A stretch of DNA of 32,638 nt from a virus, in the IMG/VR virus record IMGVR_UViG_3300025425_000920, positions 1 to 32,638 of that record. One strand, written 5' to 3'. Under the pieces are notes generated by a model. The model was not told where the DNA came from. It saw only the letters and a program-made list of their open reading frames with translations, and did not search any database. Of the stretch, positions 1 to 32,638 are shown in pieces (the stretch's first letter is position 1; each line of letters begins with the position of its first letter). Made by a program: the position numbers and the translations under genes.

Positions 1-699
1 AATATATTTAATATCTGCACCATGCTTGCGAGCAATAGTCCGCGCCACAGTTTCAAAACTCACAGGATTACCTGTGCCTACGTTGAATATGCCTGATTGA
101 TCTACATCAAACATTTTTTCATGCAGTTTGCATATATCGTCTACACATACAAAATCACGCTTGTAATTTTCACTGTCTTCAAATAATTTAATTACGCTAG
201 ATTCTGTTGCTTGTTGAGTAAATTTAGTATACGGACTTGCTTGATCGCCCTTGTGCAATTCACCTTGTCCGTAAACATTAAAATATCTAAATCCTTGTAT
301 TTTAATTGCAAATTCATCTATGTATTGATTAATGAATCTATCAAATAGATATTTACTCCATGCATACGGCGATTGTGGAAGTAACGGACCGTTTTCAGTA
401 AAGTGTTCTGTAGGACCATATACACTTGCACTAGAAGCATATTGAAAGTTTGTTCCAAAGTTTTCGCATATTTGTGCAAGTCTAACACTGAATTCAAAAT
501 TTTGTTCTAGTATTTGATCAACATCAGTATATGTAGTTGAGCTAATAGCACCTAAGTGTATACACCAATCATAACCTTCGGTATGCGGAAGTACTCCTGG
601 TTCCCATTCCCACCCTTCAACTTCATGTCCTTGACTTTGCAAGTATTGTGCAATGTTCTTACCAATAAACCCTTCGTGTCCTGTAACTAGTATTCTCAT
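1..699 (-). CDS. hldD: ADP-L-glycero-D-manno-heptose 6-epimerase, C-terminus cut by window edge
   Basis: The gene reads leftward from an ATG at 699 and stays open to base 1, so only about 233 codons are visible. It is a Rossmann-fold short-chain (extended SDR) epimerase. The N-terminus has the NAD(P)-binding GHEGFIG motif, followed by an ASSASVYG strand and a SPYAWSK segment carrying the YxxxK catalytic pair. FRYFNVYG and HKG follow, the latter matching the second catalytic lysine of E. coli HldD. The later stretch KLFEDSENYKRDFV and the IFNVGTGNPVSFETVA segment are typical of HldD rather than of generic sugar epimerases. HldD converts ADP-D-glycero-D-manno-heptose to the L-glycero form. The start overlaps the hldE stop by 4 bases (ATGA), so the two are cotranscribed and coupled. 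A related nucleotide-sugar epimerase cannot be fully excluded because the end is missing. Confidence 0.85.
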   Translation of the reverse strand, partial: MRILVTGHEGFIGKNIAQYLQSQGHEVEGWEWEPGVLPHTEGYDWCIHLGAISSTTYTDVDQILEQNFEFSVRLAQICENFGTNFQYASSASVYGPTEHFTENGPLLPQSPYAWSKYLFDRFINQYIDEFAIKIQGFRYFNVYGQGELHKGDQASPYTKFTQQATESSVIKLFEDSENYKRDFVCVDDICKLHEKMFDVDQSGIFNVGTGNPVSFETVARTIARKHGADIKYI

Positions 700-1835
700 C
701 TGCTTGCCTCTATTATTTGTGTAGTAGAATACCCTTTTACTGTAGGCACAATATGCACAGGTGCTAACTCGTGTCCGACTACAGTTTCGACTGTATAGTC
801 GCCGCCTTTTACAATTAGGTTCGGTTTTATTTTTTTAATTAATTCATATGGAGTATCGTCATCAAACACAATTACTTCACTAACCCAGGGCAACGATTCT
901 AACTGTTCTTTTCGAATAGCTTGATTATTGATTGGACGACTTTCACCTTTTAGTCTTTTAACACTTGCGTCACTATTAATACCTACAACTAGTTTATCAC
1001 CAAGCGATTTTGCTTCAGCTAGTAGCTCAAAGTGACCCGTGTGTAGTATGTCAAAGCATCCATTAGTAAACACTATGCGTTCTTCAAGATCGCTTACAGT
1101 GAGCGTGTGTGTGCCTACGTGTTTAACTGCTTCTCTAGAACCTTTAATAGCAAGTTCTAAACAATGTTTGTGATTGTAATTTTTAGTTAATCCATATACA
1201 AATGCGGCTAGGAAACAATCTCCTGCACCTGTGACATCTGATACTTCTACAGGCTCAACTGGAATATTGTAATTTATATTGTCTATTGTAGCAACAACAT
1301 TGTCCCCGGCTTTAGTTGTAATAATATTACTTTGCCAAAACGTAAATCCAAACTCGTCAAACTCTTTGTAGTTGGGCTTTACTAGCCATGCGTCCTTATA
1401 CTGATTTGCATGTTCTTTAGGATCTACAATTATTTTACAATTAAATTTGTTAATGTGTTCGATAATTTCAAGCGACTCGTCTAATACACCTTTGTTATAA
1501 TCACTGAGTATTACATATTCGTATTGCGAAAAGTCATTAGATAATACATCAGCTAATACTGCGTTACCGCTTGCACGTTTGTCATCGTCAATGCGTGTAA
1601 CATAATGTCCGTCACAAATTACTCTAGTTTTAATACTACTAGGTTGCCCAGTCTCAAACAGTGTTACATCTACACCTAGGCTTTTTAAGTTTTCATAAAC
1701 AAGTCCTGCTCCGCCAAGTGTTTCAACTTTACGCTGATACTTAACCACAGGCACAGGCGCCTCAGGACTTAGTCGTTCTGAGGCGCCATAGATATATTTG
1801 TCGATTATTACATCGCCGAGAACTAATACTTTCAT
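696..1835 (-). CDS. hldE: Bifunctional heptose-7-phosphate kinase / heptose-1-phosphate adenylyltransferase
   Basis: This 379-aa protein has the two-domain HldE (RfaE) layout. Residues 1-250 are a PfkB/ribokinase-family kinase: GDVIIDKY near the start, LSPEAPVPVVK, the SDYNKG segment, and the C-terminal signature DVTGAGD at about 200-206 with the catalytic Asp. Residues 254-379 are a cytidylyltransferase-fold domain with TNGCFDILHTGH (HxGH at 265-268), a GINSDASVKRLKG segment and VKGGDY. It phosphorylates D-glycero-D-manno-heptose 7-phosphate and then adenylylates the heptose 1-phosphate; HldD, encoded next, acts on the product. E. coli HldE is about 477 aa. Here the kinase lacks roughly 70-100 residues, mainly between the GGAG segment and the SDY segment, so kinase activity is not certain. 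A consensus sigma70 promoter lies so close that the mRNA would begin at the ATG. Confidence 0.9.
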   Translation of the reverse strand: MKVLVLGDVIIDKYIYGASERLSPEAPVPVVKYQRKVETLGGAGLVYENLKSLGVDVTLFETGQPSSIKTRVICDGHYVTRIDDDKRASGNAVLADVLSNDFSQYEYVILSDYNKGVLDESLEIIEHINKFNCKIIVDPKEHANQYKDAWLVKPNYKEFDEFGFTFWQSNIITTKAGDNVVATIDNINYNIPVEPVEVSDVTGAGDCFLAAFVYGLTKNYNHKHCLELAIKGSREAVKHVGTHTLTVSDLEERIVFTNGCFDILHTGHFELLAEAKSLGDKLVVGINSDASVKRLKGESRPINNQAIRKEQLESLPWVSEVIVFDDDTPYELIKKIKPNLIVKGGDYTVETVVGHELAPVHIVPTVKGYSTTQIIEASR

Positions 1836-1841
1836 AGTGTT

Positions 1842-1870
1842 ATTATACTATCTTTTAGGTTATTTGTCAA
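1842..1870 (-). promoter_or_regulatory. Sigma70-type promoter for hldE-hldD
   Basis: Read on the minus strand, TTGACA (1870-1865) and TATAAT (1847-1842) are separated by exactly 17 bp, a full consensus match. Six bases (AACACT) separate the -10 box from the ATG at 1835, which puts the expected +1 on the A of the start codon. The -35 box lies in the last codons of the upstream Nudix gene. Confidence 0.85.
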
Positions 1871-2300
1871 GTAAATTGATTGTTTTAAAAACAGTTTCTA
1901 ACTTAGTTAAGTTAACTTTACTTTGGAGTGTGTTGCGTAGTCCGTGATGTAATGGCTTGGGCCATTTGTTAAAGCTGCACCAAGCATACCCGTCATGCTC
2001 GATATTAAGCTTAGGAACAAATTCTTCTTCGATAACACAAAGGTATGTGTGGAAGTAGAATCTACTATCAGGAGAAATAAAGCTTTCTAAAGGAAGTGTC
2101 TTCTTAATCGCAGGCAGAAATCCAATTTCTTCCTCAATTTCTCTTTTTAACCCTTCAAATGGTGTCTCTGCACCTTCGTTAGTGCCGCCGACAAGGCCCC
2201 ACAGATTATTACGCTTACCTTGCGCTCTGTGAAGGAATAAAAATCTATTTGTATCTAAGGTGTAAAACAGTGCTCCACTGCAAGTAATCATATCGTTCAT
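1860..2300 (-). CDS. Nudix hydrolase
   Basis: This 146-aa protein has a complete Nudix box at residues 39-61. It follows the pattern G-x5-E-x7-R-E-I-x-E-E-x-G-F, with the metal-binding REIEEE core at 53-58. Nudix enzymes cleave nucleoside diphosphates linked to another moiety and need Mg2+. The NLWGLVGG lead-in and the WC segment downstream resemble GDP-mannose or NTP pyrophosphohydrolase types, but the substrate cannot be read from sequence. It starts 8 bases past the gp15 stop on the same strand and has no promoter of its own that I can see, so it is probably read from the gp15 side. The next ATG, three codons in, is an alternative start. Its neighbours hldE and hldD make a nucleotide-sugar substrate possible (inference). 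Confidence 0.85.
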   Translation of the reverse strand: MNDMITCSGALFYTLDTNRFLFLHRAQGKRNNLWGLVGGTNEGAETPFEGLKREIEEEIGFLPAIKKTLPLESFISPDSRFYFHTYLCVIEEEFVPKLNIEHDGYAWCSFNKWPKPLHHGLRNTLQSKVNLTKLETVFKTINLLDK

Positions 2301-2308
2301 ACATATAA

Positions 2309-3721
2309 TTAGCCTGCTAGTTCAACTCTCCATGTGCCAACTGGATAATCGCCGTCAATACTTAATAACCATTCGTTATTGTTAAACCTGTATTGCACAC
2401 TTGTATTTAAATTAGTAGTGTATGTAACTTCTGTTGCAGCACTTGCGTCGAACACAATATTCCACTTAGTACCGTTCCATTCAATAATATCGTTTGCACT
2501 TGCAACTAATGCACTTGTATCTGTGTTTTGCCACGCAACTGGTGATTGTGTAGCAGTAGCATCGCCGACGTCATTTAATAGTAATAAGCGCACACCGCTT
2601 GTTTTAATAGCACTTGGATTGTAGTTAGTTGGATCGATGATATAATCAATACTTGTTCGAGCTGCTATTACAGTATCACTTGGAAAACTATCAGTATCCC
2701 AATTAATAAGTATCTTACCTTCGTCAAACGGACTTAGTGTAAATGTGCCAGTAATTGTACTTGCATTGTCTTGGTTAGTAAAGTATACACGACTTACGTC
2801 AGCAGCATACATACCTGGCAATGCTTCAAAGATCTCTCTCCAGTTCTTAGTACCAACTATGCCATTTGAGAACAACTGTACAGAGTTACCGTCAACAAAT
2901 GCACCCCATGTAGCGTAATTAACATTAGCCATTTGTGTTGCTGTATCAGATTGTGCTACTCTGCCAAAATCACCTTCGGTAACTCCTGCTCTTGGAATAT
3001 CATCGTATGCATTTAGTACAGGCTTGCTTACGCCACCTTCGATTGTTCCTAAAGTTTCGTCAAACATACTTGTAATAATATTTGTAATAACACCCATCTT
3101 GCGTACTTTAGTAGGCGGACTGATATAGATAGGAATGCTAAATGTAATTGTACAAATATCTATTTCACTATCAATTCCTACTGGAACACTTCTGCTAGAC
3201 CATGTTACGTTTTCTAAATTAACAACACTAATACTAGTCCAATCAATAAAGTTATCAGTAGTTTGCATTTCCAAACTTGGATTAAACAATACAAGTATTT
3301 GCTCTAACAACTGTAATTTCTGATCAGTGTTTGATGTCCATATGTCTGCATTTAATCGCATCATATACGGAGTAGGAATTAACCGTTCAACTGTATAGTT
3401 CTTGCCTTGTGAATTTAAATACTCTCCTGCATCCGTATCATATGCACGTTCTCTAATATTAGTTTTACGTGTGTATGTTGAATCAGTTAGTCGATCCTTG
3501 TCTAACTCTAATCCCGTTAAGTAAACAGCAATACGAGGCGCACTAGGCAACTTGTTTTCTGAGTTGTCTCTAATAATGTTTGCTACTTGGCGAGTTAAAT
3601 CACCATAAGTAACAGGCACTTCTTTCTGCACACCTTTTCCGTCTTGTACAGGAAAGTTTGCTAAAATACGCATCATCTGCGTAAGATATCTTCTTACTTG
3701 TCCATCATAAAAATGGTTCAC
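2309..3721 (-). CDS. gp15: Tail sheath stabiliser / tail completion protein (T4 gp15-like) with long C-terminal extension
   Basis: The N-terminal part (NHFYDGQVRRY, then MMRIL) aligns with the start of T4 gp15, and the following 200 residues keep the gp15 pattern (RIAVYL, YMMRLNADIW, LEQILVLFNPSLE, ITFSIPIYISPP). In T4, gp15 caps the end of the tail and links it to the neck and sheath. This protein is about 470 aa against about 270 in T4. The extra C-terminal half holds beta-rich segments with an Asn/Trp pattern (IIEWNGTKW, NNNEWLL, PVGTWRVEL). I chose a GTG at 3721 because GGAG sits 8 bases upstream and the protein then begins almost at the T4-like N-terminus. A TTG at 3739 would add six residues. 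The start lies on the stop codon of the GIY-YIG gene. Confidence 0.8.
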   Translation of the reverse strand: MNHFYDGQVRRYLTQMMRILANFPVQDGKGVQKEVPVTYGDLTRQVANIIRDNSENKLPSAPRIAVYLTGLELDKDRLTDSTYTRKTNIRERAYDTDAGEYLNSQGKNYTVERLIPTPYMMRLNADIWTSNTDQKLQLLEQILVLFNPSLEMQTTDNFIDWTSISVVNLENVTWSSRSVPVGIDSEIDICTITFSIPIYISPPTKVRKMGVITNIITSMFDETLGTIEGGVSKPVLNAYDDIPRAGVTEGDFGRVAQSDTATQMANVNYATWGAFVDGNSVQLFSNGIVGTKNWREIFEALPGMYAADVSRVYFTNQDNASTITGTFTLSPFDEGKILINWDTDSFPSDTVIAARTSIDYIIDPTNYNPSAIKTSGVRLLLLNDVGDATATQSPVAWQNTDTSALVASANDIIEWNGTKWNIVFDASAATEVTYTTNLNTSVQYRFNNNEWLLSIDGDYPVGTWRVELAG

Positions 3722-4227
3722 TATACTGTCTCCATCCAAGTACGTTTACCGTCAACAAGTTTCCAAGTTCTGCCTTTTTGTGTAGCACGGTTTGATAGTT
3801 TTGCTTTTTGTTCTTCACTCCACTCCCAACCAGATGTGAAACGTGTTTTCTTAAATGTATCACTACCGTTGGCTCTACGTCTTGCATGAGCTTCTTTTTG
3901 GGCTTCGCTCATACGCTGTTTACTTTCTTCAGAATGTAGTTTATTATTACCGCCTTCTCTAATGTTATATCCGCTTTTAATTGAATCGTATTCTGCAATA
4001 TACTTTTCTTCTAAGTCATTTAACTGTTCTAAGGTATTTGCATAATCCAACACTTCCCAGTCAAACATATCAACGCCATACTTTTTAATAGCATTAGCGA
4101 AATGATAAGTTCTAGGGCTATGTCTAGCATTACAAAGATGTTCTAATCTACGTTGATTAGGCTCTTGAATAGATTGTCCAATGTAGCACTTACCAGTTTC
4201 TTTTTGTGTCCATTTATATATGTGCAT
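3721..4227 (-). CDS. Free-standing GIY-YIG homing endonuclease with NUMOD3-type DNA-binding repeats
   Basis: This 168-aa protein has an N-terminal GIY-YIG nuclease domain. IYKW near residue 3 and CYIGQS at 14-19 form the GIY and YIG strands. They are followed by the conserved Arg region (RRLEHL), the metal-binding Glu region (LEEKYIAEYDS) and the closing GYNIREGG. The C-terminal half carries NUMOD3-like helices (HSEESKQRMSEAQ, and EWSEEQKAKLS), the DNA-recognition modules of phage-type homing endonucleases. The gene is wedged between the gp14-like gene and gp15. Its ATG shares one base with the upstream stop (TAATG), and its stop overlaps the gp15 start, so it is translationally coupled on both sides. 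Such genes cut intruder-free alleles and spread by repair. Confidence 0.9.
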   Translation of the reverse strand: MHIYKWTQKETGKCYIGQSIQEPNQRRLEHLCNARHSPRTYHFANAIKKYGVDMFDWEVLDYANTLEQLNDLEEKYIAEYDSIKSGYNIREGGNNKLHSEESKQRMSEAQKEAHARRRANGSDTFKKTRFTSGWEWSEEQKAKLSNRATQKGRTWKLVDGKRTWMETV

Positions 4228-5411
4228 TATGTATTATCCGCTCTTGGTTTAAGTGCTTTAGAAAGACTTTGCCTTTCAGTGACTGTTTCGCCATCGATGG
4301 TACTAGTTTTAGTATTGTTAATAAAGCTAGACTTCTGGGTTTGTCTTTCAAGTGTATTACTTAGTGACATTCTAATATCGTCTTGTACTTTAACCCAACG
4401 TGCGCCGTCATATCGGAACATTCTATTTGGTAAAAAGTCTGTGCGTAAGAAAAAGTCGCCGTCTTCGTTGTTAGTTGGAAACTGTATGCCAAAGCCAAAA
4501 GGCGCACCATTAGGTGCAACATCCCCAGTGCCTACTAAGTAACCTGAGTAACCTTCTCTATCAGGTTTGGCATTAACCGCGTCAACACCTAATAGATTGC
4601 TTACATCTATGTCTGTATCGTCTACAGATTGTAATGCAACACTGCCGTCGGCATTTGTAGCAATAGAGTAATAATGACTTATATCATAGCCACTCTTAGG
4701 TGCATCAGATTCTGCTTGTGCAACTACAGCATTAGAAATTTGCATTTCTTTTTCATACGTTGACAGTAAATCACGTAGTGTATTATCAGTGCCGTCTTCT
4801 GCTGGCAAGTCAAGTATTTCCGCGTATTCTTGTCCATCGTATATTTGCTTTAGTTTTAAGCGATATAAGTGAGGAAACCAAGTTTGACTAAAACCTTCTG
4901 CTGCACGATTAACATCTTCTACAACGTAAAAGCGTTTAAGTGCAACACTATAATCATTAAGGGCATATTCGTCTTTTAAGTGCGGCAACTCAACTACATC
5001 GCCGCTCATAATCTTTCTACCTAATGCTTTAACTGAACTATTCATATGTATAGTTAACATTAATGTATCATTACTTAGGAATAATCCAAACTGAGACAAA
5101 TCAAAGTCAATGTCTTGAATATTATAAATGCCACGCATTGTATATACGTCTGGGTCGTACTTTCTGTCTCTATTTTCTAAAAATAGCAAGTCTTGTATAT
5201 TAGTTTCTTTTACAGCATCATACGTAGGCTGATCAGCAGTACCTGAACCTTCAGCAGGATTCTCTGCCCCAAGAAACTTATGGATGTTGATGTCGGTACC
5301 GCCGATAGTAAACATTTCTAGGATCTGTTTGTCCAAGAAATAATAATCATTACCGCGTTCCGGTTTGTATAGTGATAAGCGAGGGATAATCATTCTCCTA
5401 TTGTTATACAT
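4227..5411 (-). CDS. gp14: Neck protein, T4 gp14-like (probable)
   Basis: This protein of up to 394 aa sits between gp13 and gp15, where T4-like phages encode the neck protein gp14. The middle region (DFDLSQFGLFLSND, then LTIHMN, SGDVVELPHL, KRFYVVEDVNR, WFPHLYRLKLKQ) follows the order of T4 gp14: strand, GDL-type turn, interaction strands, closing strand. Similarity is distant, so position carries much of the call. T4 gp14 is 256 aa. The C-terminal 150 residues here are extra and include GDFFLRTDFLPNRMFRYDG followed by a Trp, a pattern also seen in the gp18 sheath. The first ATG (5411) shares its A with the late box. A transcript starting 5-6 bases on would use the ATG at 5393, which directly follows AGGAGA. 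Confidence 0.6.
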   Translation of the reverse strand: MYNNRRMIIPRLSLYKPERGNDYYFLDKQILEMFTIGGTDINIHKFLGAENPAEGSGTADQPTYDAVKETNIQDLLFLENRDRKYDPDVYTMRGIYNIQDIDFDLSQFGLFLSNDTLMLTIHMNSSVKALGRKIMSGDVVELPHLKDEYALNDYSVALKRFYVVEDVNRAAEGFSQTWFPHLYRLKLKQIYDGQEYAEILDLPAEDGTDNTLRDLLSTYEKEMQISNAVVAQAESDAPKSGYDISHYYSIATNADGSVALQSVDDTDIDVSNLLGVDAVNAKPDREGYSGYLVGTGDVAPNGAPFGFGIQFPTNNEDGDFFLRTDFLPNRMFRYDGARWVKVQDDIRMSLSNTLERQTQKSSFINNTKTSTIDGETVTERQSLSKALKPRADNT

Positions 5412-5432
5412 ATTTATCGTGAACGATAAATA
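5411..5432. promoter_or_regulatory. Palindromic divergent late promoter between gp14-like and gp13
   Basis: The 22 bases form a perfect inverted repeat: arms TATTTATCGT (5411-5420) and ACGATAAATA (5423-5432) around a central GA. Each arm holds a T4-type late -10 box, GATAAATA, at 5425-5432 on plus and at 5418-5411 on minus. One element can therefore serve both gp13 rightward and gp14-gp15 leftward. Confidence 0.75.
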
Positions 5433-5450
5433 CTAATGGAGAACTTCATA

Positions 5451-6206
5451 ATGACATTAGCGACACAGAAACAAGAAGTATACGATTATGTTAACACATT
5501 CCTCGGCGGAGGCATGGTTGATGTTGAACTTGATCCTATACATTATCAAACTGGCTTAACAAAAGCATTAACACGTTATAGAATGCGAAGTGACCATGCA
5601 GTTGAAGAAAGCTATATGTTTTTAACAACTGTTATAGATCAAAACGATTATGTATTACCAAATGAAATAATGGAAGTTCGAAAATTATATCGCAGTAGTA
5701 TTGGTTCACGTGCAGGTAGTGGTTCAAGTGGTAGTGTGTTTGAACCGTTTAACGCTGCATACACAAACACATATTTGCTATCAGGATCAAAGCTAGGCGG
5801 ACTAGCAACATACGATATGTTTGCACAACACCAAGAACTAGTAGGCAGAATGTTTGGATCATTTATAGAATTTAAATGGAATAACACAAGTAAAAAACTT
5901 ACACTACTACAGCGTCCTAGAGCAGAAGAAGAACTATTGCTTTACTGCTATAACTATCGTCCAGACAGTGAATTGCTAAGTGACTACCTAGCAGTACAAT
6001 GGATTAAAGATTATACATTAGCTAGTTGTAAATATATGCTAGGCGAAGCACGTTCAAAGTTTGCTACTATTGCTGGTCCACAAGGCGGATCAACACTAAA
6101 TGGCGATACACTTAAAGCAGAAGCACAGACTGAAATGGAAAAGCTAGAAGTCGAAGTAGCAATGGCCGTCGCGGGCGGTACAGGCTATGGCTTTACAATC
6201 GGCTAA
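5451..6206 (+). CDS. gp13: Neck protein / head completion, T4 gp13-like
   Basis: This protein of about 251 aa matches T4 gp13 over its length. The N-terminus has VDVELDPIHYQTGLTKALTRY, as in the opening helix region of gp13. It continues with YVLPNEIMEVRKLYRS, a Trp/Lys-rich central part, and the family tail (KYMLGEARSKFATI, GGSTLNGDTLKAEAQ, TEMEKLEVEV). In T4, gp13 and gp14 form the neck that closes the filled head and joins it to the tail. I place the start at ATG 5451 because GGAG lies 9 bases before it. The upstream in-frame ATG at 5436 has no ribosome site but lies only 3 bases after the late box. It is divergent from the gp14-like gene, whereas in T4 the two run in the same direction. 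Confidence 0.85.
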   Translation: MTLATQKQEVYDYVNTFLGGGMVDVELDPIHYQTGLTKALTRYRMRSDHAVEESYMFLTTVIDQNDYVLPNEIMEVRKLYRSSIGSRAGSGSSGSVFEPFNAAYTNTYLLSGSKLGGLATYDMFAQHQELVGRMFGSFIEFKWNNTSKKLTLLQRPRAEEELLLYCYNYRPDSELLSDYLAVQWIKDYTLASCKYMLGEARSKFATIAGPQGGSTLNGDTLKAEAQTEMEKLEVEVAMAVAGGTGYGFTIG

Positions 6207-6242
6207 AAACTACCAAAGTTTACGCTAACATTCTACTCTTGT

Positions 6243-6250
6243 TGTAAATA
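6243..6250 (+). promoter_or_regulatory. Late promoter box
   Basis: TGTAAATA, followed by CTAATACAG, is a one-mismatch form of the T4 late box, 22 bases before the ATG at 6273. AGGGAG at 6261-6266 is a good ribosome site. Confidence 0.55.
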
Positions 6251-6272
6251 CTAATACAGCAGGGAGAGTCCA

Positions 6273-6521
6273 ATGTGTTCACCGTATGTAAGAAAAGAAG
6301 CCAATAGACTTAATTGGATAGTCAAAGGTCACCTTTGTGATCTAAGTTGGTCCGATGAAGATGTCGAAAAAACCTACCATTCATATTTTAAAAGACTTTG
6401 GGGTAATAACGAAAGTTATATCCACGAAGAAGGCTTTAATGCAGCTTACGAAGCAAGAGAAGCAGAAATCTTAAATGACGAAGTAGCAACTGTTGCTGTA
6501 CTAGGCGGACACTACGATTAA
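6273..6521 (+). CDS. Small protein of unknown function
   Basis: I do not recognise this 82-aa protein. It has no signal peptide or membrane segment, is mildly acidic, and contains several Trp and aromatic residues (NRLNWIVKG, LSWSDEDVEKTY, KRLWGN) with a mostly helical look. A late-type box and a strong AGGGAG ribosome site precede it, which supports it as a real gene expressed with the structural genes. The sigma70 promoter of the next gene starts right behind its stop. Confidence 0.6.
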   Translation: MCSPYVRKEANRLNWIVKGHLCDLSWSDEDVEKTYHSYFKRLWGNNESYIHEEGFNAAYEAREAEILNDEVATVAVLGGHYD

Positions 6522-6524
6522 CGG

Positions 6525-6553
6525 TTGACATCACTTAATTTTTAATGTATAAT
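6525..6553 (+). promoter_or_regulatory. Sigma70-type promoter for the kinase-like gene
   Basis: TTGACA (6525-6530) and TATAAT (6548-6553) are separated by exactly 17 bp, a full consensus match. The expected +1 near 6560 gives a leader of about 18 bases, with AGGAG at 6567-6571 ahead of the ATG at 6578. Confidence 0.88.
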
Positions 6554-6577
6554 GTATTTAAACATTAGGAGATTTAG

Positions 6578-7087
6578 ATGATAAAACCCAAGTTATTAGT
6601 AATTGGCCATGGCCGACATGGTAAAGATACTGTGTGTGAAATGCTACGTGACCATTACGGATACACTTTTGAAAGTAGTTCAAAGTTTTGTAGTCTACAA
6701 TTTATATACAATGATCTAAAGGAAAAGTATGGATATGCTAATGAGGAAGAGTGTTATGCTGACAGGCATAATCACAGAGCAGAATGGTATAATGCTATTT
6801 GTGATTATAATGTTCCTGATGCAGCGACTCTAGGCAGAGAGATGTTTGAAGCTTACGATATCTATTGTGGGCTACGCAACAAGCGTGAATTCTTTGCAAT
6901 GCAAAATACTGGTGTATTTGATTACTGTATATGGGTTGATCGCAGTATACATCTAGAAGCTGAATCTACCGACTCAATGAGCTTAGAGCAATGGATGTCT
7001 GACTTTACAATTGACAACAATGGCTCATTAGAAGATTTAAAGTTTAACTTAGATCAGTTAATGAGTCATTTAGAAGTCAGGAGTTAA
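6578..7087 (+). CDS. P-loop nucleotide (dNMP) kinase-like protein
   Basis: This 169-aa protein opens with a strand and a Walker A loop, GHGRHGKDT at residues 10-18 (GxxxxGKD/T), followed by a helix and FESSSKF. That is the order found in phage deoxynucleoside-monophosphate kinases related to T4 gene 1 protein. Later segments (REMFEAYD, CIWVDRSIHLE) fit the core strands of such kinases. A role in dNTP supply during replication is likely but the substrate is not readable. It has its own consensus early promoter and AGGAG site, consistent with early expression. Its last 18 bases overlap, tail to tail, the end of the HNH gene on the other strand. Confidence 0.65.
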   Translation: MIKPKLLVIGHGRHGKDTVCEMLRDHYGYTFESSSKFCSLQFIYNDLKEKYGYANEEECYADRHNHRAEWYNAICDYNVPDAATLGREMFEAYDIYCGLRNKREFFAMQNTGVFDYCIWVDRSIHLEAESTDSMSLEQWMSDFTIDNNGSLEDLKFNLDQLMSHLEVRS

Positions 7088-7405
7088 ATCTCCCTGTTTC
7101 CAACGTACCCCTTCTTTTTGTGTTATACGCTGACAGTTGGCACATATTGTTTTTAAGTTATTATGTCGGCAATTTTTTAAATCGCCATCGATATGAAATA
7201 CATTAAACTGTTCAGTGTGCTTTGATTTAAAACCGCACTTTTCGCAGCCACTTTTCTTTTCATATCCACGTTGCTTCCATAACGGAACTCCGTGACTCAC
7301 TCCATTACGTAAACAACGTTCACACTTCTTTCTATAATAAGTTTTGCCATCCTTGCGGTAGTTTATTGCCGCAGGATGTTGTCCGCATATGCATAAAGGT
7401 CTCAT
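7070..7405 (-). CDS. HNH endonuclease, zinc-binding, free-standing
   Basis: This 111-aa protein has two Cys pairs at the N-terminus (C5/C7 and C28/C31) and a second zinc site in the nuclease core (C54/C57 and C88/C91). The HNH core is FHIDGD at about 70-74 with NNLKTICANCQ. The His of HID and the following Asn are present, but the last position, often His (CANCH), is Gln here. Small genes like this are common free-standing mobile endonucleases in T4-like phages. It is on the strand opposite its neighbours, is inserted between the kinase-like gene and gp18, and overlaps the kinase 3' end by 18 bases. A late-type box (GCTAAATA on minus, 7417-7410) ends 4 bases before the ATG. Confidence 0.85.
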   Translation of the reverse strand: MRPLCICGQHPAAINYRKDGKTYYRKKCERCLRNGVSHGVPLWKQRGYEKKSGCEKCGFKSKHTEQFNVFHIDGDLKNCRHNNLKTICANCQRITQKEGVRWKQGDLTPDF

Positions 7406-7409
7406 ATTG

Positions 7410-7417
7410 TATTTAGC
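7410..7417 (-). promoter_or_regulatory. Late promoter box for the HNH gene
   Basis: On the minus strand GCTAAATA is followed by CAAT and then the ATG at 7405. The box-to-ATG gap is 4 bases, so the transcript would be leaderless or nearly so. The CTAAATA form has been proposed as a late motif in cyanomyoviruses. Confidence 0.5.
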
Positions 7418-7472
7418 TCACCTTTTTGGTACCTTTTTCGGAGGTATTCGATAGGTGTTTTATTCCGAATGT

Positions 7473-7480
7473 AATAAATA
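7473..7480 (+). promoter_or_regulatory. Late promoter box for gp18
   Basis: AATAAATA is followed by CTGTATAG, 38 bases before the gp18 ATG. ACAGGAG ahead of the ATG at 7519 is a strong ribosome site, as expected for the most abundant tail protein. The same ATAAATACTGTA string recurs before gp19. Confidence 0.75.
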
Positions 7481-7518
7481 CTGTATAGAGAACACTACCA
7501 TCCAACAGGAGAAACAAC

Positions 7519-10500
7519 ATGGCATTAGTATCACCAGGAGTACAAGTCAACGTAATTGATGAAAGCTTCTACACACCATCAGCCGCTGGAACGGTACCTA
7601 TGATCTTTGTTGCTACAGCTAGTAATAAAACTAAAAGTAGCGGCACAGGAACAGCAGCAGGTACAATAAAAGCAAATGCGGGCAACCCATATTTGATCAC
7701 TAGTCAGCGAGAGCTTGGTGAGACATTTGGCGATCCATTATTTTACAGTGACAGCAATGGCAATATGATCCACGGCGGAGAGCTTAATGAATACGGTTTA
7801 CAAACTGCTTATTCTGCATTAGGCGTTTCAAATCGTGCATATGTTGTTCGTGCAGATTTAGACACATCAGAACTTACTGCAAGTGCAACAGCACCAGGCG
7901 GCGAGCCTCTAAACGGCGCACATTGGTTTGATACTTCAACTAGTAACTACGGTATCCTACAATGGAATGGCGCTAGTGTACAAGTTGTAGGCGGACAAGC
8001 ATTTACTGCAAAAGCCCCAACAGTACTTACAGTAGTAACTGACTTAGTTGGTAATGTAGCTGGCGGAGCTCCAAAAGCATCAATTGGTGCAATTGGCGAT
8101 TATGCAATAGACGCTAACGACACAATGAACCGTTTGTATTTCAAAACAGCAGGCTACGGAACAACTACTCAACGAGTAACTAATACAGGTACTTGGGTAG
8201 AAGTAGGTAGCAATGCATGGAAAGCAAGTTGGTCTGCGATACGCGGGACAACAACAAATCCAAATCTAACAGCAAACGGCGCGGGTAGTCATTCAATTAC
8301 TATTAACACTACTGATGTTCCATTTACTGGAGCTGAAACAACTATTGCACAATACGTTGCAATTGTTAACGCAGCAGGTATTGCAGGCGTTACAGCGGCA
8401 CAAGTTGATGGTTCTATTGAATTTTATGCAGATGCTACTAGTGATAGTGACGGAGCAGGCGCCGGCACAGCAGACGGCAACATTACAATAGCAGACGGAA
8501 CTGGCACAGCATTATTAGCAGCGTTAGGTCTAACAGCAGGCACATACAGTTCGGCTAGAATAGAAGCAGCAGCACATACAGCAGTTCCTGCATTTAAAAC
8601 AGCAGATACAAGTTCAGCACCAACAGGAAGTGTTTGGATTAAAACAACTACTCCAAATGGCGGAGCAAAACTAAGTGTTAAAGCTTATAGTACAGCTACA
8701 CAGCTATGGTCAAGTGTAACTACTCCAATTTACACTACTCCAGCACTTGCACTATATGGACTTGATAAAACAGGTAACGGTGCAAATTTACTAGCTGGCG
8801 CACTTTATGCAAAAGTTAATGTAGACGAGCTTGCTAACCCAATTGGAAACTACAAAGTTTATTCAAGAGCAGCAGCAGGCGCAACTAGCGTAACTGGCGC
8901 AGTAATTGGTGCAGCAGGCGTTGCAGCAGCTACATATACATTTACAGTATCAGAATCAAAAGCTAACACACTAGCAATGACAGCACCTGTAACAGTAAGT
9001 GTTACAACAGCTGACTCAAGTGCAGATGCAGAATTACTAGCAGCAGCAATTAATGCTAAAGGCTTAGTTAACGTTGTAGCATTAGTTGATGCAACTAACA
9101 AAGTTGTAATTCAGCATAAACTAGGCGGTGAGATTGAGTTTGTCGACACAGACAGTGGTCTAGCAGGATTTGGTTTTGCAGCAGCAACAGTAGCTAACTT
9201 GTATGTTGGTCCAGGCGACGCTGGTTTAGTAGCTTCAAACTGGAAGCCACTAGTATATACAGCATCAGGAACAGTTCCATTAAGTTTAGCAACAAGCAAG
9301 CAATTATGGTACAACAGTGTTACTGATGAAGTTGATATCATGGTGCACGCAGGCGAAAACGGCTGGGTTGGACTAAATCATGCAAACAGTCCTTACAGCG
9401 ACACAAACCCCGAAGGCCCGCAGGTTGCAGCAACAGCGCCTACAAATCAATCAAACGGCGTAGATGCGCTTGTAGAAGGCGATATTTGGGTTAGTACAGC
9501 AGATGTTGAAAACTATCCAGCTATCTATAGATATAACGCTACATTAAGCGAATGGATTTTACTTGACAAAGCTGATCAAACCACAGAAAATGGAGTATTG
9601 TTTGCAGATGCACGCTATGGCGACACAGGCGGAACAATTGATGACGCACCAAGTGCAACAATCGGCGAATTGCTAGAAAGTGATTACTTAGATCCAGACG
9701 CTCCAGATCCTGCACTGTATCCAAAAGGTATGCTGCTATGGAACTTGCGTAGAAGTGGATTTAATGTTAAGCGTTTCGAGCGCAATTATGTTGACATTAC
9801 TGCGTTGAATACTGCATTTGGGGATGAACCAATGGAAGACTACTATCCACATCGTTGGGTTACTGATTCAGGTAACCAAGAAGACGGTTCAGGTAGCTTC
9901 GGACGTCATGCACAGCGTAAGAGTGTTGTACAAGCACTACAAGCACTTGTTAATGACAACCAAGATATACGTGACGAAGAAAGTCGTCAGTTTAACTTGT
10001 TAGCTGCTCCTGGTTATCCAGAGCTAATTGGTGAAATGATCACACTAAACTATGACAGACGTCTAACAGGCTTTGTTGTTGGTGATACACCATTCCGTTT
10101 AACACCAGATGCAACTTCATTAAATGAATGGGCAACTAACGTTAAACTAGCACTAGAAGATAACGACGACGGCGCAGTTAGCTTTGATGAATACATGGCT
10201 ATGTACTACGGTTCGGGCTTTACAAGTGACAACGCAGGAAACAACATTGTTGTTCCACCAAGTCATATGGCACTACGTACTATTATACTAAACGATCAGG
10301 TTGCTTTCCCTTGGTTTGCACCAGCAGGAACACGACGTGGTGGTGTAAGTAATGCTACAAGTTCAGGTTATATTACTAGTGAAGGCGAATTTAAGTCAGT
10401 AGCATTAAACACTGGACAGCGTGATACACTTTATTCAAATGCAATTAATCCGATCACATTCATTAGTGGTGCAGGACTTGTAGTATTTGGACAAAAGACT

Positions 10501-10845
10501 CGTGCAAGAAACGCAAGTGCATTGGATCGTGTTAACGTAGCACGTCTAACTGTATACTTACGTGGACAGCTAGAGTTGTTAGCCAAGCCATACTTGTTTG
10601 AGCCAAATGACAAGATCACAAGAGATCAAGTTAAAGCAGCAGCTGATGCGCTATTACTAGAATTAGTAGCACTAAGAGCACTTTACGACTTCCTAGTTGT
10701 GTGTGATGAAAGTAACAACACACCAGCAAGAATAGACCGTAATGAGTTATACTTAGATATTGCTATTGAACCAGTAAAAGCTATTGAGTTTATATACATA
10801 CCGCTTAGAATTAAGAACACAGGCGAAATTGCAGCACTAGGTTAA
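7519..10845 (+). CDS. gp18: Tail sheath protein, enlarged with inserted repeat domains
   Basis: The gene encodes the contractile sheath subunit. The N-terminus (ALVSPGVQVNVIDESFY) and the C-terminal core (LLWNLRRSGFNVKRFERNY, QRKSVVQALQALV, NYDRRLTGFVVGDTPFR, PAGTRRGG, GLVVFGQKTR) are typical of T4-like sheaths. At 1108 aa it is much longer than T4 gp18 (659 aa). The extra length is at about residues 125-700. That part contains several degenerate W-rich beta repeats (near 134-156, 193-237, 369-405, 594-620, 653-685). It also has two stretches at about 255-340 and 470-555 that resemble each other and the flagellin-hook IN motif (strand, IVNAAGIAGVTA or AAINAKGLV, then a closing strand). An acidic DNDDGAVSFDE loop at 881-891 looks like an EF-hand. 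The insertions probably project from the sheath surface. Confidence 0.95.
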   Translation: MALVSPGVQVNVIDESFYTPSAAGTVPMIFVATASNKTKSSGTGTAAGTIKANAGNPYLITSQRELGETFGDPLFYSDSNGNMIHGGELNEYGLQTAYSALGVSNRAYVVRADLDTSELTASATAPGGEPLNGAHWFDTSTSNYGILQWNGASVQVVGGQAFTAKAPTVLTVVTDLVGNVAGGAPKASIGAIGDYAIDANDTMNRLYFKTAGYGTTTQRVTNTGTWVEVGSNAWKASWSAIRGTTTNPNLTANGAGSHSITINTTDVPFTGAETTIAQYVAIVNAAGIAGVTAAQVDGSIEFYADATSDSDGAGAGTADGNITIADGTGTALLAALGLTAGTYSSARIEAAAHTAVPAFKTADTSSAPTGSVWIKTTTPNGGAKLSVKAYSTATQLWSSVTTPIYTTPALALYGLDKTGNGANLLAGALYAKVNVDELANPIGNYKVYSRAAAGATSVTGAVIGAAGVAAATYTFTVSESKANTLAMTAPVTVSVTTADSSADAELLAAAINAKGLVNVVALVDATNKVVIQHKLGGEIEFVDTDSGLAGFGFAAATVANLYVGPGDAGLVASNWKPLVYTASGTVPLSLATSKQLWYNSVTDEVDIMVHAGENGWVGLNHANSPYSDTNPEGPQVAATAPTNQSNGVDALVEGDIWVSTADVENYPAIYRYNATLSEWILLDKADQTTENGVLFADARYGDTGGTIDDAPSATIGELLESDYLDPDAPDPALYPKGMLLWNLRRSGFNVKRFERNYVDITALNTAFGDEPMEDYYPHRWVTDSGNQEDGSGSFGRHAQRKSVVQALQALVNDNQDIRDEESRQFNLLAAPGYPELIGEMITLNYDRRLTGFVVGDTPFRLTPDATSLNEWATNVKLALEDNDDGAVSFDEYMAMYYGSGFTSDNAGNNIVVPPSHMALRTIILNDQVAFPWFAPAGTRRGGVSNATSSGYITSEGEFKSVALNTGQRDTLYSNAINPITFISGAGLVVFGQKTRARNASALDRVNVARLTVYLRGQLELLAKPYLFEPNDKITRDQVKAAADALLLELVALRALYDFLVVCDESNNTPARIDRNELYLDIAIEPVKAIEFIYIPLRIKNTGEIAALG

Positions 10846-10860
10846 TATGCGCATATAATG

Positions 10861-10885
10861 AGTGGGGAAAGTTCCCCACTTGTTT
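10861..10885 (+). terminator. Terminator after gp18
   Basis: AGTGGGGAA and TTCCCCACT form a perfect 9-bp inverted repeat around AG (effectively an 8-bp stem with a four-base loop), followed by TGTTT. The GC-rich stem in AT-rich DNA, 15 bases past the gp18 stop, makes a rho-independent terminator likely. Confidence 0.75.
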
Positions 10886-10888
10886 AAG

Positions 10889-10896
10889 CATAAATA
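10889..10896 (+). promoter_or_regulatory. Late promoter box for gp19
   Basis: CATAAATA followed by CTGTACAGGAG lies just after the gp18 terminator and 19 bases before the gp19 ATG. AGGAG at 10903-10907 is the ribosome site. Confidence 0.8.
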
Positions 10897-10915
10897 CTGT
10901 ACAGGAGAATAACGA

Positions 10916-11554
10916 ATGCCAATTACAACATTACAAAATATCAGTGTACCTACAGAAGGTGCTGGATCAAACTCATCATTATTGATGCCTAAGTTACAGT
11001 ATCGCTTTAGAGTATTACTAGATGGTTTTGGTACTACTGGCGGACCAGATGGTACTAGAGAAGTTTCAAGACAAGTAGTAGACGTAACTCGTCCAAACGT
11101 TAGTTTTGAGCAAATGACTATTGACGCTTATAACTCAAGAACATATCTTGCAGGTAAGCACACATGGGAACCAATTACATTAACACTACGCGAAGATGCA
11201 AACAACAACGTACAAAAAGTTGTTGGACAGCAGCTACAAAAGCAGTTCGATTTCTTCGAGCAGTCAAGCGCAGTATCAAGTGGTACTTACAAGTTCCAAA
11301 CTAGAATTGAAATACTAGACGGTGGCAACGGTGCTAATGGAGCAAACGTAATTGACCGCTTCCAATTAGTTGGTTGTTATTTAGAATCAGCAAACTATAA
11401 CTCACTAGCTTATGCTACTAACGAAGCAGTAACAACTACGCTAAGTATTCGTTATGACAACGCTATCCAGTTTGGATCAGACGAGTCGTTCGAAGGCATC
11501 GGCGAAGCAGTTACAAGAGCAGTAAATTCAGCTATCGGCGGAACTACTGTTTAA
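10916..11554 (+). CDS. gp19: Tail tube protein
   Basis: This 212-aa protein matches the T4-like major tail tube family. It has an early KLQYRFRVLLDGFG strand, then SRQVVDVTRPNVSFEQ, the turn at KHTWEPITLTLREDA, and a C-terminal half with VIDRFQLVGCYLES and AVTTTLSIRYDNA. Tube subunits stack as hexamers inside the sheath and form the channel for DNA. It is longer than T4 gp19 (163 aa), mainly at the N-terminus and in the NGANGAN loop. It follows gp18 as usual, with its own late box, AGGAG site and downstream terminator, so it can be made at high level independently. Confidence 0.93.
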   Translation: MPITTLQNISVPTEGAGSNSSLLMPKLQYRFRVLLDGFGTTGGPDGTREVSRQVVDVTRPNVSFEQMTIDAYNSRTYLAGKHTWEPITLTLREDANNNVQKVVGQQLQKQFDFFEQSSAVSSGTYKFQTRIEILDGGNGANGANVIDRFQLVGCYLESANYNSLAYATNEAVTTTLSIRYDNAIQFGSDESFEGIGEAVTRAVNSAIGGTTV

Positions 11555-11587
11555 TACAATTAGTTAAGGTTGGTATTTTCTATAAGG

Positions 11588-11623
11588 AGCGGAGATTGGT
11601 AATTCAGTCTTCGCTTTTCTTTT
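11588..11623 (+). terminator. Terminator after gp19
   Basis: An 11-bp stem (11588-11598 pairing with 11605-11615, two G-U pairs) with loop GTAATT is followed by TTTTCTTTT. This is the clearest rho-independent terminator in the window. Confidence 0.85.
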
Positions 11624-11645
11624 ATATACCCAGATAATGCATAAG

Positions 11646-11653
11646 GATAAATA
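11646..11653 (+). promoter_or_regulatory. Late promoter box, leaderless spacing
   Basis: GATAAATA ends 5 bases before the ATG at 11659. In T4 late promoters the box is followed by about 5 bases and then +1, so the transcript would begin on the start codon. Confidence 0.7.
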
Positions 11654-11658
11654 TTAGT

Positions 11659-12906
11659 ATGAGTTTTAAAGATGCATTCCTATTCAACCTTGAGTCAGAA
11701 ACACATTTGCGTGACGCACGTCATGCGAACCAAATTTACACACAAAATAACTTTGCGTTTACACCTAAAACAAAGTTTATGTATCATGTTAATTTTATTC
11801 CTAATCCCGAAATAGGGTTGGGCGAAGTATCAAATACATTTAAATTCCAAAAAGAAATAGGCGTACTTGTTAAGAGTGCTGACCTGCCAAGTTTTAGAGC
11901 AAGCGTAGAAAATAAGCAACAATACAATCGTAAAAAGAACGTACAAACTAGAGTTGATTACGAAGATTGTAGAATTGCATTTCACGATGATAATACTGGC
12001 GTTACTAGAGCATTATTAGAAGACTACTATAAATATTATTTCCAAGATGCTAACACTATTACCGGAACACCACTTAATCCAGCAGCAAATGGCGCTTTTG
12101 GATCTCGTGATAAATATTTTGCTAGGGTTCCAAACTACGGAATGAATACAGGCAAAACTAAACCATTCTTTAACAGTATTACAATCTATCAATTATCACG
12201 TAGAAAATGGGTGGCATACACATTAGTTAATCCACTGCTAACTGCATGGGATCACGGATCTGTCGAAAGCGGATCCAGCGACTTTAATGAAAACACAATT
12301 AATGTTGCATACGAAGCTGTGCAATATACTAGCGGCACCGTTGGCGGTGACACTCCAGCTGGAATGGCAGATCAAAGTATAGGATATGATACAACTCCGA
12401 GCCCACACGGATATTTAGATAATGCTATGAATAGCGATGCAGATTTAAGCAAAGGGTTAATTCCTGCACTAGTTGGATTAGGAACATCGGCACTACTAAA
12501 CAAAGCGTTTGGAAATAAAAATAGTCCAAGTAAAAATATTCTTAAACAAGTTGCAACTGGTGTAATAGGCGGCATAGTATCTAACGTTTTATCACAAAAT
12601 AAACTACCAGTACCTGATCCACAAAACAATGTAACTCCTTCGACATCTGCGTCAAACAATGGTAGAATGATGTCACCGACTACTATTAATTCACTACTAT
12701 CAATACCCGCAGTTGCAAGTCAAGTAATGCCTGCATTAATTAATAGCGGAGCATTGCCTAATACTACAATGGCTGATTACAATAGTGCAACGCCGTCAGT
12801 AAAAGCAGCATACGAATCAGATTTAAGATCTCAAATTGCACAAGGCGATCAGAATTTAACACAAATTGCATCAAATGCACTAACTGATCTAGGATACGGA
12901 ACTTAA
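11659..12906 (+). CDS. Virion structural protein with tail-tube-like fold
   Basis: The first 240 residues of this 415-aa protein resemble the gp19/gp54-type tail-tube fold. KTKFMYHVNFIPN is followed by KEIGVLVKSADLPSF, then the DYEDCRIAFHDD strand and a helix with ALLEDYYKYYF, and later ITIYQLSRRKWVAYTL. The C-terminal 170 residues are different: a Gly/Ala-rich, partly hydrophobic stretch (LVGLGTSALLNKAFG, VATGVIGGIVSNVLS), then a Ser/Asn/Pro-rich region. A baseplate tube-initiator or tube-terminator role is possible from the fold and from the gp18-gp19 neighbourhood, but I cannot assign the T4 counterpart. The ATG lies 5 bases after a late box; an AAGGA overlapping the box could serve read-through mRNA. 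Confidence 0.65.
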   Translation: MSFKDAFLFNLESETHLRDARHANQIYTQNNFAFTPKTKFMYHVNFIPNPEIGLGEVSNTFKFQKEIGVLVKSADLPSFRASVENKQQYNRKKNVQTRVDYEDCRIAFHDDNTGVTRALLEDYYKYYFQDANTITGTPLNPAANGAFGSRDKYFARVPNYGMNTGKTKPFFNSITIYQLSRRKWVAYTLVNPLLTAWDHGSVESGSSDFNENTINVAYEAVQYTSGTVGGDTPAGMADQSIGYDTTPSPHGYLDNAMNSDADLSKGLIPALVGLGTSALLNKAFGNKNSPSKNILKQVATGVIGGIVSNVLSQNKLPVPDPQNNVTPSTSASNNGRMMSPTTINSLLSIPAVASQVMPALINSGALPNTTMADYNSATPSVKAAYESDLRSQIAQGDQNLTQIASNALTDLGYGT

Positions 12907-12908
12907 TT

Positions 12909-13250
12909 ATGGAAAACAAAGACATAACTACAGAATTTTTTAATAACTTTTATAATTTAGAAATTAGTTATAATCCTAGCGAAGTTGATGCTGTTATTGG
13001 TTATTTTCTTAAAAGAGGCTTTGATAAAACTGCTGCAATTAATACAGCAAGTGTATTATTACAACAAGCTAAAATTGATGACTTAAATGTACAGCAATTA
13101 ATAGATACACTTAAAGGTGTAACTGACGTACAACTAAGTCTTATCGTTGCACAAATACTTAACTTTAATAGAGAAAAAACTAGTGTATTAGGATTTAGAG
13201 ATGAATCGTCACAGTTTGAATTATTTGAACAACGCAACGTAGTGATATGA
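12909..13250 (+). CDS. Conserved phage protein, probably virion-associated, unknown function
   Basis: This 113-aa, mostly helical, mildly acidic protein has no recognised domain. Its middle part (VDAVIGYFLKRGFDK, ASVLLQQAKIDDL, QQLIDTLKG) resembles a small protein I recall next to structural genes of marine T4-like phages, which makes a virion or assembly role plausible. It starts 2 bases after the preceding stop and ends 1 base before gp4 starts, with no ribosome site of its own, so it is translated with its neighbours. Confidence 0.6.
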   Translation: MENKDITTEFFNNFYNLEISYNPSEVDAVIGYFLKRGFDKTAAINTASVLLQQAKIDDLNVQQLIDTLKGVTDVQLSLIVAQILNFNREKTSVLGFRDESSQFELFEQRNVVI

Positions 13251-13251
13251 T

Positions 13252-13689
13252 ATGGGTCGATTTGCTCAAGGTAAATTTAATCTAAAAAATCCAGAAAAAT
13301 ACATAGGTAATAAAGTTCCTACATACCGTTCAGGTTGGGAATTTACTTTTATGAAGTTCTGCGACGAACATCCTGCAATAGAACAATGGGCAAGTGAAGC
13401 TGTACGTATACCTTACCGCAACCCACTGACCGGTAAACAAACTGTTTATGTGCCTGACTTCTTTATTTCATATGCAGATAAAAGCACTAAAAAGCGTGTA
13501 GAACTAATTGAAGTTAAACCTGCTAATCAAGCAATGCGAGAACGCCTTGGTAATAGCAAACACAATCAAGCACATTATGTAGTAAATCAAGCCAAGTGGG
13601 AAGCTGCAAGGGCATGGTGTAAACAAAAAGGAATACTATTCCGTATTGTTACTGAAGATGATATATTCCATCAAGGAAGGAAAAGATAA
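13252..13689 (+). CDS. gp4: Head completion protein, T4 gp4-like, nuclease fold
   Basis: This 145-aa protein matches the T4 gp4 (gp50/gp65) head-completion family. It has RSGWEFTFMKFCDEHPAI, ASEAVRIPYRNPLTGK, YVPDFFISYAD, LIEVKPANQ and a closing KWEAARAWCKQKGI helix. The VPDFFI and IEVKP segments form a PD-(D/E)XK nuclease core like that of TnsA-type proteins. In T4 the protein is needed after packaging to make heads able to join tails, perhaps by trimming DNA ends; that mechanism is inference. Length fits the family (T4 gp4 is about 150 aa). The gp16 late box overlaps its stop codon. Confidence 0.9.
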   Translation: MGRFAQGKFNLKNPEKYIGNKVPTYRSGWEFTFMKFCDEHPAIEQWASEAVRIPYRNPLTGKQTVYVPDFFISYADKSTKKRVELIEVKPANQAMRERLGNSKHNQAHYVVNQAKWEAARAWCKQKGILFRIVTEDDIFHQGRKR

Positions 13690-13692
13690 ATA
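13685..13692 (+). promoter_or_regulatory. Late promoter box for gp16
   Basis: GATAAATA overlaps the gp4 stop codon, 26 bases before the gp16 ATG. GGAAAG at 13708-13713 can act as the ribosome site. Confidence 0.65.
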
Positions 13693-13718
13693 ATAGTAGC
13701 ATATAATGGAAAGTTTAA

Positions 13719-14225
13719 ATGACTAAAAAATTAGAAGACCTACTAAATTTACCTGACTCAAAAGAAATTATAAAAGAAGCACAATTTCAAGAAGCAGAGC
13801 AAGCAAAGCATGAAATGGCAAATGTAGTTGAAACATTCCGTGACATAGAAGAGTTTGATAAAATTGCTAGTGCATTACCTGCTATAAAAGGCTTAGGTAA
13901 AATGGCAGACGACGAGCTTAATGAGATTGCTGACAAAGCAATGCAAGCATACGATGATCTAATGGATTTAGGTATGAATGTAGAAAGTCGTTATAGTGGC
14001 AGAGTATTTGAAACTGCTGGCGGACTGCTTAAAACTAGTTTAGATGCTAAAGTAGCTAAACTTAATAATAAATTAAAAGTAGTTGAGCTACAACTTAAAA
14101 AGCAAAAGCAGGATAATGACGGCAAAGTAAGCGGCGAAGGCGATATAGTCAACGGCGCTGGATATGTTGTTACTGATAGAAATAGCCTTTTAGAAAAGCT
14201 CAAAGGCTTGGATAAAGATAAATAA
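13719..14225 (+). CDS. gp16: Terminase small subunit
   Basis: This 168-aa helical protein has the length (T4 gp16 is 164 aa) and the central signature of T4-like small terminases. A helix with ADKAMQAYDDLMDLGMNVES is followed by YSGRVFETAGGLLKTSLDAK, corresponding to the SE.RAYEV...LIKT segment of the family. A coiled coil, KVAKLNNKLKVVELQLKKQK, comes next. The protein forms a ring that recognises DNA and regulates the gp17 motor. The N-terminus has an acidic-helix region, and the last residues are charged (KLKGLDKDK). Here gp16 is separated from the gp17 gene by three other genes, whereas in T4 the two are adjacent. Confidence 0.85.
   Translation: MTKKLEDLLNLPDSKEIIKEAQFQEAEQAKHEMANVVETFRDIEEFDKIASALPAIKGLGKMADDELNEIADKAMQAYDDLMDLGMNVESRYSGRVFETAGGLLKTSLDAKVAKLNNKLKVVELQLKKQKQDNDGKVSGEGDIVNGAGYVVTDRNSLLEKLKGLDKDK
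14217..14224 (+). promoter_or_regulatory. Late promoter box
   Basis: GATAAATA overlaps the last codons and stop of gp16, 28 bases before the ATG at 14253. The leader contains AGGGA at 14236-14240 as the ribosome site. Confidence 0.6.
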
Positions 14226-14252
14226 TACATATAGAACAGGGATCATTGCGCA

Positions 14253-14816
14253 ATGAGATCATTTACAACAGTACTAACAGAGTCTAAAAAGACTTATGAA
14301 TTTAAAATTGGTGTAGCAGGGCCTTTACCAGAAGGCTTTGAAGACACACTAGAAACAATACTTAAGAAGTATGGAGCTAGTAATCTAACTTCCGGTAAGA
14401 AAACACCAATACAAGAACGTCCACTAGACTTTCCGCAGTTAACAAATATGGAAGTTACATACTTTGAACTTGGTGTCGAATACCCAACCACACCGCAAGT
14501 ATTACAAGCATACATTGGTAATTGCTGTAACATTGATCAAGCATATGTTATTGTGCGAAATTTAGGCGATCCTAGAGAAGAGTATCAAGATATTAAAGAC
14601 GATGCACCATACGAAGCTATGTTAACTAAAGAAGACATGGGGGAAGCTGATCCAGGAGCGCAAGTTCATGTAGGCGGCGAAAGAATAATGAGTCTTTTAA
14701 AAGAACTAGAAACTGTGCGTAAAGAAAATGAACACAGTGGTGCTGAAGGCGCTCCGGTTGGAGAGTCAACAGACATTGGTGACACAGAAAATACTAAAGC
14801 AGTTGTAGGAGGCTGA
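14253..14816 (+). CDS. Unknown protein, probably structural or assembly
   Basis: I do not recognise this 187-aa protein. The first 110 residues look like a compact alpha/beta domain (YEFKIGVAGPLPEGFEDTLE, a helix with ILKKYGAS, then MEVTYFELGVEYP, VLQAYIGN, QAYVIVRNLG). The remainder is acidic, poorly ordered sequence ending in GDTENTKAVVGG. Its own late box and its place between gp16 and the acidic protein suggest a virion or head-assembly role. The gene holds an AGGAGG near its end that serves the next gene. Confidence 0.6.
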   Translation: MRSFTTVLTESKKTYEFKIGVAGPLPEGFEDTLETILKKYGASNLTSGKKTPIQERPLDFPQLTNMEVTYFELGVEYPTTPQVLQAYIGNCCNIDQAYVIVRNLGDPREEYQDIKDDAPYEAMLTKEDMGEADPGAQVHVGGERIMSLLKELETVRKENEHSGAEGAPVGESTDIGDTENTKAVVGG

Positions 14817-14820
14817 AATT

Positions 14821-15882
14821 ATGAATATGAAGAAATTAATTGAATCAATGGATCACATCGAAGAATGTGGAATGGCCGAAGGCCCCATGGGAATGGCTCC
14901 ACCTGCACCAGAGATGGACAAAGGTAATCCAGTAACAGTAAACGTATCAATGAATGCAAGCGGCAAAGAACATGTAGCTGATTTGTTAGATATGATGAAG
15001 AACGCAGGACTAGGCGATGCAGCTCCGGCAGCAGACGCAATGATGTCACCACGTATGGATATGGAACGTTTGTCAGGCATTATGGGCAAGCCAGAACATG
15101 ATCACGATGACGACAAAATGAATCTTCCTGCGGTTGCAGATTTAGACGGCGGCGAAGACGAATCATATGCTAACGAAATGGATGGCGAAGATGACATGGA
15201 CGAAGGCGCTGTTAAAAATGCAATGATAGACGATGCTGAAGGTATGGACAAAGAAGATTTTTGTGAAAAGTACATGGCACAAGGCATGGACAGAGCAGAA
15301 TGTGAAGAGCATTGGAATTCTATGAATGAAGCAGAAACTGAAGATATGTCCAGTGAAGGTACTTACACTATTAAAGTTAAAGGCAAGAATATGGACAGCC
15401 AAAATGAGCTTGCAAGAATAGCACAGCTTTCAGGTGTATCTGCTCCAGAAGAAATGGAAGTAGAAGCAGCAGGCGACTACGCTAATGAGCCAGACGAACA
15501 GTATAGCGATTTAAGTGCTGTTATCCCAGATGGCGATGACTTACACAAGCAAAAGAAATCACACCCAGCAACAGCAGGTGGCGACAATCCAATGGCTATT
15601 GAAAACATTAAAGCAGCATTGTATGCAGCATTAACTGAAAAGAAAATGTCTGAAGGTGAACTACCAGCAGCATTAAAAGCATACCAAGACAAGAAAAAAG
15701 GTAAAGCACCTGCTAAAGGTAAATCTAAATCAGGCAAGATGCCAATGGATGCAGGCAAAGATGGTAAAAAAGGCACTAAAGATGACAAGCCAGCATTTTT
15801 GAAAAAAGAAGAAATGGCTGCTGAAGGCCGTGGACGTGGCAAGAAGACCAAGCTAACGGCTGGACGTGGACGTGGCAAATAG
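14821..15882 (+). CDS. Acidic, Met-rich protein with basic RG-rich tail; candidate internal head or scaffold protein
   Basis: This 353-aa protein of unknown function has strongly biased composition. Residues 1-30 are Met/Pro/Gly-rich and 38-62 form a helix (VNVSMNASGKEHVADLLDMM). Residues 90-180 are very acidic and include DDAEGMDKEDFCEKYM. Residues 255-290 are helical. From about 290 the protein turns highly basic (KKKGKAPAKGKSKSGK) and ends in two GRGRGK boxes. Acidic body plus Lys/Arg-rich tail suggests contact with packaged DNA or a scaffold-like role in the head; this is inference. The start is well fixed: AGGAGG lies 8 bases before the ATG. A related acidic motif occurs in the 529-aa protein at 19374. 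Confidence 0.65.
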   Translation: MNMKKLIESMDHIEECGMAEGPMGMAPPAPEMDKGNPVTVNVSMNASGKEHVADLLDMMKNAGLGDAAPAADAMMSPRMDMERLSGIMGKPEHDHDDDKMNLPAVADLDGGEDESYANEMDGEDDMDEGAVKNAMIDDAEGMDKEDFCEKYMAQGMDRAECEEHWNSMNEAETEDMSSEGTYTIKVKGKNMDSQNELARIAQLSGVSAPEEMEVEAAGDYANEPDEQYSDLSAVIPDGDDLHKQKKSHPATAGGDNPMAIENIKAALYAALTEKKMSEGELPAALKAYQDKKKGKAPAKGKSKSGKMPMDAGKDGKKGTKDDKPAFLKKEEMAAEGRGRGKKTKLTAGRGRGK

Positions 15883-15912
15883 TAAGTCTTAATAATTAGA
15901 TGCACTAACCAG

Positions 15913-15938
15913 ATAGGTCCTTAGGGACCTATTTGCTT
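15913..15938 (+). terminator. Terminator-like hairpin
   Basis: ATAGGTCC (15913-15920) and GGACCTAT (15925-15932) form a perfect 8-bp stem with loop TTAG, followed by TTGCTT. It lies 30 bases past the acidic-protein stop and just before the next late box. The short T run makes it a moderate candidate. Confidence 0.6.
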
Positions 15939-15939
15939 G

Positions 15940-15947
15940 AGTAAATA
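15940..15947 (+). promoter_or_regulatory. Late promoter box, leaderless spacing
   Basis: AGTAAATA ends 5 bases (GCTGT) before the ATG at 15953. It comes straight after a terminator hairpin, so this gene probably depends on it. Confidence 0.6.
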
Positions 15948-15952
15948 GCTGT

Positions 15953-16303
15953 ATGGTAAAAGACGATATTAATTGGGAAGCATACTTCGATAGTATAAAG
16001 CCTGTATGTCCTTGGAGTGCAGCAGCATGGAAAAAGGGCGAAATTAAAGTTACAAAATGGCGCGGAGAGTGGGAACACTTAGAAAACAACCAAGCTATTG
16101 TTTACATTGTACCCAACTATAATCGTAGGCGTTTAAAGAAACTTTGTAGTAAACTAGATGTTAGTTTAGAATACGAGTGGTTGTGGAGCGAGCCTAGATA
16201 CGGTAAACACGCTGCACCTACACATATTTTAATCCAACAAGATAGGCGCAAACTATTTGACCTTAGGTTCGACATTGGATACTACGACAATATAATAGGA
16301 TAA
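15953..16303 (+). CDS. Unknown small protein upstream of terminase
   Basis: This 116-aa protein has no domain I can name. It is basic and aromatic-rich (NWEAYFDSIKPVCPWSAAAW, TKWRGEWEHL, YEWLWSEPRY) and ends in a DLRFDIGYYDNIIG strand. The middle part (AIVYIVPNYNRRRLKKLCSKL) could be a small alpha/beta domain. It begins 5 bases after a late box with no ribosome site, and the TerL gene follows after 8 bases. Function unknown; the neighbourhood suggests packaging or head roles, but nothing in the sequence proves it. Confidence 0.6.
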   Translation: MVKDDINWEAYFDSIKPVCPWSAAAWKKGEIKVTKWRGEWEHLENNQAIVYIVPNYNRRRLKKLCSKLDVSLEYEWLWSEPRYGKHAAPTHILIQQDRRKLFDLRFDIGYYDNIIG

Positions 16304-16306
16304 GTA
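16299..16306 (+). promoter_or_regulatory. Possible variant late box before the TerL N-half
   Basis: GATAAGTA, one base off the box, ends 5 bases before the TerL ATG at 16312, the same spacing as the other leaderless cases. AGGA overlapping it could instead be the ribosome site for read-through mRNA. Confidence 0.35.
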
Positions 16307-16311
16307 CTAAT

Positions 16312-17232
16312 ATGGCAGCATCATTAGACGGCGTCTTAATAAAGAAGGCAAACAGACAAGAAACATATACCAACGAGCAGGTTGAAGACTTAGTAGCCTG
16401 TATGGATCAAGATGAAGGATACTTGTACTTTGCTAAAAAGTTTGCTTATATTCAGCATCCTGTAAAAGGTAAACTGTTGTACGATCCTTACGAGTATCAG
16501 TTAGGATTAATGTATAGTTATCACAGCTATCGCTTTAACATTAATATGATGCCTAGACAAACAGGTAAGACTACGTGTGCTAGTATCTATCTAGCATGGT
16601 ATGCAATGTTTGTACCAGATCAAACTATTCTAGTTGCTGCACACAAATATACAGGCGCACAAGAGATTATGTCACGTATACGCTTTGTGTATGAAAGTTG
16701 TCCTGATCATATACGTGCAGGTGTTACAAGTTATAACAAACAATCGATTGAATTTGAAAATGGTTCGCGTATTGTAGCACAAACAACAACAGGCAACACA
16801 GGACGTGGTATGAGTATCTCGTTGCTATACTGTGATGAGTTTGCATTTGTGCAACCCAACATTGCTGAAGAATTTTGGACTTCAATATCTCCTACACTAG
16901 CAACAGGTGGTCGTGCTATTATTACAAGCACACCAAACTCGGATGAAGATACCTTTGCAACCATTTGGAAACAAGCAGAAAATAAGTTTGACGACCACGG
17001 CAATGAACAAGAACTAGGTTCAAACGGTTTCCATAGCTTTATATCACATTGGAGTGAACATCCAGATCGTGACGAAGCATGGAAAGTAGAAGAAGTTGGA
17101 CGTATTGGTGAAGAGAAGTTCCGACGTGAGTACGGTTGTGTGCAACACCACACAGAATTAATATTACAAGATTCTACTGGAAATGAATTTAAACTCGCCA
17201 TTGGCGAGTTGTTTAAAATGATAGATAAATAA
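16312..17232 (+). CDS. gp17: Terminase large subunit, N-terminal half fused to a 31-residue N-intein
   Basis: Residues 1-275 are the ATPase half of T4-like gp17. Walker A is PRQTGKTT at 81-88, Walker B with the catalytic Glu is LLYCDE at 171-176, and the coupling motif is ITSTPNS at 204-210. The extein ends at REYG. From Cys276 the sequence changes to CVQHHTELILQDSTG and runs to a stop after 31 residues. That is an intein N-fragment: catalytic Cys1 and a block-A-like strand, far shorter than the usual 90-100 residues. The complementary C-intein and nuclease half are encoded at 18260-19354. Joined at REYG/CEFLV, they give a terminase of 526 aa, close to usual length. The protein drives ATP-powered packaging at the portal. 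Confidence 0.92.
   Translation: MAASLDGVLIKKANRQETYTNEQVEDLVACMDQDEGYLYFAKKFAYIQHPVKGKLLYDPYEYQLGLMYSYHSYRFNINMMPRQTGKTTCASIYLAWYAMFVPDQTILVAAHKYTGAQEIMSRIRFVYESCPDHIRAGVTSYNKQSIEFENGSRIVAQTTTGNTGRGMSISLLYCDEFAFVQPNIAEEFWTSISPTLATGGRAIITSTPNSDEDTFATIWKQAENKFDDHGNEQELGSNGFHSFISHWSEHPDRDEAWKVEEVGRIGEEKFRREYGCVQHHTELILQDSTGNEFKLAIGELFKMIDK
17137..17229 (+). mobile_element. N-fragment of atypical split intein in TerL
   Basis: These 31 codons begin at the Cys that replaces the next terminase residue and end at the stop. The block-A Cys1 is present; block B is absent and lies on the C-fragment instead. That makes it an atypically split intein like AceL-TerL, the metagenomic TerL split intein with an N-part of about 25 residues. 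Confidence 0.88.
17224..17231 (+). promoter_or_regulatory. Possible late promoter box for the endonuclease gene
   Basis: GATAAATA overlaps the last codons and stop of the TerL N-half, 31 bases before the GTG at 17263. It could give the endonuclease and the C-half their own late transcript, but it may equally be chance coding sequence (Asp-Lys-stop). Confidence 0.4.
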
Positions 17233-17262
17233 TTGCATAACAACAATTTAGCGGAGAATATT

Positions 17263-18273
17263 GTGAGTGCAACATATATAAAATCAAAAATAGATAATAC
17301 CCGGTACTGTAAAACAAATGGACAGTTTACCCGTCATTTGAGAAAGCACGAGTTAACTTATCAAGAATATTACGAAACATATGTTTCCAAAACTAGTCCT
17401 AAGTGTCGGTGTGGTAATGCTCTTACATTTTATCAAAAAACAGAAACTTATGCTAACAGTTGCGGAGCACCACAATGTGTTGGAATATCTATATCTAATA
17501 CAAAGCAAAACTGGACAGCTGAGCAACAAGAAACAGACAGATTAAATAAACAACGTGCAGCAAGTACACGCACAGACGAGCAAAAGAAACTACAACTTGC
17601 AAAGTCAAAAGAAACATTTAAGGAAAACTATGGCGTTGATTGGGGGGCTAAATTAGAAACTCAAAAAGCAAAATCAAGAAAAACTAAGCTTGAAAAGTAT
17701 GGCAACGAAAAGTACAATAACAGCCGACAAGCTAGTTTAAGTAGAATCAGTCGAACTGTTGAACAAAAGAACAAAAGCAATATTCAGCGAAGAAAAACTA
17801 ACTTGGAAAGATACGGTGTTGAGAATGTGTTATTATTGAAGTCTAACCCTAGTAAGATTAATAAAGGAAATGCTTCCGTTAAAGATTATATATTGCCGAG
17901 TGGAAAATCCGTTGGCGTAAGAGGACATGAACCGTATGCATTAGACATATTGTTTAGAGATTTAAATTATCAAGAATCTGAAGTTGTAGTACACGATGAT
18001 TATTCGAACTACTCAATTGAAGTATTTGAATACGTTAATGTTAACAAGCATAAACATAAATATTATCCAGATATATACATACCTAAAGAAAACAGAATAA
18101 TTGAAGTTAAAAGCCAGTGGTGGTGGGACGGCAATGGCGCAGAAAAGTATATTTCTAGATTGTTAAATAATCTTAAAAAACGGCAAGCAGTAATTGACAA
18201 AGGATACAATTACGAAGTTTGGATTTTTGAAAATAAATATTCGTATAAGGCTTTAACTAATGAAAGTTTTTAA
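17263..18273 (+). CDS. Homing endonuclease, Vsr/PD-(D/E)XK type, between the TerL halves
   Basis: The protein is 336 aa from a GTG with GGAG 6 bases upstream; a TTG at 17233 has no ribosome site. An N-terminal zinc-binding region has Cys at about 48, 50, 67 and 72 (CRCGNALT and CGAPQC). The middle is highly charged with three repeats of the form KT..E.YG (near 115-130, 140-150 and 178-188), a likely DNA-binding array. The C-terminus is a nuclease core: GHEPYALD at 221, YYPDIYIP with Asp270, and RIIEVKS with Glu281 and Lys283. This resembles the Vsr-like endonuclease family linked to fractured genes with split inteins in marine metagenomes. Its last 14 bases overlap the C-half gene. It probably spreads the fracture allele. 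Confidence 0.85.
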   Translation: MSATYIKSKIDNTRYCKTNGQFTRHLRKHELTYQEYYETYVSKTSPKCRCGNALTFYQKTETYANSCGAPQCVGISISNTKQNWTAEQQETDRLNKQRAASTRTDEQKKLQLAKSKETFKENYGVDWGAKLETQKAKSRKTKLEKYGNEKYNNSRQASLSRISRTVEQKNKSNIQRRKTNLERYGVENVLLLKSNPSKINKGNASVKDYILPSGKSVGVRGHEPYALDILFRDLNYQESEVVVHDDYSNYSIEVFEYVNVNKHKHKYYPDIYIPKENRIIEVKSQWWWDGNGAEKYISRLLNNLKKRQAVIDKGYNYEVWIFENKYSYKALTNESF

Positions 18274-18598
18274 AGAAAACACAAAAAAATATAAAGTACT
18301 AACACCTACAGGGTTTGAAGATTTTGCAGGAGTAAGTATGATGGGGATTAAACCCTTGCTTAGATTAGAATTTGAGCTCGGAGCATATGTAGAATGTACG
18401 TATACTCACAAATTTTATGTTGATATAGACAACTATAAAACAGCAGAGTCGCTTATAATAGGCGACACTGTATATACGACAGAAGGTAATATAAAAATAC
18501 TTAATAAAATCGAGTTAGGATACAGTGAACCTGTTTACGATTTAATAGATGTTGCTAATGGCCATAAATATTATACGAATAATGTATTAAGTTCTAAT
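18260..18598 (+). mobile_element. C-fragment of the split intein in TerL
   Basis: These 113 codons start at the ATG and end at Asn before Cys+1. The fragment opens with FKENTKKYKVLTPTGF, close in pattern to the start of the AceL-TerL C-intein as I remember it. It holds block B plus blocks F and G, so the split lies between blocks A and B. Confidence 0.9.
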
Positions 18599-19354
18599 TG
18601 TGAATTCCTTGTATTTGACGAAACACTAATTAATAGTATTAAACTTGCTGTTATGGAAGGTGTAGCTCCTATGCTTAACATGGGCCAAACACGCTGGTAT
18701 AAGAAGCCTACAGCGCAATATACATATGCAGTAGCACTTGACCCTAGTATGGGAACAGGAGGCGATAACGCAGCTATACAAGTGTTTGAACTGCCTAGTT
18801 ACGAACAAGTAGCAGAGTGGCAACATAACACAACTGCTATACCAGGACAAATACGAGTACTTGCTGACATATGCAAATACTTACAACAAGAAACTAACAA
18901 TGCCAACGGCATATATTGGAGTGTTGAAAACAATGGCATTGGCGAAGCATGTTTACTTGTTATTAACGACTTCGGTGAAGAAAATATACCAGGATTATTT
19001 GTAAGTGAGCCAATGCGTAAGGGACACGTAAGAAAGTTCCGCAAAGGATTTAACACTACACACGGTACTAAGATTACAGCGTGTAGTAGACTTAAAACTA
19101 TGATAGAAAACGATAAGATGAAGATTAGAAGCAAGACTCTTATTAGTGAGCTCAAAGCGTTTGTTGCAACAGGCAGTAGTTACCAAGCAAAGTCTGGCGG
19201 CAGCGATGACCTAGTAAGCGCAACATTACTTGCGCTTAGAATGATGGCAGTACTTAAAGATTGGGATCCAAGAATATATAGTACCTTTACACAAGCTGAA
19301 GACATAGAAGATTACGAAGCACCTATGCCCATCTTTATAAGCAGTAACTTTTAA
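18260..19354 (+). CDS. gp17: C-intein fused to the terminase large subunit nuclease half
   Basis: Residues 1-113 are the C-part of the split intein. They contain block B (TYTH at 47-50, then KFYV), the block-F/G segment starting VYDLIDVANGHKYY, and the terminal Asn113. Residue 114 is the +1 Cys, and the extein resumes as CEFLVFDETL. The extein carries the RNase-H-like nuclease of gp17 with acidic residues in VALDPSMGTG (Asp161), SVENNGIGE (Glu223) and GGSDDLVS (Asp316/317). Trans-splicing with the N-half would release the intein and rebuild the motor-nuclease. The residue before Asn113 is Ser rather than the usual His. The ATG lies inside the end of the endonuclease gene, with AAGG upstream. 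Confidence 0.92.
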   Translation: MKVFKENTKKYKVLTPTGFEDFAGVSMMGIKPLLRLEFELGAYVECTYTHKFYVDIDNYKTAESLIIGDTVYTTEGNIKILNKIELGYSEPVYDLIDVANGHKYYTNNVLSSNCEFLVFDETLINSIKLAVMEGVAPMLNMGQTRWYKKPTAQYTYAVALDPSMGTGGDNAAIQVFELPSYEQVAEWQHNTTAIPGQIRVLADICKYLQQETNNANGIYWSVENNGIGEACLLVINDFGEENIPGLFVSEPMRKGHVRKFRKGFNTTHGTKITACSRLKTMIENDKMKIRSKTLISELKAFVATGSSYQAKSGGSDDLVSATLLALRMMAVLKDWDPRIYSTFTQAEDIEDYEAPMPIFISSNF

Positions 19355-19361
19355 CTAGGTA

Positions 19362-19369
19362 GATAAATA
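19362..19369 (+). promoter_or_regulatory. Late promoter box, near-leaderless spacing
   Basis: GATAAATA, followed by CATT and then the ATG at 19374, gives a gap of 4 bases. It lies 7 bases past the TerL stop. Confidence 0.7.
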
Positions 19370-19373
19370 CATT

Positions 19374-20963
19374 ATGCAAGAATTTGATACAATAGGTGAA
19401 GACCTTTTTAACAAGATTAGAGGAAGATTTCCAGAAGTTACTATCGGTGACGAACAAGGAACAGTTACAAATGAGCCAACTATGGCACGTTTCTTTGATT
19501 TTGATTATAACGGACTTGGCAAAGTAAGTGTTGCCATCGACGAAGATGACGGCTTAACTGTTATATACAGTAAAGACTTTATGGAAGATCAAGACGAAAT
19601 GACACGAGAAGCGTGGTATGATTTTCTAAAAGAACTACGCATTTTTAGTAAAAAGCGTATGTTAGATTATAGTGTAAGAGACATTACAAAGTCAAATTTA
19701 AATAAAAGAGATTATAAATTCTTGGCGAAACCCCCTGAGGACGAGAACATGAACGAATCAAAACTATATGGTACTAGTCGTATTAGCTACCAAAAGATAG
19801 GCGAAGCACGTATTGTAATTAAGCACACAGAAGGTGTTAATCAAGAAAGTGCAGCAGGGCGTACACGCAGCATTGGCAAAATTTATATTGAAAGCGCAGA
19901 AGGCGAACGTTTTATATATCCGTTCAAACACCTAAGTGGCGCAAGAGCAATGGCACGTCACGTAGCAGAAGGCGGCAAACCGCATGATGAGTTCGGCGGA
20001 CACATTGTAGGCTTATCAGAAGAAATGAGCAAATTACGCAAGTTCAACAACTATATGGGTCGTAGTGCTGTAATGGCAGAAAGCCTATCAGGATATGTTG
20101 ACGCAGTTAAAGAACGTATTAGTACAGTTAAGAAAACAATCGAGAGCTTACAAAAGCCAAAGTTTTATGCAGAAACATTTGCAGCATATGCTAAGCCAAT
20201 GATGGAAGATGTACCTACAGACGTTGCAGAGAATTGGATTGACCAACTTACTATTAAGCAGTTCAACGAAGAACTAGCAGATGTATTTCCATACATTTAT
20301 AACCTAGTAAGTGAAGCAAGCAAAGCGAAATCATTAGGACCAGAAGAGTTAGAAGAAGTAGCAGGACCAGACAAGTGCTGGGATGGTTACAAAAAAGCTG
20401 GTACACAAAAAGGTACTGGAAAGAACAAAGGCAAGCGTGTAAACAAATGCGTACCAGAGGATGCACAGCTAGAGCAGGGCTTTGAAGAAATGATGGGCCA
20501 GTTTGGAGAAGGACAGTTTAAACGCGAAATGACTGACGATGCTCAAGACATGGACAAAGAAGAGTTCATGAACAAGTATAGCGACTACGGCGAAGAAGAA
20601 GCATCTGCAATGTGGGATGACATGAATGAAGGCGATGACGACACTATGGACGTTAAGATTGATAAAGACGGTTCAATGAGCAAAGATGACGGTCATGAAG
20701 AAAAAGAACAAAAGACACCATTAGGCGAGTTCATCCTTAGTTACTTTGATCGTGAGAATGGAGCATTTCCAAAAGGCGAAACAGCAGTACTAACTATGGT
20801 TGAAAAAGACTACGGTGAAGAGTACATCAATCCTGCTAAACAGTTTATTGAACAAGTAACTGCAAAGTTTGAAGAGATTCAAATGCAAACACAACCACAG
20901 CAAATGGAAGCACCAGACACAGGCGAGCATGACAGAATTCGTGAGTTAGCAGGACTACGCTAA
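19374..20963 (+). CDS. Large conserved phage protein, probably virion-associated, unknown function
   Basis: This 529-aa protein has no assigned function. Residues 1-125 form an acidic alpha/beta domain ending WYDFLKELRIFSKKR and SVRDITKSNLNKRDY. Residues 126-230 hold SKLYGTSRISYQKIGEARI, HTEGVNQESAAGRTR, FKHLSGARAMARH and LRKFNNYMGRS, which I associate with structural proteins of marine T4-like phages. A central helical part follows. Then comes a short Cys-containing box, GPDKCWDGYKKAGTQKG, ending in NKCVP. Next is a very acidic stretch with DDAQDMDKEEFMNKY at 388-402, related to a motif in the 353-aa acidic protein. The C-terminus ends DRIRELAGLR. The late box and position suggest a late structural gene. 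Confidence 0.65.
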   Translation: MQEFDTIGEDLFNKIRGRFPEVTIGDEQGTVTNEPTMARFFDFDYNGLGKVSVAIDEDDGLTVIYSKDFMEDQDEMTREAWYDFLKELRIFSKKRMLDYSVRDITKSNLNKRDYKFLAKPPEDENMNESKLYGTSRISYQKIGEARIVIKHTEGVNQESAAGRTRSIGKIYIESAEGERFIYPFKHLSGARAMARHVAEGGKPHDEFGGHIVGLSEEMSKLRKFNNYMGRSAVMAESLSGYVDAVKERISTVKKTIESLQKPKFYAETFAAYAKPMMEDVPTDVAENWIDQLTIKQFNEELADVFPYIYNLVSEASKAKSLGPEELEEVAGPDKCWDGYKKAGTQKGTGKNKGKRVNKCVPEDAQLEQGFEEMMGQFGEGQFKREMTDDAQDMDKEEFMNKYSDYGEEEASAMWDDMNEGDDDTMDVKIDKDGSMSKDDGHEEKEQKTPLGEFILSYFDRENGAFPKGETAVLTMVEKDYGEEYINPAKQFIEQVTAKFEEIQMQTQPQQMEAPDTGEHDRIRELAGLR

Positions 20964-21003
20964 CCCACTTATAAGTTTTATTTCTTTTTCTTTAAAAAAA
21001 GAC

Positions 21004-21032
21004 TTGACATTGTTCAGTATCTGTTATATAAT
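21004..21032 (+). promoter_or_regulatory. Sigma70-type promoter for gp32
   Basis: TTGACA (21004-21009) and TATAAT (21027-21032) with exactly 17 bp between them are a full consensus match. The expected +1 near 21039 gives a leader of about 78 bases, the longest in the window. Confidence 0.9.
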
Positions 21033-21061
21033 AATAACTGTGCTGTAACATTAAAAGGCAC

Positions 21062-21081
21062 TTGTAGCAATAATGCTACAA
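21062..21081 (+). promoter_or_regulatory. Hairpin in the gp32 mRNA leader
   Basis: TTGTAGCA and TGCTACAA form a perfect 8-bp stem with loop ATAA, 36 bases before the gp32 ATG. T4 gp32 represses its own mRNA by binding a structured leader (pseudoknot) and then unstructured AU-rich RNA. This hairpin, followed by unpaired AT-rich sequence, is a candidate for the same control (inference). No T run follows, so a terminator is unlikely. Confidence 0.55.
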
Positions 21082-21116
21082 CATTTAGGCAATAACAACG
21101 AAAGAGGCATATAATT

Positions 21117-22109
21117 ATGGCATCATTAGCAGAAATCAGAGCTAAACTTAAAGAGCAAGAACAACGCTCATCAGGCGGCGGACAGAATCAAGGTCCAAAC
21201 CCAATTTACCCATTTTGGAATATTAAAGAAGGCGAAAACGCAACGATGCGTTTCCTTCCAGATGGCAACACAGATAACACTTTCTTCTGGGCAGAACGTT
21301 TGATGATCAAACTTCCGTTCGCAGGTGTTAAAGGAGACACAGCATCTCGTCCAGTACAAGTACAAGTTCCTTGTATGGAAATGTACGGCGAAAACTGTGG
21401 TATCCTTGCAGAAGTACGCGGTTGGTTTAAAGACGCAAGTCTTGAAGACATGGGCCGTAAGTATTGGAAAAAGCGTTCATACGTATTCCAAGGGTTCGTA
21501 AACGATAATCCTATCGCAGACGACCAAGCACCGGAGAATCCAATCCGTAGATTCATTATTGGCCCACAGATCTTCCAGATCATTAAGGCAGCATTAATGG
21601 ATCCAGACATGGAAGAATTACCAACAGATTATACTGCTGGTGTAGACTTCCGTTTAAACAAAACTAGTAAAGGTGGTTATGCAGACTACGGCACAAGTAA
21701 TTGGGCACGTAGAGATCGTCCATTGAACGATGAAGAAATGGCTGCAATTAACACACACGGTTTGTTTAACTTGTCAGACTTCCTTCCTAAGAAGCCAGAC
21801 GCAACTGCTGTAAAAGTAATGCAAGAGATGTTTGAAGCGTCAGTAGACGGTGAAGCATACGATGCAGATCGTTGGAGTCAGTACTTCCGTCCAAGTGGCA
21901 TGCAAGCACGTACAGGCGACCCACAAAAAGCAGCAAGTGCAGGCGCAACTGCAACTAGCCAAAGTGCTCCAGCAGTAGAAGCAGCACCTTTTGAAGCAGA
22001 TGTTAAAGTAGCTGAAGCAGCTATTGCGGCACCAGCGGCAGAGGCGGCACCAGCGGCCGGCGGCGGCGCAAGCGACATTCTAGCAATGATCCGCTCACGT
22101 CAGGCGTAA
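21117..22109 (+). CDS. gp32: Single-stranded DNA-binding protein
   Basis: This 330-aa protein has the T4 gp32 layout. A basic N-terminal helix for cooperative binding (SLAEIRAKLKEQEQ) is followed by the OB-fold core. The core shows NPIYPFWNIKEGENATMRFL, KLPFAGVKG, VPCMEMYG, RKYWKKRSYVFQGFVND and FIIGPQIFQIIKAAL. The C-terminal tail is Ala/Pro-rich and ends ASDILAMIRSRQA, where partner proteins of replication and recombination would bind. T4 gp32 holds a zinc ion with one His and three Cys. Here only the two Cys in VPCMEMYGENCG are visible, so the T4 zinc site seems lost. GAAAGAGG precedes the ATG. Confidence 0.93.
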   Translation: MASLAEIRAKLKEQEQRSSGGGQNQGPNPIYPFWNIKEGENATMRFLPDGNTDNTFFWAERLMIKLPFAGVKGDTASRPVQVQVPCMEMYGENCGILAEVRGWFKDASLEDMGRKYWKKRSYVFQGFVNDNPIADDQAPENPIRRFIIGPQIFQIIKAALMDPDMEELPTDYTAGVDFRLNKTSKGGYADYGTSNWARRDRPLNDEEMAAINTHGLFNLSDFLPKKPDATAVKVMQEMFEASVDGEAYDADRWSQYFRPSGMQARTGDPQKAASAGATATSQSAPAVEAAPFEADVKVAEAAIAAPAAEAAPAAGGGASDILAMIRSRQA

Positions 22110-22118
22110 CTACCTGCA

Positions 22119-22148
22119 AAGTAGGGGAGTAACTTCCCCTACTTATTA
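22119..22148 (+). terminator. Terminator after gp32
   Basis: AAGTAGGGGA and TCCCCTACTT form a perfect 10-bp stem with loop GTAACT, followed by ATT. It is GC-rich and sits 9 bases past the gp32 stop. The T run is short, so it may be partial, letting some transcription through to uvsX, which shows no promoter of its own. Confidence 0.7.
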
Positions 22149-22169
22149 CAGCTTTAATAGGAGAATTTA

Positions 22170-23264
22170 ATGGCTAAGTCATTTGACGTTAGTAAGTTCC
22201 GCAAGGACTTGACTAAAAGTATCTCAGGCATGAGTACTGGATTTAACGATCCTACTGATTGGATCAGTACAGGATCATATGCACTAAACTATCTTATCTC
22301 AGGAGACTTTCACAAAGGTGTTCCACTAGGTAAGGTTACTGTGTTTGCAGGTGAATCAGGAGCAGGTAAGAGTTATTTCTGCGCTGGCAACATTGTAAAA
22401 CACGCACAGGATCAAGACATCTTTGTAGTACTAATTGACACAGAGAATGCACTTGACGAGAGCTGGTTGCAGGCATTGCAAGTAGACACAAGCCCAGAGA
22501 AGTTGCTCAAGCTAAACATGTCAATGATTGATGATGTAGCAAAAACTATCTCAACATTTGTTAATGACTATCGTGCAATGGATGAAGCAGATCGTCCTAA
22601 AGTATTGTTTGTAGTTGATTCGTTGGGTATGTTGCTAACACCTACTGACGTTGATCAGTTTAACAAAGGTGATATGAAAGGTGATATGGGTCGTAAGCCT
22701 AAGGCATTGACTTCACTTGTTCGTAACACAGTTAACATGATTGGCTCATTGAACGTTGGACTAGTATGTACTAACCACACATACGCATCGCAAGATATGT
22801 TTGACCCAGATGATAAAATTAGTGGTGGCGCAGGCTTTATCTATGCATCAAGTATTGTTGTTGCAATGAAAAAGATGAAGTTAAAAGAAGACGAAGACGG
22901 TAATAAGATCTCAGAAGTTATGGGTATACGTGCTGGTTGTAAAGTAATGAAGACTCGTTATGCAAAACCGTTTGAAGGTGTGCAAGTGAAGATTCCTTAT
23001 GAAACTGGTATGAATCCTTATAGCGGGCTAGTTGAATTGTTTGAGAAGAAGAACTTGTTAGTTAAGCAAGGTAATCGACTCAGGTATACTAATCTAGCAG
23101 GCGATGAAATTTTGAGCAGTCGCAAGGCATGGATGATTGGCGGCAAACTTGATCAGATCATGATGGAATATAACGAGAAGATGAAGCCTGTGGTAAATAC
23201 CGATAAAGTTAACTTAGAAGAAGCAACCGACGATCAAATTGAGGAAGCAACTGCAAATGAATGA
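22170..23264 (+). CDS. uvsX: RecA-like recombinase UvsX
   Basis: This 364-aa protein is the phage RecA/UvsX strand-exchange protein. Walker A is GESGAGKS at 61-68. The Walker B strand is VLFVVDSLGMLL, and the DNA-binding loop regions follow (NHTYASQDMFDP, ISGGAGFIYASS). TDWISTGSYALNYLISGD at 28-45 is the usual lead-in. Length is near that of T4 UvsX (about 390). It forms filaments on gp32-coated DNA with UvsY as loader, in recombination and in starting late replication forks. AGGAG precedes the ATG. The stop overlaps the start region of the next small gene, so uvsX, the small gene and uvsY read as one operon. Confidence 0.95.
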   Translation: MAKSFDVSKFRKDLTKSISGMSTGFNDPTDWISTGSYALNYLISGDFHKGVPLGKVTVFAGESGAGKSYFCAGNIVKHAQDQDIFVVLIDTENALDESWLQALQVDTSPEKLLKLNMSMIDDVAKTISTFVNDYRAMDEADRPKVLFVVDSLGMLLTPTDVDQFNKGDMKGDMGRKPKALTSLVRNTVNMIGSLNVGLVCTNHTYASQDMFDPDDKISGGAGFIYASSIVVAMKKMKLKEDEDGNKISEVMGIRAGCKVMKTRYAKPFEGVQVKIPYETGMNPYSGLVELFEKKNLLVKQGNRLRYTNLAGDEILSSRKAWMIGGKLDQIMMEYNEKMKPVVNTDKVNLEEATDDQIEEATANE

Positions 23265-23484
23265 AGAACACATCAGTGACATCTGGACGATGTTTAAAGA
23301 GTATGTAGACAAGAAGCAAATGGAACTAGTAGCTGAAAAGTTTGTTGATCTATTAGCAGACTATGGTGTCAGTGATGAGACTTTCAAAGAAGTCATCGGC
23401 ACTGATGCTCCTTTAGATGACGCTATCAGCTACTATCTAGACTTGGACAATGTCGATGACGACGAAGAAGAGTGGGATGAGTAA
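23257..23484 (+). CDS. Small acidic conserved protein between uvsX and uvsY
   Basis: This protein of about 75 aa has no known function. It is helical (ISDIWTMFKEYVDKK, ELVAEKFVDLLADYG, DETFKEVIG) and ends in a strongly acidic tail with the run DDDEEEWDE. I place the start at ATG 23257, inside the end of uvsX, with GAGGAA 10 bases upstream; a TTG at 23239 is weaker. The stop is directly followed by uvsY (TAATG). Its conserved place in the recombination operon suggests a helper of UvsX/UvsY or of replication, but this is inference from position alone. Confidence 0.7.
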   Translation: MNEEHISDIWTMFKEYVDKKQMELVAEKFVDLLADYGVSDETFKEVIGTDAPLDDAISYYLDLDNVDDDEEEWDE

Positions 23485-23939
23485 TGGGATGGTATAGCGA
23501 AGTATCGCGAGACATATCTAAGATACCGAGTGCTGTACAGTTCTTTGAAGATGAGCTGATACAAGGTCGACTTGATGTAAAGCTCAAAGGCAATGTTGAA
23601 CGTGCCGCGGCAGAAATGCCCGGTATCGTTGAACAACGTTTTAATCAGCTTCAAGAGATTGAAGCAATCCTACACTACTTAAATATTGAGCTACGTAGGT
23701 TGCGTAGCTCATATTTTAAGAAATATCTCGAAAACTATCAACGTGCTCTGAGTAGTCGTGATGTAGAAAAATATGTCGACGGCGAAGCAGATGTAGTTGA
23801 CTACGAAAAGATTATTAATGAGTTTGCACTGTTGCGCAACAAATGGTTAGGCTTACTTAAAGGTCTTGACTCAAAGGGTTTCTCTATCAATAATGTAATT
23901 AAACTGCGGTGTGCAGGAATGGAAGATGCATCAGTATAA
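23484..23939 (+). CDS. uvsY: Recombination mediator UvsY
   Basis: This 151-aa protein is similar in size to T4 UvsY (137 aa). Its C-terminal third matches the family best: a helix with FALLRNKWLGLLKGLDSKGF, then SINNVIKLRCAGMED, equivalent to the SRGFAIKHI...MRAFEAG end of T4 UvsY. The central region is helical and basic (IELRRLRSSYFKKYLENYQ), as expected for ssDNA binding. UvsY forms hexamers that displace gp32 and load UvsX. It shares a base with the upstream stop (TAATG), and the glycosyltransferase gene begins inside its 3' end. A strong inverted repeat lies within the gene near 23690. Confidence 0.8.
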   Translation: MGWYSEVSRDISKIPSAVQFFEDELIQGRLDVKLKGNVERAAAEMPGIVEQRFNQLQEIEAILHYLNIELRRLRSSYFKKYLENYQRALSSRDVEKYVDGEADVVDYEKIINEFALLRNKWLGLLKGLDSKGFSINNVIKLRCAGMEDASV

Positions 23940-24561
23940 TATTCTTATAGGATGTGACCAATCATATTACGATGATTGGGCAGTTACACTGTTAAAAAGT
24001 ATTCAACGCCACAATCCGCATATAGTATTGCATTGCCATATTGTAAATCCTACTAAACATAACGTTTTATCTTCAGTAAGTATCACAACCGAAGATAAAA
24101 CTTTTTCTAGTGTTGAGAGTAAAATATCATACTTGCAGAGTGTTAGATTTTTAGCCGTAGCAAATAAATTTTCAAAAAATGAAAATGTAATAACGCTTGA
24201 CGCAGATAGCATTTGTACTCGTGCAATATCTAAATCTGAATTAGAGTTGTTATTTAAAAATCAATATGTTTTAAAACATCATAAAGATAACAGATGGCTA
24301 GCTGGATTTATTGCATTTTTAGATAATGGATTTCGACAAGAATATGCAGCAGAATTGCAATCTAACTCTGTAGACACTTGGCTATGGGGAAGAGATCAAA
24401 CAGTGTTAAATGCACTTGCGCAAAACTATGATTTTTGCACTCTTAGTAAAACTTGGATGAGTATTGGAAAAATTAGACAACATAGTGCATTTTTAACACT
24501 TAAAGGAGAACAAAAAGTGTCTAGTAGATATCTTGAAAATTATAAGAAATACTTAACATGA
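23926..24561 (+). CDS. Glycosyltransferase, GT-A/DxD type
   Basis: This protein of about 211 aa starts at ATG 23926 (AGGA 7 bases upstream) and overlaps the uvsY end by 14 bases. Features: NILIGCDQSYYDDW at the start; SKISYLQSVRFLAVA; NVITLDADSICTRAI, holding a DxD metal and nucleotide-sugar site; LAGFIAFLDNG; and LWGRDQTVLNALA, the RDQ segment of such enzymes. It fits a small GT-A glycosyltransferase acting on a phage or host glycan. Donor and acceptor are unknown. From here the DNA becomes more AT-rich than in the structural genes, a possible sign of separate origin. An 11-bp hairpin followed by five T's lies inside at 24064-24106. Confidence 0.75.
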   Translation: MHQYNILIGCDQSYYDDWAVTLLKSIQRHNPHIVLHCHIVNPTKHNVLSSVSITTEDKTFSSVESKISYLQSVRFLAVANKFSKNENVITLDADSICTRAISKSELELLFKNQYVLKHHKDNRWLAGFIAFLDNGFRQEYAAELQSNSVDTWLWGRDQTVLNALAQNYDFCTLSKTWMSIGKIRQHSAFLTLKGEQKVSSRYLENYKKYLT

Positions 24562-25262
24562 TTACAGTTTATTGGTCAAATAGATATCCTAACTTTGGAG
24601 ACATTTTAACTCCTTTTGTATTAAATTATTATAATATAGCACATACTATGAGTTCAAATCCAGAGACTAGTGATGCAATGTGTATTGGGTCTATTATACA
24701 ACGGTCGACTAATAATATGATTGTATTAGGAAGCGGAGTTATGCATAGTAAACATAAATTAAATCCAGATGCTGATTATAGATTTGTTCGTGGGCCATTA
24801 ACAAGAGAAAAGATATTAAGTGCAGGCGGCTTGTGTCCAAAAATATACGGAGATCCCGCATTACTACTGCCATTATTTTGTAATGAAAGTAAAAAAGAAT
24901 ACGATATTGGAATAGTTCCGCATTATGTAGATTATGATGAAATGAAGCTACAGTATCCAGAATACAATATTATTAATTTAAAAAATCATAATCCTTTAGA
25001 AGTTGCTAAAGAAATTACTAAATGTAGACAAATTATTTCTTCATCGTTGCATGGCATCATAGCAGCTCATGCATACGGTATTCCTGCTGCTTGGATTAAA
25101 TTTTCTAATAAAGTAAAAGGAAATGATATAAAATTTAAAGATTATTTTGCATCGGTTAATGTTGATACACATATTACATCTATATTAGATAACGTAAAAT
25201 TTAGCACTGGTATATTACCCGATTTAAATAAGATCGAAGAAAAGTTTAAGGAGTTACTATGA
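24558..25262 (+). CDS. Polysaccharide pyruvyltransferase-family protein
   Basis: This 234-aa protein has the landmarks of the polysaccharide pyruvyltransferase family (CsaB/ExoV type). NFGDILTPFVLNYY comes near the start, then IVLGSGVMHS, YRFVRGPLTREKIL, IYGDPALLLP, IGIVPHYVDY, and the late motif IISSSLHGIIAAHAYGIP. Family members move a ketal pyruvate from phosphoenolpyruvate to a sugar, though related proteins act as glycosyltransferases, so the reaction here is not certain. It is shorter than many relatives (about 300 aa or more). The start overlaps the upstream stop by 4 bases (ATGA), and the end overlaps the next gene in the same way, giving a tightly coupled cassette. Confidence 0.75.
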   Translation: MITVYWSNRYPNFGDILTPFVLNYYNIAHTMSSNPETSDAMCIGSIIQRSTNNMIVLGSGVMHSKHKLNPDADYRFVRGPLTREKILSAGGLCPKIYGDPALLLPLFCNESKKEYDIGIVPHYVDYDEMKLQYPEYNIINLKNHNPLEVAKEITKCRQIISSSLHGIIAAHAYGIPAAWIKFSNKVKGNDIKFKDYFASVNVDTHITSILDNVKFSTGILPDLNKIEEKFKELL

Positions 25263-25933
25263 ACTTAAAAGCAAAAGGATGTAGTACACCTGCACCTAAT
25301 TTATTACAATTTAGATTATTAAAGTATGCATTAGAAGAATACAGTATTAATATTGAAAAATTAGATCCACTAGTTGATCATAGGAACGGTATTATAGATC
25401 TACAAGGAGTACAAATTGGGATTAAGTATCCTAAAGAATACTTAAATCATATATCATTATTAAATCATAAAAAACTATATGATTATTGCTTTGTAGGGCA
25501 TTTTGAGTCTTTTGGCCGGCAACAGAGTTTAGAACCATTTATAGAAAAAAACAGTTATATTAAACATTCTACTGTCGGTAGGCAAAAAGAAAAATATGAT
25601 TTTGATACACAATACTACCAAATAATTTGTAATTCTAAATTTGGTCTTGTTCCTAATCATGTTGATGCAAAGCGTCCTAAAAAATGGCAACACCCAAATG
25701 CATGGAGTTACAGATTTATAGAAACAATTATTTGTAATACAGTTCCAGTATTATTTTGCGAAAGTCCTCTAGGAAGTAATTGGATCAATGGATTTAAATT
25801 TTTATGGAACAACTCTAAATTTGATATTAACGACACTGAGTATCGAGATATAATTAAACATAATACTGCACTAGCAAATAGTCGCTATTTTCTTACACTT
25901 GACGAGCTCACTCAAATACAAAATTTATTGTAA
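25259..25933 (+). CDS. Exostosin-like (GT47-type) glycosyltransferase, probable
   Basis: This 224-aa protein starts ATGA-coupled to the preceding gene. The C-terminal half resembles the exostosin family. YYQIICNSKFGLVPNH is followed by WSYRFIETIICNTVPVLF, the helix-turn-strand in which the nucleotide-sugar site sits, and then by SNWINGFKFLW. The N-terminal half has YDYCFVGHFES, like the strand that begins the second GT-B half. The protein is short for a full GT-B enzyme and may be a compact version. Substrate is unknown. It ends just before a consensus late box that separates this three-gene block from the next. Confidence 0.6.
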   Translation: MNLKAKGCSTPAPNLLQFRLLKYALEEYSINIEKLDPLVDHRNGIIDLQGVQIGIKYPKEYLNHISLLNHKKLYDYCFVGHFESFGRQQSLEPFIEKNSYIKHSTVGRQKEKYDFDTQYYQIICNSKFGLVPNHVDAKRPKKWQHPNAWSYRFIETIICNTVPVLFCESPLGSNWINGFKFLWNNSKFDINDTEYRDIIKHNTALANSRYFLTLDELTQIQNLL

Positions 25934-25941
25934 ACTGCATA

Positions 25942-25949
25942 TATAAATA
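25942..25949 (+). promoter_or_regulatory. Late promoter box, exact consensus, leaderless spacing
   Basis: TATAAATA is identical to the T4 late consensus and ends 5 bases before the ATG at 25955. There is no ribosome site. It probably drives the second half of the glycan island. Confidence 0.75.
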
Positions 25950-25954
25950 TCTAT

Positions 25955-26731
25955 ATGAATAAAGTAGTATTAACCACCGGCGGATTTGATCCTCTACACA
26001 GCGGACACATTGCCTATTTCAAAGCAGCACGAGAACTTGGAGATCATCTAGTAGTTGGTGTTAACTCAGATGAATGGCTAACTAGAAAGAAAGGCAGACC
26101 ATTTATGCCTTTCGAAGAACGTTGTGCAATCATTAAAGAACTATCGTGTGTTGACGAAGTTATTGGATTTAACGACAGTGACGATACAGCAATAAGTGCT
26201 ATAGATCAAGTACTAGCAACCAAAGGTACAAGTTGGCGTGTTGTGTTTGCTAATGGCGGCGATAGAACAAATAAGACTACCCCCGAGTATGCTACATTCG
26301 GCGGACATCAAGATGTAGAGTTTGCATGGAAGGTGGGCGGTAGCAACAAAGCCAATAGTTCAAGTTGGATACTAGACGAATGGAAAACACAAAAGACTGA
26401 ACGTGACTGGGGTTACTGGCGTGTGTTAGATGACAGACCTGAGAAAGGTTACAAAGTAAAAGAACTTGTGATATATCCAGGCAAGGCACTAAGCGACCAA
26501 AAACATTTTAAACGTTCAGAACAATGGATGGTACTGGAAGGTGTAGTTGATATGCAGACTGAGTGGAACGGAAATGTATCAGCACTAAAATTAATACCGC
26601 ACGGAATACCTTATGAGATTGGCAAGGAAGTTTGGCATCTAGCATCTAACAGTGGTACAGAAAATGCACACATACTAGAAATACAATGGGGTGAGTGCGT
26701 TGAAGAAGATATAGAAAGAAGAGACACATGA
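25955..26731 (+). CDS. Nucleotidyltransferase fused to a cupin (sugar isomerase-like) domain
   Basis: This 258-aa two-domain protein begins with a cytidylyltransferase-fold domain at residues 1-130. GGFDPLHSGH carries the HxGH motif at 15-18, followed by GVNSDEWLTRKKGRPFMPFE, which is close to the second domain of HldE. Residues 150-258 form a cupin like the C-terminal domain of type II mannose-6-phosphate isomerases: DRPEKGYKVKELVIYPG, LSDQKHFKRSEQWMVLEG, then IPYEIGKEVWH. The first half would activate a sugar or polyol phosphate with a nucleotide; the second may bind or isomerise a sugar. The combination is unusual. The substrate is unknown, but the link to a glycan pathway is clear from the neighbours. 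The stop overlaps the next start (ATGA). Confidence 0.8.
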   Translation: MNKVVLTTGGFDPLHSGHIAYFKAARELGDHLVVGVNSDEWLTRKKGRPFMPFEERCAIIKELSCVDEVIGFNDSDDTAISAIDQVLATKGTSWRVVFANGGDRTNKTTPEYATFGGHQDVEFAWKVGGSNKANSSSWILDEWKTQKTERDWGYWRVLDDRPEKGYKVKELVIYPGKALSDQKHFKRSEQWMVLEGVVDMQTEWNGNVSALKLIPHGIPYEIGKEVWHLASNSGTENAHILEIQWGECVEEDIERRDT

Positions 26732-27411
26732 AAGTATTTGTAGGCTACGACCCAAGAGAAGACATAGCATATCAAGTATGCAAACACAGCATTGAACGGC
26801 ATAGTCCGACTGCACAAGTTATTCCGCTAAAACAAAATGATCTTAAACGTCAAGGTTGGTATTCAAGATCCCCGGACAAACTTGCTAGTACTGAATTTAC
26901 ATTTACTCGCTTCTTAGTTCCCGAACTTGTTAACTTTAGTGGTTGGGCAGTGTTTATGGATTGTGACATGTTACTTAGAACAGACATTGCAGAGTTGTAT
27001 GCACAAGCAGATGATACAAAGGCAGTGATGTGTGTGCAACACAACTACGCACCTAAAGAAGGCACCAAAATGGATGGACAAACACAAACAGTTTATCCAC
27101 GCAAGAATTGGTCAAGTATGATGCTTATCAATTGCGGCCATCCTGCTAACAAAAGACTTGACATTGATTTAGTAAATGAGAAAGAACTTAACGGAGCATA
27201 CTTTCATAGATTTAGTTGGCTAGAAAGTGATGATCTAATTGGTGAACTATCACCTGAATGGAATTGGTTAGTAGGACACTATAACGAGCCAGAGGATGGT
27301 GCACCAAAACTATTACACTACACAGAAGGCGGACCGTGGTTTGAAAACTATAGGAACTGTGAATACAATCAAGAATGGAAACAAGAATTACAGGCGATGA
27401 TGAATGGGTAA
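26728..27411 (+). CDS. Glycosyltransferase, GT8-like
   Basis: This 227-aa protein shows a GT-A fold of the GT8 kind. KVFVGYDPREDIAYQVCKHS opens the nucleotide-binding region. TEFTFTRFLVPEL follows, then GWAVFMDCDMLLRTDIAEL with the DxD metal site (DCD), and NWSSMMLINCGHP. KLLHYTEGGPWFENYR supplies the late His-Tyr/Gly metal-binding segment. The order matches small phage and bacterial glycosyltransferases that use UDP-sugars, though the donor is not determined. It overlaps the genes on both sides (ATGA upstream, 8 bases downstream), so it is coupled within the cassette. Confidence 0.8.
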   Translation: MKVFVGYDPREDIAYQVCKHSIERHSPTAQVIPLKQNDLKRQGWYSRSPDKLASTEFTFTRFLVPELVNFSGWAVFMDCDMLLRTDIAELYAQADDTKAVMCVQHNYAPKEGTKMDGQTQTVYPRKNWSSMMLINCGHPANKRLDIDLVNEKELNGAYFHRFSWLESDDLIGELSPEWNWLVGHYNEPEDGAPKLLHYTEGGPWFENYRNCEYNQEWKQELQAMMNG

Positions 27412-28231
27412 AGTAGCAGCAATAGATAGTACAGGTGGCAACAACTATGCAAGAAAAGGTCACGATTATGATCCTTATTTGCGTAGTTTCATAGAAGGTG
27501 TTAGCGGTATAGAATCTAGTTGGGAGGCTGAAGAAAATACTGACAGTACTCTAATAATTAGAGGACTCGGCGGCGGGAGTCAAAAAGCTATTAAACGTTG
27601 TTGGGCATCTGGCAGAAACTTTTATGCAATGGACACTGGTTATTTTGGAAACGGCAAACACAAAACTTGGCACCGTATTACATATAACGCACTGCAAAAT
27701 ATGCACGAAATGTTACCGTACGATAAATCAAGGCTAGAATTACAGCTAGGGCCTTTTAAAGAAATATACAAGCCATTTACGTCGGGTTCAAAGATCTTAG
27801 TATGTCCTCCCAGTGATAAAGTAATGAATATGTTCGGGCAGGGTACTGCTAAAGAATGGACAGAAAAATTAGTAGCAAATTTATCTACACTAACAGATCG
27901 TCCTATTGAAATTAGAATGAAGCCTATTAGAAGCGAACGCATTAGTACAAAAACAATACAAGATGCACTGCAAGACGATGTACATTGTCTGATCACATAC
28001 AATAGTATTGCTGCTACTGAAGCACTTATGGAAGGCAAACCTGCCATTACATTAGGACCAAATGCAGCACAATTAATTTGCGAAACAGACCTAGCAAACT
28101 TGGAAAATCCTAAAATACCTACACGAGACGAAATGTTTGCATTCTTAACACACTTGTCGTACTCACAATTTACACAAGCTGAAATGGAAGATGGAACTGC
28201 TTGGCGTATACTACAGGAGACACAAGTATGA
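27404..28231 (+). CDS. GT-B-like capsule-type glycosyltransferase paralogue 1
   Basis: This 275-aa protein is the first of three related proteins in this island. Its C-terminal half has a GT-B pattern: KILVCPPSDKVMNMFG, a helix with WTEKLVANLSTLTDRPIEIRMKP, HCLITYNSIAATEALMEGKPAI, and a last helix ending DGTAWRIL. This resembles capsule polysaccharide biosynthesis or CDP-glycerol transferase-like enzymes. The N-terminal half (STGGNNYARKG, IIRGLGGGSQKAIKR, NFYAMDTGYFG) is more variable, as expected for the acceptor side. The Met codon overlaps the preceding gene by 8 bases. Specific activity cannot be read from sequence. Confidence 0.65.
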   Translation: MGKVAAIDSTGGNNYARKGHDYDPYLRSFIEGVSGIESSWEAEENTDSTLIIRGLGGGSQKAIKRCWASGRNFYAMDTGYFGNGKHKTWHRITYNALQNMHEMLPYDKSRLELQLGPFKEIYKPFTSGSKILVCPPSDKVMNMFGQGTAKEWTEKLVANLSTLTDRPIEIRMKPIRSERISTKTIQDALQDDVHCLITYNSIAATEALMEGKPAITLGPNAAQLICETDLANLENPKIPTRDEMFAFLTHLSYSQFTQAEMEDGTAWRILQETQV

Positions 28232-29160
28232 CTATAACAGTTGCATCCTACCTAATGGGAATACCTCCGGGAAATACCAATCCAGAAAAGCCACAAATTA
28301 TTGTAAACTTTATTGAAGGAGTATGGGCATGCGGTGATAAAGGCCAAATTGTTTGTGACTATACACCAGTTGACGTAGATGTTGCAGTAGTACAGGGATT
28401 CGTGCATCCAAACAGTAAAAATTCTCCACACTTAAATTTACGCAAATCAGTATTTGAAAAACAACAACAAAACGGCAAGCGTAGTATAATTGTAGACAGT
28501 AACTTATTTTTATATGCTGATAAAGGAAACTCTAATCAATTTTTACGTTATAGTTATGATGGTGTATTTCCTAACACTGGCGAATATTGTAACGATGATC
28601 CTGATCCTGCACGGTGGGATTTAATTAGTAGTCGTTTAGGAATTAAGTTAAAGCCTCGTCAAACTACAGGTAATAATATTTTAATATGTTGCCAGCGTGA
28701 CGGTGGCTGGAGTATGGACGGCATCCAACTTATGCCTTGGTTAATTAAAACTATCCAACAAATTAGAAAACATAGTGACCGAACAGTTGTAGTTAGATTT
28801 CATCCTGGAGATAAAGGCATTCTTAATCATAAAAGAATGTTAGCAAGGTATAGGCTGGCAAATGTACAAGTAAGTCATTCTGATCATATATTACAAGACT
28901 TTGCTGCTTCATATTGTGTAATAAATTATAATAGTAGCCCAACAATAGCAGCAGCTATTGAAGGTATTCCTACTATTGTATTAGACCCAACTAACAGTCA
29001 AGCAGCAGAAGTATCTCATCATAAGTTGGCTGATATCGAAACGTTAAAAGAATTTGACAGAGAAAAGTGGATTCATAAAATGGCGCAAATGCATTGGACA
29101 CTAGACGAACTTAAAGACGGAACAGCATGGAAGCACCTAAGGAAGTGGGCAATAAAATGA
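28228..29160 (+). CDS. GT-B-like capsule-type glycosyltransferase paralogue 2
   Basis: This protein of about 310 aa is related to the genes before and after the next one. Its shared core is NNILICCQRDGGWSMDG, MPWLIKTIQQIRKHSDR, then VVVRFHPGD, YCVINYNSSPTIAAAIEGIP, and an end with LDELKDGTAWKHL. The RFHP motif and the SSP..AA.EG.P segment are typical of the nucleotide-sugar half of GT-B capsule enzymes. I start it at ATG 28228 with AGGAG 8 bases before; it overlaps the upstream stop by 4 bases. The N-terminal half contains VCDYTPVDVDVAVVQGFVH, the presumed acceptor domain. Confidence 0.65.
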   Translation: MTITVASYLMGIPPGNTNPEKPQIIVNFIEGVWACGDKGQIVCDYTPVDVDVAVVQGFVHPNSKNSPHLNLRKSVFEKQQQNGKRSIIVDSNLFLYADKGNSNQFLRYSYDGVFPNTGEYCNDDPDPARWDLISSRLGIKLKPRQTTGNNILICCQRDGGWSMDGIQLMPWLIKTIQQIRKHSDRTVVVRFHPGDKGILNHKRMLARYRLANVQVSHSDHILQDFAASYCVINYNSSPTIAAAIEGIPTIVLDPTNSQAAEVSHHKLADIETLKEFDREKWIHKMAQMHWTLDELKDGTAWKHLRKWAIK

Positions 29161-30008
29161 GCAAGGCAATAACAGTAGTAACAACATTTCACCCAGCAGG
29201 GTTATCAAAGTACGGTCAGCGTATGATTGATAGTTTTGCATTAAACATTGACAAGCGTATTAAGTTGTTAGTGTATGCAGAGGATTGTAAGCCTGTTAAT
29301 CCTGATCCAAGCCGCATTGAGATATTAGATGCAAAGGTAGCATTACCTAAACTAAATGCATTTAAATCAACATGGGGACATGTTCCTAAAGCTAATGGTG
29401 ACATTACTAATGAGCCACAGCGCCACACACGCAAGGACTGGATGAAGAAATTCAAGTGGGACGCAGTTAGGTTCGCTAATAAAACATACGCAGTGTATGA
29501 CGCTTGTGTGCGTTCTAAGGACTGGTGTGTGTGGATGGACGCGGATACATATGTGCATAGCCCTTGGACGTACGAAGACTTTGCCGCGCAGTTACCAGAC
29601 AACTCTTGGATCACTTATGTAGGCAGAGGCAAAGGATCGCAGACATGGCCAGAGTGCGGCTTCTACGGATTAAACTTAAATCATCCTGTGTGTCACGAGT
29701 TCCTTAAAGAGTTTGAAAGAGTATACGAAGAAGCAGACAACGGAATATTCTTGTTAGAAGAATGGCATGACAGTTTTGTGTTTGGAAGTATATTAAACAA
29801 TATGAAATTACAATTTCCTAATGCACACGATTATAGTGCTGAAATGTATTTGCGTGAAGCAAAGTCAGGAGGCGGAGGTCATCCGTTAATTAATGGCGTA
29901 CTAGGCAAATGGATTGACCATATGAAAGGTGGACGCAAAGACGCAGGCAAGTCGCAACGCAAAGACATCATGGTTAACAGAACAGAAGATTATTGGAATG
30001 AAATTTAG
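29157..30008 (+). CDS. Glycosyltransferase, GT-A/DxD type
   Basis: This protein of about 283 aa starts at ATG 29157, overlapping the upstream stop by 4 bases; an ATG at 29127 lies inside the previous gene and is less likely. Features: ITVVTTFHPAGLSKYGQRM at the start; a central helix with KFKWDAVRFANKTYAVYDAC; DWCVWMDADTYVHSPW holding the DxD site (DAD); ECGFYGLNLNHP; and EEWHDSFVFGSILN, a likely catalytic-loop helix. It ends in a basic region (MKGGRKDAGKSQRKD). This family is common in marine phages, but its acceptor is unknown. Unlike its two GT-B neighbours it has a GT-A arrangement. Confidence 0.75.
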   Translation: MSKAITVVTTFHPAGLSKYGQRMIDSFALNIDKRIKLLVYAEDCKPVNPDPSRIEILDAKVALPKLNAFKSTWGHVPKANGDITNEPQRHTRKDWMKKFKWDAVRFANKTYAVYDACVRSKDWCVWMDADTYVHSPWTYEDFAAQLPDNSWITYVGRGKGSQTWPECGFYGLNLNHPVCHEFLKEFERVYEEADNGIFLLEEWHDSFVFGSILNNMKLQFPNAHDYSAEMYLREAKSGGGGHPLINGVLGKWIDHMKGGRKDAGKSQRKDIMVNRTEDYWNEI

Positions 30009-30819
30009 TTTATGGACGGATTATGGCGCACTTAATAGCAAACCGGTTTTTGACGCTTTTGCAAATAGTCTTAATGACAATGGGCATACTGTTGTTTATA
30101 ACGATAGTAGTGCCAACGTTAACGTTATTTGGAGTGTTCTTTTTCACGGCCGCATGGCTAGAAACAGGCAAGTTTGGGATCAACACAAACCTACAATAGT
30201 GTTAGAAGTAGGAGGCATTAAACGTGGTACGACATGGAAAGTAGGGCTCAATGGAATTAATCGTGATGCTTATTTTAGCAGTATGGGTAATAATTCTGTA
30301 CGTGCTAATAGCCTTGGGTTATATTTAAAGCCTAGACGCAGTGGCGATAACATTCTTATATGCGGACAACATGATAAGAGTTTACAATGGCAAGATATGC
30401 CGACAATGCAGCAATGGGTAACAGAAACAATAGCTACAATTAAAACAGTTAGTGACCGTCCTATTATATTTAGACCGCATCCTCGTTGCAGAGTAAACGT
30501 AGACAGTAGTGTTACAGTACAAACTCCTAACAAGATTCCCAACTCGTATGACGACTTTGACATGAGCTTTGATAACATATGGGCAACAGTAAGTTGGAAC
30601 AGTAATCCAGGTATACACAGTGTAATTAATGGAGTCCCGGCGTTTGTAGGCAAAAGCTCACTAGCGTATGATGTTGCTAACACATTGTTGCTGTGGATAG
30701 AAAATCCACGTATGCCAGACAGAACACAGTGGCTTAATGACTACGCACATACTGAATATACACTTGAAGAAATATCACAAGGAATTCCATTAAAGAACTT
30801 GACTTCTAAGCTAATCTAA
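29998..30819 (+). CDS. GT-B-like capsule-type glycosyltransferase paralogue 3
   Basis: This protein of about 273 aa starts at ATG 29998, overlapping the preceding gene by 11 bases; longer in-frame starts run deep into that gene. It shares the core of the two related genes upstream: DNILICGQHDKSLQWQD, a helix with WVTETIATIKTVSDRP, then IIFRPHPRC, WATVSWNSNPGIHSVINGVP, and a C-terminal segment with LEEISQGIPLKNL. The first half (FSLWTDYGALNSKPVFDAF, NVIWSVLFHGRM, TIVLEVGGIKRG) differs from the others. The three probably arose by duplication and then changed acceptor specificity. It is the last gene of the island; an early promoter for the next gene starts inside its final codons. Confidence 0.65.
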   Translation: MKFSLWTDYGALNSKPVFDAFANSLNDNGHTVVYNDSSANVNVIWSVLFHGRMARNRQVWDQHKPTIVLEVGGIKRGTTWKVGLNGINRDAYFSSMGNNSVRANSLGLYLKPRRSGDNILICGQHDKSLQWQDMPTMQQWVTETIATIKTVSDRPIIFRPHPRCRVNVDSSVTVQTPNKIPNSYDDFDMSFDNIWATVSWNSNPGIHSVINGVPAFVGKSSLAYDVANTLLLWIENPRMPDRTQWLNDYAHTEYTLEEISQGIPLKNLTSKLI

Positions 30820-30827
30820 GCTATAAT
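30799..30827 (+). promoter_or_regulatory. Sigma70-type promoter, leaderless spacing
   Basis: TTGACT (30799-30804) and TATAAT (30822-30827) are separated by 17 bp. Six bases separate the -10 box from the ATG at 30834, so the expected +1 falls on the start codon. There is no ribosome site. Confidence 0.8.
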
Positions 30828-30833
30828 ACATGT

Positions 30834-32012
30834 ATGATATTAAATTTAGAAGATTGCTTAGAACACCTTGCAGGCATGCGTGAGTCACCTGTAAAATTCA
30901 CTATCGAACAAACTGACTTTACTATTGTGACTAGTATTGCTAGACAGTGTTTTAAAGGTATGGCACTAACTGATAGACAGTCTGCACTTATGCAAGAAAA
31001 ACTGTTGCCTTATCGTGAACAATTTACTAATATAGATTGGGACTTTGATTATGCAGTTACGCAATTACGTCAGCCATTGCGCAGCATTGATAGAAGCAAA
31101 TATATTAAATTGCAAGACGACAACATTGTAGTTAGGTTTCCTTTTAACAAAACTGACATCTGTTACATACACGAATTTGCAAATAATGCTGAAGGGTATT
31201 ATCATCAAAAAGGCACTCATATACACGAATTTACATATAACGAACGTAATATATTAAACTTATTGGATCGGTTTACAAAAAAAGAATTTGCAATTGACGA
31301 AGAATTATTAGAAATTTACAACAAAATAAAAGTTATAAATGATAATCCACAAGATCATCTTAGCGGTATAGGCGACGATTATAATTTAATTAATATTAAT
31401 CCTACACTTGTAGTTACGATACAAGATGAAGTCGGCGATACGTCTGCTGAAAGTTTTACAAAACTTTATGATCGTAGATTTAGATACGGGTTTAATCATG
31501 TTGCCAACTTAGACAAGGCAAGTAATCAACTTGTGCATGAAATTGCTTCACGCAAAGATAAAACATATCACAGTAAGCCTAGTGTTCAATCAACACAAGA
31601 TGTGCTAACTGCATTATGGGAGTTAGACAGATTTCCGTTATTAGTTGTACTGGATCCTACACATGCAGAAGAACAATTATATACGTTTGCAAATCATTAT
31701 AGGGACATATTAGATTCAAACGAACAAAGTGTGTTGTTTCGGGCAGAGGAAAAGGACGCAGGCTTTAACCAATTGATTAAGGACAGAAAATTAAACAATT
31801 GGGTTGACAGCACTACAAAAGTAGTGTATATTAGTAAGAGTAAGTTACCAAAGTTACTTGTTAAAAATAATTGGAAGCCTAATGCTACATTTAGTTTTAC
31901 AAGTTCAATGGACCGTTTTGTGGACAGTTATGTTTCATTTAACTGTGACTTAATAGTATACAGAGAAGAACAAATGAGTCCAATGAGGAGACATTCAAAA
32001 TATTATGGCTAG
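30834..32012 (+). CDS. Unknown conserved protein upstream of uvsW
   Basis: I cannot assign this 392-aa protein. The N-terminal 80 residues are helical with MALTDRQSALMQEKLLPYRE. Residues 90-200 are mixed. The C-terminal third reads as alternating strands and helices (FPLLVVLDPTHAEEQLYTFA, SVLFRAEEKDAGFNQLIKD, KVVYISKSKLPKLLVKNNW, DRFVDSYVSFNCDLIVYREE), a Rossmann- or helicase-like pattern without a Walker A motif. It ends 8 bases inside the uvsW gene and has its own early promoter, so it is likely to act with UvsW in DNA metabolism (inference). It could be a diverged helicase accessory. Confidence 0.65.
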   Translation: MILNLEDCLEHLAGMRESPVKFTIEQTDFTIVTSIARQCFKGMALTDRQSALMQEKLLPYREQFTNIDWDFDYAVTQLRQPLRSIDRSKYIKLQDDNIVVRFPFNKTDICYIHEFANNAEGYYHQKGTHIHEFTYNERNILNLLDRFTKKEFAIDEELLEIYNKIKVINDNPQDHLSGIGDDYNLININPTLVVTIQDEVGDTSAESFTKLYDRRFRYGFNHVANLDKASNQLVHEIASRKDKTYHSKPSVQSTQDVLTALWELDRFPLLVVLDPTHAEEQLYTFANHYRDILDSNEQSVLFRAEEKDAGFNQLIKDRKLNNWVDSTTKVVYISKSKLPKLLVKNNWKPNATFSFTSSMDRFVDSYVSFNCDLIVYREEQMSPMRRHSKYYG

Positions 32013-32638
32013 TTGTAAATTGATTATTGAAGACGAAGTAAACATTAAGATCGAAGGTCTTGATGTAGATGTACGACGACAACTTGCCAACGCATTAAAG
32101 TTTGAGGTTCCTTATGCAAAGCATATGCCACAGTATAAACTAGGACGCTGGGACGGCAAAGTTGCTTTCTTTGGTATTGGCGGCAGCGGCTACGTTAATC
32201 ATCTTGATGTAGTACAGCGTGTGCTTACAAAGAATAATGTTGAAATTGCAGACATTGACGACAGGCGAATGCACATTAGTTTAAACTTTAAACACGTAAC
32301 AGAAGACTACTGGAAGGACCAAGGAGTTGTTTGGCCTGAAGGACATCCTGCAGAAGGTGAAGATATTATTCTGCGTGACTATCAAGTAGAAGCAATTAAT
32401 ACATTCTTAGATAATCCACAGAGTTTGCAACAGATTGCTACTGGTGCAGGCAAATGTCGAACTTATGATTCTACAATGGATATAGATGTAGGTAATTCTG
32501 ATTTTGCTGAATATTTGCTAAATAAAGTAAGAAATAGCAACTGGAGCAATTCTATGAACGTAGCAACTTTTTGTAAAACATATCAGCGAAAAATGTGGAA
32601 GTCGATGATTACTAGGAAAAAATTAGATTTCACCTTAT
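32005..32638 (+). CDS. uvsW: UvsW-type DNA helicase, N-terminus, interrupted at Walker A by an intein; cut by window edge
   Basis: The frame is open from ATG 32005 to the window end (211 codons). Residues 1-150 match T4 UvsW. The N-terminal DNA-binding domain has ALKFEVPYAKHMPQYKLGRW, and DGKVAFFGIGGSGYV follows. The helicase entry is RDYQVEAINTFLDNP, with the Q-like motif and then IATGAGK of Walker A. After that Lys the sequence becomes CRTYDSTMDIDV, an intein start, instead of the expected Ser/Thr. UvsW is a superfamily 2 helicase that moves branched DNA and unwinds R-loops, shutting off origin replication late in infection. It overlaps the preceding gene by 8 bases. The rest of the helicase lies beyond the window. 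Confidence 0.85.
   Translation, partial: MASCKLIIEDEVNIKIEGLDVDVRRQLANALKFEVPYAKHMPQYKLGRWDGKVAFFGIGGSGYVNHLDVVQRVLTKNNVEIADIDDRRMHISLNFKHVTEDYWKDQGVVWPEGHPAEGEDIILRDYQVEAINTFLDNPQSLQQIATGAGKCRTYDSTMDIDVGNSDFAEYLLNKVRNSNWSNSMNVATFCKTYQRKMWKSMITRKKLDFTL
32455..32638 (+). mobile_element. Intein N-terminal part inserted in UvsW Walker A (partial)
   Basis: Starting at UvsW residue 151, CRTYDSTMDIDV has the Cys1 and block-A pattern of inteins. The frame then runs through a charged, helical stretch (DFAEYLLNKVR, CKTYQRKMWKSM) to the end of the window. The insertion point, between GK and the expected S/T of the P-loop, is a favoured intein site and would supply a Ser/Thr +1 residue. Whether it is contiguous, split or contains an endonuclease cannot be seen. 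Confidence 0.75.

What the first reader, a model, noticed from the sequence alone, without database searches (positions are those of the whole stretch)
16312..19354. Fractured large terminase gene: split intein with an endonuclease gene between the halves
The packaging motor is encoded as two genes. The ATPase half ends in an intein N-fragment, the nuclease half begins with an intein C-fragment, and a Vsr/PD-(D/E)XK-type endonuclease gene of 336 aa lies between. Joining REYG to CEFLV restores an uninterrupted gp17 of 526 aa. Fractured genes of this kind with split inteins were described from marine metagenomes, and TerL split inteins (AceL-TerL) are known. Here the whole locus is seen in its genome context. 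The essential gene depends on trans-splicing, and the endonuclease overlaps the C-half so all three parts move together.
Basis: partly seen in the sequence, partly recalled or inferred. Interest (0 to 1): 0.9.

Follow-up and report, generated by a model that had tools for sequence, protein, structure and literature searches.

The report
Phage packaging motor split by intein
A large phage encodes its DNA-packaging motor as two separate proteins, each carrying half of a self-splicing element (split intein), with a DNA-cutting enzyme gene between them; the arrangement is of a known kind, but relatives carry the same gene broken at two or three places, which makes this a rich natural series for studying how genes get broken and rejoined.

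Summary
Confirmed. TerL is encoded by 16312-17232 (N-extein plus 31-aa intein N-fragment) and 18260-19354 (113-aa intein C-fragment plus C-extein). Joined exteins give 526 aa, 517 identical to an uninterrupted relative. The locus is 100% identical in contigs from six other metagenomes, so no assembly artefact. The C-fragment matches the solved atypical TerL split intein Cat (E 5e-12). The 336-aa ORF between (GTG 17263) is Pfam DUF7487 with an invariant PD...ExK motif, not a recognisable Vsr protein. The locus lies inside a clade of intact terL genes, so the insert was most likely gained recently; homing is inferred. Splicing and cleavage are untested. The kind is known (fractured genes; AceL- and GOS-TerL). 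Newer is the family around it: three TerL sites (Walker A, Walker B, linker) carry inteins; 11 distinct loci are split at two or more sites, one (seen in two metagenomes) at three, so TerL comes from four genes. Nuclease families are swapped or lost, and contiguous inteins nest among split ones. Isolates have it too: Escherichia phage PD112, Serratia phage 92A1, and Campylobacter phage F341, whose TerL halves lie about 24 kb apart on opposite strands.

The parts
16312..17136 (+). TerL N-extein: ATPase half, 275 aa, ends ...FRREYG
   Evidence: Terminase_6N E 9.1e-14; 267/275 identical to intact L008
17137..17232 (+). intein N-fragment, 31 aa (CVQHHTELILQDSTGNEFKLAIGELFKMIDK) and stop codon
   Evidence: starts at Cys exactly where the intact gene reads CEFLV; same-length, same-pattern fragments in L004, L006, L104; one match in the record
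17263..18273 (+). free-standing endonuclease ORF, 336 aa, GTG start (346 aa if TTG 17233); PD-(D/E)XK-like, Pfam DUF7487; probable homing endonuclease
   Evidence: DUF7487 E 5.3e-28; start aligned with Met of relatives and preceded by GGAG; AlphaFold pLDDT 76, C-terminal domain about 85-95; Foldseek hits weak (best E 0.02), listed top hits mostly PD-(D/E)XK-type nucleases
18067..18111 (+). nuclease motif P269-D270 ... E281-x-K283
   Evidence: P, D, E, K invariant in 13 aligned relatives
18260..18273 (+). 14-nt overlap of nuclease 3' end with start of the C-half
   Evidence: sequence
18260..18598 (+). intein C-fragment, 113 aa, own ATG; TxxH (T47, H50), YDL, ends LSSN
   Evidence: phmmer to CatC 6dsl_B E 4.7e-12; profile also hits gp41-1, VidaL, NrdJ-1; PT-HINT 2.9e-4, below the Pfam cut-off
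18599..19354 (+). TerL C-extein: nuclease half, 251 aa, +1 Cys, and stop codon
   Evidence: Terminase_6C E 1.2e-14; gp17 nuclease 3c6a E 8e-12; 250/251 identical to intact L008

Best explanation
A phage terL gene has been broken at the codon between its ATPase and nuclease domains by an element made of a split intein and a free-standing endonuclease gene. Three proteins are made. The intein halves on the two terminase halves bind, fold into a HINT domain and ligate the exteins into one 526-aa terminase (inferred from homology to characterised atypical TerL split inteins). The endonuclease most likely cuts intein-free terL alleles at or near the REYG|CEF site in mixed infections, so that repair copies the whole 1462-bp insert (inferred). 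The insert reached this lineage recently from another phage (supported by the tree).
For: Joined exteins 517/526 identical to intact L008. Intein C-part homologous to Cat, gp41-1, VidaL. IntN of 31 aa lies in the 25-37 aa range of AceL-TerL and GOS-TerL (PMC11766414). pN/pS of about 0.2-0.31 for nuclease and IntC against L004 and L006, i.e. kept under selection, though synonymous sites are near saturation. Nuclease motif invariant. Window sits among intact alleles on the TerL tree (path 0.005 to L008), away from the other split loci. Excess differences next to the junction against L008 (8 in 100 nt versus 4 in 500 nt, p = 1e-4, bins chosen after the fact) fit a co-conversion tract. Identical locus in six other metagenome contigs.
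Against: No splicing or cleavage was tested. The penultimate intein residue is Ser, not the usual His (shared by sister loci). Fourfold-site divergence of insert and extein against L006 and L004 does not differ, so transfer from those sampled lineages is not shown. In relatives the nuclease is often lost or exchanged, so it need not be active here.
Confidence: 0.87

Rival explanations
1. Genes in pieces without splicing: the two halves assemble non-covalently into a working terminase, as reported for NrdA of phage Aeh1, and the intein parts are relics.
For: A precedent exists for NrdA of Aeh1 (PMC3653736).
Against: Both intein parts keep their catalytic motifs, with IntC pN/pS of 0.2-0.3 against the nearest loci; joins restore the exact intact length.
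Confidence: 0.05
2. The endonuclease is a passenger or serves another role (e.g. excludes rival phages) and does not drive homing of this element.
For: Nuclease families change several times and are lost at least 4 times on the intein tree while the fracture persists; a DUF7487 protein also lies at site 174 in L261.
Against: In the window's sister loci the DUF7487 gene and the intein go together at the same codon; the insert is nested in an intact clade.
Confidence: 0.15
3. An RNA intron or programmed read-through joins the halves instead of protein splicing.
For: An intron with a nuclease gene beside it breaks terL in phage ICP1 (PMC10448857).
Against: No Rfam match at gathering threshold in the window; intein motifs are in frame on both halves; the halves are separated by 1 kb with stops.
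Confidence: 0.02
4. Assembly artefact or decaying pseudogene.
For: The window lineage is known only from metagenome contigs.
Against: Identical in seven contigs counting the window; exteins 98% identical to intact TerL; the arrangement repeats in independent lineages and in isolates.
Confidence: 0.02

Closest known systems
Atypical TerL split inteins (AceL-TerL, GOS-TerL, engineered consensus Cat, PDB 6dsl)
   Same: Host gene, short IntN (31 aa versus 25-37), long IntC (113 versus about 104), sequence homology E 5e-12, Cys+1 followed by Glu
   Different: Window IntC is only distantly related to CatC and ends SSN instead of SHN; a complete locus with its nuclease gene is visible here
Fractured genes with split inteins (Dassa et al. 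2009, NAR 37:2560; paper not held, known from citations and memory)
   Same: Essential phage gene broken in two, split intein halves at the break, free-standing endonuclease ORF between
   Different: Nuclease is DUF7487/PD-(D/E)XK-like, not recognisably the Vsr-like family that I remember from that paper
Contiguous TerL inteins of mycobacteriophages (PMC5050341)
   Same: TerL is an intein hot spot; sites at Walker A and Walker B
   Different: Those are contiguous inteins in single ORFs; the split form is not described there
Split TerL in isolates: Serratia phage 92A1 (same linker site), Escherichia phage PD112 and Yersinia phage phiR1-RT (Walker B site)
   Same: N-half with IntN, nuclease-like ORF, IntC with C-half
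   Different: Other site in PD112 and phiR1-RT (IDE|CAF), other nucleases; annotated only as terminase, endonuclease or hypothetical

Membership tests
Fractured gene with split intein | host protein encoded by two ORFs whose joined exteins equal an uninterrupted homologue | tested here: met
   526 aa, 517 identical to L008, same length
Fractured gene with split intein | intein N- and C-fragments at the break | tested here: met
Fractured gene with split intein | free-standing endonuclease ORF between the halves | tested here: met
   336-aa ORF, DUF7487, invariant PD...ExK; activity not shown
Fractured gene with split intein | nuclease of the Vsr-like family of the original report | tested here: inconclusive
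   Pfam gives DUF7487 only; no PDB sequence match; Foldseek weak
Atypical TerL split intein (AceL/GOS/Cat) | IntN of about 25-37 aa and IntC of about 100-115 aa | tested here: met
   31 and 113 aa; reference values PMC11766414
Atypical TerL split intein (AceL/GOS/Cat) | sequence homology of IntC | tested here: met
   6dsl_B E 4.7e-12, profile 4e-13
Atypical TerL split intein (AceL/GOS/Cat) | Cys1, TxxH block B, C-terminal Asn, Cys+1 | tested here: met
   C1; T47/H50, N113, C114
Atypical TerL split intein (AceL/GOS/Cat) | penultimate His (usual, not universal in inteins) | tested here: not met
   Ser112; Ser or Lys in most relatives at this site
Atypical TerL split intein (AceL/GOS/Cat) | protein trans-splicing | not testable with these tools
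   needs co-expression
Homing endonuclease | cuts the intein-free allele and spreads the insert | not testable with these tools
   only indirect: insert nested in intact clade

The most novel reading that the evidence does not exclude
The window is the simplest member of a family in which one packaging-motor gene is broken by mobile split inteins at up to three sites (Walker A GK|T, Walker B Y|CDE, linker REYG|CEF), so that a working terminase is stitched from two, three or four separately translated proteins by different split inteins that must pair correctly. The fractures persist after the nuclease is lost, nuclease families are exchanged between fractures, some fractures may have healed back into contiguous inteins (L135, L026), and in Campylobacter phage F341 the two halves lie about 24 kb apart on opposite strands. 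I found no report of a naturally two- or three-fold split protein of this sort in the held literature.
Probability: 0.8. Interest if true: 0.78.

Novelty: new member of a known kind. Interest (0 to 1): 0.6.

Why it matters
The locus itself adds a full-length member of the atypical TerL split inteins with its nuclease gene. Its relatives form a natural series: intact, contiguous intein, split with nuclease, split without nuclease, two- and three-fold split, and dispersed halves. That makes the origin, persistence and reversal of gene fracture directly testable, gives naturally co-existing split inteins (29-36% identical in IntC within one genome) for multi-piece protein ligation, and assigns a likely role to DUF7487 proteins. 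Cultured E. coli phages carry related arrangements, so the biology can be tested in the laboratory.

Tried and rejected
Insert younger than the extein split from L006: a lower synonymous divergence vanished when only fourfold-degenerate sites were used, so dropped. Co-conversion tract: nominal p = 1e-4 but post hoc bins, kept only as weak. Vsr membership of the window nuclease: no sequence match and no Vsr among the listed fold hits. RNA intron: no Rfam match. The 31-aa IntN has no PDB match on its own. Dassa et al. 2009 could not be read. Whether L135 and L026 are healed fractures or pre-fracture forms cannot be settled, as the intein tree is unrooted; L135 is nested next to split L091 (97/81), and L026 keeps sequence like that just upstream of the split IntC of L104.

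Full report
Observation. The three ORFs are as described. TerL-N runs 16312-17232, the middle ORF 17233/17263-18273, TerL-C 18260-19354. Pfam and PHROGs identify both terminase halves, and Pfam calls the middle ORF DUF7487. The C-half's first 113 aa match the solved Cat intein (6dsl) and its remainder the T4 gp17 nuclease domain. A profile of the C-fragment from six loci also matches gp41-1, VidaL and NrdJ-1 inteins.

Joining. Cutting after REYG (17136) and before CEFLV (18599) and joining gives 526 aa with 517 identities to the 526-aa uninterrupted TerL of L008. The insert is 1462 bp. Of the 80 nearest TerL loci in IMG/VR, six are split at this codon, one has a contiguous intein elsewhere, and the others read straight through it.

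Not an artefact. The same locus, 100% identical (whole or in part), is in contigs of six other metagenomes (3300023501, 3300022857, 3300035698, 3300025603, 3300023238, 3300023243). Relatives at 65-76% identity in the nuclease have the same order, spacing and split point.

The nuclease. The start is GTG 17263: the Met of relatives aligns there and GGAG lies 6 nt upstream. P269, D270, E281 and K283 are invariant in 13 relatives. The AlphaFold model is good in the C-terminal domain; Foldseek hits are weak (best E 0.02), but the listed ones are dominated by PD-(D/E)XK-type nucleases such as influenza PA-N and RecE. Vsr type is not supported by sequence. pN/pS against the two nearest loci is 0.2-0.28, with synonymous sites near saturation.

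Recent gain. On a tree of TerL C-exteins the window falls inside the intact clade (path 0.005 to L008); the nearest other split loci with this intein (L004, L006) are 17% diverged in the C-extein. Gain in the window lineage is the simplest reading; loss in its intact relatives is possible. Junction-proximal differences against L008 are in excess (p = 1e-4, post hoc), compatible with co-conversion. A fourfold-site comparison did not show the insert to be younger than the exteins.

Mechanism. Shown: anatomy, homology, conservation, distribution. Inferred: halves associate and trans-splice as for AceL-, GOS- and Cat-TerL (PMC11766414); the nuclease cuts empty sites; repair copies the insert. The penultimate intein residue is Ser instead of His, as in its sister loci.

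The family. Profile scans with IntC, nuclease and Walker-B IntC and mapping of TerL exteins give 135 distinct loci, chosen by homology and therefore no measure of frequency. Inteins occupy three sites in TerL numbering: 86 (Walker A), 174 (Walker B) and 276 (linker, the window's). 65 loci are uninterrupted; 33 are split at 276 only, 13 at 174 only; 11 are split at both 174 and 276, one of them (L111; the same locus in a second metagenome, L112) at all three. Joined exteins of L006 (three genes) give 526 aa with no gap to L008, those of L111 (four genes) 528 aa with one 2-aa indel away from the junctions. Split inteins at sites 174 and 276 of one genome are 29-36% identical in IntC.

Dynamics. 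At site 276 two nuclease groups occur: DUF7487 and NUMOD3 proteins with HNH or GIY-YIG-like domains. On the intein tree, well-supported branches force at least 5 changes for the DUF7487 label, at least 4 for nuclease absence and at least 4 for contiguous inteins. At site 174 the nucleases share an N-terminal region but carry either an HNH-like or another, Vsr-like looking C-terminal module (by eye). Several loci keep the fracture with 0-62 nt between the halves and no nuclease (L111, L127, L140, L108). L135 is contiguous and sister to split L091.

Isolates. Serratia phage 92A1 is split at the same linker site; Escherichia phage PD112 and Yersinia phage phiR1-RT are split at Walker B (IDE|CAF) with a 199-aa ORF between; relatives of that C-fragment are in 28 records, one isolated on E. 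coli K-12 MG1655 (kaaroe). In Campylobacter phage F341 the N-half (F341_144, 108149-108865, minus, ends in an IntN-like 31 aa) and the C-half (F341_003, 1489-2817, plus, starts with a 100-aa IntC) are about 24 kb apart; 40 Campylobacter records match the window IntC.

Known and new. The kind (fractured gene plus split intein plus endonuclease) and the host gene (TerL) are known; the original paper is not held, and I rely on citations and memory. Searches of the held literature found no report of a TerL split at two or more sites; this does not prove absence. The window locus is therefore a new member of a known kind; the multi-site family is the more novel part.

Noticed in passing
L111:2098-7089 (IMGVR_UViG_3300020198_000018; same in L112): TerL encoded by four ORFs with split inteins at Walker A, Walker B and linker; nuclease ORFs at the first two breaks, no gap at the third.
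   Followed up: partly
L006, L087, L089, L104, L143, L161: TerL split at both Walker B and linker sites, each break with its own nuclease ORF; L087 has in addition a contiguous intein at Walker A.
   Followed up: partly
L266 (F341:1489-2817 +) and L269 (F341:108149-108865 -): Campylobacter phage F341: IntN- and IntC-bearing TerL halves on opposite strands about 24 kb apart, annotated as two separate terminase genes; about 40 Campylobacter phage records share the C-half.
   Followed up: partly
L262, L263, L264, L270: Cultured phages (Serratia 92A1, Escherichia PD112, Yersinia phiR1-RT, Escherichia kaaroe) with split TerL that the annotation does not name as intein-split; the upstream 583-aa ORF of kaaroe was not translated here.
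   Followed up: partly
L135:2036-2430 and L026:200-2275: Contiguous mini-inteins nested among or close to split relatives, possible healed fractures.
   Followed up: partly
L185:5903-8880: The 276 fracture is 3 kb and holds a DUF7487-family nuclease ORF plus a 596-aa ORF with DUF7487, homing endonuclease and Mom-like matches.
   Followed up: no
L089:321-4215: 3.9 kb between the TerL halves at site 174, with two reverse-strand ORFs besides the HNH-like ORF.
   Followed up: no
L225:2283-3131, L239:322-1158, L240:2635-3471, L243:1-552: A second TerL-like ATPase stretch (35-43% identical) directly upstream of the split terL in several loci.
   Followed up: no
window 24558-27411: Sugar and surface-polymer genes: PS_pyruv_trans, CTP_transf_like plus MannoseP_isomer fusion, Glyco_transf_8.
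   Followed up: no
window 7519-10845: Long tail sheath protein of 1108 aa (PHROG sheath E 3e-237).
   Followed up: no
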